Source of the DNA: an uncultured Cohaesibacter sp.
GTDB lineage: Bacteria; Pseudomonadota; Alphaproteobacteria; Rhizobiales; Cohaesibacteraceae
Length of the DNA: 64,000 nt
Reading direction: 5' to 3'
Assembly (NCBI RefSeq): GCF_963677725.1
Contig: NZ_OY782507.1
Location: 2,666,001-2,730,000 of the forward strand
Shown: piece after piece, positions 1 through 64,000 of the stretch
Layout: each line of letters begins with the position of its first letter
Numbering within the stretch: position 1 is the stretch's first letter
Made by a program: the position numbers and the translations under genes
The notes under the pieces: generated by a model
The model's input: only the letters and a program-made list of their open reading frames with translations
Databases searched by the model: none
Told to the model about the DNA's origin: nothing

Positions 1-475
1 CCTGTTCTCCAACCCGGGCCATATAGCGTCCAACCTGCTCAGGACTCAGAGGCCGCATGGTCAGGGTGGCAGTGGAGACGTGACGCCACAATGTTTCCCC
101 ATCTTTCACACAGGCCACTGCCGAATGGAGCTGATGGCTTTTACCCGCCATTTCAAGAAGTTGGGCACGGGCTGCAGCATCATTTTCCGGTTTGTTAAAT
201 CGCTTCTCGCCAATGCCGAGCGTCTGATCCGCCCCGATGACCAAAGCACCGGGATTGCGGCTCGACACATCCATCGCCTTCACCTCGGCAAGCAATTCGC
301 CAATGTCCTGAGCGCTGCCACCGGCCTCGATAAGAGGTTGTTCGGCGGCCCGTTCGTCAATCTGAGCGGTCTCACACGCAAAAGTCAGGCCAGCATTGGA
401 CAAAAGGGTGGCCCGGGACTGGCTTTTGGAGGCCAGAATCAAAGGAGGCATCGAATTGGTCAAAAGGGTGGTCAT
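1..475 (-). CDS. maf: Maf family nucleotide pyrophosphatase (3' end outside window)
   Basis: Maf proteins hydrolyse non-canonical or ordinary nucleoside triphosphates to monophosphates and are linked to septum control and nucleotide-pool cleaning. About 158 residues are visible, read leftwards and still open at base 1. The N-terminal LILASKSQSR matches the family signature (LASxSxxR), and GADQTL is the conserved substrate loop. The first ATG is at 475-473; an in-frame ATG lies at codon 9 and neither has a strong ribosome-binding site. In many Rhizobiales a pyruvate-phosphate-dikinase regulator (DUF299) sits between maf and hemE. Here maf is separated from hemE only by the candidate origin. 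Family assignment is firm; substrate is not known. Confidence 0.9.
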   Translation of the reverse strand, partial: MTTLLTNSMPPLILASKSQSRATLLSNAGLTFACETAQIDERAAEQPLIEAGGSAQDIGELLAEVKAMDVSSRNPGALVIGADQTLGIGEKRFNKPENDAAARAQLLEMAGKSHQLHSAVACVKDGETLWRHVSTATLTMRPLSPEQVGRYMARVGEQ

Positions 476-649
476 CAAAGGGATCCCGTATGTGAAAAGC
501 ACTTTATCACTTTTTAGAGCAAAGAAAGCGGAAGGGAAACTGTTGATGAGGGCTGGACTCGTGGATTCTTCTCACAGATTCAAAAGGATCAATTTGTTTC
601 AAAATCGAACGATCTGCCTTATCGGCTCTGGTTATCAACGGCGCGAAAA

Positions 650-664
650 TTAACGGTTGGTTAA
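650..664. promoter_or_regulatory. CtrA-type box 1 (TTAACGGTTGGTTAA)
   Basis: Exact TTAA-N7-TTAA in the candidate origin. CtrA, the alphaproteobacterial cell-cycle regulator, binds this spacing and represses initiation in Caulobacter. Binding here is inferred. Confidence 0.6.
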
Positions 665-962
665 GAGTGATTCTGTGCAGATTCTGCTTGCCAGCTTCTG
701 CCAAAATCGCACTTTTTGCGGCTCTGGGTGGGTTATGCCCAAGGCTCAAAAGTGCGGGATAAGGATTTCTACAATCAGATTTTCGGGCTGATTTCTGTCA
801 CTTTTTTGTCGTGATTGGGTGGTATGTTTGAGTTCGGTGGCTGATTCTTCCCCAAGCCGAATGGGCCTCAGGGGACAAAGTTGGGTGAATCCGGCGTTTT
901 AAGTTTTTCTTCACTTTTCCCAAAGCGCCATCCCCAAATGCATTTGCGCAGCGTCGCTTTCG

Positions 963-977
963 TTAACCATGTATTAA
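963..977. promoter_or_regulatory. CtrA-type box 2 (TTAACCATGTATTAA)
   Basis: Exact TTAA-N7-TTAA whose left half, TTAACCAT, matches the strongest Caulobacter CtrA half-site. It lies six bases from box 3, so the two could bind cooperatively. Confidence 0.7.
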
Positions 978-983
978 CTTAGG

Positions 984-998
984 TTAACAAACAATTAA
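984..998. promoter_or_regulatory. CtrA-type box 3 (TTAACAAACAATTAA)
   Basis: Third exact TTAA-N7-TTAA, in the most AT-rich part of the gap and overlapping the DnaA-like 9-mer at 996-1004. Competition between CtrA and DnaA at such overlaps is known from Caulobacter Cori; here it is inferred. Confidence 0.65.
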
Positions 999-1284
999 TA
1001 CACAAAGTGCGCAAAATTCGTTACCAGTTAATCCTCGCATAATTCAGTTTTGACATTGCTCCAGCTTTCTGGATTCCTTGGTCAAAATCTACTTTTCCCC
1101 GCTGTTCAATTTGCGGATAGAGGAGACTATGCCGAAATGGGAGAGGGTTTTCCAAGCGATCTGTGACTCAATTGTGGGCGAAAAAGATATCCCGCAATCC
1201 ACTGCCAATAAGAAGAAACAAATCTTAGAATCTAAGAATCTTTTTATAGGAAAAGCCGATTGAAAATGCTCAGATGAGATCCGG

Positions 1285-2349
1285 ATGAAGAGAGAGACGA
1301 AGACAGTGACCAAGACAATAACCAACCGGCGCCTGCTGAATGTTCTCAATGGGCAAACCGAGAAGACACCTCCAATCTGGCTCATGCGACAGGCAGGCCG
1401 TTATCTTCCCGAATATCTGGAAACAAGAGCGGAAGCAGGAAGCTTCCTCAATCTGTGTTACAATCCCGAATTGGCTACCGAAGTAACGTTGCAGCCGATC
1501 CGTCGGTTCGGATTTGATGCCTCCATCCTTTTCTCTGACATTCTGGTGGTTCCCGATGCATTGGGGCGTTCTGTTCGCTTTGTGCAAGGGGAAGGGCCGC
1601 AACTCGATCCGATCAGTGTTGAAGAGATCCATGATCTCGATCCTTCCAAGGTCCTCACGCAACTCGGGCCTGTCTTTGAGGCGGTTGAACGGATCCGGGC
1701 CAATCTGCCTGACGAGACCACCTTTCTTGGTTTTTGTGGTGCCCCATGGACCGTTGCCACTTATATGATTGCGGGTCATGGCACCCCGGATCAGGCGCCA
1801 GCGCGGTTGTTTGCGCGGCAGGAACCTGAAGCGTTTGCCAAATTGATCGATGTGCTGGTGGAAGCGTCCATTCTTTATTTGATCAAACAATTGCAGTCCG
1901 GCGCAGACGCTGTGCAGATTTTTGATAGTTGGGCGGGCGTGTTGGATGATGCTCTGTTCCTGTCAGCCAGTCAGGAGCCGATTGCCCGGATTGTGGCAGG
2001 GGTTCGGGCCGAAGTGCCTGATGCAAAAATCATTGGTTTTCCCAAAGGGGCCGGACTGCGTCTGCCGGGCTTTGTTGAAGCGACCGGCATCAATGCTGTC
2101 GGGCTTGACTGGACGGTGCCGCTGGATTGGGCGCGCGATGTGCTTCAAGACAAAGTGGCGTTGCAAGGCAATCTTGATCCGACCTTGCTGATCACGGGCG
2201 GCAAGGCGCTTGACGAGTCGATTGATCGGATTATGGAAGCCTGGAGTGACGGGCCGTTCATTTTCAATCTTGGACATGGCATTACCCCACAGGGCAATAT
2301 CGATCTGGTGCATCGGCTGATCGAGCGGGTTCGCTCTTACGCCGGATGA
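1285..2349 (+). CDS. hemE: Uroporphyrinogen decarboxylase
   Basis: HemE removes the four acetate carboxyls of uroporphyrinogen III to give coproporphyrinogen III, a cytoplasmic step of heme synthesis. The 354-residue protein carries signature 1 (MRQAGRY at 34-40), signature 2 (GFCGAPWT near 149) and the C-terminal NLGHGI segment near 328. Length is slightly over the usual ~345; the first ~13 residues ([13 protein letters not shown]) are weakly supported and a GTG at 1306 is an alternative start. It is the first gene to the right of the candidate origin and is followed by hemJ, so two heme genes sit at the origin. Confidence 0.97.
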
Positions 2350-2438
2350 CCTGATTGAAAGATCGGGAGAGCCGGGCACTTTTCCGGCTCTTTATCCTTA
2401 TTTTGCTTCTCTTCCACTTTTTCTTCCAAGAGGACCAC

Positions 2439-2888
2439 ATGGAATTCCTGACATTTCTGGATTACTCCTGGGCCAAGGCGCTGCATATTATTGCGATCAT
2501 TACCTGGATGGCAGGGATTTTCTATTTGCCGCGGCTGTTTGTCTATCACGCGATGACCGAAGTGGGCACCGATAAATCAGAGACTTACAAGATCATGGAG
2601 CGGCGCTTGCTCAAGGGGATCATGAATCCCTCGATGATTGCAGCATGGATTTTTGGTCTTTGGCTGGCTTTCCCCCATGAGATCTGGTCGATTGATACGA
2701 TCTGGCTGAATATCAAATTTGTTCTGGTAATCCTGATGACCATCTATCACATGATCTGCGCGCGCTATGTTCGGCTTTTTGCGGCCGACGCGAATCAACA
2801 TGGGCATGTCTTTTACCGCTATTTCAATGAAGTGCCGACTTTGCTGATGATTGGCATCGTCATATTGGCGGTCGTCAAACCCTTCTGA
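2439..2888 (+). CDS. hemJ: Protoporphyrinogen IX oxidase HemJ
   Basis: HemJ is the integral-membrane protoporphyrinogen oxidase used by many alphaproteobacteria in place of HemG or the flavoprotein HemY. The 149-residue product has four hydrophobic segments, with the conserved His in the first (WAKALHIIAIITWMAG, the family's histidine region) and MICARYVR in the third. I chose the ATG at 2439, which has AAGAGG five bases upstream; the frame is open further left from a TTG at 2355, but those residues do not resemble the family. It lies 89 bases after hemE, likely co-transcribed. No other protoporphyrinogen oxidase is seen in this window. Confidence 0.93.
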   Translation: MEFLTFLDYSWAKALHIIAIITWMAGIFYLPRLFVYHAMTEVGTDKSETYKIMERRLLKGIMNPSMIAAWIFGLWLAFPHEIWSIDTIWLNIKFVLVILMTIYHMICARYVRLFAADANQHGHVFYRYFNEVPTLLMIGIVILAVVKPF

Positions 2889-3035
2889 TATTCTTTTTTC
2901 GAAAAAACACGACAAATTTTTCGTGATTGGAGATGGAAACCCGCTTTCTGGCTGTAGAAGGTGGGTTTCTGGCGTTTTTGGCTTGCTCGCGCAATGCTAA
3001 GCCTGTATGTTCGCCGAAATCGTGACACAACGATA

Positions 3036-3100
3036 GTCTTGAAACCCATAACATCCTGTTGTTCAAGACAAACAAAACACAATCTCAATCCTGTGTTTTG
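3036..3100 (+). promoter_or_regulatory. Two perfect hairpins in the rho leader
   Basis: Two inverted repeats lie in tandem before rho: GTCTTGAA (3036-3043) with TTCAAGAC (3062-3069), and CAAAACACA (3073-3081) with TGTGTTTTG (3092-3100), the second followed by a pyrimidine-rich stretch. In E. coli, Rho autoregulates by attenuation in its leader; a similar role here is inference. Confidence 0.5.
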
Positions 3101-3153
3101 TCCTTTCCTTACAAATTTCCCCTTGGTTGCTTAGCTTTTAAGAGAGTTTCGCT

Positions 3154-4419
3154 ATGCGCGAAATGAAACTACAAGAACTCAAAAAAAAATCCCCCACGGA
3201 ACTTCTGAACTTTGCAGAAGAACTTGAGGTCGAAAATGCCAGTACCTTGCGAAAGCAAGAACTGCTTTTTGCGATCCTGAAACAGTTGGCAGAAAAAGAC
3301 ACCGACATTATCGGTGAAGGTGTCGTTGAAGTGTTGCAAGATGGCTTCGGCTTCTTGCGCTCTCCGGATGCCAACTATCTCCCTGGTCCGGACGACATTT
3401 ATATCTCGCCTTCGCAGATACGTCGTTTTTCCTTGCGCACCGGTGATACGGTCGAAGGCCATATTCGCAGCCCCAAAGAGGGCGAGCGGTATTTTGCGCT
3501 TTTGAAGGTCAATACGGTGAATTTCGAGGATCCGGACAAAGCCCGTCACAAGGTGCATTTCGATAATCTGACGCCATTGCATCCGGATGAACGGTTCCTG
3601 CTGGAATCGACTGATCCGGCCGGCAAGGATATGTCGAGCCGTGTGATCGATCTCGTAGCGCCGCTTGGCAAAGGTCAGCGCGCCCTGATCGTGGCACCGC
3701 CGCGCACGGGTAAAACCGTGTTGCTGCAGAATATCGCCAAGTCGATCACGGCCAACCATCCTGACAGTTGTTTGATCGTGCTTCTGATTGATGAACGTCC
3801 CGAAGAAGTGACGGACATGAAGCGCACGGTGAATGGCGAAGTCGTCTCTTCCACCTTTGACGAACCGGCCGCCCGCCATGTGCAGGTCGCTGAAATGGTG
3901 ATCGAGAAGGCAAAACGTCTGGTCGAACATGGCCGGGATGTTGTCATTTTGCTCGATTCCATTACCCGTCTGGGCCGAGCCTACAACACGGTTATTCCGT
4001 CTTCGGGTAAAGTTTTGACCGGTGGTGTTGATGCCAACGCCTTGCAGCGTCCAAAACGATTCTTCGGTGCGGCACGTAACATCGAGGAAGGCGGCTCTTT
4101 GACCATCATTGCGACCGCTTTGATCGATACGGGCAGCCGGATGGATGAAGTGATCTTTGAAGAATTCAAAGGCACGGGCAACGCCGAAATCGTGCTTGAT
4201 CGGAAGGTTTCCGACAAGCGTATCTTCCCTGCGATGGACATTCTCAAGTCCGGTACGCGTAAGGAAGAGCTCATGGTGGATCGCAAGGAACTTCAGAAGG
4301 TCTTTGTGTTGCGCCGTATTCTTGGAGCAATGAGCAATGTCGATGCGATCGAATTCCTGCTCGATAAGCTGCGCTCAACCAAGAATAATGCCGACTTCTT
4401 CGATACGATGAATACCTGA
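3154..4419 (+). CDS. rho: Transcription termination factor Rho
   Basis: Rho is the hexameric RNA-dependent ATPase/helicase that ends transcription at Rho-dependent sites. The 421-residue protein has an N-terminal helical Rho_N domain (residues 1-45, [14 protein letters not shown]), a cold-shock-like RNA-binding domain (about 50-125, GFGFLRS), Walker A (PPRTGKT near 183) and Walker B ([16 protein letters not shown] near 262). Length is typical. The ATG at 3154 is the natural family start. Its 265-base upstream gap contains two hairpins that may serve autoregulation. The downstream intrinsic terminator separates it from mnmE. Confidence 0.98.
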
Positions 4420-4473
4420 TCTGCAGCAGGCCCGGAAGGATTGGGCTTGCTCTTGATTGCAGGAACGATTAGA

Positions 4474-4508
4474 AAGCCGTCTGACACTTGTCAGGCGGCT
4501 TTTTCTTT
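4474..4508 (+). terminator. Intrinsic terminator after rho
   Basis: GCCGTCTGAC-acttg-TCAGGCGGC stem (one wobble pair) followed by TTTTTCTTT. It sits 55 bases past the rho stop and before mnmE. Confidence 0.85.
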
Positions 4509-4635
4509 GGCTGCCAAGCGGCCGAAGACTGGCGGGTTCGATCTGTTCGCAAATTATTGAATCGGATCAGAAATGGTCGCCCTTTCTCACCCATGAAGGC
4601 ATGGTCTGCGGCAAGCGGGCCTTGGGATCCATAGC

Positions 4636-5979
4636 ATGACACGTGATACCATCTTCGCTCTTTCCAGTGGCGCAGTTCCGGCAGGGGTTGCGGTTGTCCG
4701 TATTTCTGGACCAAGAGCGCGGGAGGTTATGAATTGCCTTGTCGATTCGGAACCGAAATCCCGCTTTGCAGCGCTGCGTTATATCACCAATCCGCATACG
4801 GGGGATGTGATCGATCAGGCTCTGGTTCTGTTTTTCCCCGGCGATAAGTCCTTTACGGGCGAAGAAGTGGTTGAGTTTCAGCTGCATGGGGGGAGGGCGA
4901 TCGTCAAAGCCATGCTGGATTTGCTCGGTTCGTTTGATCAATGCCGGATGGCGGAGGCAGGGGAATTTGCCCGCAGGGCGTTTGTGAATGGCAAGTTCGA
5001 TTTGACCGAGATTGAAGGCTTGGCCGACTTGATCTATGCGGAAACCGAGAATCAACGCAAACAGGCCATGCGTCAGGCAAGCGGGGCCCATCGCAGTGTG
5101 ATTGAAGGATGGCGCGAAACCCTGCTTTATGCGCGCAGCATGATTGAGGCGGAGTTGGATTTTTCCGACGAGGAAGATGTTCCAGGTGCCGTGTCTGATG
5201 TCATCTGGCCAAAATTACAAAAGCTGAAGGCCGAGATGGAACATCATCTGGCCAATGCGCATCGCGGTGAACGTCTGCGCGACGGTCTTACCGTGGTGTT
5301 GGCAGGTCATCCCAATGCGGGAAAATCATCTTTGCTCAACTGGTTCGCCAAGAGGGATGTGGCTATCGTCACCGAAGAAGCGGGCACAACGCGGGATTTG
5401 CTCGAATTGCATCTGGATATTGAAGGCTATCCCGTAACTTTGATCGACACGGCGGGATTGCGCGAATCAGACAATATTGTCGAGCGAGAAGGCATTCGTC
5501 GGGCGCTTGAACGCAGTGAGTATGCGGATCTGTTGATTGAAGTGGTCGATGCAAGCATTCCCGATGCGCGGGTTTCACTCAGTAGCCATGCTGAGCGAAT
5601 GATCCTGTTCAACAAACAGGATCGGATAGCGGATGCCCGCTCTGATCCGCAAGTGCCGGCAAGAGGCGAGGAAAATGCCTATTTTGTGTCGGTTAAGAGC
5701 GGCATAGGAATGGATTTCTTTTACGATTCGTTTGTGAAACAAATCGCAGATTTGTTTGATGGAGCGGAAAATATCCTAATCACTCGTAAACGCCATGAGG
5801 CATATTTGCGAGTCTGTGTGGATAATGTGGAAAAATCTCTTATCTACTCAGATTCACCACTCGAAATTCGATCTGAATATTTGCGTATGGCTGGGGATGA
5901 GCTGGGGAAAATCACTGGAAGAATTGACGTCGAAGATATGCTTGGCGTGATTTTTTCACAATTCTGTGTGGGTAAATAG
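4636..5979 (+). CDS. mnmE: tRNA modification GTPase MnmE
   Basis: MnmE works with MnmG to install carboxymethylaminomethyl (or aminomethyl) groups on U34 of tRNAs reading NNA/NNG codons. The 447-residue protein has the N-terminal folate-binding domain (MTRDTIFALSSGAVPAGVAV), an inserted G domain with G1 GHPNAGKSS near 224, GTTRD, and DTAGL near 271, and the essential C-terminal C-x-G-K (CVGK, 444-447). Length is normal. mnmG follows after a gap rich in parS sites, so the two partners are neighbours but probably not on one simple transcript. Confidence 0.97.
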   Translation: MTRDTIFALSSGAVPAGVAVVRISGPRAREVMNCLVDSEPKSRFAALRYITNPHTGDVIDQALVLFFPGDKSFTGEEVVEFQLHGGRAIVKAMLDLLGSFDQCRMAEAGEFARRAFVNGKFDLTEIEGLADLIYAETENQRKQAMRQASGAHRSVIEGWRETLLYARSMIEAELDFSDEEDVPGAVSDVIWPKLQKLKAEMEHHLANAHRGERLRDGLTVVLAGHPNAGKSSLLNWFAKRDVAIVTEEAGTTRDLLELHLDIEGYPVTLIDTAGLRESDNIVEREGIRRALERSEYADLLIEVVDASIPDARVSLSSHAERMILFNKQDRIADARSDPQVPARGEENAYFVSVKSGIGMDFFYDSFVKQIADLFDGAENILITRKRHEAYLRVCVDNVEKSLIYSDSPLEIRSEYLRMAGDELGKITGRIDVEDMLGVIFSQFCVGK

Positions 5980-5984
5980 TGGAT

Positions 5985-6000
5985 CGTTTCACGTGAAACA
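5985..6000. other. parS site 1 (CGTTTCACGTGAAACA)
   Basis: Matches the universal ParB target TGTTTCACGTGAAACA at 15 of 16 bases and has a fully symmetric core. It starts six bases after the mnmE stop codon. It is the only one of the six sites without a GANTC sequence. Confidence 0.9.
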
Positions 6001-6026
6001 GGTCGACTTGGATTTTTAATTGACAG

Positions 6027-6042
6027 TGTTTCACGTGAATCT
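6027..6042. other. parS site 2 (TGTTTCACGTGAATCT)
   Basis: Matches the universal parS at 14 of 16 bases. The right half reads GAATC instead of GAAAC, creating a GANTC methylation site. Confidence 0.85.
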
Positions 6043-6072
6043 TGGATTTTGCCGTTTTCTGCCTCCTGAGTC

Positions 6073-6088
6073 GGTTTCACGTGAATCT
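6073..6088. other. parS site 3 (GGTTTCACGTGAATCT)
   Basis: Same asymmetric core GTTTCACGTGAATC as sites 2, 4 and 5; this 16-mer is identical to the site inside rsmG. Confidence 0.85.
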
Positions 6089-6121
6089 GTCGATGTAACT
6101 TTTTTGAAATAAAGCTGGCAG

Positions 6122-6137
6122 CGTTTCACGTGAATCC
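6122..6137. other. parS site 4 (CGTTTCACGTGAATCC)
   Basis: Fourth copy in the mnmE-mnmG gap, again with a GAATC right half. Start-to-start spacings across the four sites are 42, 46 and 49 bases. Confidence 0.85.
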
Positions 6138-6356
6138 TGTATAAGGGCTTTAACAAAATTGGGTGTTCCAAGACTACCGGATTTTGGCTCTCCGTGGCGG
6201 TTGGTGCCTGATTGGGAGCTACTGTTTCCGGTGCGCTCAACTATATAGGGTGGAGTGTTAAAGAATCTCCTAACCTTCATGGAATGCATGCTTTATCGGA
6301 GTTTGATCCAAACAGGATGCGGCTCTCCGATTTTGATCTAGGGAAATGTGAGAAGA
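6138..6356. other. Remainder of mnmE-mnmG gap
   Basis: No gene is seen here. Together with the four parS sites the gap is 377 bases. It must carry the promoter for mnmG-rsmG-parA-parB, but no clear -35/-10 pair could be assigned. Confidence 0.5.
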
Positions 6357-8207
<1,851 letters not shown>

Positions 8208-8217
8208 GAGGGCGTAA

Positions 8218-8898
8218 ATGACGGATATGGCAAAGAGCGACGAACAACAAGGCCAGGCGTTGATATCGGACATTCTGTCGGTTTCACGTGAATCTTTCCA
8301 CAAGCTGGGGATATATGTCTCGCTTGTGCGGAAATGGCAGCCGGCGCAAAATCTCGTTGCGCCAAAGACACTTGGCGAGATCTGGGTTCGTCATGTCGCC
8401 GATAGTGCACAGATATTCGCAAATTATCCCCAAGCCCGCCACTGGGTGGATATGGGGTCCGGGGCTGGATTTCCAGGCTTGGTTACGGCCATTTTGCTCG
8501 ACGATCTTGGTGAAGACTATTCCGTCCAAATGATCGAGAGCAATGGGCGCAAGGCGGCTTTTCTGCGCACAGTGGCGCGGGAATTGTCGCTCAATGTTAC
8601 GGTTCACAATGATCGAATCGAAAACGTTCTGGATGGGTGGGACAAGCCGATTGATGCCTTCAGTGCCCGCGCGCTGACGTCCTTCTCTAATTTGTGCGCC
8701 TTTGTCCGTCCTTATTTGTCGGAAGGATGTGTTGGCGTTTTCCACAAAGGGCGGGACTTCGAGCGGGAATTGGAAGAGGTCAGTGTCGACTGGGACGTAG
8801 ATCTGATACAAAAAACGAGCAGAACGGATCCGGATGCGCGGATCGTCATTCTGCAAAATTTGTCATCCAAAACGCATAGTGACGCAGATGCAAAGTGA
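8218..8898 (+). CDS. rsmG: 16S rRNA (guanine527-N7)-methyltransferase RsmG (GidB)
   Basis: RsmG methylates G527 of 16S rRNA using S-adenosylmethionine; its loss gives low-level streptomycin resistance in other bacteria. The 226-residue protein has the SAM-binding loop VDMGSGAGFPGLV near residue 77 and the family's FSARAL segment. The ATG at 8218 follows GAGAGGG in the short gap after mnmG. Codons for residues 21-26 (S-V-S-R-E-S) also spell a parS site at 8280-8295, so this stretch is probably under double constraint. parA follows after 9 bases. Confidence 0.96.
   Translation: MTDMAKSDEQQGQALISDILSVSRESFHKLGIYVSLVRKWQPAQNLVAPKTLGEIWVRHVADSAQIFANYPQARHWVDMGSGAGFPGLVTAILLDDLGEDYSVQMIESNGRKAAFLRTVARELSLNVTVHNDRIENVLDGWDKPIDAFSARALTSFSNLCAFVRPYLSEGCVGVFHKGRDFERELEEVSVDWDVDLIQKTSRTDPDARIVILQNLSSKTHSDADAK
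8280..8295. other. parS site 5 inside rsmG (GGTTTCACGTGAATCT)
   Basis: Intragenic copy, identical in all 16 bases to site 3 and carrying GAATC. It lies about 630 bases upstream of parA. Confidence 0.85.
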
Positions 8899-8907
8899 GG
8901 CTACTTT

Positions 8908-9738
8908 ATGAGTTCACTGCCGGAATCTCCTCGCGTTCTGACCCTTGCCAATCAGAAGGGCGGTGTTGGGAAAACCACGACAGCCATCAATCTTGGAACC
9001 GCATTGGCGGCGATTGGCGAGACTGTTCTCATTGTTGACGTTGATCCGCAAGGCAACGCCAGCACCGGCCTCGGCATTGATCGTCAGGCGCGTAGCGTCT
9101 CTACCGCCGAGTTGCTGTTGAATGAAGCGACTCTGTTGGAAGCTGCCATACCGACCGCGGTGCCGCGTTTGTCGGTTGCTGCCTCGACAATGGATCTGCT
9201 CGGTCTGGAACAGGAGATTTCCGGTTCCAGTGATCGCGCCTTCCGACTGCGCAAGGTATTGCAAAAACACGGAGAATTGGGCGATCAGATTCCGGAAGAC
9301 AAGCGCTTTACCTACGTGTTGATCGATTGCCCACCATCCCTGAACCTTCTGACCATTAACGCGATGGCTGCAGCCCATTCCATTCTGGTGCCGCTGCAAT
9401 GCGAGTTTTTTGCCTTGGAAGGTTTGACCCAGTTGATTCAGACGGTCAATCAGGTGAAGGGGGCGCTCAATCCTGATCTGTCTATTCATGGCATCGTGAT
9501 GACCATGTATGATAGCCGCAACAATCTGTCGAATCAGGTTGTCGAGGATGTGCGTGAGCATATGGGTGACAAGGTGTATGACACCATTATCCCGCGGAAC
9601 GTTCGGGTGTCCGAGGCCCCATCCTACGGCAAGCCGGCTTTGCTTTATGATTTGAAATGCTCCGGCAGTCAGGCTTATCTCAAGCTGGCTTCGGAGATCA
9701 TTCAGCGCGAGAAAAAACTGCGCAACAAGGCGGCCTGA
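8908..9738 (+). CDS. parA: Chromosome partitioning ATPase ParA (Soj)
   Basis: ParA binds DNA non-specifically in its ATP dimer form and moves the ParB-parS complex. The 276-residue protein has the deviant Walker A motif (KGGVGKTTTA starting at residue 17), the DVDPQGNAST Walker A' segment and VLIDCPPSLNLL Walker B. It lacks the N-terminal helix-turn-helix of plasmid type Ia ParA, so it is a chromosomal Soj-type protein. It sits between rsmG and parB, next to the candidate origin and parS cluster. Confidence 0.97.
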   Translation: MSSLPESPRVLTLANQKGGVGKTTTAINLGTALAAIGETVLIVDVDPQGNASTGLGIDRQARSVSTAELLLNEATLLEAAIPTAVPRLSVAASTMDLLGLEQEISGSSDRAFRLRKVLQKHGELGDQIPEDKRFTYVLIDCPPSLNLLTINAMAAAHSILVPLQCEFFALEGLTQLIQTVNQVKGALNPDLSIHGIVMTMYDSRNNLSNQVVEDVREHMGDKVYDTIIPRNVRVSEAPSYGKPALLYDLKCSGSQAYLKLASEIIQREKKLRNKAA

Positions 9739-9805
9739 GGCGGTCGCCCATTTTGGTGGAAGAAGGGTCCGGGACGGGTCAGAGGTCAGTTGACGCCCGG
9801 CGGGA

Positions 9806-10690
9806 ATGCGGAACATGGCAAAAAAACCTACTGAGGGAAAACGATTGGGGCGCGGACTTGCTGCTTTGATCGGAGATATGGACAATGAAGTGCAGGCGGT
9901 GGAGCGAGCTCGTTCACAGCGTCGCATTCCGATCGAATTTTTGCGCCCAAATCCGCGCAACCCCCGCAAAGACTTTATTGAAAACGATCTTGAAGACCTG
10001 ACAAAATCGGTGAAGGAAAAAGGCATCATGCAGCCGCTTCTTTGCCGTCCGGTGGCAGGAGAACAGGATTCCTTCGAAATCATTGCTGGAGAGCGTCGCT
10101 GGCGTGCGGCACAGGCGGCGGGTTTGCATGAGTTGCCCGTGCTCATTCACGATGTGAATGACAAAGAAGCTCTTGAGCTGGCGATCATCGAAAACGTGCA
10201 GCGGTCTGACCTCAACGCGCTTGAAGAGGCACTTGGCTATGACCAGTTGATCGAAGAGTTCGATTATACCCAGGCGGAGCTGGCCGATGTGATCGGCAAG
10301 AGCCGTTCCCATGTTGCCAATACGTTGCGTCTTTTGAAACTGCCCGAAAGCATCAAGGAATATCTGAAAAAAGGTGAGCTGACCGCCGGGCATGCCCGGG
10401 CGCTGATCACGGCTGAAAATCCTGAAGATCTGGCCCGCCGTATTGTTGAAGACGGGATGACTGTACGCGACGCTGAGAAAGCCGGACAGGAAAAGACAAA
10501 GGACAAGAAAGAGCCCAAGCCGAAAAAGGAAAAAGACGCGGACACGGTGGCGCTTGAAAAACGTCTCACGGATCGTCTGGGCTGGAATGTGTTCATCGCA
10601 CCGAAGAAAAAAGGTGGCGAATTGAAGATCCAGTATAAGTCGCTCGAACAGTTGGATGCGATTATCGAGATTCTTGAGAAAAGCAACTGA
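9806..10690 (+). CDS. parB: ParB/Spo0J partition protein (parS-binding CTPase)
   Basis: ParB binds parS, spreads along DNA as a CTP-gated clamp and loads SMC. The 294-residue protein has the N-terminal ParA-interacting motif (GRGLAALIG), the CTP-binding GERRWRAAQ near residue 95, ENVQRSDLNALEEA near 129, a helix-turn-helix (DVIGKSRSHVANTLRLL) that reads parS, a charged linker (KTKDKKEPKPKKEKD) and a C-terminal dimerisation domain. Starts at 9806 or 9815 (MAKKPTEGK) are both possible. Because five of six nearby parS sites carry a GAATC variant, the DNA-reading residues of this protein merit comparison with orthologues. Confidence 0.97.
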   Translation: MRNMAKKPTEGKRLGRGLAALIGDMDNEVQAVERARSQRRIPIEFLRPNPRNPRKDFIENDLEDLTKSVKEKGIMQPLLCRPVAGEQDSFEIIAGERRWRAAQAAGLHELPVLIHDVNDKEALELAIIENVQRSDLNALEEALGYDQLIEEFDYTQAELADVIGKSRSHVANTLRLLKLPESIKEYLKKGELTAGHARALITAENPEDLARRIVEDGMTVRDAEKAGQEKTKDKKEPKPKKEKDADTVALEKRLTDRLGWNVFIAPKKKGGELKIQYKSLEQLDAIIEILEKSN

Positions 10691-10717
10691 ATCGGTTCCG
10701 AATGGAACAGTGTAAGG

Positions 10718-10741
10718 GGGAGCCAATGGCTCCCTTTTTTT
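10718..10741 (+). terminator. Intrinsic terminator after parB
   Basis: Perfect stem GGGAGCC-aat-GGCTCCC followed by seven T. It ends the mnmG-rsmG-parA-parB transcript before the convergent transporter gene. Confidence 0.92.
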
Positions 10742-10778
10742 GTGCTTGGCTGCGGGCCTTGCACAAGAAAACCTTTAG

Positions 10779-12014
10779 TCAGGCTTGATTCGGTGTCGAA
10801 ACGGCGCGCAAAAGCGGGACAAGGCTGAGCAATGTGATGCATGCGGCCAGCCCGAAGGCCCCGGCGGGGAGATAATAAGGCGTTCCTTCGTGCGTGAAGA
10901 AGGCAAAGGCCTGTGTCATGACCAGAGGACTGAGGATGGTGGTGATGGCCATCAGTGAGGATATCGCGCCTTGCAATTCCCCTTGGGCATCTTCGGGCAC
11001 TCGGTTTGCCATAAGGCTTTGCATGGCGGGAATTGCTACGCCTTCGAGCGCGCTGATGGGAAGGAAGAGAAACAGGAGCCAGCCTTTGGTGATGAACACG
11101 ATCCCGATCAGCGTTGTGGCCTGAAAGAGCGTGCCGATCAGCACGATGGTCTTTTCGCTAAAATGTCTAAGGAGCAGGGGAACGAGAAACATCAGGGTCA
11201 GGGCATGAAAGAGGCCATAGATGCCCAGTGACAGGCCGATCTCGCGGCTGCTCCAGGAGAAGGCTTCCCGCGTGTAATAGGACCAGATCGAAGGATAAAT
11301 CCAGCCGGCGATGTTAAAAAGCAGGAAGGCCGCAAAGAACCACAACAGGCCCGGGATATGGCTTGCCTGAAGAAGCGCTCCGGCAGGATTGCTTCTTGCC
11401 CATGAAAAGGCGCGCCTTTTGTCCGGCGGCAGGCTTTCTGGCAGGACGACAAGACCATAGAGCCCATTGAGTGCAACCAATCCAGCGGCAAAGAAAAATG
11501 GCGCGCGGGTTCCAAACTCGCCAATGAGGCCGCCAATCAACGGACCAGCGATGAAGCCAAAGCCGAAAGCGGCGTTGACGAGACCAAAGTTGCGGGTTCG
11601 ATCCTCAGGCTTTGAGACATCCGCAACATAGGCAAAAGCGGTGGCATGGGTTGCGCCTGCAATCCCGGCAATGAATCGACCCACGCCAAGTAACCAGAGG
11701 CTCGGTGCGAGGCCCATAATCAAATAGTCGATGGCAAGTGCGGCAAGAGAGAAGAGCAAAACCGGGCGCCTGCCGAAACGATCGGAGAGATTGCCGAGTG
11801 TCGGGCCGCATAAAAACTGCATGAATGCGTATACAAACCCAAGATATCCGCCAAAAATCGCTGCCTGGCTGATGCTGGCGGAGGAAAGCTCCTGAATGAG
11901 ATCCGGCATGACAGGCATAATGATGCCGATGCCCATGGCATCCAGAAAGACCGTAATGAAGGCAAAGCGAGCGGAATGCCCTTGAGAGGTCGCAGTTGAT
12001 ATGGGGTGCTGCAT
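10779..12014 (-). CDS. MFS drug/metabolite efflux transporter, TetA-like
   Basis: A 411-residue major facilitator with about 12 membrane segments. The loop 2-3 motif GNLSDRFGRRPVL is the MFS motif A, and the segment GRFIAGIAGATHATAFAYVADV resembles motif C of the TetA/TCR drug:H+ antiporter branch. That suggests export of a drug or small organic compound across the inner membrane; the substrate is unknown. It reads leftwards after holA across a 175-base gap that holds parS site 6, so it probably has its own promoter. No adjacent TetR repressor is present, so a dedicated tetracycline system is unlikely. Confidence 0.85.
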   Translation of the reverse strand: MQHPISTATSQGHSARFAFITVFLDAMGIGIIMPVMPDLIQELSSASISQAAIFGGYLGFVYAFMQFLCGPTLGNLSDRFGRRPVLLFSLAALAIDYLIMGLAPSLWLLGVGRFIAGIAGATHATAFAYVADVSKPEDRTRNFGLVNAAFGFGFIAGPLIGGLIGEFGTRAPFFFAAGLVALNGLYGLVVLPESLPPDKRRAFSWARSNPAGALLQASHIPGLLWFFAAFLLFNIAGWIYPSIWSYYTREAFSWSSREIGLSLGIYGLFHALTLMFLVPLLLRHFSEKTIVLIGTLFQATTLIGIVFITKGWLLFLFLPISALEGVAIPAMQSLMANRVPEDAQGELQGAISSLMAITTILSPLVMTQAFAFFTHEGTPYYLPAGAFGLAACITLLSLVPLLRAVSTPNQA

Positions 12015-12139
12015 GGAAATGCCCGGCGTCGAATGGAATCATTTGGCCCGCAATATAGTGGCTTGGGGGATGATTGTCGCCGGAAATGGCATCTTTAAGC
12101 AAGACGTTGATTTTCCAAAGAGTCTCGTTGTTCCGCGAC

Positions 12140-12155
12140 TGATTCACGTGAAACG
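12140..12155. other. parS site 6, inverted orientation (TGATTCACGTGAAACG)
   Basis: Reverse complement of the GTTTCACGTGAATC variant, in the gap between holA and the transporter gene. It extends the parS cluster to about 6.2 kb, spanning parA and parB. Confidence 0.8.
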
Positions 12156-12189
12156 ATTTTCTGCGTCAGGGCAGCAGTGCCGTTGGTGA

Positions 12190-13224
12190 TCAATTGCGGC
12201 TGCGTTGGGCCGTGGCAGCGATCATCAGCAAGGTCTCGGAAATGATGGTTGCCGAGAGGTGATAATGTTTGCGGCTGTTGGCAAGGCTTTCGGCCAGAAG
12301 CTCACAGGCGCGGGACGCTTTGGTGCTGGACCAAATGCGCAATTGGGCCTGTATTTTGCTTTTTCGTTTGAAATGGAGCATTGGAGCGGCGCGATCAAGT
12401 GCTGATTGCTGTGGTGTGCCCTTGTCCATCAGGGAAGTGCATTTCTCCAACATCTGGAAATGACGAAGCGCGGCAGACCCAATGACCGAAGGATGCTGGC
12501 CGGAGCCGAGAATCTGCTCCATCTGGCGATCCAGCTCACCAATCTGGCCAAGAGCGGCGCTATCAATCACCATGTCAATCTGATGGGTTGAGGCATCGCC
12601 GACAATGTCGGTGATATGTTGGTCAGTGATTTGCGCTTCCCCCAACGCATAAAGGCAGAGTTTTTGTATCTCGGCGCGTGAGGCCATGCGGTCGGCCCCA
12701 AGATTTTCCAGCAGCATGGTACGGGCGGAATCGCTAATGGTGAGATTGGCAAGGTTTATTTCCTCGTCAATGATGCCATTGAGCGCTTCGCGGGCATCCA
12801 CATAGCAGGGTAGGGCGACAGCGCTTGCTGCTTTTTCGATGCTTTTGCGGATGGGGCTGGTTTTTTTGAGGTCACCGGCCTTGATGATGATATAGGCGTC
12901 TTTCGGTGGCGTGGAAAGGACCGGATCGAGGGCCTTCTGAATCGGCTTGTTGCCGCTCACTTGCAGGATGATGATACGGCAGCCGCCAAACATCGAAATC
13001 GTATTGGCCTCATCAGCAAGACGCAAAGGATCAGCGGCAATTTCGCTTGAATCGAGCCGCACAGAGGCAAAGGGATCGCTGTTATCTTTGAGGAAATGCT
13101 GCGCCAGTCTGTCGGCCCGTTCGGTGATCAGGCCGGTATCCTGACCATAGATCAGGATAACTTTATATTGAGGATTGGGTCTGGCGATGAAAGAGTCGAC
13201 CATATTGGCTTTGATCTGCGCCAT
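12190..13224 (-). CDS. holA: DNA polymerase III subunit delta
   Basis: HolA opens the beta clamp within the clamp loader. The 344-residue product begins MAQIKANMVDSF, matching alphaproteobacterial delta subunits. The frame extends 21 codons further left to 13287, but those residues (MHKRQLSLFQRLARH) do not look conserved and have no ribosome-binding site. Segments ILIYGQDTGLITERAD and the C-terminal HLSATIISETLLMIA fit the family. It is third in the minus-strand leuS-lptE-holA run, the usual order in Rhizobiales. Confidence 0.92.
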   Translation of the reverse strand: MAQIKANMVDSFIARPNPQYKVILIYGQDTGLITERADRLAQHFLKDNSDPFASVRLDSSEIAADPLRLADEANTISMFGGCRIIILQVSGNKPIQKALDPVLSTPPKDAYIIIKAGDLKKTSPIRKSIEKAASAVALPCYVDAREALNGIIDEEINLANLTISDSARTMLLENLGADRMASRAEIQKLCLYALGEAQITDQHITDIVGDASTHQIDMVIDSAALGQIGELDRQMEQILGSGQHPSVIGSAALRHFQMLEKCTSLMDKGTPQQSALDRAAPMLHFKRKSKIQAQLRIWSSTKASRACELLAESLANSRKHYHLSATIISETLLMIAATAQRSRN

Positions 13225-13309
13225 GTCCAATCCCGTTGTTCGGTGGCGGGCAAGCCGCTGGAAAAGAGAAAGCTGTCGCTTATGCATAAAGCGGCAGCTT
13301 GCTGATTGA

Positions 13310-13846
13310 TCAGATGCCTACAGCGAGATAGGCGGACAGGCGGAGCTGAATGTCGTTGGCGACCTGCTCTGCGGCCCGGTTCTGGGCGTCCAGTTCTGCG
13401 CGATCGTTGGCAAAACGCTGGGAGCTACGGGCAAAGGAGGCTGTGAAGAAGCTTGAGCCCTTGGTGGCGACCGCATTGTCCACCAGGCGAATCAGCCTGT
13501 AGGTGGTGGTGAGACGCACGCGCGTGGTTTTTGCCAAGCCGGTGCCGCTCTCGATATCAAGATCACTGGTGACATTTTGCACATCCATCACCAGCCGATA
13601 GGCCGGGCTGGAAGGTGCACCGCCGCCAGTGAAGGCAAAGATCAGATGATTGCGGATTTCCTGCTCTATCCGATCTTTGGCCGGTGCGATCTCGATGGTT
13701 GAGAGTTCGGCCGCCAATGTCTGTCCAGTGGTGGTTTCGGTCGAATAGAGCGGACGCACCTGACAGGCAGACAAAGTGAGACCGAGGCCCACAAAAAGGG
13801 CCGCGGCCATGGTGCCGGTTTTGAGACGGGATTTAGACGACGACAT
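13310..13846 (-). CDS. lptE: LPS assembly lipoprotein LptE
   Basis: LptE is the outer-membrane lipoprotein that plugs LptD during lipopolysaccharide insertion. The 178-residue precursor has a short basic N-terminus, a hydrophobic stretch and a lipobox LSAC with Cys28 as the lipidated residue, then the family's VRPLYS start. Sequence conservation in this family is low, so context matters: it overlaps the end of leuS by 14 bases and precedes holA, exactly as LptE does in other Gram-negative bacteria. Confidence 0.9.
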
Positions 13847-16451
13847 TGACGATCCTTTTCGGCACTACAATGATCTTGCGCGGGGCTTTGCCCTCAAGCG
13901 CACGAACCACCGGTTCGGACGCCAGAACAGCTGCTTCGATTGTAGCCTGATCTGCGTCGGCGGCAATGGTCAATTCGCCACGTTTTTTGCCATTGATCTG
14001 AATTGGCAATGTGACTTCATCCTCCACCAGCATGGCCGGGTCGGCTTTTGGCCAATCATGGTTGGCAACGAGCCCATCCTTGCCGAGGGTTTTCCAGCAT
14101 TCTTCTGCCAGATGAGGCATCATCGGTGCGGCCATGAGGAGCAGCATCTGCATGCTTTCATCAAGGGTCGCGGCAAGGCTTGGATCCTTGTCGAGCTTGT
14201 CCTTCTTGACCACAGAGGCAATGTGATTGACCAGTTGGTAGATCTGGGCAACGGAGCGGTTGAAGCCGAGTTGTTCGATGGCTGCTTCCACGGATGCAAG
14301 AGTCTTGTGGGTGATGCGCCGCAGGGCAAGCGCTTCGTCCGATAGTTTCTCTGGTGTCTCTCGCTTTGCATCGTCAAGGAAGTCAGAGGCGTCAGCCACC
14401 AGTCGCCAAATACGCTGAACGAAGCGGTGAGCGCCTTCTGCGCCAGCTTCTGTCCAGATCACATCGCGTTCAGGAGGGCTGTCAGACAGCATGAACCAGC
14501 GGGCTGTATCGGCACCGAAACTTTCAATGATGTCAGTAGGGTCGACGGTGTTTTTCTTCGACTTCGACATTTTCTCGATTGAGCCAATGGTGATCGGCTC
14601 ACCGGTCTGGTTGTGTTTGGCGGTGCGTTTGCCGTCGGCTTCGGAAATGATGATTTCGGCAGGCGAGACCCAGCGGCCATCTTCGCCCTTGTAGGTTTCG
14701 TGTACCACCATGCCTTGGGTGAAGAGGCCCTTGAATGGCTCTTTCACAGTCATGTGGCCGGTTTCTTTCATGGCACGGGCGAAGAAACGGGAATAGAGCA
14801 GATGCAGGATGGCATGCTCGATGCCGCCAATATACTGATCAACCGGCAGCCATTCATCCACGGCCTTGGTATCGGTCGGGGTGTCCTGCCAAGGGGCAGT
14901 GAAGCGTGCAAAATACCACGAACTGTCAACAAAGGTGTCCATGGTGTCGGTTTCGCGGCGGGCTTGCTTGCCGCACTTTGGACAGGTGCATTGACGCCAG
15001 GTCGGATGACGGTCGAGTGGGTTGCCCGGCTTGTCGAAATTGATGTCTTCGGGCAACTGGATCGGCAGATTTTCTTTCTTTTCCGGAACCACACCGCAAT
15101 CGTCGCAATGGACCATTGGAATTGGGCAACCCCAGTAACGCTGACGGGAAATACCCCAGTCACGGAGACGATACTGGATCTTGCGCTCAGCCTGCGGCTT
15201 GCCATCGATGAGGATGGTTTCCAGTTTGCTGGCGACTGCTTCCTTGGCCTCGGTGATGGACATGCCATCGAGGAATTCTGAATTGAAGATGGTGCCTTCG
15301 CCGGTATAGGCTTCGCTACCGACGTCAAAGCTTTCGGCATCCGCGTCCTTGGGCAACACAACAGGCAGAACCTTGAGGTCATATTTGCGGGCGAAATCAA
15401 GGTCGCGCTGGTCATGGGCTGGACAGGCAAAGATGGCGCCGGTGCCGTAATCCATGAGGATGAAGTTGGCGACATAAACCGGCAGTTTGATGGTCTCATC
15501 CAAAGGATGCGTAACGATCAGTCCGGTGTCGAAACCAATTTTTTCTGCCGTTTCCAGTTCAGCCGCAGAGGTGCCCTGTTTGTGGCATTCAGCGATGAAA
15601 GCCTGAAGGGCGGGATTGTCCTCGGCCAAAGCCTTGGTCAGTGGATGATCGGCAGACAGGCCCATGAAGGAGGCGCCAAACAGGGTGTCTGGACGGGTGG
15701 TGAAGATCTCGATTTCGCTGTGGCCATGGCTTTCTTCGGTCAACTGAAAGCGGATTTGCAGGCCTTCGGATTTGCCAATCCAGTTGCTCTGCATCAGGCG
15801 GACCTTGTCAGGCCAGCGGTCGAGATTGTCGATTTCCTCGAGCAGATCTTCAGCAAAGTCGGTGATCTTGAAGAACCACTGTGTCAGCTCACGCTGCTCA
15901 ACCTCTGCACCGGAGCGCCAGCCTTTGCCGTCGATCACCTGCTCGTTGGCCAAGACAGTCTGGTCCACCGGATCCCAGTTGACTTTCGCATTCTTGCGGT
16001 AGGCAAGGCCTTTCTCAACAAAATCAAGGAACAGCATCTGCTGGCGGTGATAATAGTCAACATCGCAGGTGGCGAATTCGCGGTCCCAGTCCAGCGACAA
16101 GCCCATCAGCTGCAGCTGGGCGCGCATGGTGGCGATGTTTTCATAGGTCCAGTCTTTTGGATGGACCTTGTTCTGCATGGCGGCGTTTTCGGCTGGCATA
16201 CCGAACGCGTCCCATCCCATTGGATGGAGCACATTGAAACCTTTGGCGCGCTTATAGCGGGCAACCACATCCCCCATCGTGTAGTTGCGGACGTGACCCA
16301 TGTGAATGCGGCCAGACGGGTAGGGGAACATCTCTAGCACATAATATTTTGGACGGGGATCGTCGTTTTTCGTTTGGAAAATTTTCTGGGAATCCCAGGT
16401 CTGTTGCCAGCGAGTTTCCGCCTCGCGTGCGTTGTAGCGTTCATTAGCCAT
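13833..16451 (-). CDS. leuS: Leucyl-tRNA synthetase
   Basis: Class I synthetase charging tRNA-Leu, with editing activity. The 872-residue protein has the HIGH motif as HMGH ([15 protein letters not shown]), the CP1 editing domain ([14 protein letters not shown]), zinc-type cysteines (CDDCG and CPKCGKQ) and KMSKS ([13 protein letters not shown]). The ATG at 16451 gives [12 protein letters not shown], the usual family start; a GTG at 16484 would add 11 unsupported residues. It heads the leuS-lptE-holA operon and is divergent from the PLP-binding protein gene. Confidence 0.97.
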
Positions 16452-16670
16452 TGTATATGCCGAAATGCCTCGATTTATGGTCACTTTCTGGCCTGACCAT
16501 CATCAGAATTCACCCCTTGCGTCAAGTCCTTTAAAGGGTAGAAGTGATTTGGGGCGGTTCAATCTTGCGATGTTGCATGGAAGCGGGTACTTTATCGCCC
16601 ACAAAGCCAGAGATGCAGGCCGGGAATGGTCGGCCAGTCAGGCGTCTAAATTGAGGATTCAAGAAACAAG

Positions 16671-17342
16671 ATGAGTATATCATCCCAGTTGGCCCGGGTC
16701 GGTGAGGCCATCGCGGAGTGCGAAAAACAGTCGGAACGAAAACCGGGAAGTGTTTCACTCATCGCTGTTTCAAAGACATTCGACGCCGATGTCATCCGAG
16801 AGGCGCTGGAAGCTGGCCAAAAGGTTTTTGGTGAAAACAAGGTGCAGGAAGCCAAAGGCAAATGGCCCGAGCTGCGCGAAGAGTTTGATAATGTCGAACT
16901 TCATTTGATCGGCCCGCTGCAATCCAACAAGGCCAAGGATGCGGTTGCCTTGTTTGATGTCATTCACACCATCGACCGGAAAAAAATTGCCCGCGCCATT
17001 CGGGTTGAAATGGAAAAGCAAAGCCGTGAAATTGGTCTCTTTGTACAGATCAATACAGGCTATGAAGACCAGAAATCCGGGATTTTGCCCGAAGATGCCG
17101 ATGATTTTATCGGCTTTTGCCAGGTCGAACTTGGCTTGAAGATCCGTGGCTTGATGTGCATTCCGCCAGCGGATGATGATCCCAAACCCCATTTCAAGCT
17201 GCTGCGCAAAATTGCCAAGCGCAATGATATTTCTGACTTGTCGATGGGTATGAGCGCCGATTACCCCGAAGCGATCAAGCAGGGGGCAACCCTTGTGCGT
17301 GTCGGTAGTGCCATTTTCGGTGAGCGTGACATGAAGCACTAG
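16671..17342 (+). CDS. YggS-family pyridoxal phosphate homeostasis protein
   Basis: YggS/PLPBP proteins bind pyridoxal 5'-phosphate without known catalysis and keep PLP and amino-acid pools in balance. The 223-residue single-domain alanine-racemase-like barrel has the PLP lysine in LIAVSKTF, GENKVQEA, the HLIGPLQSNKAK segment and SMGMSADYPEAI, all conserved. It is divergent from leuS with a 219-base gap and its stop overlaps the convergent L,D-transpeptidase gene by four bases. Confidence 0.95.
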   Translation: MSISSQLARVGEAIAECEKQSERKPGSVSLIAVSKTFDADVIREALEAGQKVFGENKVQEAKGKWPELREEFDNVELHLIGPLQSNKAKDAVALFDVIHTIDRKKIARAIRVEMEKQSREIGLFVQINTGYEDQKSGILPEDADDFIGFCQVELGLKIRGLMCIPPADDDPKPHFKLLRKIAKRNDISDLSMGMSADYPEAIKQGATLVRVGSAIFGERDMKH

Positions 17343-17869
17343 GCACCGATCTGGAATCGTGTTTTCCGGGTCAGGCCGTTGAGAATTTGCCTTAAGTGAG
17401 GCTTGCTCAGCGCGATGCAGCCGTCTGTCGGCAAATAGCCGGGGCGTGCGACATGGATGAAGAGCGCCGATCCCCTGCCTCTTATGCGCTCGCTGATATT
17501 GATATCAAGAACCAAAACCAGATCATAAAGAGCGTCCTCTCGCCACATATTTTCGTGCGAGTCGGGGCAAGGAAGATGGACCAGACGGTTGTAGCTTGGG
17601 TGCGCGGGGGCGTCACACCATCCCATATTGCGGCGCAAGGGATAAAAGGGGAGCCGAGAGCGGGGTTTTGCTTCGCGATCGGTACGATAAAATCCATAAA
17701 GCGGACGAGTGAGCAGTCTGGGCGTTGCACCATCGCCTTCTTGTTTGGTTCGTGTCAGTCCGGTTTTGCCCAAGGCGCAGGGAAAAGCGCATTTGTCTGC
17801 AAGCAAATGGCCTCGGCTTTGCTTTTGACCTGATGATTTGATGCAAATTTTGTTAAGTGCGCCGTGCAA
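17339..17869 (-). CDS. L,D-transpeptidase (YkuD-type) family protein, probable TTG start
   Basis: YkuD-fold enzymes use a cysteine to form 3-3 peptidoglycan crosslinks or attach proteins to peptidoglycan. The C-terminal H-A-R-P-x7-G-C-I-A-L arrangement supplies the catalytic His139 and Cys151, and the segment GKTGLTRTKQEGDGATPR is typical of the short (~170 residue) COG3786 branch. The only start giving that length is TTG at 17869 with GAGGAAAT upstream; an ATG at 18112 would add 81 unrelated residues and invade the promoter of the response regulator. No signal peptide is evident, as in other members. It is divergent from a regulator linked to envelope control. Confidence 0.82.
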   Translation of the reverse strand: MHGALNKICIKSSGQKQSRGHLLADKCAFPCALGKTGLTRTKQEGDGATPRLLTRPLYGFYRTDREAKPRSRLPFYPLRRNMGWCDAPAHPSYNRLVHLPCPDSHENMWREDALYDLVLVLDINISERIRGRGSALFIHVARPGYLPTDGCIALSKPHLRQILNGLTRKTRFQIGA

Positions 17870-18127
17870 ATGGGAAATTTCCTCGTTCTGTCCGGTATGG
17901 CGATGCCGCCGATCTGTGTTACAGTTACGGTCCCTCACGGATAGTTGAACACTATCAATTGGTTCTGACAGTGACGTGATTGGCTGTGATTTGCAATTGC
18001 AGCCTTCAGTTTCTTTACTGAAACGAGAGTAATCGATGCATTTGGCTTGATTGATCGGATTTACTGCTACCGGGGTTCGGCAGAGGGGTTTGTTGGGCGC
18101 GCCTGGTTTCATTCTGAGGATGCGAAA

Positions 18128-18811
18128 ATGACTGCAAGAAAAATTTTGCTCGTTGATGATGATACGGAACTGCGCGAGGCTCTTGTCGAGCAGCTGTCCC
18201 TTTATGAGGAGTTTGACCTCTATCAGGAAGAATCAGCCACCAAAGGCATTCAAACCGCCCGGTCCGATCATTTTGATTTGCTGGTGATGGATGTTGGCCT
18301 GCCGGACATGGATGGTCGCGAAGCGGTGAAGCTGTTGCGCAAGGGCGAATTCAAGGCGCCAATCATCATGTTGACGGGCCATGACACGGATTCAGACACT
18401 ATTTTGGGACTGGAAGCCGGGGCCAATGACTATGTCACCAAACCGTTCCGTTTTGCTGTTCTGTTGGCCCGCATTCGGGCGCAGTTGCGCCAGCACGAAA
18501 ATAGCGAAGATGCGACCTTCAGCGTCGGCCGCTATACCTTCAAGCCAGCCGCCAAGCTGCTGTCCGATGAAGCCGGCAGCAAGGTGCGACTGACGGAAAA
18601 GGAAACCTCGATCTTGAAATATCTCTATCGCTCAGGGGACAAGCCGGTAAGCCGGGATGTCTTGCTGCATGAGGTTTGGGGCTACAATTCCGGTGTCACC
18701 ACCCACACGTTGGAAACCCATATCTACCGCTTGCGTCAGAAGATCGAGCGCAATCCGTCCAATGCAGAATTGTTGATTACAGAAGCCGGTGGTTACAAGC
18801 TCGTACCGTAA
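18128..18811 (+). CDS. OmpR-family response regulator, CenR-like
   Basis: Two-component transcription factor of 227 residues: receiver domain 1-120 with acidic pocket D10-D12, phosphoacceptor D55 (LLVMDVGLPDMDG), switch T83 and K105, then a winged-helix DNA-binding domain (residues ~130-227, SRDVLLHEVWGYNS). The ATG at 18128, preceded by GAGGA, gives MTARKILLVDDD; the frame is open further upstream but the added residues are not conserved. From memory it closely resembles CenR, an essential alphaproteobacterial envelope regulator, so that role is likely but not proven. The divergent L,D-transpeptidase would fit as a target. No kinase is adjacent. Confidence 0.92.
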   Translation: MTARKILLVDDDTELREALVEQLSLYEEFDLYQEESATKGIQTARSDHFDLLVMDVGLPDMDGREAVKLLRKGEFKAPIIMLTGHDTDSDTILGLEAGANDYVTKPFRFAVLLARIRAQLRQHENSEDATFSVGRYTFKPAAKLLSDEAGSKVRLTEKETSILKYLYRSGDKPVSRDVLLHEVWGYNSGVTTHTLETHIYRLRQKIERNPSNAELLITEAGGYKLVP

Positions 18812-18980
18812 GGCCCATTGGATCGGATGGTGTGGGCGATCCGGTCGCCTGTCTTGACAAAAAAGCGACGTGCGCGCCTTTATAAAGCGTGCCTGCGGCT
18901 TCAATCTGCGGGCATGCTTTGTTATTTTGGCGCGAAAACGCTTTTCCCAACTTCCCAGCAAGCCGGACTGATGTGATCCC

Positions 18981-19493
18981 ATGAGCCTAACCAGTGATAT
19001 CGATCTCCTGCGTAATGTGCCTTTCTTTGCCGAATTTTCCGAAGATCAGCTGCGCTTGATGGCTTTTGGCGCGGAATCGCGGATGTATCGGGCCAAGCAG
19101 GTGATGTTTCGGCAGGGGGATCTGGCAGATTCTGGCTTTGTGATCAGTGAAGGCCAGGTGCGGATGACCATCACGGTGGATGGTGTCGACCAGCAGTCGC
19201 AGATTTTGGGGCCGGGTTCGCTGATCGGGGAAATGGCTTTGCTGGCGGAAACCCGCCGCTCGGCGATGGCCGCTGCGATTGAGGACGTGAAAGTGATTCA
19301 GATCCGACGCATTCTGTTCCGCCGGGTGATGGATGAATATCCTGATCTTGCGGTGCATTTGCGCGACAAGCTGGCCAATCGTCTGGGTGATATGGTGCAG
19401 GATCTGGAACAGGTCCGTGCCATGTTTGACCGCAATCAGGCCGCCGAGATGAGCCTTGACGAGGTTGCGGCTTTTGCCAACAAGCGGGACTAG
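18981..19493 (+). CDS. Stand-alone cyclic-nucleotide-binding domain protein (Crp-like, no HTH)
   Basis: The 170-residue protein is a single Crp/Fnr-type sensor barrel (residues ~10-125; FRQGDLADSGFVISEG and the phosphate-binding-cassette-like GSLIGEMALLAETRRSA) followed by a helical tail. No helix-turn-helix is present, so it cannot act like Crp on DNA by itself. GEMALL...RRSA matches the cassette that contacts the cyclic-nucleotide phosphate, so cNMP binding is plausible. It follows the CenR-like regulator by 169 bases on the same strand; a functional link is only suggested. Confidence 0.85.
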   Translation: MSLTSDIDLLRNVPFFAEFSEDQLRLMAFGAESRMYRAKQVMFRQGDLADSGFVISEGQVRMTITVDGVDQQSQILGPGSLIGEMALLAETRRSAMAAAIEDVKVIQIRRILFRRVMDEYPDLAVHLRDKLANRLGDMVQDLEQVRAMFDRNQAAEMSLDEVAAFANKRD

Positions 19494-19537
19494 CCACATT
19501 CTGCTTCTGGTTGGCATCAGAGGCTGTCGAGCATAAC

Positions 19538-19578
19538 AAAACCCCCGCCGATGGATGATCGACGGGGGTTTTTTGTTT
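19538..19578. terminator. Bidirectional terminator between cNMP protein and acs
   Basis: Long stem AACCCCCGCCGAT-ggatg-ATCGACGGGGGTT flanked by A-rich and T-rich runs, between two convergent genes, so it can serve both strands. Confidence 0.9.
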
Positions 19579-19592
19579 ATCGGATCAGTTGA

Positions 19593-21533
<1,941 letters not shown>

Positions 21534-21745
21534 GAGTTCCTCCCAGAACAGGTCCTAATATGGGTTGCCGCGCCGTTACGCATAAATACGGCGGCGGCCT
21601 GACATTCGCGCCCATTATGCTCAGCGGAATGCACCCCGTCCACTGGCTCGATATTGCCCTTTGGTCGGTTGTTGGAGGGTTTTTTGGCAAAAATTGCGCT
21701 GAAAGCGCAGGGGCTTGCGACTTTGGACTAGTGCCGGGACCAGTG

Positions 21746-22117
21746 CTAGGCGGCTGGTTGGCCGGGGAGCATGAAAATCTCGTCTTGCCGCAGGGTCACT
21801 GCAACCGTAGTGAGAGACTGGCCGACACAAGGGCCGGACAGGCATTCCCCATCGGACAGGCGAAAGCGCGCCCCATGGGTGGAGCAAATGATGATGCTGG
21901 GGTCTTTCTTGTCGAGAAATTCGTGCGGGAAGGTTTCAAGCGGCGTCTGAATATGGGGGCAGACATTGTGGTAGGCACGCACCGTCCCGCTCTCGTCCCT
22001 GGCGACCATTAGGTCAAAGCGTTCGCCCTGATGGCTGATGATTGCGTTATAGGCGCCGGTTTTCTCCAAATCTTCGAGTTTGCATAGAAAAACCGGCGCG
22101 TTTGTTGTGCTTGGCAT
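21746..22117 (-). CDS. Rieske [2Fe-2S] ferredoxin-like protein
   Basis: A 123-residue single Rieske domain with cluster ligands C53-P-H55 and C78-x2-H81 (CSTHG). Such small proteins act as ferredoxins for aromatic-ring dioxygenases or as the NirD-type small subunit of nitrite reductase. No oxygenase, reductase or nitrite reductase gene lies nearby, so the partner is unknown. No signal peptide is seen, so it is likely cytoplasmic. It sits 212 bases upstream of acs on the same strand. Confidence 0.88.
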   Translation of the reverse strand: MPSTTNAPVFLCKLEDLEKTGAYNAIISHQGERFDLMVARDESGTVRAYHNVCPHIQTPLETFPHEFLDKKDPSIIICSTHGARFRLSDGECLSGPCVGQSLTTVAVTLRQDEIFMLPGQPAA

Positions 22118-22295
22118 GGATGGCCTGTCGAATCACTCTCAAGGGAACGGATGGATGTCAGCAATGATACAGCGAATCGCACCGCCTGCCATTCTGATTG
22201 CCGGACCGATTGTGGTCCGATTGTCAGAGTGGAAAGCGGCAGGTTAGGCCTGAGCTAGCATCTTTAAGTGATTTCTTGAGGCGCAAAGGATGGAC

Positions 22296-23366
22296 TCATT
22301 CAGCGGCCACGCCATTCTTTTCGGCGCGGCGGACCATGCCATAGAGGTCGCGCGGCTCGTCCGGATCAGCCAACATGTCGAGATCGTCGTAGAATTCGGT
22401 GCCCTGAATGGCGCTGTAGAGATAGCGCAGCGCCGAGAAATCCTCGATGGCGAAACCGACCGAATCAAACAAGGTGATCTGGTTATCCGAGGTGCGTCCG
22501 GTTTGCTCGCCGGCAATCACCTGCCACAATTCCTTGACCGGATGATTTTCTGCCAACTGCTGGATTTCGCCTTCGACGCGGGTTTGTGGCGGATATTCGA
22601 CGAAAATGTCCGAACGCAACAGGATGTCCTTATGCAGCTCGGTCTTGCCGGGGCAGTCCCCGCCGATGGCGTTGATATGCTGACCGGAGCCGACCATATT
22701 GTCGGTCAGAATGGTGGCGCATTGCTTGTCTGCGGTGCAGGTGGTGATGATATGGGCTCCGTCGACGCATTCTTCGTGGCTGTTGGTGCGGATGATATTG
22801 AGGCCAGAATCACGCAGATTGAACACAGCCTTGTCGGTGGCCACCGGGTCGATATCAAACAGGCGGACAGTGTCGATGCCGCAGATGGATTTGAAGGCCA
22901 AAGCCTGAAATTCGCATTGGGCACCGTTGCCGATCATCGCCATGACCTTTGCATCTCTTGGGGCGAGATATTTGGCCGCGACTGCTGACATGGCTGCGGT
23001 CCGCAGGGCGGTCAGGATGGTCATTTCCGTCAGCAGGACTGGATAGCCGGTGCCGACATCGGCCAACAAGCCAAAGGCGGTGACCGTTTGCAGGCCGTCC
23101 TTGGTGTTTTTCGGGTGTCCATTGACATATTTGAAGCCATAGACCTCGCCATCCGAGGTTGGCATCAGCTCGATCACCCCTTCCTTGGAGTGGGAGGCGA
23201 CACGCGGGGTCTTGTCAAAACTTTCCCAGCGTTTGAAATCGCTTTCGATCTGGGAGGCGATGCCGCCGATCATCTCTTCGATGCCGATCGATAGAATCAG
23301 CTTCATCATATTGTCGACGCTGACAAAGGGGACGAGGTTGAGGCTGTCTTTTTGCGGTGTTGTCAT
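22296..23366 (-). CDS. Ornithine cyclodeaminase
   Basis: NAD-dependent enzyme of the OCD/mu-crystallin family, likely converting L-ornithine to L-proline plus ammonia. The 356-residue product has the segment KYLAPRDAKVMAMIGNGAQCEFQALAF, with the nucleotide-binding GNGAQ, and the FDIDP motif of the Rossmann fold. The ATG at 23366 (MTTPQKDSLNLVPF) has AGGAT seven bases upstream; earlier in-frame residues to 23489 do not resemble the family. It is divergent from an Lrp/AsnC regulator with conspicuous repeats between them, so local control by amino acids is likely. Confidence 0.93.
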   Translation of the reverse strand: MTTPQKDSLNLVPFVSVDNMMKLILSIGIEEMIGGIASQIESDFKRWESFDKTPRVASHSKEGVIELMPTSDGEVYGFKYVNGHPKNTKDGLQTVTAFGLLADVGTGYPVLLTEMTILTALRTAAMSAVAAKYLAPRDAKVMAMIGNGAQCEFQALAFKSICGIDTVRLFDIDPVATDKAVFNLRDSGLNIIRTNSHEECVDGAHIITTCTADKQCATILTDNMVGSGQHINAIGGDCPGKTELHKDILLRSDIFVEYPPQTRVEGEIQQLAENHPVKELWQVIAGEQTGRTSDNQITLFDSVGFAIEDFSALRYLYSAIQGTEFYDDLDMLADPDEPRDLYGMVRRAEKNGVAAE

Positions 23367-23470
23367 CTGGGCATCCTGCTTTCTGGCACAATGTGAGAGG
23401 GATCGGCTGCGACCAAGACGCGGCCTCTCGGTAACCGATTGCGCTTTGATGTTGAGAATAGCGGGCCTTA

Positions 23471-23538
23471 TAATCAGACAAAATGGCAAAAGGCTTCAAA
23501 TATCGTCAGACTTTTGATAGTTTCGTCAGATATTTTTA
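23471..23538. promoter_or_regulatory. Repeat-rich ocd/Lrp divergent operator region
   Basis: CGTCAGA occurs at 23504-23510 and again at 23524-23530, exactly 20 bases apart, with a further TCAGA at 23474. Both copies lie inside a wider inverted repeat (AAATATC ... GATATTT). Phased sites two helical turns apart are typical for Lrp/AsnC oligomers; binding by the adjacent regulator is inferred. Confidence 0.5.
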
Positions 23539-23570
23539 TGCAAATTGACAAATACGGGGTGTGGTGAGTC

Positions 23571-24014
23571 ATGACGACGCAATCGGCAAGGCATGTTTAC
23601 GATCAGTTGGACAAGGATCTCATTTCACTTCTGCGCCATGATGGGCGGGCGCCTTTGTCCAAGCTTGCCGATATTCTCAAAGTGTCCCGCGGCACGGTGC
23701 AGAACCGCCTTGACCGGTTGCAGGCGTCCGGCGCTGTGATCGGCTTTACGGTGCGGGTGCGTGAAGATTATGAGTTGGACGGCATCCGGGCGGTGATGAT
23801 GATCGAGGTGGTGGGTAAATCCACTTCACAGGTGATCAAACGCCTGCGCGGCATGCCGGAGCTTCAAACCCTGCATACCACCAACGGGTCGTGGGATCTG
23901 GTGGCGGAAATTCAGGCTGCGTCACTGGCCGATTTCGACCGGGTGCTGCGCGAGGTACGGCTGATTGAAGGGGTGCTGAACAGCGAAACAAGCATTTTGC
24001 TCAGCACCATCTGA
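23571..24014 (+). CDS. Lrp/AsnC family transcriptional regulator
   Basis: The 147-residue protein has an N-terminal winged helix-turn-helix (residues ~10-60; LSKLADILKVSRGTVQNRLDRL) and a C-terminal RAM ligand-binding domain (~70-145; TTNGSWDLVAEIQ). Such proteins form ring oligomers that sense amino acids. Divergent placement from ornithine cyclodeaminase predicts control of ornithine or arginine breakdown, with ornithine or a related amino acid as effector. That effector is inference. Confidence 0.93.
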   Translation: MTTQSARHVYDQLDKDLISLLRHDGRAPLSKLADILKVSRGTVQNRLDRLQASGAVIGFTVRVREDYELDGIRAVMMIEVVGKSTSQVIKRLRGMPELQTLHTTNGSWDLVAEIQAASLADFDRVLREVRLIEGVLNSETSILLSTI

Positions 24015-24029
24015 GGTTTTTCTATTTTC

Positions 24030-24443
24030 TCAACCAAACCAGCCAAGAATCGCCCCTTGAGCGGCGAGATTGACCAGCCAGTGACCGCCATCAATCAGCA
24101 TCAGGCGCAATGGCTTTTTCTGATAGGCATAATTGACGCTCAATGTGGTGGCGACAAAGCCAATCCAGATAAAGACGGCGGACATCAGTCCGCGACGCGG
24201 GGTTGGGTCTCCAACATGGACCAGAATGCCAAACAGCATGGTTGCCATGACAAGGTTGGCCAAGGCCGCGATGATGAAAGGCAGTGGGCTTTGCTTGCCG
24301 TCTGCGCCCTTGATGGTTTGGGGTGTCAGGCCCGCTGCCTTCATCCATGAATTGGCCAGCGCCATATACCAGACGGCTCCGATGGCATAGCCTGCCAGAG
24401 CTGAGAGCAAAACGGCGATCCAATTGACTTCATCCAATGGCAT
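24030..24443 (-). CDS. DUF1761 family membrane protein
   Basis: A 137-residue protein with four predicted membrane segments, including the family opening NWIAVLLSALAGYAIGAVWY and WMKAAGL. Function is unknown. The ATG at 24443 has GGGAGAAGACA upstream and starts MPLDEVNW as in relatives; the open frame extends to 24584 without support. It converges on the Lrp-type regulator and is divergent from a DUF1223 gene. Confidence 0.85.
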   Translation of the reverse strand: MPLDEVNWIAVLLSALAGYAIGAVWYMALANSWMKAAGLTPQTIKGADGKQSPLPFIIAALANLVMATMLFGILVHVGDPTPRRGLMSAVFIWIGFVATTLSVNYAYQKKPLRLMLIDGGHWLVNLAAQGAILGWFG

Positions 24444-24668
24444 TGTCTTCTCCCCGCCTTTGTTTTGGACTGTTTGTCTTTTTTGGTTTGTATCAGAAGA
24501 TACGGGAAATTGGCTATCTAATCTGAACTGATTTATTGCAATGTCAAAAGGCTCAACCGAATGTGATTGGCACTTGAAAGGCACAATGTCTTACTTTCAG
24601 GTCATGAACCTAATTCTATTCGCTGAACATGGCATGACGCCGACTTTCTTCAACGCCGGGTGGTTACG

Positions 24669-25430
24669 ATGATCCTGTCTCGACGCGCACTGTTGCGCCT
24701 TGTTCCCGCTGCGCTCTTGCTTTGTGCCGGATTGCATTGGGCAAGCCCAACCATGGCTGCCACCGCATCGAGCCCCGTGGTGGTTGAATTGTTCACGTCT
24801 CAAGGCTGCTCGTCCTGTCCACCAGCGGATAAGCTGCTGGGGGAATTGTCGACCAATCCAAATGTAATCGCCCTGACGCAGGCCGTTGACTATTGGGATT
24901 ATCTCGGCTGGAAAGATGAAAATGCCCGCAAATCCCACACGGAACGGCAGCAAAATTATGCCCGGGTGCGTGGGGATCGCCGCATCTATACCCCGCAAAT
25001 GGTGATCAATGGCCGAACCCATGTGGTTGGCTCACGACGGGGGGAAGTCAAACGCGGCTTGGCGCAAAGTGCGCATGCTTTGAAAGTTGGTATCGAAACC
25101 GAAATGACTTCTGGTGCTCTGAAGATTTCCGTTGCCGGATCCAAGAGCATTGATGCAAGGGAGCGTAACAGCACGCTTTATCTGGTGCCGTTCAAGAGGT
25201 CGGTGTCGGTGGCGATCAAACGCGGGGAGAATCGGGGCCGGACGGTTACCTACCACAATGTGGTGTCCGAGATGCGGCCGATTGGCATGTGGCACGGGGA
25301 GGCGGTTGATGTCGAACTGCCGCTGGCGGAAATGCAACGGCATGGCTTTGATGGCTGCGCGGTGTTGCTTCAGGCGGATCTGAAAGGATTGCCCGGACCA
25401 ATCCATGGCGCAGCCATGGTGTCATTCTGA
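24669..25430 (+). CDS. DUF1223 secreted thioredoxin-like protein
   Basis: A 253-residue exported protein. The N-terminus (SRRALLRLVPAALLLC) is a cleavable signal with a twin-arginine-like S-R-R-x-L-L, cut near MAA. The mature part opens VVELFTSQGCSSCPPADKLL, a thioredoxin-like fold with a C-x2-C pair, and later YTPQMVINGR, which is typical of DUF1223. A periplasmic redox or metal role is plausible but not established. The ATG at 24669 is preferred over a GTG at 24660. Confidence 0.85.
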   Translation: MILSRRALLRLVPAALLLCAGLHWASPTMAATASSPVVVELFTSQGCSSCPPADKLLGELSTNPNVIALTQAVDYWDYLGWKDENARKSHTERQQNYARVRGDRRIYTPQMVINGRTHVVGSRRGEVKRGLAQSAHALKVGIETEMTSGALKISVAGSKSIDARERNSTLYLVPFKRSVSVAIKRGENRGRTVTYHNVVSEMRPIGMWHGEAVDVELPLAEMQRHGFDGCAVLLQADLKGLPGPIHGAAMVSF

Positions 25431-25442
25431 CATGTGATGCAG

Positions 25443-26060
25443 TCAGCTATTCAAGCGCTTCTTGACCAATTTCCAACCAGTCACCATCGGGGTAACGAGA
25501 TTTTCGTGTTTCCAGATCTTGTAGAACAGGATCGCTGCCAGATGCAAAACCACGATGATCATTACGGCCTTTGACAGGATATGGTGCAGACGGTTGGCCA
25601 GCGTTGCCATGTCATAGCCGACATAGGAGGCAAGCGGGCCGACATTCACATAGTCATCGGGATCCGACATCAGGCCGGTTGCTGCCTGCGCAATCAGGAT
25701 CGCCAATAGGGCAAAGGCGGCGAAAGCGCCGAGCGGATTGTGTCCGGGCCAATAGCTTGGTTGACGCTTGAACATGCCTGACAGATAGGTGATCACGGTT
25801 TTAGGGCCATAGATGAAATGGCTGAATCGAGCTGTTTTCGGGCCAACAAAGCCCCAAATCAGGCGAAAGGCCAGCAGGCCACAGACTGTGTAACCGGCAT
25901 AGAAATGCAGGGTCATGATATCGGGGCCGAATTCTCCCAATCCCCATGCTGCCGCCACGGCGATGACGAGGGCCCAATGGAAGAGCCGCAGGGCAGGGTC
26001 CCAGATTTTGACGCGCTCTACATTGGCTGGGATTTCACTGTTTGAATGATTGTCGCTCAT
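25443..26060 (-). CDS. Cytochrome b561-type membrane protein
   Basis: A 205-residue four-helix membrane protein of the bacterial cytochrome b561/DUF4405-like group. Histidines fit heme b ligands: LRLFHWALV in helix 1, TLHFYAGY in helix 2, and HHILSKAVMIIVVLHLAA in the last helices. It would pass electrons between quinol and a periplasmic carrier. The gene for a cytochrome c' lies immediately upstream on the same strand, and the two are probably redox partners. A short GC-rich hairpin lies between them. Confidence 0.88.
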   Translation of the reverse strand: MSDNHSNSEIPANVERVKIWDPALRLFHWALVIAVAAAWGLGEFGPDIMTLHFYAGYTVCGLLAFRLIWGFVGPKTARFSHFIYGPKTVITYLSGMFKRQPSYWPGHNPLGAFAAFALLAILIAQAATGLMSDPDDYVNVGPLASYVGYDMATLANRLHHILSKAVMIIVVLHLAAILFYKIWKHENLVTPMVTGWKLVKKRLNS

Positions 26061-26110
26061 GCTGTTCCTCTAATGTCAGAACAAGACTGATCGGTGACGC
26101 GAATGACAAA

Positions 26111-26132
26111 GACCGGGGCGAATGCCCCGGTC
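26111..26132 (-). terminator. Intercistronic hairpin between cytochrome c' and b561 genes
   Basis: Perfect stem GACCGGGGC-gaat-GCCCCGGTC. On the minus strand only TTTGTC follows, so it may attenuate or protect the mRNA 3' end, not fully terminate. Confidence 0.55.
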
Positions 26133-26152
26133 TCTGGTTTGGATGGAGAATC

Positions 26153-26599
26153 CTATTTGTCGCGGAAATCGTCGTGACAGGCTTTGCAAGTGCCGCCGGT
26201 CTGACCCAGCGCCTTGCCAAGCTCGGCGCGGCCCTTGCCAGCTTCTGTTTGCAACATGGCAACGGCTTCAGCAAGGGCACCGGCTTTCTTGCCAAATTCA
26301 GGGAAATTGTCCCAGATTTCTTTCTTGGCGCGGGTTTTGTCCGGCATAGCGGTGGAATCGGTGCCCGGAACGAACAGGAAGCCTATATTTCCTTTCGTCA
26401 TATAGAACAGATTGTCGGCATGCATCTGGGCCTTCTTGGCGTCATACTCGACTTGGCCTTTGGCCATGGCAGCCAGAGCGCCCATATTGGCTCCCAGCAA
26501 TTTGAAATGACCCTGACGGGCTTCGATGGCTTTGTCGTTGGCCAGGGCAGGAACAGCAAGGAGGGAAGCAGCAATGGCTGCAAGGGCAAGTGTGCGCAT
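26153..26599 (-). CDS. Cytochrome c' / c556 family protein
   Basis: A 148-residue periplasmic four-helix-bundle cytochrome. A signal peptide (MRTLALAAIAASLLAVPALA) is followed by a helical body and the single C-terminal heme site C138-K-A-C141-H142. A C-terminal CxxCH is diagnostic of cytochromes c'. Family members bind NO or shuttle electrons. The ATG at 26599 has GAGGA upstream. It is paired with the b561-like gene downstream. Confidence 0.92.
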   Translation of the reverse strand: MRTLALAAIAASLLAVPALANDKAIEARQGHFKLLGANMGALAAMAKGQVEYDAKKAQMHADNLFYMTKGNIGFLFVPGTDSTAMPDKTRAKKEIWDNFPEFGKKAGALAEAVAMLQTEAGKGRAELGKALGQTGGTCKACHDDFRDK

Positions 26600-26984
26600 A
26601 GTTTGGTCCTCTTGGTCGTTGGTTATGCATTGGTTCGAAAATTAAAAAGTGAACAGCGACGGTATTATCAGCATCATTTCGAAAATTTGGATGCCTTTAC
26701 AGGGCCTCATCAATAAACTTTCCGTGATATCGGCCGCTGATTACGGAGAGCATGGGTGATCTTGTAGTAGATAATTTGCGTTAGTATGAATATAACCTGT
26801 TTGCCACGCGAGAAAAGCCTTTGTCAGTCTGTGATGCCAATTGTCGCGGACTTTTGAGCGAATGATCAAGCCTTGCTCTTGCTTTGTTCGCGGGTCATCG
26901 GGATGTGGATTAACTCTGATCGCAAAAAAGGCCCACTGGCAGGGAAACCAGCGGGTCTTTGTACACAATAGCGCGAATCAGGGA
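26600..26984. other. Intergenic region upstream of the cytochrome c' gene
   Basis: No supported gene in 385 bases. It should hold the promoter for the cytochrome pair; a terminator for the lysine dehydrogenase gene lies at its right end. Confidence 0.5.
26924..26960 (-). terminator. Intrinsic terminator after saccharopine dehydrogenase gene
   Basis: Read on the minus strand: GACCCGCTGG-tttccctg-CCAGTGGGCC stem (with wobble pairs) followed by TTTTTT. Confidence 0.8.
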
Positions 26985-28067
26985 TTAGAGGCCTGCCTTT
27001 TCGCGGATTTCGGAAAATTTCTTGGCAGCATTCTTCCATTCGGGGCCTTGGTCTAAACGCAGCAAAGAGGCGATGAACTGGTCGGAGAATTCTTCGGCTG
27101 CCTGGGCTGGCAAAAGCGAAGGCAGATTGTCGATAGAGGTGACCTCTACTGCATCGCCAGCGCCATTTTTCGCCACTTCGATCACCGGTTCGGTCCAGCT
27201 GGTTGGCGACTCATAAATCGGCAGCGGGTTGAAGTCTGAGAATGGATCACAGGAGACATCCGCAATGACCTTCATCGAAGAATTGGCATCTGACAGGTGG
27301 CTCTTGTTGGCCAGCAGCAGTCCGGGGCCGAACATCAGCACGCAATTGACCATGAGGTCATGGGACAAAAGGGCCCGGCGGTCGAGCAGGCGGGTTTCCT
27401 CCATGTCCCATTTGGTGACCGCAAAACCGACCGCTTCAAGGCATTCACAGGCGCCGGTGCCAGAGCGACCCTTGGCTCCGATGACGATTGCCTTTGGCCT
27501 ATCGCCGTCTTTCTCGGCGGCCAGAGCGCGCAGTTTGTCGATGATGACATCCTGACTTTCATAAGGGCTGACGCCATTGATGATTTCGTCGCGTCCGGCG
27601 CGACGTTCCAGCAGGCGGTGCGCCCCAAGGGCTGCGCCCATCCAACCGGCCCAATAGCCAAAGGCGGCAACCCGGCGACCATCATCGCCAACCAGAAATT
27701 CAATGTCATAGAGCAGGCCGTCGCCTTTTGCGAAGCGGGCCATTTCACCTTCCCAACCGGTCTGGTCTTTATAGATGTGAGCGAAATGAATCATCCGGTG
27801 CGGTAGCTCGGCAGGCGTTTCAGCCAATTCCTTGAGACCCAGAATGACCGTGTCCTTCGGGGCATCGACCCAAGAGCGGGGGGCGGCCATGGTGCAGCCA
27901 GCTGCTTCATAATCCCCATTGGCAAAGGCGCGCTTGTCACTGGCCTCAACGGTGACCTGGAAGCCTGCATCGAGCAGGATTTTGGCATTTTTCGGGGTCA
28001 GAGCCGTGCGGCGCTCGGTGCTGCGATCTTCATCGCGCAGCCAGATATGGGCTTTGGGTTCGGACAT
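26985..28067 (-). CDS. Saccharopine dehydrogenase (NAD+, L-lysine-forming), LYS1 type
   Basis: This family reversibly joins lysine and 2-oxoglutarate to form saccharopine. The 360-residue protein starts AHIWLRDEDRSTERRTALTP, where the R-x-E-R-R-x-A-L-T-P motif is typical of the alanine/saccharopine dehydrogenase superfamily, and has AIVIGAKGRSGTGACE as the nucleotide-binding loop. Length is close to fungal Lys1 (~370). In a bacterium that makes lysine via diaminopimelate, a lysine-degradation or osmolyte role is more likely than synthesis. A LysE-type exporter gene is the next gene upstream on the same strand. No saccharopine reductase (LYS9-type) gene is visible here. Confidence 0.88.
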   Translation of the reverse strand: MSEPKAHIWLRDEDRSTERRTALTPKNAKILLDAGFQVTVEASDKRAFANGDYEAAGCTMAAPRSWVDAPKDTVILGLKELAETPAELPHRMIHFAHIYKDQTGWEGEMARFAKGDGLLYDIEFLVGDDGRRVAAFGYWAGWMGAALGAHRLLERRAGRDEIINGVSPYESQDVIIDKLRALAAEKDGDRPKAIVIGAKGRSGTGACECLEAVGFAVTKWDMEETRLLDRRALLSHDLMVNCVLMFGPGLLLANKSHLSDANSSMKVIADVSCDPFSDFNPLPIYESPTSWTEPVIEVAKNGAGDAVEVTSIDNLPSLLPAQAAEEFSDQFIASLLRLDQGPEWKNAAKKFSEIREKAGL

Positions 28068-28263
28068 GGTTTTTCTCCATCAGGTCGGCAGGCGCGCCCG
28101 CTTTTTGTGTCAGGCGCTGATTTTTTCGTTGGCGGCTAGATTACCTGCTTTGAATCAAAAAGATAGAGGGAGGCCTGTGCCGAAATGTTGGTTGGGGATG
28201 CAGTTTCGTCATTCTGCCAAGGGGCAAGGTCAGCCTGCCGGACTGTGAGCGGGGTCGGCCTTG

Positions 28264-28890
28264 TCAGTTGGTTCGGCTAAGGGTTGCGGTCATCAGACCT
28301 GCGCCGATCAGGAAGGACGCGCCTGCCCGATGGGTGCGTTTGACGAAGCGTGGATTGGACAGGGTTTGGCTGAAGCTGCCCGCAAGCAGGGCCCAGCTGG
28401 TGACGATCACTGCGACACAGCCAAGGAAGGTGGCTTCCAGCAGCGCAAATTGCATCAAGGCCGGAGCGGTCGGGTCAACGAATTGCGGCACGAAGGCGAC
28501 AAAGAAGATGATGCCTTTGGGGTTAAGGGCTGTAACGGTGAAGGCACTCCAGAACAGCTTGCTCCGACTGGCTTCTGGCTGGCCTTCACCCAGTTCGATG
28601 CGGCCCCCCGCATTGCGCCACATCTTGACGCCGAGCCACAGGAGATAAGCCGCCCCGATCCATTTGAGAATGGTAAAAAGCAGCGCGGAGGTGGCAAGGA
28701 TTGCCCCGGCACCGAGCAACGAGGCGGTCATGGTGAAAAGATCACCCATCAAGACACCGGGAATGGTCGACCACGCGGTCTTGCGGCCCCCGCCCAAGGC
28801 ATAGGAAATCACCAGAATGACGGTCGGGCCGGGGATGATCAACAAGGCAGAGCTTGCAAGGATGAAGGTGATCCAGACGTCCATCGACAT
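28264..28890 (-). CDS. LysE/RhtB family amino-acid exporter
   Basis: A 208-residue inner-membrane protein with about six hydrophobic segments. It starts with the family pattern ITFILASSALLIIPGPTVILVISYALGGGRK, where the P-G-P and G-R-K elements are hallmarks, and has ALNPKGIIFFVAFVPQFV in the middle. The ATG at 28890 has AGGAAA nine bases upstream. Exporters of this family move lysine, arginine, homoserine or threonine; the neighbouring lysine-linked dehydrogenase suggests lysine, which is inference. Confidence 0.88.
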   Translation of the reverse strand: MSMDVWITFILASSALLIIPGPTVILVISYALGGGRKTAWSTIPGVLMGDLFTMTASLLGAGAILATSALLFTILKWIGAAYLLWLGVKMWRNAGGRIELGEGQPEASRSKLFWSAFTVTALNPKGIIFFVAFVPQFVDPTAPALMQFALLEATFLGCVAVIVTSWALLAGSFSQTLSNPRFVKRTHRAGASFLIGAGLMTATLSRTN

Positions 28891-28979
28891 AGCTGATTTT
28901 CCTGTTTGGCTGTTCTGTGGCTCTTTCCAGCAAACGCAGACTTGTTTATGAAAGGCAAGACACTTTCCAGGAGACGCTT

Positions 28980-29609
28980 GTGACGACCTTGTTTTTTGAT
29001 CTTGATGGTACATTGATTGATCCGGCTGAAGGCATCATCAATTGCCTGCATCATGCCTTTGAGACCCTCGGCATCAAGGATGTGCCTGATGATCTGCACT
29101 GGTGCATCGGGCCACCCTTGCATGAGAGCTTCGCAATCCTTGTCGGGCCGGACCGGGTGGACGAGGGGCTTGCTGCCTATCGGCAACGTTATGGCGAACT
29201 CGGTTTGTATGAGCATGTGGTTTATGCGGGCATCCCTGACTTGTTGGCGGATCTGAACGCGCGGGGCTATCAGCTTTGTCTGGCAACCTCCAAAGCGAAG
29301 GTCTTTGCCGATCGGATCCTTGCGCATTTCGATCTGGCGCAGTATTTCCAACATGCTTTCGGGTCCGAGCTGGATGGCAGTCTGAGCAACAAGGCGGAGC
29401 TGTTGGCCCATGGTTTGGCCGTCACCGGACGTGAGGCTGCTGACGCGGTGATGATCGGGGATCGCAAATTTGATATGATTGGCGCGTCCGCCAACGGCAT
29501 CGCAACCATTGGCGTGACATGGGGCTATGGCAGCGTTGAGGAGCTGGAACAGGCCGGTGCGGGGCGTCTTGTTGCCTCGGTGGCGGAGCTGGCCAGCCTA
29601 TTTGGCTGA
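28980..29609 (+). CDS. HAD-family hydrolase, phosphoglycolate-phosphatase-like
   Basis: A 209-residue HAD phosphatase. The nucleophile motif is LFFDLDGTLID, motif II is LATSKAK and motif IV is VMIGDRKFDMIGA; the cap domain lies between about residues 16 and 80. Specificity is uncertain among phosphoglycolate and other sugar-phosphate substrates. The start is a GTG at 28980 preceded by CAGGAG at ideal spacing; a longer frame from 28917 has no such site. It is divergent from the LysE-type exporter with 89 bases between. Confidence 0.87.
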   Translation: MTTLFFDLDGTLIDPAEGIINCLHHAFETLGIKDVPDDLHWCIGPPLHESFAILVGPDRVDEGLAAYRQRYGELGLYEHVVYAGIPDLLADLNARGYQLCLATSKAKVFADRILAHFDLAQYFQHAFGSELDGSLSNKAELLAHGLAVTGREAADAVMIGDRKFDMIGASANGIATIGVTWGYGSVEELEQAGAGRLVASVAELASLFG

Positions 29610-29895
29610 AAATGGGGGCTTTTTGTGGCCTATGGGCTTCAAGGCGGTTGACCTTTGAGGCATTTGCGCGTAGACACGCCCCATTCTCAATTGCCGATAT
29701 GACAATTTGAGCCACTGACCCGGTCCCGTAATGGTATAAAGAGAACCGGGAAGTCCACATCCGACAGCGCGATGCGCCCTCGGATGCTTTTTGCTATGGC
29801 CCATTGCTTTTCTTCTTTGAAAGCACTTGGCGTCAGGCAGGAAAAGGCCCAAATTTGACCCATTGGCAGGATGAGAAAACTCGAAGGAGCAATGG

Positions 29896-31425
29896 ATGTT
29901 TGAATCTCTATCAGATCGCCTTAGCGGCATTTTTGACAAGCTCTCCAAACGCGGTGCGCTGAGTGAAGCTGATGTCAATTCTGCGCTGCGTGAAGTGCGA
30001 CGCGCTCTGATCGAGGCTGACGTTGCTCTGGATGTGGTGCGCAGCTTCACCGAGCAGGTCAAGGAAAAGGCCGTCGGTGTCGAGGTGATCAAATCGGTCA
30101 GCCCGGCGCAGATGGTGATCAAGCTGGTCCATGACCAGATGGTCGAGATGCTTGGCGCGGATACCAAGACCATCGATCTGAATGCGCCTGCGCCTGTGGC
30201 GATCATGATGGTTGGTCTGCAGGGGTCTGGTAAAACCACTTCGACGGCGAAGATTTCCCTGCGCCTGCAAAATCGTGAGCGCAAGAAAGTCTTGATGGCT
30301 TCGCTCGATACCCGCCGCCCTGCTGCGCAGGAACAGCTGCGGGTGCTTGGTGAGCAGAATGGCATCGAGACATTGCCGATTGTCGCGGGCCAAAGTCCGA
30401 CCCAGATTGCCGAGCGCGCCATGAATGCTGCACGGTTGGGTGGCTTTGACGTGGTGATGCTCGACACTGCAGGCCGGACCCATGTGGACGAACCATTGAT
30501 GCTGGAAATGGCCGACATCAAGAAGGTTACCAATCCGCATGAAATCCTGCTGGTTGCCGACAGTCTGACCGGTCAGGATGCGGTGAATGTCGCCAAGAGC
30601 TTTGACGAGCGGATGGATGTCACCGGTATCGTTCTGACCCGTGTGGATGGGGATGGCCGCGGCGGTGCGGCTCTGTCGATGCGGGCGGTGACCGGCAAGC
30701 CGATCAAGCTGATGGGTATGGGCGAGAAGGCCGATGCGCTGGAGGAATTCCATCCAGAGCGTATCGCCGGGCGTATTCTTGGCATGGGCGACATTGTTTC
30801 ACTGGTTGAGAAAGCCGCTGAGACGATCGATGCGGAGAAGGCTGCTGCTGCTGCGGAGAAACTGCGCAAGGGCAAGTTCGATCTTGAAGATTTGAAAGAC
30901 CAGCTCGGTCAGATGGCCAAGCTTGGCGGTCTTGGCGGTATCATGGGTATGATGCCGGGTATCGGCAAGATCAAGAAACAGATGTCTGCGGCCAATCTGG
31001 ATGATTCGATCATCAAGCGTCAGGTGGCGATCATCAATTCGATGACCCGCGCCGAGCGCCGCAATCCCAAATTGCTCAATGCCAGCCGCAAAAAGCGCGT
31101 GGCAAGCGGTGCCGGGGTTCAGGTGTCTGAAATCAACAAGCTTCTGAAAATGCATCGCCAGATGGCGGACATGATGAAGATGGTTGGCAAGAAGAAAGGT
31201 GGCCTTGGCGGTCTGCTCGGTGGCGGTATGCCGAATATCGATCCGGCTGAACTTGAGGCCATGCAGAAATCCGGTCAGATGCCCGATATGGGAGATTTGA
31301 CCAAGGGATTGTCCGGCGGCCTGCCGGGTGGTCTACCCGGCGGATTGGGTGGTATGCCCGGTCTGGGCGGGCCGAAACTTCCCGGTCTGGGCGGCATGCC
31401 CGGCAAGCGGAAAAAGAAACGCTGA
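29896..31425 (+). CDS. ffh: Signal recognition particle protein Ffh
   Basis: Ffh binds 4.5S RNA and signal sequences and delivers ribosomes to FtsY. The 509-residue protein has the N domain (1-~95), the G domain with G1 GLQGSGKTTSTAK near 107, DTAGRTHVDEP and TRVDGDGRGGAAL, and a methionine-rich M domain (~300-450). The C-terminus is an unusual glycine/proline/leucine-rich tail (repeats of GGLPG and PGLGG from about residue 455 on) ending in K-R-K-K-K-R. The ATG at 29896 has AAGGAGC upstream. It starts the ffh-rpsP-rimM-trmD translation cluster. Confidence 0.97.
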   Translation: MFESLSDRLSGIFDKLSKRGALSEADVNSALREVRRALIEADVALDVVRSFTEQVKEKAVGVEVIKSVSPAQMVIKLVHDQMVEMLGADTKTIDLNAPAPVAIMMVGLQGSGKTTSTAKISLRLQNRERKKVLMASLDTRRPAAQEQLRVLGEQNGIETLPIVAGQSPTQIAERAMNAARLGGFDVVMLDTAGRTHVDEPLMLEMADIKKVTNPHEILLVADSLTGQDAVNVAKSFDERMDVTGIVLTRVDGDGRGGAALSMRAVTGKPIKLMGMGEKADALEEFHPERIAGRILGMGDIVSLVEKAAETIDAEKAAAAAEKLRKGKFDLEDLKDQLGQMAKLGGLGGIMGMMPGIGKIKKQMSAANLDDSIIKRQVAIINSMTRAERRNPKLLNASRKKRVASGAGVQVSEINKLLKMHRQMADMMKMVGKKKGGLGGLLGGGMPNIDPAELEAMQKSGQMPDMGDLTKGLSGGLPGGLPGGLGGMPGLGGPKLPGLGGMPGKRKKKR

Positions 31426-31547
31426 TCCAACAAAGAGGGTTGGTTCGACATTGAATAAAGGTCAGGGGCCTTGGCATCAAAGCATGCAGGCCAAAAGAAG
31501 CTGATCTGAAGACACAAAGAAATTGCCGTATTTGGAAAGGAAAATCC

Positions 31548-31925
31548 ATGGCTCTTAAAATTCGTCTGGCCCGCGGTGGCTCCAAGAAACGTCCTTACTA
31601 TCGTGTTGTTATCGCTGACGTCCGTTCCCCACGTGACGGTCGCTTCATCGAGAAAGTCGGTTCCTACAACCCACTGCTGCCTAAAGATTCCGAAGAGCGC
31701 GTCAACCTTGACCTCGAGCGCATTCAGTACTGGATCTCCAAAGGTGCGCAGCCAACCGATCGCGTTCTGCGTTTCCTTGATGCTGCCGGTGTTGCCAAGC
31801 GTCCTGCACGCAACAACCCGAACAAAGCTGAGCCAGGTGCAAAAGCCAAAGAGCGTCTGGAAGAGAAGCGGATGAAAGAAGAAGCTGCTGCTGCTGTCGC
31901 TGAAGCCGAAGCAAGCGCTGAGTAA
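31548..31925 (+). CDS. rpsP: 30S ribosomal protein S16
   Basis: Small-subunit assembly protein. The 125-residue product starts [21 protein letters not shown], the invariant S16 opening, followed by [11 protein letters not shown]. The core domain (~80 residues) is followed by a charged, alanine-rich tail ([21 protein letters not shown]) common in alphaproteobacteria. Codon use is strongly biased, fitting high expression. A terminator right after the gene would let it be made in excess over rimM and trmD. Confidence 0.98.
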
Positions 31926-31939
31926 TCTTCGCCTGATGA

Positions 31940-31975
31940 GGGAGTTCGGATGATAGCCGGACTCCCTTTTTTTTT
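31940..31975 (+). terminator. Intrinsic terminator between rpsP and rimM
   Basis: GGGAGTTCGG-atgatag-CCGGACTCCC stem (one wobble) followed by nine T. It sits within a co-directional operon, so partial read-through is expected. Confidence 0.88.
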
Positions 31976-31996
31976 ATTGCTTTGAGGAAACTGCCC

Positions 31997-32623
31997 ATGT
32001 CCAAATCCATGCCCAAACAGGCAGCCGAGCCGGAAGGCAAGGTCTGTATCGCCCAGATTGGCGCAGCCCATGGGGTGCGTGGGGATGTGAGGATCAAGCT
32101 TTTCTCCGATGATCCGGACTCATTGACCCGATATGGTGCCTTGTCGACTGCGGATGGGTCGCGCCAGTTCATGATCGAGAGTGCGCGTTTGTCAAAGACC
32201 GTCTTTGTCTGCAGGATCAAGGGTCTGCGAGACCGCAATGACGCTGAAGCGCTCAATGGCGTGAAGCTGTATATCGAGCGGGATCAATTGCCCGAGCTTG
32301 ATGAAGAAGAATTCTATCATTCCGATCTTCTGGGCCTTGAAGCACGGCTGGAGGATGGCACCGTGCTTGGCTCGATTGTCGGAATCCCAGATTTTGGCGC
32401 TGGCGATCTGCTTGATATCGCACCGAAAAAGGGCAAGGGTTTTTATTTGCCTTTTACCATGGCCGTGGTGCCGCATGTGGATGTGGCTGGCGGGTATGTC
32501 ACCGTCGTGCCGCCCGAAGGCTGGCTTGATGAAGCAGATAGAAGCGAGCAGGCGCAAGAGGGTGAAGGGTTTGATTTTTCCCAGTCGCCAGAGTTGCTTG
32601 ACGGCCTTAAAGACACCGACTGA
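31997..32623 (+). CDS. rimM: Ribosome maturation factor RimM
   Basis: RimM helps assemble the 30S head through S19. The 208-residue protein has the N-terminal RimM barrel (KVCIAQIGAAHGVRGDVRIKLFSDDP) and the C-terminal PRC-barrel (residues ~95-175; LLGLEARLEDGTVLGSI, FYLPFTMAVVPHVD). The ATG at 31997 has GAGGA ten bases upstream; an in-frame TTG at 31982 would add five residues. trmD follows after 15 bases. Confidence 0.95.
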   Translation: MSKSMPKQAAEPEGKVCIAQIGAAHGVRGDVRIKLFSDDPDSLTRYGALSTADGSRQFMIESARLSKTVFVCRIKGLRDRNDAEALNGVKLYIERDQLPELDEEEFYHSDLLGLEARLEDGTVLGSIVGIPDFGAGDLLDIAPKKGKGFYLPFTMAVVPHVDVAGGYVTVVPPEGWLDEADRSEQAQEGEGFDFSQSPELLDGLKDTD

Positions 32624-32638
32624 AACGGGGACGGACGC

Positions 32639-33373
32639 ATGCCGGACGACACCAATATTCCGGATCTGGCTGCCGCGCCATGGCGGGCGACCATTCTCAC
32701 CCTTTATCCTGACATGTTCCCCGGACCGCTTGGCACCTCTCTGGCTGGCCGAGCGCTGGAAAAGGGTCTTTGGTCCCTCGATACCCTGCATATACGCGAC
32801 TTTGCCGAAGGCAAGCATCGCAATGTCGATGATACCCCTGCGGGGGGTGGCGCTGGCATGGTGTTGCGGCCCGATGTGGTGGGCCGCGCGATTGATGCGG
32901 CCACCGGGGAAGGGGACAGGCGACCACGCATTCTTCTCTCGCCACGGGGCAAGCCACTGACACAGGAAAAGGTTCGCTCGCTGAAAGAGGCAGGTGGGGC
33001 GATTTTGCTCTGCGGCCGGTTCGAAGGGGTCGATCAGCGGGTGATTGATGGCCGAAATTTGGAAGAAATTTCCATTGGCGATTATATTCTCTCTGGCGGT
33101 GAGCTTGGCGCAATGGTGCTGATGGATGCGGTGGTTCGGCTGTTGCCAGGCGTGATGGGCAAAGTTGCAAGCGGCGAGGATGAAAGCTTTGAAAGCGGCT
33201 TGCTGGAATATCCGCACTATACACGCCCGACTGTCTGGGAAGGTCATGAAATCCCTGATATTCTCGCCTCAGGCCATCATGGCAATATCGCAAAATGGCG
33301 GCACGAGCAGGCTATTGCTCTGACCATAGAACGTCGGCCCGATCTTTATGAGGCCTGGGAGGCGGAGGAGTAG
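32639..33373 (+). CDS. trmD: tRNA (guanine37-N1)-methyltransferase TrmD
   Basis: TrmD methylates G37 next to the anticodon to prevent +1 frameshifting. The 244-residue trefoil-knot (SPOUT) protein has [14 protein letters not shown], the [12 protein letters not shown]-like loop ([18 protein letters not shown]), [12 protein letters not shown], and the SAM-binding [20 protein letters not shown]. In most bacteria rplS is next; here a DEAD-box helicase gene intervenes. Confidence 0.97.
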
Positions 33374-33705
33374 ACCTTCGCTTCATTTTGCCTGTTTAGC
33401 TGACCCTGCCGCTCATTGCCTGATTCCGTCCTGACCCCACCTTGGTCCCGAGGGGAATTTCATACTTGCCCTTGCATTGTCACCCTCTGTGCTATACATA
33501 ACGGGTTCCTGCTCGGGCGTAGACAATGGATTTTCCATCAGCGGAGCGGGATTTCTTGCTGACAATCCATCAGAGATTGTCGCCGGGACGACCCCTTGTA
33601 AGGGGCAGACCCCACAGGCAGCTGTTCTGCGCAAGCTTCCCCCCAAATGAACAAATGTACGCTGTTGCTCGCCGCAAATTTGCGCGATCAAGCAATGGCT
33701 AATGG
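33374..33705 (+). promoter_or_regulatory. Long structured leader before the DEAD-box helicase gene
   Basis: A 332-base gap without a supported gene. It contains GACAATC (33561-33567) pairing with GATTGTC (33575-33581) and a tight palindrome CCCCTT-gt-AAGGGG (33592-33605). Cold-induced RNA helicases often have long structured leaders; such control here is inference. No convincing promoter could be fixed. Confidence 0.4.
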
Positions 33706-35322
33706 ATGTATTTCTTGACCAAATTTTCTGATCTCGGCCTCGCCGAGCCAATCCTGCATGCCCTTGAAACAGAGGGTTATGTGCAGCCAACTCCGATCCA
33801 GATCGAAGCCATTCCTGTTTCTATGACCGGTGCGGACATTCTGGGCATTGCCCAGACCGGGACCGGCAAGACCGCTTCTTTCGTTCTGCCGATCCTTGAC
33901 AAGTTGGCGCGCAACGATCGTAGACCGTCGCCTAAAGCCTGCGACGCCCTGATCCTGGCACCAACGCGCGAGCTGGTGGCGCAGATTGCCGAGAATATTC
34001 GCAAATATAGCCGCAATATGCGGGTTTCTGTGACCATCGTTGTCGGTGGCGTCAAGCCAGCGCCGCAAATTCGCAAGCTGGCAAGCGGCAGCCATATCGT
34101 TGTGGCCACCCCGGGGCGGCTGCTTGATCACATGAATAATGGCCATTTGACTCTTGGCCGCACCAAGGCGGTGGTGCTGGATGAGGCCGATCATATGCTT
34201 GATCTGGGCTTCATTCCCGATATTCGCCGCATCATGAAGCAATTGCCGAAAGAACGGCAGACCTCATTATTCTCAGCAACCATGCCTTCGCAGATCCGGG
34301 CCTTGGCCAAGGATTTCCAGCGCAATCCGGCTGAAATTGCCGTTGCGACGGTGGCCCGTCCGATTGAGCGGATCGTACAGAGCGTGCGCCATGTGCATCG
34401 TGATGCCAAGCGGCACGCACTGACGGCGATCTTGAAAGGCGCTGATGTGGATCGGGCAATTGTCTTCACCCGCACCAAGCGAGGGGCAGACCGGGTCAGC
34501 CAGCATTTGCAAAAAGCCGGGCTGATGGCCGCTGCCATTCATGGCAACAAGAGCCAGAGCCAGCGCGTTAAGGCGTTGCAGAGCTTCAAATCGGGGGAAA
34601 CCGCGATCATGGTGGCGACCGACATTGCCGCGCGCGGCATTGATATTGATGATGTCTCTCACGTGGTGAATTTTGAGCTGCCCGAAGTACCTGAAGCCTA
34701 TGTTCACCGCATTGGCCGGACGGCGCGTGCCGGTCGGACGGGCACGGCGGTGTCTTTGTGCGAGCCATCGGAAGTGAAGTTGCTGCGCGGCATTGAAAAG
34801 CTGATCGGCAATAACCTGCCGACCGACGACAGCGCAATGGATTTTGAAGGCTTCTCGCCGATGGAGGCGGTTCTGTCTGATGCGCCACAGGAGAAAAGCC
34901 GCAAAAGCAATCCGCGCAATCGACGCGGTGCCAGCGCCCAGAATGACAATCGGGCTGACAATCAGGCCAAACGTCAGGCCGATGGCCGACGGGATGGCAA
35001 GGCCAAAACCAATGGTCGCGGCAAGGCCAATGGTCAGGCGAAATCCGCCGACAGGCAATGGTCGCCGATGGAAGCGTCGGCTTCTGCTTCTTCTGGCGCT
35101 ACGGTGCAGGAAGGCAACGGCGGTCGTTCGTCGAACGGTGGTCAGCGCAAGCGGTTTGGCGACAAGCCAGCAGGAACCCGGTTCAATGGAGAACGAGCCA
35201 ATGGAACACGTTCGGGTGCGTCTGGCAAACAAGGCGCGGGGCGTGGCTTTCATGGCGGAGCAAAAGCCGGTGCTGGACGTCGTCGCCGCTCTGGCTCTGA
35301 ACGTCCGGCGGCAACAGCCTGA
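33706..35322 (+). CDS. DEAD-box ATP-dependent RNA helicase
   Basis: A 538-residue RhlE-like helicase. Visible motifs: Q motif (YVQPTPIQIEAIP), I (AQTGTGKTAS), Ia (PTRELVAQI), II (LDEADHMLDLG), III (SAT), V (ATDIAARGIDID) and VI (HRIGRTARAGRTG). The core ends near residue 375, followed by a long disordered tail rich in R, G, N and K. The repeated phrase SPMEA (SPMEAVLS, SPMEASAS) occurs in the tail. Such helicases remodel ribosomal precursors or mRNA, often in the cold. Its position between trmD and rplS supports a ribosome-related role. The start ATG lacks a strong Shine-Dalgarno. Confidence 0.93.
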   Translation: MYFLTKFSDLGLAEPILHALETEGYVQPTPIQIEAIPVSMTGADILGIAQTGTGKTASFVLPILDKLARNDRRPSPKACDALILAPTRELVAQIAENIRKYSRNMRVSVTIVVGGVKPAPQIRKLASGSHIVVATPGRLLDHMNNGHLTLGRTKAVVLDEADHMLDLGFIPDIRRIMKQLPKERQTSLFSATMPSQIRALAKDFQRNPAEIAVATVARPIERIVQSVRHVHRDAKRHALTAILKGADVDRAIVFTRTKRGADRVSQHLQKAGLMAAAIHGNKSQSQRVKALQSFKSGETAIMVATDIAARGIDIDDVSHVVNFELPEVPEAYVHRIGRTARAGRTGTAVSLCEPSEVKLLRGIEKLIGNNLPTDDSAMDFEGFSPMEAVLSDAPQEKSRKSNPRNRRGASAQNDNRADNQAKRQADGRRDGKAKTNGRGKANGQAKSADRQWSPMEASASASSGATVQEGNGGRSSNGGQRKRFGDKPAGTRFNGERANGTRSGASGKQGAGRGFHGGAKAGAGRRRRSGSERPAATA

Positions 35323-35625
35323 CCCTTTGATTGACAAAAGTCAGATATGGCGGGGCGTCCTGCCATGTCGGGCTGATTAACCTTGTGTTTTTCCTCTATC
35401 TTGGCTGCGATCTTCTCGATCTTGTCATGGAAGGGGAGAAAGGGCAGAAAAACCCGCCATTTGACTCAACTTTTGGGGTGACAAATGGCGTGTCATGGGG
35501 TAAAGACCCCCAATCTGATTTCCAACAAGTACGGCGAACCGGCCCTTGTGGCAGTCGGGCAGCAATGAGCCTGACGGGACTGCACTGGACGCTCTGGTCG
35601 TAGTTATACAACAAGAGTGAAGATC
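35323..35625 (+). promoter_or_regulatory. Hairpin-rich leader of rplS
   Basis: No credible gene in 303 bases. It has a perfect 9-base inverted repeat CGCCATTTG (35455-35463) / CAAATGGCG (35482-35490), followed by GGGGT-aaag-ACCCC (35497-35510). Ribosomal protein leaders bound by their own product are common; this one is a candidate autoregulatory element for L19. Confidence 0.45.
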
Positions 35626-36081
35626 ATGAACATCATTGAACAGCTCGAACAAGAGCAAATGGCCGAAGTCGCCGAAAAGCGCCAAATTCCAGAATTCTCC
35701 CCAGGTGACACCCTGCGCGTCAACGTGCGTGTGACCGAGGGCACCCGTACCCGTGTTCAGGCTTATGAAGGTCTGTGCATCGCCCGTTCCGGCGGTGGCC
35801 TGAACGAAAGCTTCACCGTTCGCAAAATCTCTTATGGCGAAGGTGTTGAGCGTGTATTCCCAATCTACAGCCCAATGATCGACAGCGTTGACGTTGTTCG
35901 CCGTGGTAAAGTTCGCCGTGCGAAACTTTACTATCTGCGCGAGCGCCGTGGTAAATCTGCTCGTATCGCCGAGGCAACCAACGTTCGCGCTCGTCGCTTG
36001 AACGATGTAACCAAAGCCAAGGCTGCTGAACAGCGCGCTGCTGTCAAAGCTGCCCGCGCTGCGGAGAAAGAAGGCGAGTAA
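35626..36081 (+). CDS. rplS: 50S ribosomal protein L19
   Basis: L19 lies at the 30S-50S interface. The 151-residue product has the family start [11 protein letters not shown], the [23 protein letters not shown] core and [24 protein letters not shown] lysine/alanine-rich C-terminal extension ([23 protein letters not shown]) exceeds the ~115-residue core, as in other alphaproteobacteria. The ATG at 35626 is preferred to the in-frame GTG at 35617. Confidence 0.97.
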
Positions 36082-36107
36082 GCCTTGCTTCCTTCTGAAT
36101 GATTGAA

Positions 36108-36138
36108 GGCCCGATGGACCAGTCCATCGGGCCTTTTT
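36108..36138 (+). terminator. Intrinsic terminator after rplS
   Basis: Perfect 12-base stem GGCCCGATGGAC-ca-GTCCATCGGGCC followed by five T. Confidence 0.93.
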
Positions 36139-36562
36139 ATTGACCATTCCAAGATTTGTTTGCATGGCGATGCTGGCTTTTGCTGCAAATGGTGCCTATC
36201 TGTTGATTGGGTGTCTTTGTTGATCGCCCGACCGGGAATGGATGGCGGCATTTTCTGTCGCCCCATTCTATTTAATTTTCGCAATATTGCTTGACGATGA
36301 CCCTGAAATTGTCGCAATACAGAGCCAACCTGTTTTGCCCTCGATATTGCGTGCTCTTTTAGAGAGCCAAGTGTTGCGGGCACCCGGCCAAGGCGCGCTT
36401 TTTGTGCTGTCCTTGCATGGCCGGAACTAACCGTGATGACTGAACGAGCGTTTCCTTTGTGCCCCAAGCCGGGGGAATGCTCTCCACTCAAGGGATCAAC
36501 CCACTGCTCGGCCTTTATGCGGGTTGGAAGCCGGTTGATCGAGAAGAGGACTCGTAACAAGC
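36139..36562. other. Intergenic region upstream of leuC
   Basis: 424 bases with no supported gene. I looked for a leucine-rich leader peptide and found none convincing. It should contain the leuC promoter. Confidence 0.45.
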
Positions 36563-37969
36563 ATGTCTGCACCGAAGACCCTTTATGACAAAATCTGGGA
36601 TGCCCATGTCGCCGATCAGCAAGAAGATGGCACCTGCCTGCTTTATATCGACCGGCACCTTGTCCATGAAGTGACGTCTCCGCAGGCCTTTGAAGGGCTG
36701 CGCATGGCGGATCGCAAGGTACGGGCCCCACAGCGTACGCTGGCTGTTGTTGACCACAATGTGCCAACCACCGATCGCACCAAGGGCATTGATGATCCTG
36801 AGTCCAAATTGCAGGTCGAAACGCTGGCCAACAATGCCGCTGAATTTGACATCGAATATTATGACGAACTGGACAATCGTCAGGGCGTTGTTCACATCGT
36901 TGGCCCTGAGCAGGGCTTCACCCTGCCGGGCATGACCATCGTATGCGGCGACTCGCACACGTCGACCCACGGTGCTTTTGGTTCGCTCGCCCACGGTATC
37001 GGCACCTCCGAAGTGGAGCATGTGTTGGCGACCCAGACGCTGGTTCAGAAAAAAGCCAAGAACATGAAGGTCGAAGTCAATGGCAAGCTCGGAGAAGGCG
37101 TTACCGCCAAGGATATCGTGCTGGCCATCATCGGCAAGATCGGCACGGCTGGCGGCACTGGTCATGTGATCGAATTCTGCGGTGAAGCCATTCGTGATCT
37201 GTCAATGGAAGGTCGTATGACCGTCTGTAACATGGCAATCGAAGGCGGTGCGCGCGCTGGCCTGATTGCACCGGATGAGAAAACCTTTGCCTATATCAAG
37301 GGCCGCCCGAAAGCACCAAAAGGCGCAGATTGGGACAAGGCTGTTGAATGGTGGAAGACCCTTCACACCGATGAGGGTGCGCATTTTGACAGCGTTGTGA
37401 CGCTCGATGCCGCGTCTTTGCCGCCGATTGTCTCCTGGGGCACCAGCCCTGAAAATGTGGTGACCATTGATGGCTCCACTCCGGATCCGGAAAAGATCGA
37501 AGATCAAGGCCGTCGCGCAGCTGTTGAGCGTGCGCTCAACTATATGGGTCTTGAGCCAAACACCAAGATGACTGACATTGCAATTGATCGTATCTTCATC
37601 GGCTCTTGCACCAACGGTCGCATCGAAGACCTGCGCGCTGCTGCCGATGTGTTGAAGGGCCGCAAGATCAAGGATGGCATCCATGCGATGGTTGTGCCGG
37701 GTTCTGGTCTGGTGAAGGCACAGGCCGAAGAGGAAGGTCTGGATAAGATCTTTGTTGAAGCCGGTGCGGAATGGCGCGAGCCGGGCTGCTCCATGTGTCT
37801 TGCGATGAATGCCGACAAGCTGGCTCCGGGTGAGCGTTGCGCATCCACGTCTAACCGCAACTTTGAAGGCCGTCAGGGCTTTAAGGGCCGGACCCATCTG
37901 GTGTCGCCAGCCATGGCTGCTGCGGCAGCGGTCGCCGGTCGCTTCATCGATGTGCGCGAGCTTGACTGA
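36563..37969 (+). CDS. leuC: 3-isopropylmalate dehydratase large subunit
   Basis: LeuC and LeuD isomerise 2- to 3-isopropylmalate in leucine synthesis. The 468-residue protein has aconitase-type features: [20 protein letters not shown], and [4Fe-4S] ligands in [10 protein letters not shown] and [11 protein letters not shown]. Length matches the family (~466). leuD is not adjacent in this window; a terminator follows directly, so the subunits are encoded apart, as in other Rhizobiales. Confidence 0.97.
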
Positions 37970-37977
37970 TTAAAATG

Positions 37978-38008
37978 GGGCAAGGCTCTGATGGCCTTGC
38001 CCTTTTTT
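37978..38008 (+). terminator. Intrinsic terminator after leuC
   Basis: Perfect stem GGGCAAGGC-tctgatg-GCCTTGCCC followed by six T, nine bases past the stop codon. Confidence 0.92.
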
Positions 38009-38254
38009 CTTGTCCATACCTCTGATCTTTGCGGGAAACTACGGATCTGATTGCGCAATGCCAGCGTCTGGAGCGCTATCGGTCGCTTGATCCTGTGGGT
38101 TTTGTGGGGACGGGCAACTGCAATGGATTGTTAATTTCTCGTTGCAAACTACCATGAGGGCGCAGGTGGGACCGTTATTCGAGCGGGCGTCAATTTCGAC
38201 GGCTATTTTGCCCCATGCTGATTATTTGTTTTCGAGACCGGAACGGGAGACATC

Positions 38255-38722
38255 ATGAGCACGATTGAGATCAAGATTCTGGACCAGGACACCGCCCCCA
38301 ATCTGGCTCCGCTGATTGCAGCCCATGCGCAGGAGCGCAAGCGTGGTGCGCCGCGCCAGCCTGACATTTTCTATGCCGAAACCCTGCTGAATGATCGCAC
38401 GGCGGAAGTTCTTGGCGCCTATGTTGATGGCGAACTTAGCGCATTTGCGACCTTCTTCGATCTGCCGGAAACCGTGTCGGGCAAACGCGTTGGCCATATC
38501 GATATCCTGTATGTGGATTATGATGCGCGCGAGAAAGGCGTCACCAAAGCGGTGATTGAGGAATTGATTCGGATCGGTGATGAACGCAATTGGCTGGAGC
38601 TGCAATGGAACAATCCAAGCCAGAGCCAACAAGGCAAGATCGCCCAGATTTCCCATCTCTCCAGCTTCTCAACCGTGCGTGTCTCAATTGGCATTCATGA
38701 AGAGAAAACAAAGGTGCAGTAA
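38255..38722 (+). CDS. GNAT family N-acetyltransferase-like protein
   Basis: A 155-residue protein with GNAT features: a central beta strand ending in HIDILYVDYDAREKGVTKAVIEELI, where the acetyl-CoA pyrophosphate loop (usually Q/R-x-x-G-x-G/A) is reduced to a less standard R-E-K-G-V. The acceptor is unknown. GGGAGAC precedes the ATG. Codons near the end (SIGIHEEKTKVQ) look like a normal C-terminus. It is a single gene, convergent with the methyltransferase operon. Confidence 0.7.
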   Translation: MSTIEIKILDQDTAPNLAPLIAAHAQERKRGAPRQPDIFYAETLLNDRTAEVLGAYVDGELSAFATFFDLPETVSGKRVGHIDILYVDYDAREKGVTKAVIEELIRIGDERNWLELQWNNPSQSQQGKIAQISHLSSFSTVRVSIGIHEEKTKVQ

Positions 38723-38748
38723 GCGCTTTTTGTAGAGTGAAGCAATCA

Positions 38749-38778
38749 AGCCCTGTCGCTTTGGCGGCAGGGCTTTTT
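38749..38778. terminator. Terminator between GNAT and methyltransferase genes
   Basis: AGCCCTGTCGC-tttg-GCGGCAGGGCT stem (one wobble) then TTTTT on the plus strand. It overlaps the last base of the convergent methyltransferase gene. Confidence 0.85.
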
Positions 38779-39473
38779 CATGGGCTGAATTGCCAGACCT
38801 TGGTGGATCTGATCTCGGCATCTTCCAGCGCACGGCTGCGGGGGATGGAATAGGCCATAAGCTCAACAAGGCAATTTCTTGGTAGATAGGACCGGGTCGG
38901 ATCGCCGACATAAATGATCGTGCCGCGCGCATGGAGCTTTTTCATCAGGTCAACGACCAGTCTGGTCATGTCGGCATCATAAAAGACGTCGCCAGCCAGC
39001 ATGACGTCTGGCGGGGAGGCCAGCAGTCTCGCTGTGCCATCCGATGACAGGCAATCCTCGATGCTGGGGGTGATTTGGCCGCCATAAAAGCCGTTCAGGG
39101 CGGCATTGAGCTTGATCGCTTCGATTGCAAAGGGGTCGATGTCGGTGGCCAAAGCTGATTTTGCGCCTGCTTGCATGGCGGCGATGGCGACAAGTCCGGA
39201 GCCTGAGGCAAAATCCAACACGCATTTATCTGCAAACAGGCCTGGATGATCGAGACAGAAGCGCGCCAAGGCTTGACCGCCAGCCCATGCAAAGGCCCAG
39301 AATGGCGATGGCAGTCCAAGCGCGTTGAGATCTTCCTCGCTCATGCGCCAAAGAGGCGTGTCATCATCGGCAAGATGCAGTGCGATGTCCGGCGTGAGGG
39401 GAACAGGCAGGATCGCGGTATGGTCCTTGATGAAGGTTGCCTTGTCCGCGATCCTGTTCATGCTCATGTGCAT
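38778..39473 (-). CDS. Class I SAM-dependent methyltransferase (ETFB-lysine / protein methyltransferase-like)
   Basis: A 231-residue Rossmann methyltransferase. SAM-binding motif I is VLDFASGSGLVAIAAMQAGA, motif II is ATDIDPFAIEAIKLNAALNG, and VMLAGDVFYD is the post-II region. The segment PSPFWAFAWAGGQALARF before motif I is typical of the COG3897/ETFB-lysine methyltransferase group, so a protein lysine target such as electron-transfer flavoprotein is possible. Starts at 39473, 39467 and 39461 are all in frame. Last gene of the tsaD-gpsA-yciI-EVE operon. Confidence 0.87.
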   Translation of the reverse strand: MHMSMNRIADKATFIKDHTAILPVPLTPDIALHLADDDTPLWRMSEEDLNALGLPSPFWAFAWAGGQALARFCLDHPGLFADKCVLDFASGSGLVAIAAMQAGAKSALATDIDPFAIEAIKLNAALNGFYGGQITPSIEDCLSSDGTARLLASPPDVMLAGDVFYDADMTRLVVDLMKKLHARGTIIYVGDPTRSYLPRNCLVELMAYSIPRSRALEDAEIRSTKVWQFSP

Positions 39474-39502
39474 AAGCTCATGTCTGACGGCTTGCTGCGC
39501 TC

Positions 39503-39922
39503 TCAGGCGTCAATGCCGGCCATGTCGCAGACGATTTTCCATTCCTCGTCCGAGACGGGCTGAACGGACAGGCGGGAATTGTTGACCAATATCATCTGGC
39601 TCAGATCGGGGTGGGCCTTGCAATCTTCGAGCGTGACCGGGGTCTTGACCGGAGCGACGGCCTTGATGTCAACGCATTCCCATTTGCCGGTATCGTCCGT
39701 GCTGTCCGGGTGGCTTTCAGCGCAGACTTCAACAACGCCGACGATGCTTTTCTCTTTGATCGAGTGATAAAAGAAACCGCGGTCGCCAAGCTTCATGTCA
39801 CGCATATTGTTGCGGGCCTGATAGTTGCGCACGCCGTCCCATTGCTCGCCTTCTTCGCCCTTGGCGACCTGTTGGTCCCAGCTCCAGGTGTTGGGTTCGG
39901 ATTTGAACAGCCAATAAGCCAT
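39503..39922 (-). CDS. EVE domain protein
   Basis: EVE domains are PUA-like folds that bind modified bases in nucleic acids. The 139-residue single-domain protein starts MAYWLFKSEPNTWSWDQQ, the classic EVE opening, with GVRNYQARNNMRDMKLGDRGFFYHS in the middle. The ATG at 39922 has GGAGAATCCC upstream; an earlier frame start at 39979 overlaps yciI and lacks conservation. Its target base is unknown. It lies 26 bases after yciI in a minus-strand operon. Confidence 0.92.
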   Translation of the reverse strand: MAYWLFKSEPNTWSWDQQVAKGEEGEQWDGVRNYQARNNMRDMKLGDRGFFYHSIKEKSIVGVVEVCAESHPDSTDDTGKWECVDIKAVAPVKTPVTLEDCKAHPDLSQMILVNNSRLSVQPVSDEEWKIVCDMAGIDA

Positions 39923-39948
39923 GGGATTCTCCGTTCTTTGTCGTTGAA

Positions 39949-40233
39949 TTAAGCCGATGCGCCGATGACCCATTTCCATGGGCGGATGTCAACGGAAGCA
40001 AACAGACCTGCCTTGGCATAGGGATCGTTGGCCAGAATGGCCTCAAGGCTTGCCTTGTCGTCGGCTTCGCAAATCAGCATAGAGCCGAGCATGGCACCCT
40101 CTTCGGAAAGGAAAGGACCACCGATCTTGATGGTATCGGTATTCTCTGCCACAAAAGCCAGATGGGCTTCACGGTTTGCCATGCGCGTTTCCAGCGCGCC
40201 GTCTTTGTCAGTGCAGGTAACATAAAAATGCAT
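39949..40233 (-). CDS. YciI family protein
   Basis: A 94-residue ferredoxin-like (dimeric alpha-beta barrel) protein. It starts MHFYVTCTDKDGALETRMANREAHLAFV; the R-x-x-H pair and the later DPYAKAGLF loop contain the conserved His and Asp of the YciI family. Function is unknown, possibly a small hydrolase or binder. AAGGAG sits six bases before the ATG at 40233, which is better spaced than for the ATG at 40239. Placement between gpsA and EVE is common in alphaproteobacteria. Confidence 0.9.
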   Translation of the reverse strand: MHFYVTCTDKDGALETRMANREAHLAFVAENTDTIKIGGPFLSEEGAMLGSMLICEADDKASLEAILANDPYAKAGLFASVDIRPWKWVIGASA

Positions 40234-40265
40234 TGTCATCTCCTTCTTGGAAAGGGTGTCGAAAG

Positions 40266-41294
40266 TCAGGGTTGATCGCTCTCCCGCCGCAGGGGACGGG
40301 TCATCAAATTTGTGACCGCTTCGTCGATGCTGTCCTTGCGCTCAAGCACATTGGCAACCGCTTCGGCAATGGGCATTTCAACGCCATGCTGGCGGGCCAG
40401 CTCGCAGGCAACGCTGGCTGTGTAGGCTCCTTCGGACAATTTTGCGCCCGGTGCCATCAATTCAGCCAGATCGCGGCCTTCGCCGAGGGCATGGCCAAAG
40501 GAGAAATTGCGGCTCTGTGGGCTGGAACAAGACAGGGCGACATCACCAAAGCCACTGAGGCCCATCAAGGTGTCCGGGCGGGCGCCGAGCTTCAAAGCAA
40601 GGCGTTGCATTTCGGCAAAGCCCCGGGTCATCAGGGCGGCATGGGCGCTGGCCCCCAATTGCTTGCCAACAACGATGCCGCAGGCAATGGCCAACACGTT
40701 TTTCAGTGCACCGCCAAGCTGGACTCCGATCAGATCGGTGCTGGCATAAGGGCGGAAGCTTTTGTTGGACAGGCTGGCGCAGATTTGCTCGGCTAACAGG
40801 CTGGTGGAGGCGGCAATGGTGACGGCGGTCGGCAGGCCACGGGCCACATCGGCGGCAAAGGACGGGCCGGACAGGATCGCAGGCTGTGCTTGGGGCAGAT
40901 AGTCGCTCAGCACTTCGGTCATCATCCGCTGGCTGCCTTTCTCCAAGCCCTTGGCTGCGAGGATAACCGGCGTGCCCTTTTTCACATAAAAGCCGATGGC
41001 GTCGGCGATGGCATGGGTGGTCTGGGCCGGGGTCACCATCAGGATGCAGTCCGCATCGGCGGCTTCGGTCAGGTCGGTGGTGGTTTCCAGCGGGTGATCG
41101 AAGGTGATGTCGGGCAGATAGGCGGGCAATTGGCGCTTGGTGCTGATGCTTTCAAGATTTTCTGCATTGCGGCCCCAAAGCACCACATCGCGGCCGGCAC
41201 GCGCGGCATTGAGCGCCAGCGCGGTGCCCCAAGCGCCGGCACCCAGCACGGCAATGCGCTCGAATGGTTTGATATGGCTTGATTGCGCGCTCAT
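40266..41294 (-). CDS. gpsA: Glycerol-3-phosphate dehydrogenase [NAD(P)+]
   Basis: GpsA reduces dihydroxyacetone phosphate to sn-glycerol-3-phosphate for phospholipid synthesis. The 342-residue product has the dinucleotide loop [13 protein letters not shown] at the N-terminus, [20 protein letters not shown] and the catalytic-lysine segment [16 protein letters not shown]. The true ATG at 41294 overlaps the tsaD stop by four bases (ATGA), indicating translational coupling. A longer upstream open frame is only tsaD read out of frame. Confidence 0.96.
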
Positions 41295-42427
41295 GCCTTG
41301 GCTCCCTTGCGGCCCTTGCCGATTTTCGCCACCGCGTTGTTGTCGAGCGGCCAGCGGGGGCGGGCCGGGCTGTCCAATGGATCGGTCAGGCCCAGTGCCA
41401 GCCGTTCGGCCCCTGCCCAAGCAATCATCGCACCATTGTCGGTGCAAAGACTGATTGGTGGGGCGACCAGTTCGGCCTGTTGCTGGCTGAGGACTGTGTC
41501 CAGAGTGGCGCGTATCGCCTGATTGGCGGCGACGCCACCGGCGACGATCAATTGCGGCCTGGCGATGTCGGGATAGCGCTCGCGGAAAGTGACAAGAGCC
41601 TTGCCAACGCGGTCTTTGAGGATATCGCAAATGGCTGCCTGAAAGGAGGCGCAGAGATCGGCAACGTCGGAAACAGTGAGCGGGGCGATTTTCTCGGCTT
41701 CGCGTCGCACGGCGCTTTTAAGGCCGGAGAAGGAAAAGTCGTAACCCTCGCGGCCCTTCATCGAGCGAGGCAGTGCAAAGCGTTTTGCATCGCCCTGTTT
41801 GGCGGCCTTTTCCACTTCCGGGCCACCGGGATAAGGCAGGCCGAGCAGTTTGGCGGTTTTGTCGAAGGCTTCGCCAAGCGCATCATCGATGGTTGTGCCC
41901 CAACGTTCATAGTCACCAACGCCCTTGACCAGAAGGATCTGACTGTGACCGCCAGAGACCAGCAACAGCAAATGGGGGAAGGGGGCATTGTTGGTCAGGC
42001 GGGCCGTCAGGGCATGGCCTTCGAGGTGATTGACGGCAATCAAGGGCAGATCATGCGCGGCGGCTATGGCCTTGGCGCTCATCAAACCGATCAAAACGCC
42101 GCCGATCAGGCCGGGGCCGGAGGTCGCGGCCACACCGTCAAGGTCGGCAAAGGTCAGGCCCGCATCCTCAAGCGCCTTACGGATGATGCCATCGAGGCTT
42201 TCCACATGGGCGCGGGCAGCAATTTCAGGCACAACGCCACCATAAATCGCATGATCTTCGATCTGGCTAAGGACCACATTGGACAGGATCTCGCCATGTC
42301 CGCTCCTGTTATCATCCTGAGAGGGAGCGGATGCTGTGTCAGATAATGTGTCGGATTTGTCCTTGAAGCGTCGAACCACCGCCGCCGCGGTTTCGTCACA
42401 ACTTGTTTCTATGCCTAAAACGATCAT
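41291..42427 (-). CDS. tsaD: tRNA N6-adenosine threonylcarbamoyltransferase TsaD
   Basis: TsaD transfers threonylcarbamoyl to A37 of ANN-reading tRNAs. The 378-residue protein starts [18 protein letters not shown], has the metal-binding NHLEGH and LLVSGGHSQ, and ends with the ASKA-fold segment [16 protein letters not shown] hydrophilic insert near residues 20-40 ([18 protein letters not shown]) makes it longer than the usual ~350. A longer frame to 42721 would overlap hemC and has no conservation. First gene of the minus-strand operon, divergent from hemC. Confidence 0.96.
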
Positions 42428-42705
42428 TGCGCGTGTTGCTTGGTTGCCTTTATGGTTCAGTCTGTTCTCAAAGATTCTTTTCTGAGCCAAGTCCGGGCAA
42501 AGTGATTTGCCAGACTTGTCTCTGAGTGTCTTTGGCAAGTTGGGTTGACTTGTAGAGCAAAGCCGAACGCTTGGCATCTCTTTTCTTTTCGGGATGTTGA
42601 ATTGATCGATTTCAAAGCAGTCTTGCCTGCAAGTCTCTATGGATTGGCGAAAGAGCCTCGTCAGATCAGCAAGAGGCGGGGCAAAAAAGAAAAAAGGCAC
42701 ATTCA

Positions 42706-43647
42706 ATGGCATCCAGCACAATCAAAATCGGTACGCGCGGCAGTCTGCTCGCGCTGGCTCAGGCACATGAAACAAGACGGCGCCTGATGGAAGCCCATGG
42801 TCGGACTGAGGATGATTTTGAGATTGTGGTCATCAAGACCACGGGTGACATGATTCAGGATCGCCCGCTGTCGGAAGCCGGTGGCAAGGGGCTGTTCACC
42901 AAGGAAATCGAGGAAGCCCTGCTTGATGGCAGCATCGATCTGGCGGTGCATTCTTCCAAGGATATGCCGACTGTGCTGCCTGATGGGCTGGAGCTGTCGA
43001 CCTTCCTGCCGCGCGAAGATGTGCGCGATGCTTTCATTTCCCGCAAATATCAGTCGCTGGCTGAGATGCCCCAAGGGGCGGTTGTGGGCACCTCGTCCCT
43101 GCGGCGTCAGGCAATGGTCAAGAAGGTGCGACCAGACCTTGAAGTCGTGATGTATCGCGGCAATGTGCAGACCCGGCTTGAAAAGCTGGATCGCGGGGTT
43201 GCCGATGCCACGCTGCTGGCCTGCGCCGGTCTTAATCGTCTTGGACAGTCCCAGATCATCACCTCCGCAATCGAGACGGATGATTTCCTGCCAGCGGTTG
43301 GTCAGGGGGCAATTTGCATAGAAACCCGAACCGGGGATGGGCGCATTCTGGGTCTGCTCTCGGCGATCCACGATGCCAATACCGAGCGGGCGCTTGCCTG
43401 TGAGCGGGCCTTCCTTGGGGCGTTGGATGGTTCCTGCCGCACGCCAATTGCCGGTTTGGCCCGCATTTCTGGCGATGCGCTGCACTTTGAAGGTTTGGTG
43501 CTGATGCCTGATGGCAGCGAATATTATGACATTGCCGAAGATGGAACGGTTGATGAGGCGGAAGCCGTCGGCCTCAAGGCCGCAGAAAAACTGCGTGATC
43601 GTGCGGGGACAGCCTTCTTTGAAGCGGTGCTGGCGGCTAGCCACTAA
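42706..43647 (+). CDS. hemC: Porphobilinogen deaminase (hydroxymethylbilane synthase)
   Basis: HemC condenses four porphobilinogens to hydroxymethylbilane. The 313-residue protein starts with [15 protein letters not shown], has SSKDMPT and the conserved GTSSLRR, and attaches its dipyrromethane cofactor at Cys244 ([11 protein letters not shown]). It is divergent from tsaD across 278 bases and is followed by hemD, the next pathway enzyme. Confidence 0.97.
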
Positions 43648-43737
43648 TTATAGCCATTGGCATGGCGAGACGCAGCAAAGCGCCTATATTTGAATATTGG
43701 CATTGAGCCTGACATTAAGCACTGGGGGACATTCTTT

Positions 43738-44463
43738 TTGCGGATTTTGGTCACACGGCCAGCTTTGGATCAGGACCAGACCTGCAAGGCGTTGCGGGCC
43801 TTGGGGATTGAACCTCTCTCAGCCCCGGTTATGGTGGCTGAGGCGCTTGATTTTTCCTTGCCCGAACAGTCTTGGCAAGCAGTGGTCGTGACCTCGCGCA
43901 ATGGATTGAGGATGCTTGAGCGGGCGCAGGTTGCCCAATTGGGCCAAAGGCCGCTTTATTGTGTTGGCACCAAGACCGAAAGTCTGGCCCGTGCTCTGGG
44001 CTTTCAGACAATCGAGATGCGCGCGCCCGATCTGGCGGATTTGACACCTGCGCTTGTGTCCCGGTTGGCGCCTCAAGGCGGTCCGATCCTCTATTTGACC
44101 GGTCGCCACCGGACAGGATCGTTGAAAGATACTCTTGAGGCTGCGGGACTGTCTGTCGCTCAGGTGGAAACTTATGTCATGGTGGCAAGCAAGGCCTTGC
44201 CTGATGACATCTGTGATGCAATCGGGCAGGGCGCGATTGATGGGGTGCTGTTATATTCGAAAAGATCAAGCCAGTTGTTTCTTTCCATTGCTCGTGAACA
44301 CGGTTTGGAAGCGAAACTTGGCGGTTTAACATTTTATTGCCTTTCACCGGCTATCGCTACGTTAATTGAAGATGCAGGCTATCCTTTGGTCGTGGCGGAC
44401 GCACCGAATGAGAAGTCTCTGCTTGCAAGTCTAAAAAAGGGCCGTAACTATTTAATCCAATAG
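43738..44463 (+). CDS. hemD: Uroporphyrinogen-III synthase, TTG start
   Basis: HemD closes and inverts the D ring of hydroxymethylbilane. The 241-residue protein begins RILVTRPALDQDQTCKALRALG, the family opening, and contains AVVVTSRNGLRML and the weakly conserved C-terminal FYCLSPAIATLIEDAGY. The start that fits is TTG at 43738, with CTGGGGGA eight bases upstream. A TTG at 43657 would add 27 unsupported residues. It lies 90 bases after hemC. Confidence 0.9.
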   Translation: MRILVTRPALDQDQTCKALRALGIEPLSAPVMVAEALDFSLPEQSWQAVVVTSRNGLRMLERAQVAQLGQRPLYCVGTKTESLARALGFQTIEMRAPDLADLTPALVSRLAPQGGPILYLTGRHRTGSLKDTLEAAGLSVAQVETYVMVASKALPDDICDAIGQGAIDGVLLYSKRSSQLFLSIAREHGLEAKLGGLTFYCLSPAIATLIEDAGYPLVVADAPNEKSLLASLKKGRNYLIQ

Positions 44464-44678
44464 TGTTATGGCTCCCGCATGGTTATTCTCCGGTTTTGGG
44501 GAATTTGACGAAGGGATGGGTTGTCCGACGACCCGCTCAGCTTGTCGCCTCCGATCGTCTGGTCGGCTTTGAACGCGACTTGCTTGGAACTACGTATACA
44601 AAGTGGACGGCCATCGTCCTATGATGGCACCGCTTTTGAGATGTGACCGACCCCGCGAGACGGGAATTGAGGAATGGT

Positions 44679-46415
44679 ATGACAGCTCGCAAACCCAGAA
44701 ACAGGACTCAGGCCGCTGGTAAGGCAGCCAAAACCATCGATCTGACTGCAGAAGATGTGACGGACAAGCCGACATCGGATGAAATGTCCAAAGCGGCAGA
44801 CGAGGCCTCTTCCGAAAAGACCGTCGCGAAAGCGGACGAAAAAGCGGCAGCTGAGACCCCTCCAGAGGCGTCATCCAGCAAAGAGGCCGACAAGACCAAG
44901 CCGGACGCAGCCGAGGAACCCTCCGCTGACAAGGACGCGCCTGATGCCAAAGCCGACACAAAGGCTGAGGACAAAACGGATGCCAAGCCGAGCGACAAAT
45001 CTGAAAAGACGCCAAAGGATGAGTCCGTGAAGGAAGACAAGGCTGAAAAGTCCAGCTCTTCTTCGGTTCCCAAGATGCCCAAGGCAACTCCGGCAGCGCC
45101 CGCCGTACCACCTGCAGCGCAACCCAAACAGGGTGGCGGCTTTGGTGGCGGTCTGATCGGTGGCTTGCTTGGCGGTGTGGCCGTGGTGGCGCTTTGCTAT
45201 TTCGGACTGCAGCAAGGCATGATCCCGATGCCCACCTCCAAGGCGGCAAAACAGGCCGAAGCGCAGGTGCAGACCCTGACCGGTGATCTTCAGGCTTTGA
45301 AAGATACGGTTGCCGGGCAGGAAAAGGTTGATCTAGCGCCGTTTGATCAGCGCATTGCGGCGCTGGAAGCCGAAATTGGCAAGGTCAGTGAAACCCTTTC
45401 CCTGGCGACGGCTCCGGTTCCGGCTGAGGGTGGAGCGACCGAAGGGGAGCCTGCGCCGCGGGTTGATCTCGCTCCGATCAATTATGCTCTGGCCGGTCTG
45501 ACCGCCAAACTGGAAGAGTTGACCTCGAAACTGGAAGAAGTAACAACGCAAGCGACGACCCTGTCTGAAAGTCAGGATGGTCTGACCCAGCGCGTTGCCG
45601 GGCTGGAAGGCCTGCATGCCCAGTTTGTTGAGGCCAAGAAACAGATTGCCGAACTGGAAACCGTGACCAAGGCGCAGGCCGCACGGATTGAGCAAAAGGC
45701 GACTGAAACCATTGCCAAAGTGGAAGAAGACCTCGGGTCCGCGAAGGAAGAGATCCTTTCCAACACTGATCGCAGGATCAATGATGTGGTGGTTGATCTG
45801 AACAAGCTTGATGAAAATGTCACCACCAAAACGCAGGATCTGGCGGGTCGTGTAACATCGCTTGAGGAAAACAATGTCTCCGAGCAGATGCAAAGCTCTG
45901 CCCGCACCATTGCGCTGGCCGGACTTGAGAATGCGGTTGCTTCCGGGGACGAGTATCAGGTGGCTTTGGCGACCTTTACCGATGTGGTTGGCTCCAATCC
46001 GGCTCTTGAGGTTCTGGCGGCGCATGCGGAAAGCGGCGCACCAACCAAAGAGAAACTGGCTGCTGACTTTGATGCAGTTTATGACAAGGTCCTGAAAGAA
46101 GCTGAAGATGCCGGGGCGGGGACCTTGCTCGACAAATTCCTGCTCAATGCGCAAAATCTTGTGAAAGTCCGCTCGCTCAGTGGCGAGAAAAAAGGCAAGA
46201 GCCTGACGAGCCTGCTTGGGGTGATCGAATATCACGTCAAGGAGGGTAACCTTGAGAAGGCCGCCGCTGAATGGGAGGCTTTGCCAGAAGCAGCGCGTGA
46301 CGCAAAGGCGGGCGCTGCATGGGTCAAGGGCCTCAAAGCCCGAATCGCGGTGGATGCCGCCATGGAAACTATCCGCTCAGACTTTGGCGATCTTGCCAAC
46401 AAGAATGACGGCTAA
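44679..46415 (+). CDS. Mitofilin (Mic60) family inner-membrane protein
   Basis: A 578-residue protein with a long disordered N-terminus rich in K, E, D, A and S (about 1-140), one membrane helix near residues 155-178 (LIGGLLGGVAVVALCYFG), long coiled coils (~180-420) and a helical C-terminal mitofilin signature. Bacterial Mic60 shapes intracytoplasmic membranes and is the ancestor of the mitochondrial cristae organiser; its gene lies with hemC-hemD-hemY across alphaproteobacteria. The ATG at 44679 has TTGAGGAA upstream. The 215-base gap after hemD may include an extra promoter. Confidence 0.88.
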   Translation: MTARKPRNRTQAAGKAAKTIDLTAEDVTDKPTSDEMSKAADEASSEKTVAKADEKAAAETPPEASSSKEADKTKPDAAEEPSADKDAPDAKADTKAEDKTDAKPSDKSEKTPKDESVKEDKAEKSSSSSVPKMPKATPAAPAVPPAAQPKQGGGFGGGLIGGLLGGVAVVALCYFGLQQGMIPMPTSKAAKQAEAQVQTLTGDLQALKDTVAGQEKVDLAPFDQRIAALEAEIGKVSETLSLATAPVPAEGGATEGEPAPRVDLAPINYALAGLTAKLEELTSKLEEVTTQATTLSESQDGLTQRVAGLEGLHAQFVEAKKQIAELETVTKAQAARIEQKATETIAKVEEDLGSAKEEILSNTDRRINDVVVDLNKLDENVTTKTQDLAGRVTSLEENNVSEQMQSSARTIALAGLENAVASGDEYQVALATFTDVVGSNPALEVLAAHAESGAPTKEKLAADFDAVYDKVLKEAEDAGAGTLLDKFLLNAQNLVKVRSLSGEKKGKSLTSLLGVIEYHVKEGNLEKAAAEWEALPEAARDAKAGAAWVKGLKARIAVDAAMETIRSDFGDLANKNDG

Positions 46416-46433
46416 GGTGGGGATTGAATAGTT

Positions 46434-48206
46434 ATGATTAAGGCACTCATCTTTTTTGCAATTCTACTGGGCATTGCCGCTGGTGGCGCATGGTTGGCTG
46501 ATCGGCCGGGGCAAGTCATTGTTGAATGGCCGTGGCTTGATACCGAAATCGGCGTTTCATTGCTGACCGGGTTCCTGATGCTGGTGGCTCTGGTGATCGT
46601 GGCAATCATTGTCTGGATGGTTCTCATCGGCATGATCCGCATTCCGCAATCCATTTCCGGTTTCTTCTCCGGTCGTCGGCGGGATAAAGGTTATAAAGCC
46701 CTGTCTAAGGGCATGGTTGCGGTTGGGGTTGGCGATCTGGCGCTGGCACGCAAGCAGGCGCTGAAAGCTCGCAAGCTGATCGGCTCCGATCCGATGACTC
46801 TGATGCTGGAAGCCCAGACTGCGCAGTTGGCAGGGGATGCCACCAAGGCGCGTCAGAGCTTTGAAGCGATGCTGGAACAGGATGAAACCCGTCCTCTTGG
46901 CCGTCGTGGTCTCTATATCGAAGCCCAGCGTCGTGGCGATGCGGACGAAGCCTACACGATGGCAAAAGCTGCAACGGGCGATGGCAAGAAAACGCCGGGC
47001 TGGGCTGGAACAGCCCTGTTCGATATCCAGACGGCTGCTGCGGACTGGCAGGGCGCTTTGCTGACGCTCAGCCAGAATCATTCCAACAAGCATATCACCA
47101 AGGAGCAATTCCGCCGCCGGCGCGCCGTGATTCTGACAGCGCAGGCGCTGGAGTTGGAAGATCAGCCCAATTCGGCTGAGGACATGCGTGGTCTGCTGCT
47201 CGAAGCTTGCAAACTTGCTCCGGGACTTGTGCCTGCTGCCGCCAAGGCGGCTGAGGTGCTCAATGAGTTGAAGGATTATCGCAAGGCGTCCAAGATCGTT
47301 GAAGCTGCCTGGCGGATCGAGCCGCATCCGGACCTTGCCGAAGCCTATGCGGTGATCAAGACCGGGGATACGGCACTTGAGCGTCTGAAGCGGGTTCGTG
47401 CGCTTTATGCCCTGATGCCGGATCACACCGAATCAAAAATCGCCATGGCCCGCGCCTGCATCGATGCCCGCGAGTGGGCGGAAGCGCGTAGTCTCTTGGC
47501 TCCCTTGATCGAGTTCCATCTCACACCGCGTCTGTGCATGATGATGGCGGAGCTGGAAGAAGGTGACAAGAATGACTTCGGTTTGCTGCGCCAGTGGCTG
47601 GCCCGCGCTGTTGGTGCTCATCCGGATCCGGTCTGGACCGCTGATGGTCAGGTTAGTGATCGTTGGCAGCCAACCTCGCCGATCACCGGCAAGCTTGATG
47701 CGTTTGAGTGGAAGGTTCCGGTCAACGAGTTGGCAAATATGAACCGTCCGGTGCTGGAAAATATCGATCTGGAATCCGGCGATGGCCCAACCGACGATGA
47801 CCTTGTGCTGATCGCGAATAAAGAGGAATCTGCCAAAGACGCTGAGGAGGTTGTTGAAGCCCCTGTTGCCGAGGCCCCAGTTGAAGAGGCCAATGAAAAG
47901 GCACCTGAAAAGGTCAAGGAAGAGGCTGACATTCCTGTGGCAGAGCCGGTGGAAGACGATATCCCTGTTGCCGAGCCTGTCGAAGGTGACGAGGCTGAAG
48001 CAAAGGAAGCCGCAGCTGAGACGAAGACAGCTGAAGCGTCTGACGAGCCTTCTACCAAGAAGCCCAAAGATGTCGAATTTCCAATGAAGCAGCCACCGGA
48101 TGATCCGGGGCCGAAGTTCGATCCGACAAGCCAGCGTCCGGATGATCCGGGTCCAAAGCCGGGGGCCAAACCGGGCGAGCGGACAAAACGCTTCCGTTTG
48201 TTCTAA
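46434..48206 (+). CDS. hemY: HemY N-domain / TPR membrane protein
   Basis: A 590-residue inner-membrane protein with two N-terminal helices (LIFFAILLGIAAGGAWLA and a longer one near 40-65), then TPR repeats (ALARKQALKARKLIG, QARQSFEAMLEQ). It is named after a heme cluster but is not protoporphyrinogen oxidase; that step is done by HemJ here. The C-terminus (~460-590) is acidic and repetitive, with DIPVAEPVE twice and PDDPGPK twice. Its function is unclear, possibly scaffolding heme enzymes. It follows the mitofilin gene by 18 bases. Confidence 0.9.
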   Translation: MIKALIFFAILLGIAAGGAWLADRPGQVIVEWPWLDTEIGVSLLTGFLMLVALVIVAIIVWMVLIGMIRIPQSISGFFSGRRRDKGYKALSKGMVAVGVGDLALARKQALKARKLIGSDPMTLMLEAQTAQLAGDATKARQSFEAMLEQDETRPLGRRGLYIEAQRRGDADEAYTMAKAATGDGKKTPGWAGTALFDIQTAAADWQGALLTLSQNHSNKHITKEQFRRRRAVILTAQALELEDQPNSAEDMRGLLLEACKLAPGLVPAAAKAAEVLNELKDYRKASKIVEAAWRIEPHPDLAEAYAVIKTGDTALERLKRVRALYALMPDHTESKIAMARACIDAREWAEARSLLAPLIEFHLTPRLCMMMAELEEGDKNDFGLLRQWLARAVGAHPDPVWTADGQVSDRWQPTSPITGKLDAFEWKVPVNELANMNRPVLENIDLESGDGPTDDDLVLIANKEESAKDAEEVVEAPVAEAPVEEANEKAPEKVKEEADIPVAEPVEDDIPVAEPVEGDEAEAKEAAAETKTAEASDEPSTKKPKDVEFPMKQPPDDPGPKFDPTSQRPDDPGPKPGAKPGERTKRFRLF

Positions 48207-48221
48207 TCCACTGATGATCAG

Positions 48222-48252
48222 AAAGCCCGGCTCTGCCGGGCTTTTCTTTTTT
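48222..48252 (+). terminator. Intrinsic terminator after hemY
   Basis: GCCCGGC-tct-GCCGGGC stem inside AAA...TTT flanks, followed by TTTTCTTTTTT. Confidence 0.92.
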
Positions 48253-48452
48253 GGGGGGCGGATTTCGTGCGCCAAAAGCACCCTTGGCCGTGCTTGATTT
48301 GCCTGTGCTTTCAAACGACTTGTGATTTGCCGCCGGTGCGGGACATTTTCTGCTCAATTCACCCACAAGAGGCCCAGATGCCCCTTGCCAGTTGCGAGGG
48401 AATTGGCTAAGAGAAGCCACCTGAAAGCCGATTTTTGCGGCTTGTATGGCAT

Positions 48453-48528
<76 letters not shown>

Positions 48529-48651
48529 TTTCTCCCAATCCTTTTCCCGTCGCCCACTTTGCGCCAGCTACCGACTTGCGGCATGGATCTGGGTGGCAAT
48601 TCCCATCCAACACTCATCGTCCGTGCTTTCAGGAATTGTGATCCCATTGCC

Positions 48652-49257
48652 TTATGCGGTCGGGTCTTCGCCTCGGGTTGCTTGGATGCCGGCGGAATCG
48701 AGCAGATTTTCCGCCATATGTTTGGCGATGTGTGCGGCTTCCTTCATGCCCCGCACCTGTGCAGTGACGATCGCCCCTTCCTTCAGCAAGGCCAATTGTT
48801 CAGCCAGCTTGTGCGGCTCTTTTGCACCCGCCTTCTCGCATAGAGCCTCGATGTAGGCAACAATCCGTTTTTTATGGTCCGCCGATAGATGATGGGCCGG
48901 GTGAGACAGGTCGCCGAACTCGCTTGAGGCATTGATGAAGGCGCAGCCGTAGAAACCCAGTTTCTTGAATGCCTTTCCCTCGAACCAACTCAACAGCGCA
49001 TCAAACATCGCCAGCAATTGGGTGCGCGGATCGGTGGAGGCATTTTCCATTTCACTCGTTAGCCAATCGCGGAATGTCTCGTCGCGACGCTCCAATGCCG
49101 CAAGGATCAGCTCATCCTTGGAGCGGAAATGCTTATAGAGGGTCATTTTGGCGACGCCCGCTTCGGCAAGGATCTTGTCTATGCCGGTGGCGTTGAAGCC
49201 GTTGGTATAGAAAAGTCGAAGGGCAGTGTCGATCAGTTCGTCGCGGCGGGATTTCAA
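48652..49257 (-). CDS. TetR family transcriptional repressor, TTG start
   Basis: A 201-residue regulator with an N-terminal helix-turn-helix (residues ~5-50; GFNATGIDKILAEAGVAKMTLYKHFRSKDELI) and a C-terminal ligand domain that includes one Cys (GFYGCAF) possibly able to sense electrophiles. The start is a TTG at 49257 with TGGAGACC upstream; a nearby ATG is out of frame. It is divergent from an AhpD-like gene, and two matching palindromes in the gap are likely its operators. Confidence 0.93.
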   Translation of the reverse strand: MKSRRDELIDTALRLFYTNGFNATGIDKILAEAGVAKMTLYKHFRSKDELILAALERRDETFRDWLTSEMENASTDPRTQLLAMFDALLSWFEGKAFKKLGFYGCAFINASSEFGDLSHPAHHLSADHKKRIVAYIEALCEKAGAKEPHKLAEQLALLKEGAIVTAQVRGMKEAAHIAKHMAENLLDSAGIQATRGEDPTA

Positions 49258-49300
49258 GGCTGGTCTCCATTTTCTTGTTATTCGTATTCTTGTCTTTAGT

Positions 49301-49320
49301 ATTCAGACTGTTCTGTCTAT
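49301..49320. promoter_or_regulatory. TetR operator candidate 1
   Basis: AGAC-TGTTCT-GTCT palindrome (49305-49318), about 45-65 bases upstream of the TetR gene. On the minus strand it matches operator 2 at 15 of 20 positions. Confidence 0.6.
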
Positions 49321-49386
49321 TTGTCAAAAATTTAGCAATTAAATCAGTTGGTTTCAAGGTCACGTTTTTGTGATATCTCATTTCCA

Positions 49387-49415
49387 TTGACGAAAGACAG
49401 ACAGGTCTGTATATG
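49387..49415 (+). promoter_or_regulatory. Promoter of the AhpD-like gene with operator 2 in the spacer
   Basis: -35 TTGACG (49387-49392), 17-base spacer, -10 TATATG (49410-49415). The spacer holds the inverted repeat ACAGAC-AG-GTCTGT (49397-49410), the best placement for repression. Repression by the adjacent TetR protein is inferred. Confidence 0.65.
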
Positions 49416-49462
49416 TATTGGCAGTTGCGAACAACACTCCAATATCTTGAAAGGATATTTCC

Positions 49463-49996
49463 ATGCCAAGAGTAGACCTTCCCGCTTCCATTCAAGAAGC
49501 GCCAGCTGCCTCCCAGCCTCTTTTGCAGGGCGTTGAAAAAATGCTTGGCTCCGTGCCGAACCTGTTTCGCCTGACCGCCAACAGCCCAGCTGCCCTTGAA
49601 GGCTATTTGGGGCTGAATGGCGCTTTGGCGTCAGGCAAGCTTGATGCACCCACCCGCGAGCGGATCGCGCTTGCAGTCGCGGAAATCAATGGCTGCAACT
49701 ATTGCCTCGCCGCTCATACCTATCTTGGCAAAAATCTCGCCAAGCTGGATGACGCAGAAATCAGCGCCAATCGCGATGGTCGTTCCAACAATGCGCAGGC
49801 CCATGCGGCGGTGCGCTTCGCTGTCAAGCTGGTGCAAAATCGCGGCAAGGTAAGTGAAGCCGATGTCGATGCGGTCAAGGCTGCCGGTTTTAGCCAAGGC
49901 GAGATCGTTGAAATTGTCGCTCATGTGGCTCTGAACACCCTGACCAACTATATCAACGAAGCTTTTGACACGCCGATTGACTTCCCTGCGGTGTAA
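49463..49996 (+). CDS. AhpD-like / carboxymuconolactone decarboxylase family protein
   Basis: A 177-residue all-helical protein with the AhpD redox motif C78-N-Y-C81-L-A-A-H85. AhpD-type proteins reduce peroxiredoxin adducts; related members act in peroxide or quinone stress. The ATG at 49463 follows AAAGGATATTTCC. Control by the divergent TetR repressor is suggested by an operator inside its promoter. The next gene encodes an NTF2-like protein, a pairing often seen in stress-induced cassettes. Confidence 0.9.
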
Positions 49997-50169
49997 CGCC
50001 AGCTCACCTAGACCCCTCGCACCGGGTGCTTGATCGAACAATCGAGCCAGAAGCGATGAGGCACCCGGTCCCTCCAAGATACCAAGATCAACCAGCCGGT
50101 AAGACAAGGGCACAAGAGCCAGCCCGAAAATCAAGTCCGAAGATCAAGAACTATACAAGGAACAAGACC

Positions 50170-50634
50170 ATGACCCGTCCACCGCTCCCTCCATTTGATG
50201 CAGACAGCGCCGCCACCAAGGTGCGGATGGCAGAAGACGCCTGGAACAGCCAACAGCCGGAGAAAGTCTCTCTCGCCTATAGCCCGGATAGCCAGTGGCG
50301 CAACCGGGCGGACTTTGTCACCGGGCGGGAGCAGATTGTCGATTTTCTCAGCCGCAAATGGAAGCGGGAGAAGGACTATCGACTGATCAAGGAGCTATGG
50401 GCCTTCACCGGCAACCGGATTGCGGTGCGCTTTGCCTATGAATGGCGCGATGACAGCAACAACTGGTTTCGCTCCTACGGTAACGAAAATTGGGAATTTG
50501 GCCCGGACGGACTGATGCAGGTGCGTATTGCCTCGATCAATGATCTGCCGATTGGAGAAGACGACCGTCTGTTTCACTGGCCGGAAGGGCCGCGTCCTCT
50601 TGATCATCCAGGCCTGTCCGATCTCGGCCTCTAA
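50170..50634 (+). CDS. DUF1348 / NTF2-like family protein
   Basis: A 154-residue small alpha+beta cone protein of the DUF1348 group: [26 protein letters not shown] at the start, [34 protein letters not shown] in the core, and [10 protein letters not shown] near the end. No catalytic function is known. The ATG at 50170 has AAGGAAC upstream; the frame extends to 50026 without support. It lies 173 bases after the AhpD-like gene on the same strand, and is probably regulated with it. Confidence 0.9.
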
Positions 50635-50701
50635 ATTCAACCCTGGTTGGCCGGGCCACGCCCGGTGACCAATCCTCTCATGCGTTCGGAAAGGACATGA
50701 C

Positions 50702-51649
50702 ATGCAAAACGACCAGATCAAAGCTCCTCGCCTGGACACGGCCGATTTTGTGGCCATGCCTGATGCCAATCCTCCCAAGACTGACGCGTCAAGTGATCTG
50801 TCTGATCCGAGCGCATTCGCCAATGTTCTATCCATCGTAACCCATGACTTGAAGGGGCCACTGGCCAATCTGTCGCTGTTGATCGAATCCATCGAGGGCA
50901 GCGCCGAGGCTGGCAGTCGCACGGCACACAATGCCGCCAAGGCGGACGTCATCATCAACCAGATGAGCAAGATGCTGAGCGCGGTGCTGGACCGGGCTCG
51001 CAAAGGCCAAGATCCGCTTTCTTGTCGCCGGGATGACGTCAATCTGATTGATGTGCTGGAACTGGCCATGTCGGTCAATCAACCGCGTGCTCGAGAGCGG
51101 GGAATCACATTCAAAAGCTGCGCTCTTGAACAGGTAACCGTCAGGGGTGATCAGGAATTGCTGTTTGAAGCAGTCGACAATCTGATTGGCAATGCAGTGC
51201 GCCACTGTCACCCCAACAGCATTATCAGCTGTGAGGTGGGAATGGATGAGGTTGGCAGCGCCTATATGCGGTTTGATGATGAAGGGCCGGGCTTTCAGGA
51301 TGGTGAGCTGGCCAGAGCCTTTCGACCTTTCACACGGTTATCGGCGCGGGCGATGAATGGCGAAGAGAGCAGCGGTCTTGGCTTGTGGATTACACGGCTG
51401 ATTGCCGAGCGCCATGGCGGCAGGGTGCAAGCATGCAATCGTCCCTCCGGCCAAGGGGCGTCGATGACCCTATGGATCCCGGCACAGCGACCGGATGCTG
51501 GCGACCGGCGCAAAGAGCCTTCACGGCAAATCAAGCAGGCGGTCGAAAGACAACAAGCCCTGCCAAAGCAAAAGGCCAGTCAACGGGGTACTAAGCGGGC
51601 CAGTCAGCAGGTTAGACCGCGAGCCGCCCGTGGGTGTCTTTCGGGCTAG
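50702..51649 (+). CDS. Sensorless histidine kinase (soluble, orphan)
   Basis: A 315-residue cytoplasmic kinase with no membrane segment and no PAS/GAF/HAMP sensor. The dimerisation box is VTHDLKGPLANLSLL with phospho-acceptor His48; the ATPase domain has N box DNLIGNAVRH, G1 FDDEGPGF and G2 SSGLGLWITRLIAERHGG. The last ~50 residues are strongly basic and glutamine-rich (RQIKQAVERQQALPKQK), unlike usual kinases. No response regulator gene is adjacent. It might take its signal from a partner protein, including the neighbouring NTF2-like protein, which is speculation. Confidence 0.9.
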   Translation: MQNDQIKAPRLDTADFVAMPDANPPKTDASSDLSDPSAFANVLSIVTHDLKGPLANLSLLIESIEGSAEAGSRTAHNAAKADVIINQMSKMLSAVLDRARKGQDPLSCRRDDVNLIDVLELAMSVNQPRARERGITFKSCALEQVTVRGDQELLFEAVDNLIGNAVRHCHPNSIISCEVGMDEVGSAYMRFDDEGPGFQDGELARAFRPFTRLSARAMNGEESSGLGLWITRLIAERHGGRVQACNRPSGQGASMTLWIPAQRPDAGDRRKEPSRQIKQAVERQQALPKQKASQRGTKRASQQVRPRAARGCLSG

Positions 51650-51837
51650 GCGATAGTAATCAGCGTCGCCGGAATTCTAACTCTGAGCGCCAAACTCTTC
51701 GGAAAAGTGAACTGCAATTTGAGATGCCACAGGCCTCGTTGCCTGTGAACGGCAGTGCTGTGTCCTGACCATGCGCTGCCACCACCGACCAAGCATGAAG
51801 ACCAACTTTGAAATGAATACACACAAAGGAGCAAATG

Positions 51838-52707
51838 ATGACCATCAAACATGACCATCCTCACAATTGTGGCTGCGATGTCACGCAAGAGTCTGTGGAT
51901 CTGGCCCGTCGCCGTCTGTTGGCGCGTGCTGCTGGTGCCGCCGCTATGGGCACCGTGGGCATGGCCGCATCCGCTGGCACCGCCATGGCGGCAACCAAGG
52001 AAGCCATGACGCTGTATGCCGATCCTGAAAAGCCGGGTCTGCCGCAAGTGGATATGGAGATCGAGCCGGGCCGTACGGCTCTGGTCGTCACCGATCCGCA
52101 GGTCGATTTCTTGTCTGAGAAAGGTGTCACCTGGGGTGTTGTCGGTGAGAGCGTGACGGAACAGGGCACCGTCGACAATATCGAACGCCTGTTCAAGGCA
52201 TCCAAAGACGCAGGCATGCCGGTCTTCATTTCCCCGCATTACTATTTCCCGCATGACCATAAATGGCAATTTGAGGGGACGCTGGAGAAGACCATGCATT
52301 CAATTGGCATGTTCGATCGCCTTGGGCCGCTGAATGTTGAGAATTTCGAAGGGTCCGGCGCGGACTGGATGCCGCAATACAAGAAATATATCGAAGATGG
52401 CGAAACCATCGTCTGCTCGCCGCACAAGATTTATAGCCCGGCGCAGAATGACTTGAACCTGCAGCTGCGCAAGCGTGGCATCGACAAGGTCATTCTGGCA
52501 GGCATGTCTGCCAATCTCTGCACCCAGGCCCATCTCTATGATCTGCTCGAACTTGGCTTTGAAGTGGCTGTGGTGCGTGACGCAACCGCAGGCGCCAAGG
52601 TTCCCGAAGGCGATGGTTATCTGGCTGCCCTCATCAATTTCCGCATGGTCGCCAACGGCGTCTGGTGGACCGATGACGCTGTGAAGCGGATCGCCAAATC
52701 AGCCTGA
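51838..52707 (+). CDS. Tat-exported isochorismatase-family cysteine hydrolase
   Basis: A ~289-residue isochorismatase-fold hydrolase. Catalytic residues can be placed: Asp in VVTDPQVDF, Lys in CSPHK and Cys in GMSANLC. A twin-arginine-like signal (ARRRLLARAAGAAAMGTVG) ends near AMAA, so the enzyme is predicted periplasmic. Before it lies an unusual His/Cys-rich N-terminus, HDHPHNCGC, which could bind metal. The substrate is unknown. ATGs at 51835 and 51838 are adjacent; AGGAG is six bases from the second. A YHS-domain secreted protein gene follows after 72 bases. Confidence 0.88.
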   Translation: MTIKHDHPHNCGCDVTQESVDLARRRLLARAAGAAAMGTVGMAASAGTAMAATKEAMTLYADPEKPGLPQVDMEIEPGRTALVVTDPQVDFLSEKGVTWGVVGESVTEQGTVDNIERLFKASKDAGMPVFISPHYYFPHDHKWQFEGTLEKTMHSIGMFDRLGPLNVENFEGSGADWMPQYKKYIEDGETIVCSPHKIYSPAQNDLNLQLRKRGIDKVILAGMSANLCTQAHLYDLLELGFEVAVVRDATAGAKVPEGDGYLAALINFRMVANGVWWTDDAVKRIAKSA

Positions 52708-52779
52708 TTGGCTTGTCTCACTCCAATACTAACCAACCAACCCAACTGACCTGACATTTCTTCCTGAAAGGACCAACCC

Positions 52780-53265
52780 ATGTTGTCGAAACTGATTTTT
52801 GCCTGCCTCGCTACCGTTATGACGGTTTTCATTTCCACGGCAGTTTTTGCTGCAGACGAATATAATGTCAGCAATGGCCTGACCCTGACCGGCAAGCCCC
52901 TTGGCCTGCATGGCTATGATCCGGTTGCCATGTTCAAGAAAGACGCTCCGGAGCTGGGTAGTGCGGAATTTGCCTCAACCCATGACGGCGTTGACTATTA
53001 TTTCGCATCCGCGAAGACCAAGGATCTGTTCGATGCGAATCCGGCATCCCTTCTGCCACAATTTGGCGGTTTCTGTGCTTTTGGTGTGTTTGTTGGCGCC
53101 AAGCTTGATGGGGATGTGCGGTATGCCGATATCGTTGATGGCAAGCTCTATCTGTTCGTCAATGAAGCAATCTTCAAGAAATATCTTGATCAGAAAGACG
53201 AAGTCATCAAAGGCGCGCACGCCAAATGGGATGGCCTTCGCTCCACCCCGGTTGGTGATCTCTGA
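52780..53265 (+). CDS. Secreted YHS-domain protein
   Basis: A 161-residue protein with a signal peptide (MLSKLIFACLATVMTVFISTAVFA) and a YHS-type domain (GYDPVAMFKKDAPELGSAEFASTHDGVDYYFASAKTK in its conserved part, followed by PQFGGFCAFGV). YHS domains are thought to bind metal or act in metal-related proteins. The FCAFGV cysteine lies where the family keeps a conserved Cys. It is paired with the Tat-exported hydrolase; both should be periplasmic. Confidence 0.85.
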   Translation: MLSKLIFACLATVMTVFISTAVFAADEYNVSNGLTLTGKPLGLHGYDPVAMFKKDAPELGSAEFASTHDGVDYYFASAKTKDLFDANPASLLPQFGGFCAFGVFVGAKLDGDVRYADIVDGKLYLFVNEAIFKKYLDQKDEVIKGAHAKWDGLRSTPVGDL

Positions 53266-53291
53266 TCCCTTGACATTGTTGTAAGTAATGG

Positions 53292-53323
53292 GGCGGGTCT
53301 TGTTTGGCAAGGCTCGCCTTTTT
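53292..53323 (+). terminator. Intrinsic terminator after the YHS gene
   Basis: GGCGGGTCTTG-tttgg-CAAGGCTCGCC stem (two wobbles) followed by TTTTT, before the convergent dld gene. Confidence 0.75.
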
Positions 53324-53340
53324 GGTTTTCCGGCGGCTGT

Positions 53341-55032
53341 TCAGTGCTCGTGATAGCATTTGTTGCGGGACATTTTGCCGATGCCGGGATTGAGGCTGTT
53401 GGTCGGATCAAGGTCCCTGTAGAAATTGGCCAGATCGTCCTTGGCCTGATAAAGATGGCCAACATTATGCTCGGCGGGATATTCCGCGCCGCGTGCATCC
53501 AGCAGTTTGAGCATTTCGGCCTTGATGGCCTTGGGATCTTCGCCCTTCTTGACGATATAATCCTGATGCAACACATGGCAGAAGAAGTGACCATAATAGA
53601 GCTTGTGATGCAGCTTGTCTGTGATATGGGCAGGCAACTGTTCGAGCCAGTCATGGTCATTGCGGCGCAGGGCGATATCAAGGGCCAGAATATCCTCCAC
53701 CTCGTCGCTATGGATTGCCTGATAGCGGATAGCGGCCCCTGCGGCAGCGAACCGGTGCAGGCCCGCAATCTTGCCCTCACGGGGAGTGCATTCAAAGAAA
53801 TCGAGCGTGCTGGCGTCTTTCATTCTACCCAGTAACGCAGCGGCTTCCTCGATGCCGTCATCGCGCATCTTGAGAATCAGGTGATGCTCATATTGGTCGC
53901 GGAAGTCGCGCAACCGTTGGGGCAGAATTTCCGGCCAGAGACGGGACAGCATCTGCATGAAACGGTCGGTGAAGTGCTTCAGACCCGGAATCTTGTTGGT
54001 GCGTGCATCGACCCAGCCTTTGAGAGCAAAGAAGGTGGGCAGACGATCTGTACCAAGCTTGTCGATCAGAACCACCGTGTCCTTGCCGTATGAATGGGTG
54101 ATGTCGAAAATATCGCGATGCATATATTCGCCAGAGACTGGCAGATGCTCGCATTCGGAGAGGATGGCACGACGCAGATTGGCCAGATGATCAGGATTGT
54201 TGGTGCCGATATAGAAGGTCTTTTCGCGGGCATTTTTGGGGTAGGTATCAAGCCGCACGGCAAAGACCGCGAGTTTGCCCGCGCAGCCGGAGGCTTCATA
54301 CAGGCGTCGCTTGTCGGCATTGAAGCGGGCGGGACTGTTGGCATCGATATCGCGCACGCGGCTGGCATAGTCGGTGTCCGAGGCCTTGCGGTTGGTGTCT
54401 TCGATGTCGCTTTCCTGATAGGCGCCTTGCTCCAGACGGGTAAGCATGGTTTCGGGCGTGTCACCCAAATCAATGCCGAGATGGTTGACCAGCTTTAACT
54501 GGCCCTGATTGTCAATCTGGGCAAAGAGCGACAATTCGGTATAGGACGGGCCGCGTTCGACCAGAGCGCCGCCGGAATTGTTGCAGACGCCGCCAATCAC
54601 CGACGCGCCGATGCAGGAAGAGCCGATCACCGAATGGGGCTGACGACCGAGCGGATCGAGCAATTTTTCAAGGCCAAAGAGAGTGGATCCCGGGAAGGAA
54701 ATGACCTGTTTGCCGTCTTTGAGAACCTGAAGGGCATCCATTCGGCGGGTATTGATCAGCACCACATCACGGTCATATCGGCCCTTGGGGGTGGAACCTT
54801 CCGTGAGGCCGGTGTTGGCGGCTTGCATGATGACAATCTTGTCGGCGGCGACGATTTTTTCAAGGCAGTGCCAGAATTCCAGCAAGGTGCCGGGCTGGAT
54901 CACCGCGATTGCGTCTCCTTCGCCAGAGCGAAAGCCCTTGCGAAAGCGCTCGGTCTGTTTGGCTCCCGTCAGAACGTGGCGTGGACCGACAATGGCTTTG
55001 AGGCTTTCAATCAGTGCGGCATTGTCTGACAT
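53341..55032 (-). CDS. dld: Quinone-dependent D-lactate dehydrogenase
   Basis: Dld is a peripheral-membrane FAD enzyme oxidising D-lactate to pyruvate and passing electrons to quinone. The 563-residue protein has the FAD_binding_4 domain (IVIMQAANTGLTEGSTP; SVIGSSCIGASVIGGVCNNSGGA) and the membrane-binding C-terminal domain with HHKLYYGHFFCHVLHQDY and NVGHLYQA. Length matches E. coli Dld (~571). GGGAGGACTGC precedes the ATG. It is divergent from a GntR regulator with a palindromic site near each end of the gap. Confidence 0.95.
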   Translation of the reverse strand: MSDNAALIESLKAIVGPRHVLTGAKQTERFRKGFRSGEGDAIAVIQPGTLLEFWHCLEKIVAADKIVIMQAANTGLTEGSTPKGRYDRDVVLINTRRMDALQVLKDGKQVISFPGSTLFGLEKLLDPLGRQPHSVIGSSCIGASVIGGVCNNSGGALVERGPSYTELSLFAQIDNQGQLKLVNHLGIDLGDTPETMLTRLEQGAYQESDIEDTNRKASDTDYASRVRDIDANSPARFNADKRRLYEASGCAGKLAVFAVRLDTYPKNAREKTFYIGTNNPDHLANLRRAILSECEHLPVSGEYMHRDIFDITHSYGKDTVVLIDKLGTDRLPTFFALKGWVDARTNKIPGLKHFTDRFMQMLSRLWPEILPQRLRDFRDQYEHHLILKMRDDGIEEAAALLGRMKDASTLDFFECTPREGKIAGLHRFAAAGAAIRYQAIHSDEVEDILALDIALRRNDHDWLEQLPAHITDKLHHKLYYGHFFCHVLHQDYIVKKGEDPKAIKAEMLKLLDARGAEYPAEHNVGHLYQAKDDLANFYRDLDPTNSLNPGIGKMSRNKCYHEH

Positions 55033-55089
55033 GCAGTCCTCCCAACATTTGCAGATATGCGTGGTGCATTTGTCTTGTTGCCTTTAGAA

Positions 55090-55106
55090 GGTCAATAATA
55101 TTTACC
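55090..55106. promoter_or_regulatory. GntR operator candidate A (GGTCAATAATATTTACC)
   Basis: Near-perfect 17-base palindrome (GGTnAATAnTATTnACC) close to the dld start, in the dld/GntR divergent gap. Confidence 0.6.
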
Positions 55107-55212
55107 TATGGTTTGAGTCAATCTGTTTTCGTTGATATTGGCCTAATTCCTGACTTCTTGCAGGTTATATGGCAAAAGAGAAAGGTAGGTCTTTTCTTGT
55201 TTGATGGCCAGT

Positions 55213-55228
55213 GGTAAATATCATGACA
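55213..55228. promoter_or_regulatory. GntR operator candidate B (GGTAAATATCATGACA)
   Basis: Repeats the GGTAAATAT half-site of candidate A and keeps a partial other half, 11 bases before the GntR start codon. Suggests autoregulation. Confidence 0.5.
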
Positions 55229-55239
55229 GATTTTTTTGA

Positions 55240-56043
55240 ATGGACCTGAGACCCGTGAACCCTCCTGCAATCGATCCGACCAATCCCTTTGATCCCGTTG
55301 GGCACGAAAGCGTGTCTGCCGGGGTGGTGCATCAGATCGAGGCGATGATTGTAGACGGGATCCTCAAAGATGGCAGTCGGTTGCCTTCCGAGCGGGATAT
55401 GGCGGATGCGATGCAGGTCTCTCGCCCCAAAGTGCGCGAAGCCCTGCAACAGCTCGAAGCGCGCGGGTTGGTGACGATCCGTCACGGGGAGGGCGCCTTT
55501 GTTGCCAAACTGACCGGCGCGGCGATGACACCCGCAATGCTTGATCTGTTGGGACGGCATGGAGAGGCCTTGTTCGACTATCTTGAATATCGGCGCGAGC
55601 AGGAGGCCTTTGCATCGCGTTTGGCGGCCGAGCGGGCAACCTCTTCTGACAAGGCGCGGATCCGGTCCATCATGGATCAATTGCAGCAAAGCTGGGAGAG
55701 CCAGGATCAGGAGGCTTCAATCGAGGCTGATTTTCGCTTTCACAGCGCAATCATTGATGCCAGCCAAAATAGCCTGCTCATTCACATTATGGCCTCGATC
55801 TATGATCTGACCCGCAGTCGGATTTTCTACAATCGCGATTTTCTGCTCAGCATTGATGGCTCCGGGCGCTTGCTGCTCGATCAGCATATGGCGATCGGTC
55901 AGGCGATTCTGGATGGCGATGTGGAAAGCGCAGAAGCGGCGGCGCGGGCGCATCTTGATTTCATCGAGCGGTCTTTTCAGGTGGGACAGGAACAACAGGA
56001 GCGGGAAATCAAGGCCCGCAAACGGCAATTGCTGGCGCGCTGA
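55240..56043 (+). CDS. GntR/FadR-family regulator (FCD domain), LldR-like
   Basis: A 267-residue regulator with a winged helix (~25-90; SRLPSERDMADAMQVSRPKVREALQQLEARGLVTIRHGEGAFV) and an FCD ligand domain (~110-245) with the metal-type residues in EADFRFHSAIIDAS and the last HMAIGQAILDGD/AHLDFI. FadR/LldR/PdhR-type regulators respond to organic acids; beside dld the effector is likely lactate. That effector is inference. The ATG at 55240 lacks a good ribosome-binding site; a GTG at 55255 is an alternative. Confidence 0.92.
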   Translation: MDLRPVNPPAIDPTNPFDPVGHESVSAGVVHQIEAMIVDGILKDGSRLPSERDMADAMQVSRPKVREALQQLEARGLVTIRHGEGAFVAKLTGAAMTPAMLDLLGRHGEALFDYLEYRREQEAFASRLAAERATSSDKARIRSIMDQLQQSWESQDQEASIEADFRFHSAIIDASQNSLLIHIMASIYDLTRSRIFYNRDFLLSIDGSGRLLLDQHMAIGQAILDGDVESAEAAARAHLDFIERSFQVGQEQQEREIKARKRQLLAR

Positions 56044-56229
56044 TCTTCTTTAATCTTTTGGGCGGGCCTGTTCTTTTTGGCAGGCCTGTCTTTCCAATCT
56101 GTCTTTCCAGACCTATCTCTTCGTAGTCTGCCGATCTTTTCACGGGGGCAGATTTTTTCTACTTTATGACTGGTGTCAGCATGCAATGTTGCGGGGCTGC
56201 ACTCACTTTGAAGAGGATCTTTTTCAATC

Positions 56230-57537
56230 ATGCGTCTGTCGGGTTTGTTTCTGATCTCTCTTGTCTTGCTAGCCCCGCTTTACTGGTATGGGCCGATGGT
56301 GTTTGGGGATTTGGCCGCTGTTCTGGTTGGCTATCCTGCGGCCTTTGCCTTTGTTGCAATGGCCTTTTCCATAGCGCTCAGCCTTCGGCTGGGGTGGCAG
56401 CAATGGTTGTTTGGCGGTTTGCGCGAAGGCAATCTGGTGCAGCGCTGGCTGGTGGTGGGCGCCGTGGTGGGGATTGGATTTCATCATGCGGTGGCTCTGC
56501 TTTTCGGCGGTAAAAGCCTGATCGCCCCATTGATCCTTCTGACCGGCAACGAACTCTTTTATGGCATTTTGGCGGGGATCGCTGTTCTCAGCATCGTGCA
56601 AATCCCTCAGCGCGCCTGGCGTTGGCTGTTCGGCCTGATTGGCGGTTTCTTTGTTGCAATTGTCAGCATGGCCGGTCTGGCTTTGTTGTCGATTGTGAGC
56701 GGCGACCCATTGGCAATCTATCTGGCTGTCGTCAGTGGTCTGGGGCTTGTCTGCTTCCTGCTTTCTTTTCTGCCATTTCGCGTGCTGGAAGGGAGACACG
56801 CCTATCGCATTGCCTCTTTGGAGCCGAGTGGTATGGGAATGGCGGTGTCGCTTGAGGCCGAAGATGGCGGCATCAGGCATCGGGCTGGGCAATATGCCTT
56901 GTTTCGGTTTGTGGATGAGCCGGCTGGCCCGGTGCGGCCGTTACCAATTTCCAAGCAACCGGACTCCGATCACAGTCTGCGCGTCTCTCTGCCAGATGAT
57001 GATGATCTGGAAGAGGCGCTGGTGTTGGGTGGCGAGGTTCGGGTGTCCTCCGCTTTCGGGCGGTTCAGTCGCGATGGTCGGACGCCGGAAGTCTGGATTG
57101 CTGCTGGCCCGGATGTTGCGCCTTTTGTTGCCTTTGCGCACATGTTTGAGGATGACAGCCCACCTGTCGACTTTTTCTATTGTGTGGCCAATCAGGATGA
57201 AGCCCCGTATCTTCAGGACTTCCTGAATGTTGCCGATCGCTATCCGGCCTTTCATCTGCATCTGGTCGAGACGGATATGGAGGGGGATTTGACAGTTGAT
57301 CAGATCGAGGCATCTGTTGCTGCGGCGATGTCCGAGGTGATGGTCTATTATTGTGGACCGTCGGATCTTCGGCGTCGTTTGCGGGCGGGTTTGCTTTCCA
57401 ATGGGCTGGAAGCGCGTCAATTTCGGTCGGCGCGCTATGATTTGCGCACCGGACTGGATGTGCTGGCCCTGCCGGGGCTTGCCTGGCGTGGGTTCACGGG
57501 CTGGATTGGAGGGCTCTTCAGACGAGAGCCATCCTGA
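56230..57537 (+). CDS. Ferric-reductase-like membrane flavoprotein, heme ligands mostly lost
   Basis: A 435-residue protein: six membrane helices (~5-185) followed by an FNR-like FAD/NAD(P)H module (~190-415). The FAD region is AGQYALFRF and PLPISKQP, and NAD(P)-binding fits VWIAAGPDVAPFVAFAHM and YYCGPSDLRRRL. Only one His pair (GFHHAVAL) is in the membrane part; the usual H-R-W-L-G helix starts with Gln (VQRWL) and the W-R-x-L-H helix has no His (WRWLFG). So it is probably not a standard bis-heme ferric reductase. Electron acceptor is unknown. Confidence 0.82.
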   Translation: MRLSGLFLISLVLLAPLYWYGPMVFGDLAAVLVGYPAAFAFVAMAFSIALSLRLGWQQWLFGGLREGNLVQRWLVVGAVVGIGFHHAVALLFGGKSLIAPLILLTGNELFYGILAGIAVLSIVQIPQRAWRWLFGLIGGFFVAIVSMAGLALLSIVSGDPLAIYLAVVSGLGLVCFLLSFLPFRVLEGRHAYRIASLEPSGMGMAVSLEAEDGGIRHRAGQYALFRFVDEPAGPVRPLPISKQPDSDHSLRVSLPDDDDLEEALVLGGEVRVSSAFGRFSRDGRTPEVWIAAGPDVAPFVAFAHMFEDDSPPVDFFYCVANQDEAPYLQDFLNVADRYPAFHLHLVETDMEGDLTVDQIEASVAAAMSEVMVYYCGPSDLRRRLRAGLLSNGLEARQFRSARYDLRTGLDVLALPGLAWRGFTGWIGGLFRREPS

Positions 57538-57581
57538 TTTTTCTTTCCTACCCGGTGCCCGGATGCTTGCTAGCAAATGCT

Positions 57582-58565
57582 CTAGTAAGCGCCACGCACA
57601 TGCTGGGCGATCTTGTCGTTATAGAAAGCGACCAGTTCGCGGTGGGTGGCCTCCGATAAGGATGGCAGCGAGGAAATGGCCGCGTTGCGCACTGCCTGCT
57701 CCGGACGACTGGCACCGGGAATGATGGTCGAGACCGCGTCATGATCGAGGATCCAGCGCTGGGCAAAATTGGCCATATCCATGTCGTCTGGCAGGAAGGC
57801 CTTCATTTCATTGACCAATTGCAAGCCGACTTCATAGGGCACACCGGCAAAGGTCTCGCCGACATTGAAATGGGCGCCGTCACGGTTGAAATTGCGATGG
57901 TCCTTGTCAGAAAACTGGGTGTTGGCTGAGAATTTCCCTGACAGGATGCCCGATGCCAGTGGCAGGCGGACAATGATGCCGACGCCCTTTTCCTGAGCCT
58001 GTGGCAGCAGGTCGGTGGTCAGTTTCTGGCGGAACAGATTATAGATCACCTGCAGGCTGGTCAGCCCTTCCTGCTCAAGACAGATCAGGCCTTCTTCGAC
58101 GGTTTCAACGCTGGCCCCGAAATTGCGAATGCTGCCGCGTTGCTTCAATTCACGTAGCCAATCGAAAATTTCGCCGTTGCGCATGACATCGGTCGGCACG
58201 CAATGGAGCTGGATGAGATCGAGGCTGTCAACGCCAAGCCGGTCACGTGATGCGTCCACCGCATCGATCAGCGCCTGTTTGCTGTAGCCGTCGGGATAGA
58301 CCGCGCCGCGGCCAAATTTGGTTGCTACCCGAATTGCCGGGTCGTTTTTGCTGGCCAGAAACTTGCCGATCAGGCTTTCGGAGCGGCCATCGCCATAGAC
58401 ATTTGCTGTGTCAAAAAAGGTGACGCCCTTTTCATAGGCGGCTTCGAGAATAGCAAGGCCGGTTTCCTCGGCAACCTGTTCTCCCCAGTCAGCTCCCAGC
58501 TGCCAACAGCCAAGGCCCACTTCGCTGACGGCGAAACCGTCTTTTCCCAATTGTCTTTCACGCAT
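57582..58565 (-). CDS. Aldo/keto reductase
   Basis: A 327-residue (beta/alpha)8 NADPH-dependent oxidoreductase. It has the catalytic tetrad pattern: FFDTANVYGDGRSE (Asp and Tyr), VATKFGR (Lys) and LIQLHC (His), plus the C-terminal SRPEQAVRN cofactor loop (GASRPEQ). Substrate is unknown. The ATG at 58565 has an excellent GGGAGGTAACA leader; the open frame runs on to 58646 without homology. It is convergent with the flavoprotein gene. Confidence 0.93.
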   Translation of the reverse strand: MRERQLGKDGFAVSEVGLGCWQLGADWGEQVAEETGLAILEAAYEKGVTFFDTANVYGDGRSESLIGKFLASKNDPAIRVATKFGRGAVYPDGYSKQALIDAVDASRDRLGVDSLDLIQLHCVPTDVMRNGEIFDWLRELKQRGSIRNFGASVETVEEGLICLEQEGLTSLQVIYNLFRQKLTTDLLPQAQEKGVGIIVRLPLASGILSGKFSANTQFSDKDHRNFNRDGAHFNVGETFAGVPYEVGLQLVNEMKAFLPDDMDMANFAQRWILDHDAVSTIIPGASRPEQAVRNAAISSLPSLSEATHRELVAFYNDKIAQHVRGAY

Positions 58566-58888
58566 TGTTACCTCCCACGCAGGAAAACCTGCGATCCTGT
58601 TGTATTTGCCGCACGACCCGGACACAGATGGGTCGAACAGCGTCAAATGGTGTCATTGGTCCATGGGCTGAACCGCGAACTGGACTTTCGCAGGATTGTG
58701 ATGATCCTCAGAGTGCCTATTTTGGTCAAAGCATGGACGAATGCTGCTGTTCCGGTTATGCATGCCATATAAGCAAATCAACGCCTTGCAGAAGACATGA
58801 AAATGCCAACCTGTTGATGCAAGTTGCCATAAAACCATCGAAAGCATGCTTCCGGCGTGCCAGGAAATTTTTGAGATCGGATTGAACC
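58566..58888. other. Intergenic region between aldo/keto reductase and TerB genes
   Basis: 323 bases with no supported gene, hairpin or repeat. It should hold divergent promoters. Confidence 0.45.
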
Positions 58889-59359
58889 ATGTTTGATAGC
58901 TTGATGCAATTGTTTCGCGAAATGTCCGGCGGAGACAGCGAACAAGCCCTGTTTCATGACGGGGATTCTCGTGTGGCAGTGGCCGCGCTGATGGTGCAAC
59001 TGATTTCGGTGGATGGGGTAATCGACAGTGAGGAACAGGTGCGTCTGAAAGATGTGCTGAAAAAGCGCTTCTCCCTGTCCGATGAGGAAACCGCCGAGCT
59101 GATCAAAGTTGCCAACCAGCGGGAAAAGGAAGCGGTGGATCTGTATGGCTTCACTTCGGTGCTGAAGCGCGAGTTGGATAAACAGGGCCGGATCGAGATC
59201 ATCGAAATGATGTGGGAGCTGGTTTTTGCCGACGGTGAGATCCATGAATTCGAGGATAACATGGTCTGGCGCGTGGCCGAATTGCTTGGTGTGTCGCGGC
59301 GGGATCGGATTCGCATGCGCCAGTCGGTTGAAGCCCATAATGACAAGGTGGGCGAATGA
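58889..59359 (+). CDS. TerB-like (TerB/DjlA N-terminal) protein
   Basis: A 156-residue all-helical acidic protein. SRVAVAALMVQLISVDGVIDSEEQVRLKDVL and LVFADGEIHEFEDNMVWRVAELLGV are the two metal-binding-like D-G-x-I/E loops of the TerB family, which is tied to tellurite resistance and calcium binding in some bacteria. Its C-terminus overlaps the next gene by four bases (ATGA), so the two are co-translated. No terA/C/D genes are present, so tellurite resistance should not be assumed. Confidence 0.88.
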   Translation: MFDSLMQLFREMSGGDSEQALFHDGDSRVAVAALMVQLISVDGVIDSEEQVRLKDVLKKRFSLSDEETAELIKVANQREKEAVDLYGFTSVLKRELDKQGRIEIIEMMWELVFADGEIHEFEDNMVWRVAELLGVSRRDRIRMRQSVEAHNDKVGE

Positions 59360-60069
59360 CGCTGGCTGCTGAACCGGGCCGGATCCTCATTGTGCTGCAT
59401 CAGGAGACTTCGATCCCGGGGCGGGTCGGAACGATGCTGGAAAAGCGTGGCTTTCATCTCGATATCAGGCGGCCCCGCTTCGGCGATCCGTTGCCGCACA
59501 CAATGGAAGATCATGCCGGGGCGGTGGTGTTTGGCGGGCCGATGAGCGCCAATGATCCGGATGCCTTTATCAAGCGCGAAATTGACTGGATCAAGGTGCC
59601 ACTGAAAGAGGAAAAACCGTTTCTGGGTATTTGCCTCGGTGGCCAGATGCTGGCAAAGCAATTGGGCGCGCACGTCAAGGCTCATCCCAGAGAAGAGGTT
59701 GAGATCGGTTATTATCCCATTGAAGCGACGGATGCGGGCCAAGCAATGATGCAATGGCCGGGCCGGGTCTATCAATGGCATCGTGAAGGCTTTGAGCTCC
59801 CCAAAGACGCAGAGCTGTTGGCCAAGGGTCATGTCTTTCCCAATCAGGCCTATCGCTATGGGGCCAATGCCTATGGCTTGCAGTTCCATCCGGAAGTGAC
59901 CATGCGGATGATGATGCGCTGGACGACCAAGGCGTCGGACCGGCTGAAACTGCCCGGCGCGCGCAATCGGCGTAACCATTATGCGGGGCGTTTGTTTCAT
60001 GATCCCGCAGTGGAGCGCTGGCTGATCGCGTTTCTCGATTACTGGATCGGGCACGCCGAACAGTCCTGA
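59356..60069 (+). CDS. Class I glutamine amidotransferase
   Basis: A 237-residue GATase1 protein with nucleophile Cys93 (LGICLGGQMLAKQLGA) and catalytic His178/Glu180 (LQFHPEV). These proteins release ammonia from glutamine, usually for a synthetase partner, or act as gamma-glutamyl hydrolases. The GMP-synthase-like layout without a synthetase domain is common in orphan members. It is translationally coupled to the TerB-like gene, a pairing seen in other Rhizobiales. Confidence 0.92.
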   Translation: MTLAAEPGRILIVLHQETSIPGRVGTMLEKRGFHLDIRRPRFGDPLPHTMEDHAGAVVFGGPMSANDPDAFIKREIDWIKVPLKEEKPFLGICLGGQMLAKQLGAHVKAHPREEVEIGYYPIEATDAGQAMMQWPGRVYQWHREGFELPKDAELLAKGHVFPNQAYRYGANAYGLQFHPEVTMRMMMRWTTKASDRLKLPGARNRRNHYAGRLFHDPAVERWLIAFLDYWIGHAEQS

Positions 60070-60543
60070 TGCTGGTTCCGGATTGCGAGATGCAGCTCTT
60101 GCATTTTGCAACAGTGGCCATGCAATCTGCCATGCTGGCATGCGGAAAAGCTTACCAAAATGTTGATGGATTTGGGAGATCTTCAAGATGTGGTGGTGGT
60201 GACCTCTCAGTTCCTACCAGATCTATGAAGGCCTGTTTGCGCCAGCATTTGGCACGATGCTTGCGAAGAAAGGATCAGTTGGCCTTGAGTTTTGCGTAGC
60301 CAGCTCCTTATCAGAAAGCCCCGATGCATGCGTGTATTTTGTCTGCATCGGGGCTTTTGTATTCTTTTTACGCAATTAGCGGGAATGGGCTTGCAGGGTG
60401 CGCGGTGGATCGCTACATCACTGATGAGCATATTGCTGGAAAACCAGCCTTTCCAGCCATTTTGGGGATGTGCAGCTTGCACCAATCAACAGCCGCGATT
60501 TGCCTTTGAGGCGGATCGGTCCGGCGATCCTTAGAGGGACAAG
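60070..60543. other. Intergenic region with a strong isolated hairpin
   Basis: 474 bases with no gene that I can support. A perfect terminator-like hairpin lies at 60315-60360, about 250 bases past the nearest upstream stop. The rest shows no clear structure. Confidence 0.5.
60315..60360. terminator. Perfect 13-base terminator hairpin
   Basis: AAAGCCCCGATGC (60315-60327) pairs exactly with GCATCGGGGCTTT (60345-60357), then TTGT. It could end the amidotransferase transcript or an unannotated RNA. Confidence 0.8.
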
Positions 60544-60822
60544 ATGACCGCAGTCATTCTTCTTATCGATCAGATCCTTGCCATCTACACCTATATCGTG
60601 ATTGCGTCGGCCGTCTTTTCCTGGTTGTTCGCCTTCAATATTGTCAATCCGCGCAATCAGATCGTGGCGACCATCTATGAGGTTTGCTGGCGGTTGACCG
60701 AGCCGATCCTGTCGCGGATCCGCAACTTCCTGCCGGTGATGGGCGGGATGGATCTGTCGCCCATCGTGCTGTTGCTGGGTATCTTCTTTATCCGCAACCT
60801 GCTGCGCACGGGCATCTATTAA
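60544..60822 (+). CDS. YggT family membrane protein
   Basis: A 92-residue protein with two membrane helices (AVILLIDQILAIYTYIVIASAVFSWL and ~70-88) and the family's WRLTEPILSRIRNFLPVMGGMDLSPIVLLL segment. YggT proteins are linked to osmotic tolerance and envelope organisation; the exact role is not known. AGAGGGAC precedes the ATG. It is convergent with ppa. Confidence 0.93.
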   Translation: MTAVILLIDQILAIYTYIVIASAVFSWLFAFNIVNPRNQIVATIYEVCWRLTEPILSRIRNFLPVMGGMDLSPIVLLLGIFFIRNLLRTGIY

Positions 60823-60887
60823 GTCTTGTGCGACCCGTCTGGCCAAGACAATGGCCATGAAGCTGACTCTGACAATCAAGCATGAAA

Positions 60888-60918
60888 AAAGCGCGGTCCC
60901 GGATGGGAGCCGCGCTTT
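60888..60918. terminator. Terminator between yggT and ppa
   Basis: AAAGCGCGG-TCCC-ggat-GGGA-g-CCGCGCTTT (one bulged G), flanked by A and T runs, between convergent genes. Confidence 0.85.
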
Positions 60919-60943
60919 GTCTTTTTGTGATCAATGCTGAAGA

Positions 60944-61468
60944 TTATTTCTTCATGTTGTCGATCGAGATCTGGATCATTTCCTTGGCTTTTTCCGGGCC
61001 AGCCCAGTCTTCGATCTTGACCCATTTGCCAGGCTCGAGATCCTTGTAATGCTCGAAGAAATGCTTGATCTGTTCGATCAGGTTTTTCGGCAGGTCTTCA
61101 TAGGTCTTGATGTGATCATAGTGGCTGGTCAGTTTGGAATGCGGCACGGCGACCACTTTCTCGTCCTTGCCACCATCATCTTCCATGATCAGCACGCCAA
61201 CCGGGCGGGCGCGCATGACAACGCCGGGCTGCAGCTGGGCATCGCCCACGACGAGCACGTCGATCGGGTCGCCATCATCGGCCAGCGTGTTGGGAATGAA
61301 GCCGTAATCGCAAGGATAGGCCATTGGGGTGAAGAGAAAACGGTCTACGAAGACGGCGCCGGACTCTTTTTCCACTTCATATTTGACGGAGGAGCCTTTC
61401 GGCACTTCGATCACAACGTAAATGTCTTCAGGGGCGTCTTTGCCAGCAGGGATTTCGCTAATATTCAT
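60944..61468 (-). CDS. ppa: Inorganic pyrophosphatase (family I)
   Basis: Soluble Mg-dependent enzyme hydrolysing pyrophosphate. The 174-residue protein has the family signature DGDPIDVLV with catalytic aspartates, the substrate lysine and tyrosine positions in [17 protein letters not shown], and [17 protein letters not shown]. The ATG at 61468 ([16 protein letters not shown]) has TTGGAGTGG upstream; 13 extra codons to 61507 are not supported. Confidence 0.97.
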
Positions 61469-61896
61469 CAGTCCACTCCAATAGGGTCTCGTGCCGGACA
61501 CCCTCAAGCCTGAGCAGGCGCAAAGGCATCATCTGCTTCCTGGCAGGGATCATGAGCGCCTTGATGGCTGCATGATATGCGCTGTTGCCTAGCGGTTTAG
61601 GGCCATTGACACGGGTTGGCAAGACAAACCTTCGATCAATTCAGTCAAGCTTCAAGGCTCTACGTATTTTTCCAAATTGTTTACCGACAAAGCGCATTTC
61701 TGGGGGGAGGCTGGGGGTGTCTCGACAAAGTGACCGCGTGTGAAACGCATTTTTCAAAAGAATCTGCGAACCTTTTGCCATGCTCAAGCGTCTACTGAAT
61801 AAGGAGCGCACAAAGATGCGCCTGATGCTTGGTGAAAATGGCACTTGGTGAAATCACGTTTCAATCGTTGGGATAGGCAGCAGGGGAGATAATCAG
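61469..61896. other. Intergenic region upstream of ppa
   Basis: 428 bases with no supported gene. A 23-codon frame (61780-61851) has a Shine-Dalgarno-like AAGGAG inside it but no other support. Confidence 0.4.
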
Positions 61897-62379
61897 ATGG
61901 TTGCTTTTGATCCGGTCAAGTTTATGGGCTTTGTGGCAGGTACGTCTTTTGTGGCCAGTCTTTTTTTGCTGACAGGGCCTGTAGGGTCCACTGAAATGTC
62001 CAACGCTTATAGCAAGCTCGATGAGGCCTCCTGCATGACATTGGTGGCCAATGAGCAAGAAGGTTGGAGCCAGCAGGTCTGCAAGGGCTATGACGGCATC
62101 GCCGTCTTTGTCTCGGAAGGCGATTTGCGGATGTCCCTCTCCTATCGCAATCAGAAAGCCGGTGATCGTTATTTCACTTTCGGCAATTTCAACCGGGTGG
62201 GAGACACCATGGAATGGCGGCTGCAGGATGAGGGCGGGGTCAAGGCACCGTTTGCGACCATCCTGCGCTGGTATGTGTCGGTAGAACAGCCACGCGAAGA
62301 GCAAGCTCTCGTGATTACCAAGATCGAAGAGAATGATTATTGCATTGCCGGTTTTGTCGGAGGCAACGGCAGAGCCTGA
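61897..62379 (+). CDS. Conserved hypothetical exported protein with probable C-terminal frameshift
   Basis: A 160-residue reading frame with a hydrophobic N-terminal signal (PVKFMGFVAGTSFVASLFLLTG), GGGGAGATAATCAG before the ATG, and a soluble domain with two conserved-looking Cys (EASCMTLV, QQVCKGYDG). The frame ends abruptly at GGNGRA after NDYCIAGFV. In the +1 frame from 62360 the sequence continues for about 46 more codons to a stop at 62498-62500 (EATAEPDANQLARDVADS, then FACGQDQ). This resembles the C-terminus I remember for alphaproteobacterial relatives (DANxLARxIAD...FxCG). A one-base insertion or sequencing error near 62356-62361 is likely. Function unknown. Confidence 0.75.
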   Translation: MVAFDPVKFMGFVAGTSFVASLFLLTGPVGSTEMSNAYSKLDEASCMTLVANEQEGWSQQVCKGYDGIAVFVSEGDLRMSLSYRNQKAGDRYFTFGNFNRVGDTMEWRLQDEGGVKAPFATILRWYVSVEQPREEQALVITKIEENDYCIAGFVGGNGRA

Positions 62380-62532
62380 TGCCAATCAACTGGCGCGTGA
62401 TGTCGCTGACAGCGTTGTGCCGGGCTTTGCCTGTGGCCAAGATCAGCCGCAATGGCATGGCAAAACCGGGCCTTTGGCCATGACCATGGCCCAATCATGA
62501 TCATGGTCCAATAAAGCAAATTTGCTACGAAA

Positions 62533-63780
62533 TCAGAGGGCTTCGCCTTGTAGCAAGCGGGGACGATTGCCCTGATTGCCTGCGGCTTCTTCGATGAAAT
62601 AGCGTTTGAGGCCGGGTAGGCGCTCAACCATCCCCAGACCCAGATCGCGTATGTGACGCAGAATATCGCTCTTGTTGGAAAAGAGGCGATTGAGCAGATC
62701 GCAGGTCATGCCCATTTGCACCACGTCGAACCGGCGCCAGGTCTGATACCGCTCCAACACATCGAGCGCACCAATATCCTGACCGAGGCGAACCGCTTCA
62801 ACCAGCACTTCAGCCAGAGCGGCGACATCCTTGAACCCCAGATTAAGCCCTTGCCCTGCAATGGGGTGAATGCCGTGGGCCGCGTCGCCGATCAGCGCAA
62901 AGCGGGGGGCGACATAGGAGCGGGCCAGCGTCATCCCGAGCGGGAAGCCCTTGCGCGGGCCTTTTTCCGTCACAGCACCAAGCTGCTTGCCAAAGCGGCG
63001 CTCCAGTTCCAGTGAAAAGGTGAAATCATCCATCGCCAGCATCCGCTTGGCATCGTCCGTTCGTTCATTCCAGACCAGCGAGGAGCGATTGCCCTTGAGT
63101 GGCAGAATGGCAAAGGGGCCTGCGGGCAGGAAATGCTCGACTGCGCGGCCATTATGGGGGCGCTCATGCTCCACCGTGGTGACGATGCCCATCTGGTCAT
63201 AGTCGAAACGGACGGTCGAGATGCCCGCCAGATCGCGCAAGCGGGAGCGGACCCCATCGGCGGCGATCAGCAGGTGGGTGGACACTTTCTGGCCAGAGGC
63301 AAGAAGGACATGGGTCTGGCTGGTTTCTTCGGTGAAGGAGCTGACGCTGTCCTGTTCGATCAGGGTGACACCCGCTGACTTGGCTGCATCATAAAGGGCG
63401 CCGACCATGGCGCCATTGGGAACCATATAGGCAAAGGGCTCGCCGTCGCCGGTTGCGCCTTCGAATGTGAGAAGTGCCGGGCGGACCACATCCTGCAATT
63501 TGGAATCGGTGACCACCATGTCGCGGATTGGTTCGGCCTCAGGGGCAATCTGATCCCAGACGCCAAGCTGACCCAGCATGCGGGTGGCAGCCGAGGCGAT
63601 GGCAGAGGCGCGCTCATCGGTGCGCATTCGGGCGATGGGCTGCGGCTCGATCACCAGTATCGACAAATCACAGGCCTGACGCAGGGCGAGCGCCAGCGAC
63701 AGGCCAACATAACCACCGCCCGCAATGACCAGATCATAGTTGTCTGAGAGGTGGTTTGGTGCTGATTGTTTATCCGTCAT
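62533..63780 (-). CDS. UbiH/UbiF/VisC-family FAD hydroxylase (ubiquinone biosynthesis)
   Basis: Flavin monooxygenase of ubiquinone synthesis. The 415-residue protein has the FAD motif DLVIAGGGYVGLSLALALRQ, the DG motif (LLIAADGVRSRLRDLAG), and the second FAD motif FALIGDAAHGIHPIAGQGLNLGFKDVAAL. Which ring carbon it hydroxylates cannot be told from sequence alone; single alphaproteobacterial enzymes may cover several positions. The ATG at 63780 (MTDKQSAPNHLSD) is the best family start; the frame is open to 63897. Confidence 0.92.
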   Translation of the reverse strand: MTDKQSAPNHLSDNYDLVIAGGGYVGLSLALALRQACDLSILVIEPQPIARMRTDERASAIASAATRMLGQLGVWDQIAPEAEPIRDMVVTDSKLQDVVRPALLTFEGATGDGEPFAYMVPNGAMVGALYDAAKSAGVTLIEQDSVSSFTEETSQTHVLLASGQKVSTHLLIAADGVRSRLRDLAGISTVRFDYDQMGIVTTVEHERPHNGRAVEHFLPAGPFAILPLKGNRSSLVWNERTDDAKRMLAMDDFTFSLELERRFGKQLGAVTEKGPRKGFPLGMTLARSYVAPRFALIGDAAHGIHPIAGQGLNLGFKDVAALAEVLVEAVRLGQDIGALDVLERYQTWRRFDVVQMGMTCDLLNRLFSNKSDILRHIRDLGLGMVERLPGLKRYFIEEAAGNQGNRPRLLQGEAL

Positions 63781-64000
63781 GATCTGATCCCGGAGCTGGT
63801 GCCGCATGTCCGACGGGGATGGTTGACCCTTGGTCAACCAAATCAAGGCGTTAGGATTGGCTTCCTGCTGCTTGCCGGACTGTTTGTTTTGTCTCACTCC
63901 CTTATATAGTCAAGAGCGGGCGGAAGATCTGCATAAAGTGTAGGGGATGTGCAATTTTTGTTGGAAAGCCGGTTTGCTTAACGATCAAACTGGGGCAGTG
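63781..64000. other. Upstream region of the UbiH-family gene, to window end
   Basis: No gene is supported in the last 220 bases. It probably holds the hydroxylase promoter, but no clear -35/-10 pair was found. Confidence 0.4.

What the first reader, a model, noticed from the sequence alone, without database searches (positions are those of the whole stretch)
5985..12155. Five of six parS sites carry a GANTC (CcrM) methylation site inside the ParB target
Sequence: six copies of the TCACGTGA core lie at 5985, 6027, 6073, 6122, 8280 and 12140. Only the first is the symmetric GTTTCACGTGAAAC. The other five (the last inverted) share GTTTCACGTGAATC, so one base change turns GAAAC into GAATC, a GANTC site. 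Knowledge: CcrM methylates GANTC late in the alphaproteobacterial cell cycle, and newly replicated parS would be hemimethylated. Inference: ParB loading could be sensitive to methylation state, tying segregation to replication timing. The same variant in five dispersed copies argues against random drift.
Basis: partly seen in the sequence, partly recalled or inferred. Interest (0 to 1): 0.75.

Follow-up and report, generated by a model that had tools for sequence, protein, structure and literature searches.

The report
Centromere sites carrying a methylation mark
In an order of bacteria that includes many plant symbionts, many of the DNA sites used to pull copied chromosomes apart also contain the target of a cell-cycle DNA-methylating enzyme, in just one half of the site, which hints that chromosome segregation may read methylation state.

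Summary
Five are GTTTCACGTGAATC; another lies 2.5 kb outside the window. The genome (nearest named: Cohaesibacter) has one perfect site, six GAATC sites and a CcrM. This is not drift: in 11 loci of the genus the three intergenic GAATC sites keep the variant T in 33 of 33 instances, with flanks 34-53% identical. It is not class-wide: perfect palindromes dominate in other CcrM+ Alphaproteobacteria. It recurs across Hyphomicrobiales: 170 of 332 parS sites in 72 loci carry GANTC in one half, none in both (22-30 expected). The letters follow GANTC: two-change variants keeping it (30) outnumber one-change variants at the same position without it (5). ParB residues that contact DNA are the same with and without the trait. 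Most likely, selection turned a subset of parS into joint ParB/CcrM sites; that methylation alters ParB loading is inferred, not shown. Against: four sampled families with CcrM but no GAATC parS, and occasional GAATC parS outside the class. My searches of an open-licence library found no report of GANTC inside the chromosomal parS core.

The parts
5986..5999 (.). parS 1, perfect palindrome GTTTCACGTGAAAC, just after the mnmE stop; no GANTC
   Evidence: perfect in all 11 loci of the genus compared, own included
6028..6041 (+). parS 2, GTTTCACGTGAATC; GAATC at 6037-6041
   Evidence: variant T kept in 11 of 11 loci of the genus
6074..6087 (+). parS 3, GTTTCACGTGAATC; GAATC at 6083-6087; a further GANTC (GAGTC) at 6068-6072, one base before the site
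6123..6136 (+). parS 4, GTTTCACGTGAATC; GAATC at 6132-6136
8281..8294 (+). parS 5, GTTTCACGTGAATC inside rsmG, in frame (GTT TCA CGT GAA TCt = V-S-R-E-S); GAATC at 8290-8294
   Evidence: GAATC in 8 and perfect in 3 of the 11 loci of the genus
12141..12154 (-). parS 6, GATTCACGTGAAAC (GAATC type, inverted); GATTC at 12141-12145
8908..9738 (+). parA
   Evidence: Pfam AAA_31 and CbiA
9806..10690 (+). parB
   Evidence: Pfam ParB_N, HTH_ParB, ParB_C; contact residues invariant or nearly so in 23 ParBs
8218..8898 (+). rsmG (gidB)
   Evidence: Pfam GidB
6348..8207 (+). mnmG (gidA); ORF from 6348, ATG at 6357
   Evidence: Pfam GIDA for 6357-8207; ORF
4636..5979 (+). mnmE; parS 1-4 lie in the mnmE-mnmG gap
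   Evidence: Pfam MnmE_helical and TrmE_N

Best explanation
A subset of the chromosomal parS sites has been converted into joint ParB/CcrM sites: one half keeps the canonical GTTTCAC and the other is changed so that it reads GA(A/G)TC, a CcrM target, while at least one site usually stays a perfect, methylation-blind parS. I propose that adenine methylation at base pairs 2 and 4 of the changed half lowers ParB nucleation there. Origin-proximal parS would then be weak while fully methylated, change state as soon as the fork passes and makes them hemimethylated, and be reset late in the cycle when CcrM returns. Shown: the sites, their conservation, the preference for the GANTC letters, the one-half rule, CcrM in the genome, unchanged ParB contact residues. 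Inferred: that the sites are methylated in the cell, that methylation changes ParB loading, and in which direction.
For: (1) Selected, not drifting: 33 of 33 intergenic GAATC sites in 11 loci of the genus keep the T and their orientation, with flanks 34-53% identical. Neutral exchange with the perfect form is disfavoured (about 8e-4 with the flank tree, about 3e-7 with the fourfold-site tree; my arithmetic). (2) The letters are GANTC: in 297 genomes of the order, 385 GAATC sites in 139 genomes, 54 genera and 24 families against 27 AAGC and 6 AACC. At position 12, 30 variants completing GANTC (28 GAGTC, 1 GATTC, 1 GACTC; two changes) against 5 without it (4 GAGAC, 1 GACAC; one change); 12 genera against 4 (my count). 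In 170 changed halves only the N position varies (14 of 170), never base 1 or 4 (base 5 was fixed by the scan). (3) One half only: exact double GATTCACGTGAATC in 0 of 297 genomes, and 0 of 332 sites against 22-30 expected (sites with over two mismatches not seen). (4) A separate named set: 37 of 42 non-perfect parS in 31 Hyphomicrobiales loci are GANTC, against 0 of 10 in 49 other loci. (5) The eight residues matching the Caulobacter ParB contacts (PMC7383237, passages) are invariant, or in one case nearly so, in lineages with and without GANTC parS. (6) CcrM in the genome. In Ensifer, SMRT data show GANTC passing from fully to hemimethylated as replication proceeds (PMC8725594, passages).
Against: CcrM does not entail the trait: all 46 tested genomes of the order match the RAMA profile (45 over its cut-off), among them seven (G168, G170, G172, G181, G187, G188, G292) with no GAATC in the genome and no GANTC parS in the stretch read. 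Other CcrM+ orders rarely have it. GAATC-type parS occur outside the class: 7 of 22 matching sites in 213 genomes, two confirmed beside mnmE/mnmG or between parA and parB, so ParB can tolerate this half elsewhere; whether those genomes have a GANTC methylase was not tested. [quoted passage not shown] whether those GANTCs lie inside parS cores is not stated in the passages I saw. I found no methylation or binding data for these sites.
Confidence: 0.48

Rival explanations
1. ParB-only explanation: GATTCAC is a tolerated, weaker half-site. Selection keeps a mix of strong (perfect) and weak or oriented (one changed half) nucleation sites, and the GANTC is incidental.
For: GAATC parS occur in genomes outside the class. 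The one-half rule fits a half that costs affinity. The variant is absent from many CcrM+ genomes.
Against: Other weak halves should serve as well. The non-canonical half most used outside the order (GTTC, 35 of 54) is nearly absent here (5 of 191), and AAGC plus AACC are about 12 times rarer than AATC. Changed halves vary only at N among the bases free to vary in the scan. ParB contact residues are the same.
Confidence: 0.24
2. Transcription: the GANTC serves a CcrM/GcrA- or MucR-controlled promoter of mnmG-rsmG-parAB and merely overlaps parS.
For: Four sites lie in the gap upstream of the operon; GANTC is 2.7-fold enriched within 30 bp of parS compared with the loci as a whole; CcrM promotes repABC expression in Agrobacterium (PMC11514494, abstract).
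Against: 0 of 170 sites fit the extended GcrA motif YGAKTCK (motif from PMC8725594, which adds that the motif can differ between species). 85 of 170 GANTC parS lie elsewhere, at the rsmG 5' end, upstream or downstream. The flank enrichment is the same beside perfect sites. MucR was not tested.
Confidence: 0.12
3. The GANTC inside parS is read by something other than ParB: it is part of a general GANTC enrichment of the origin region (hemimethylation timing of oriC, or ParB shielding sites from CcrM).
For: GANTC counts are 55 in the first 13.5 kb and 70 in the other 50.5 kb of the window, with a cluster before hemE; four distant 6-kb samples have 0.67-1.83 per kb.
Against: Does not explain why the motif is built into the 14-bp ParB site at the cost of one half-site rather than beside it.
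Confidence: 0.11
4. Inheritance of a chance variant (drift or duplication of one site).
For: Sites within a genus are inherited; the MnmG tree needs at least 9 changes of the trait over 71 rows, so many rows share it by descent.
Against: Flanks of the sites are unlike one another and have diverged while the variant T is fixed; the same variant recurs in 24 families of the order.
Confidence: 0.03

Closest known systems
Chromosomal ParABS centromere, parS of Caulobacter / Bacillus type (GTTTCACGTGAAAC)
   Same: Same 14-bp core, same place (mnmE-mnmG gap, rsmG, beside parAB), ParB with the usual domains and the same contact residues.
   Different: One half-site reads GA(A/G)TC, a CcrM target, in 170 of 332 sites of the order's loci.
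CcrM/GANTC epigenetic control (Caulobacter ftsZ, mipZ; Agrobacterium repABC)
   Same: The same kind of methyltransferase (RAMA-domain CcrM) and motif; expected to be hemimethylated after the fork passes (PMC8725594, PMC11514494, passages; ftsZ and mipZ from the abstract start of PMC3708114, listing).
   Different: The motif lies inside a centromere site rather than a promoter, and does not fit the extended GcrA form.
repABC parS regions rich in GANTC (Paracoccus pAMI4, PMC9040568)
   Different: A different centromere family, and the GANTCs are near parS, not described as inside it in the passages seen.
Dam/SeqA sequestration of E. coli oriC (from knowledge)
   Same: Would work alike: a replication-generated hemimethylated state of an origin-proximal site read by a binding protein.
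   Different: Different enzyme, motif and reader; here segregation rather than initiation. No SeqA search was made.

Membership tests
Chromosomal ParABS / parS | ParB with ParB_N, HTH_ParB and C-terminal dimerisation domain next to parA | tested here: met
   parA 8908-9738, parB 9806-10690
Chromosomal ParABS / parS | Near-palindromic GTTTCACGTGAAAC sites clustered near parAB and the origin | tested here: met
   the 7 genome sites span 14.6 kb around parAB; 0 of 100 shuffles reach six sites in the window. The origin itself was not located.
Chromosomal ParABS / parS | ParB residues that contact parS (Q162, G170, K171, S172, R173, N178, G201, R204 in Caulobacter) | tested here: met
   A1 columns Q156, K165, S166, R167, N172, G195, R198 invariant and G164 nearly so, matched by a constant offset of 6 (residues from PMC7383237; the matching is mine)
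Chromosomal ParABS / parS | ParB binds and spreads from the sites | not testable with these tools
   needs ChIP-seq or in vitro loading
CcrM-controlled GANTC site | CcrM (N6_N4_Mtase + RAMA) in the genome | tested here: met
   (395 aa)
CcrM-controlled GANTC site | Selection keeps the GANTC letters | tested here: met
CcrM-controlled GANTC site | Presence follows CcrM across lineages | tested here: inconclusive
   46 of 46 tested genomes of the order match RAMA, so no CcrM-free contrast; class sample 6 of 182 sites in RAMA+ and 1 of 52 in RAMA- loci
CcrM-controlled GANTC site | Adenines are methylated, and hemimethylated after replication | not testable with these tools
   no methylome of this organism held
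GcrA-dependent methylated promoter | Extended YGAKTCK motif over the GANTC | tested here: not met
   0 of 170 sites
Noc binding site (NBS) | Bases 1 and 6 of the half-site changed from parS | tested here: not met
   bases 1 (G) and 6 (A) are as in parS (positions from PMC7383237)

The most novel reading that the evidence does not exclude
Because the GANTC occupies only one half of an otherwise palindromic centromere site, replication leaves the two sisters chemically different: one keeps the methyl at base pair 2 of the ParB half-site, the other at base pair 4. With clustered sites all facing one way (0+++ in the 13 Cohaesibacter loci; ---0 or the like in Mesorhizobium and relatives), a whole cluster would carry one mark or the other. 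ParB could then tell the sisters apart and decide which origin stays at the old pole. The one-half rule (no exact double in 297 genomes) is what such a scheme needs. The +- clusters of family f151 and the mixed one of an f180 genome argue against its being universal.
Probability: 0.07. Interest if true: 0.95.

Novelty: new variant of a known kind. Interest (0 to 1): 0.7.

Why it matters
How segregation is timed relative to replication and division is an open question in Alphaproteobacteria. A centromere site that is also a CcrM site is a direct molecular link between the replication fork, the late CcrM pulse and ParB. It makes precise predictions at single bases (GAATC against GAAAC) in tractable symbionts such as Mesorhizobium. 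The contrast between lineages with and without it in the loci read (Cohaesibacter and Mesorhizobium against Bradyrhizobium and Methylobacterium) gives built-in controls.

Tried and rejected
Class-wide trait: rejected. In 120 loci of the class sample, RAMA+ loci (91; 81 with sites) hold 182 parS sites: 160 perfect, 5 GAATC and 1 GATT type with a second change. RAMA- loci (29; 23 with sites) hold 52: 40 perfect, 1 GAATC. Some RAMA- genomes are incomplete. Of the 142 genomes, 122 matched RsmG; the own genome was fetched apart, one weak match (G081) and the second match of G158 were not fetched, and 20 genomes had no match.

ParB specificity change: rejected as the cause; contact residues are the same in lineages with and without the variant.

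Neutral toleration: considered because a neutral two-state site would be singly changed about two-thirds of the time (my reasoning), so frequency alone (6 of 7) is not evidence. Rejected on the fixation of the T amid diverged flanks. Flanks were compared ungapped, so their divergence is overstated to some degree. 11 of the 13 genomes of the genus were fetched.

GcrA promoter motif: 0 of 170. Association with CcrM loss inside the order: not testable, since 46 of 46 tested genomes match RAMA (46 of the order's 297, chosen by me across families). Flanking GANTC enrichment: present but the same at perfect sites, so no support for either side.

Caveats on counts: genomes within genera are related. 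In one search the GATTC of G016 lies on another contig than its rsmG and may be chance. The GAGTC of G532 has none of five par-region genes within the 4-kb stretch read. The trait labels of the tree count only the stretch held: G210 is labelled without, though one search finds two GAATC elsewhere in it. The 31 named loci were assigned to Hyphomicrobiales by me from their titles, and the 168 loci outside include at least one that is not alphaproteobacterial (Aliidiomarina).
Full report
What is there. The window is 64 kb of a 4.63-Mb single-contig genome. Its ParB is nearest, among the named records returned, to Cohaesibacter celericrescens (89%; Hyphomicrobiales), with a second Cohaesibacter record at 85%. 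The gene order is hemE, a small ORF, rho, mnmE, four parS, mnmG, rsmG with parS 5, parA, parB, an MFS gene, parS 6, holA-like (rho, and the name holA for the DNA_pol3_delta match, are my reading). Sites start at 5986, 6028, 6074, 6123, 8281 and 12141; the first is perfect, the rest are GTTTCACGTGAATC, the last inverted. A further GAATC site lies 2467 bp before the window, and the genome-wide count within one mismatch is 7. CcrM (395 aa, N6_N4_Mtase plus RAMA) is present.

Conservation in the genus. I compared 11 loci of the genus, own included. The site after the mnmE stop is perfect in all 11; the next three are GAATC, same orientation, in 33 of 33; the rsmG site is GAATC in 8 and perfect in 3. 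Core identity is 1.00, while 12-bp flanks of the three GAATC sites are 0.34-0.53 identical. Flank tree length is 4.3 substitutions per site, and 9.0 at fourfold sites of mnmG. If perfect and GAATC forms were interchangeable, about 4.3 T-to-A changes at the three sites and 2.9 gains at the first would be expected with the shorter length; none is seen (probability about 8e-4, about 3e-7 with the longer; my arithmetic, Jukes-Cantor rates, ungapped flanks). So the T is maintained.

Distribution. In a sample across the class (120 loci, one of them of the own order) perfect sites dominate in RAMA+ and RAMA- loci alike (160 of 182; 40 of 52). In the own order, GAATC occurs in 139 of 297 genomes, 54 of 122 genera, 385 sites in 24 families (from the table). 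A separate named set gives the same picture: 31 Hyphomicrobiales loci have 123 sites (81 perfect, 28 GAATC, 9 GAGTC, 5 other); 49 other loci have 96 (86 perfect, no GANTC, 10 other). On a MnmG tree of 71 rows the trait changes 9 times at least. Bradyrhizobium, Methylobacterium and Methylocystis records have only perfect sites in the loci read; Cohaesibacter, Mesorhizobium, Rhizobium, Bartonella, Brucella gallinifaecis and Pseudovibrio records carry GANTC sites.

The letters under selection. Position 13 is T far more than G or C: 385 against 27 AAGC and 6 AACC. The exact double GATTCACGTGAATC is in 0 of 297 genomes. At position 12, 35 sites depart from A: 28 GAGTC, 1 GATTC and 1 GACTC complete GANTC and need two changes; 4 GAGAC and 1 GACAC do not and need one (12 genera against 4, my count). 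In 72 loci of the order (332 sites; 148 perfect) 170 half-sites are GATT (156) or GACT (14). No changed half also departs at base 1 or base 4, although ATTT (base 1, 7 halves) and GTTC (base 4, 5 here, 35 outside the order) are the commonest other halves; base 5 could not vary, because the scan fixed CACGTG, and sites with over two mismatches were not seen. 0 sites have both halves changed where 22 (pooled) or 30 (per locus) are expected. Outside the order, 168 loci give 327 sites with 5 GATT among 54 non-canonical halves, the commonest being GTTC with 35. The pattern is what selection for GANTC in one half, with ParB needing the other, would give.

Why not ParB alone. The eight residues contacting parS in Caulobacter (PMC7383237, passages) are invariant, or nearly so for one, in 23 ParBs from lineages with and without GANTC parS. 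If a weak site were all that was wanted, GTTC, AAGC or AACC halves would do. Yet the ParB-only view is not dead: outside the class, 7 of 22 matching sites in 213 genomes are GAATC (none GAGTC; the reversed control scores 8 there). Of four of these seven that I fetched, two are plainly parS, one in the mnmE-mnmG gap and one between parA and parB; the other two show no par-region gene in the short stretch read. Whether those genomes have a GANTC methylase was not tested.

Why CcrM is not sufficient. All 46 order genomes tested match RAMA, 45 over its cut-off, including seven with no GAATC site in the genome and no GANTC parS in the stretch read. Five of the seven belong to families f154, f156, f167 and f173, in which no genome sampled has a GAATC site; the other two belong to f158 and f174, in which a few genomes do. 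So CcrM allows the trait but does not require it.

Mechanism. In the changed half, read inwards, G1-A2-T3-T4-C5, CcrM would methylate A2 and the adenine opposite T4, in the major groove that the ParB helix-turn-helix reads (groove from PMC7383237, passages; positions deduced). Origin-proximal GANTCs are expected to become hemimethylated early and stay so until CcrM acts late (Ensifer SMRT data, PMC8725594, passages; late CcrM action also PMC11514494, passages). A ParB sensitive to this mark would load differently on newly replicated parS than on resting ones, while the perfect site kept at the cluster edge would load always. The direction (methylation weakens binding) is my guess. [quoted passage not shown] Caulobacter is not in the order with this trait.

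Architecture. In the mnmE-mnmG gap the arrangement is 0+++ in the 13 Cohaesibacter loci (11 unnamed, 2 named) and ---0, --0 or -0 in Mesorhizobium, a Rhizobiaceae bin, Brucella gallinifaecis and Bartonella: in both, the canonical half faces the perfect site and the GANTC half points away. Family f151 (+-) and one f180 genome (++++-) differ, and f6 and one f170 genome have same-way sites with no perfect site in the gap. GANTC and perfect counts by place are 85:64 in the gap, 13:48 at the rsmG 5' end, 50:19 upstream, 22:15 downstream and 0:2 in mnmG. The rsmG site is probably held back by coding, since GAATC turns VSRET into VSRES (inference).

Known or new. Searches for the strings of the variant found no paper. 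Searches joining parS, ParB, GANTC, CcrM, hemimethylation, adenine methylation or half-site specificity gave, in the listings and passages I saw, GANTC near repABC parS (PMC9040568) and CcrM control of repABC (PMC11514494), but no GANTC inside the chromosomal parS core. The library holds open-licence papers only, so this is not proof of absence from print.

Verdict. The finding is real, underestimated in extent within its order and overestimated in generality across the class. The evolutionary case for a selected GANTC inside parS is strong (I would put it near 0.8); the case for methylation-sensitive ParB loading is plausible and untested (0.48).

Noticed in passing
window 436-1284: The stretch before hemE holds twelve GANTC (436-1236) and TTAA-N7-TTAA (CtrA-like) motifs at 650, 963 and 984, but no TTWTNCACA DnaA box before 5817: a candidate oriC of the Caulobacter hemE-linked kind (the comparison with Caulobacter is recalled).
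   Followed up: partly
window 1-64000: GANTC counts are 55 in the first 13.5 kb and 70 in the other 50.5 kb; 1.95 per kb overall against 3.8 expected from base composition; 0.67-1.83 per kb in four distant 6-kb stretches.
   Followed up: partly
L128-L138, L177, L202, L152, L153, L181, L185, L192, L194, L203 (mnmE-mnmG gap): GANTC halves in a cluster point one way, away from the perfect site, with mirror-image arrangements in Cohaesibacter (0+++) and Mesorhizobium-like loci (---0 or --0).
   Followed up: partly
L183 4485-8483: A Rhizobiales MAG locus with twelve perfect parS sites in about 4 kb, more than any other locus listed.
   Followed up: no
L135, L137, L138, about 5.7 kb before rsmG: A conserved site ATTTCACGTGAATC with one half GANTC and the other changed at base 1; possibly a weak parS.
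   Followed up: no
L172 2246, L175 2272: GAATC-type parS in genomes of other classes of the phylum, in the mnmE-mnmG gap and between parA and parB.
   Followed up: partly
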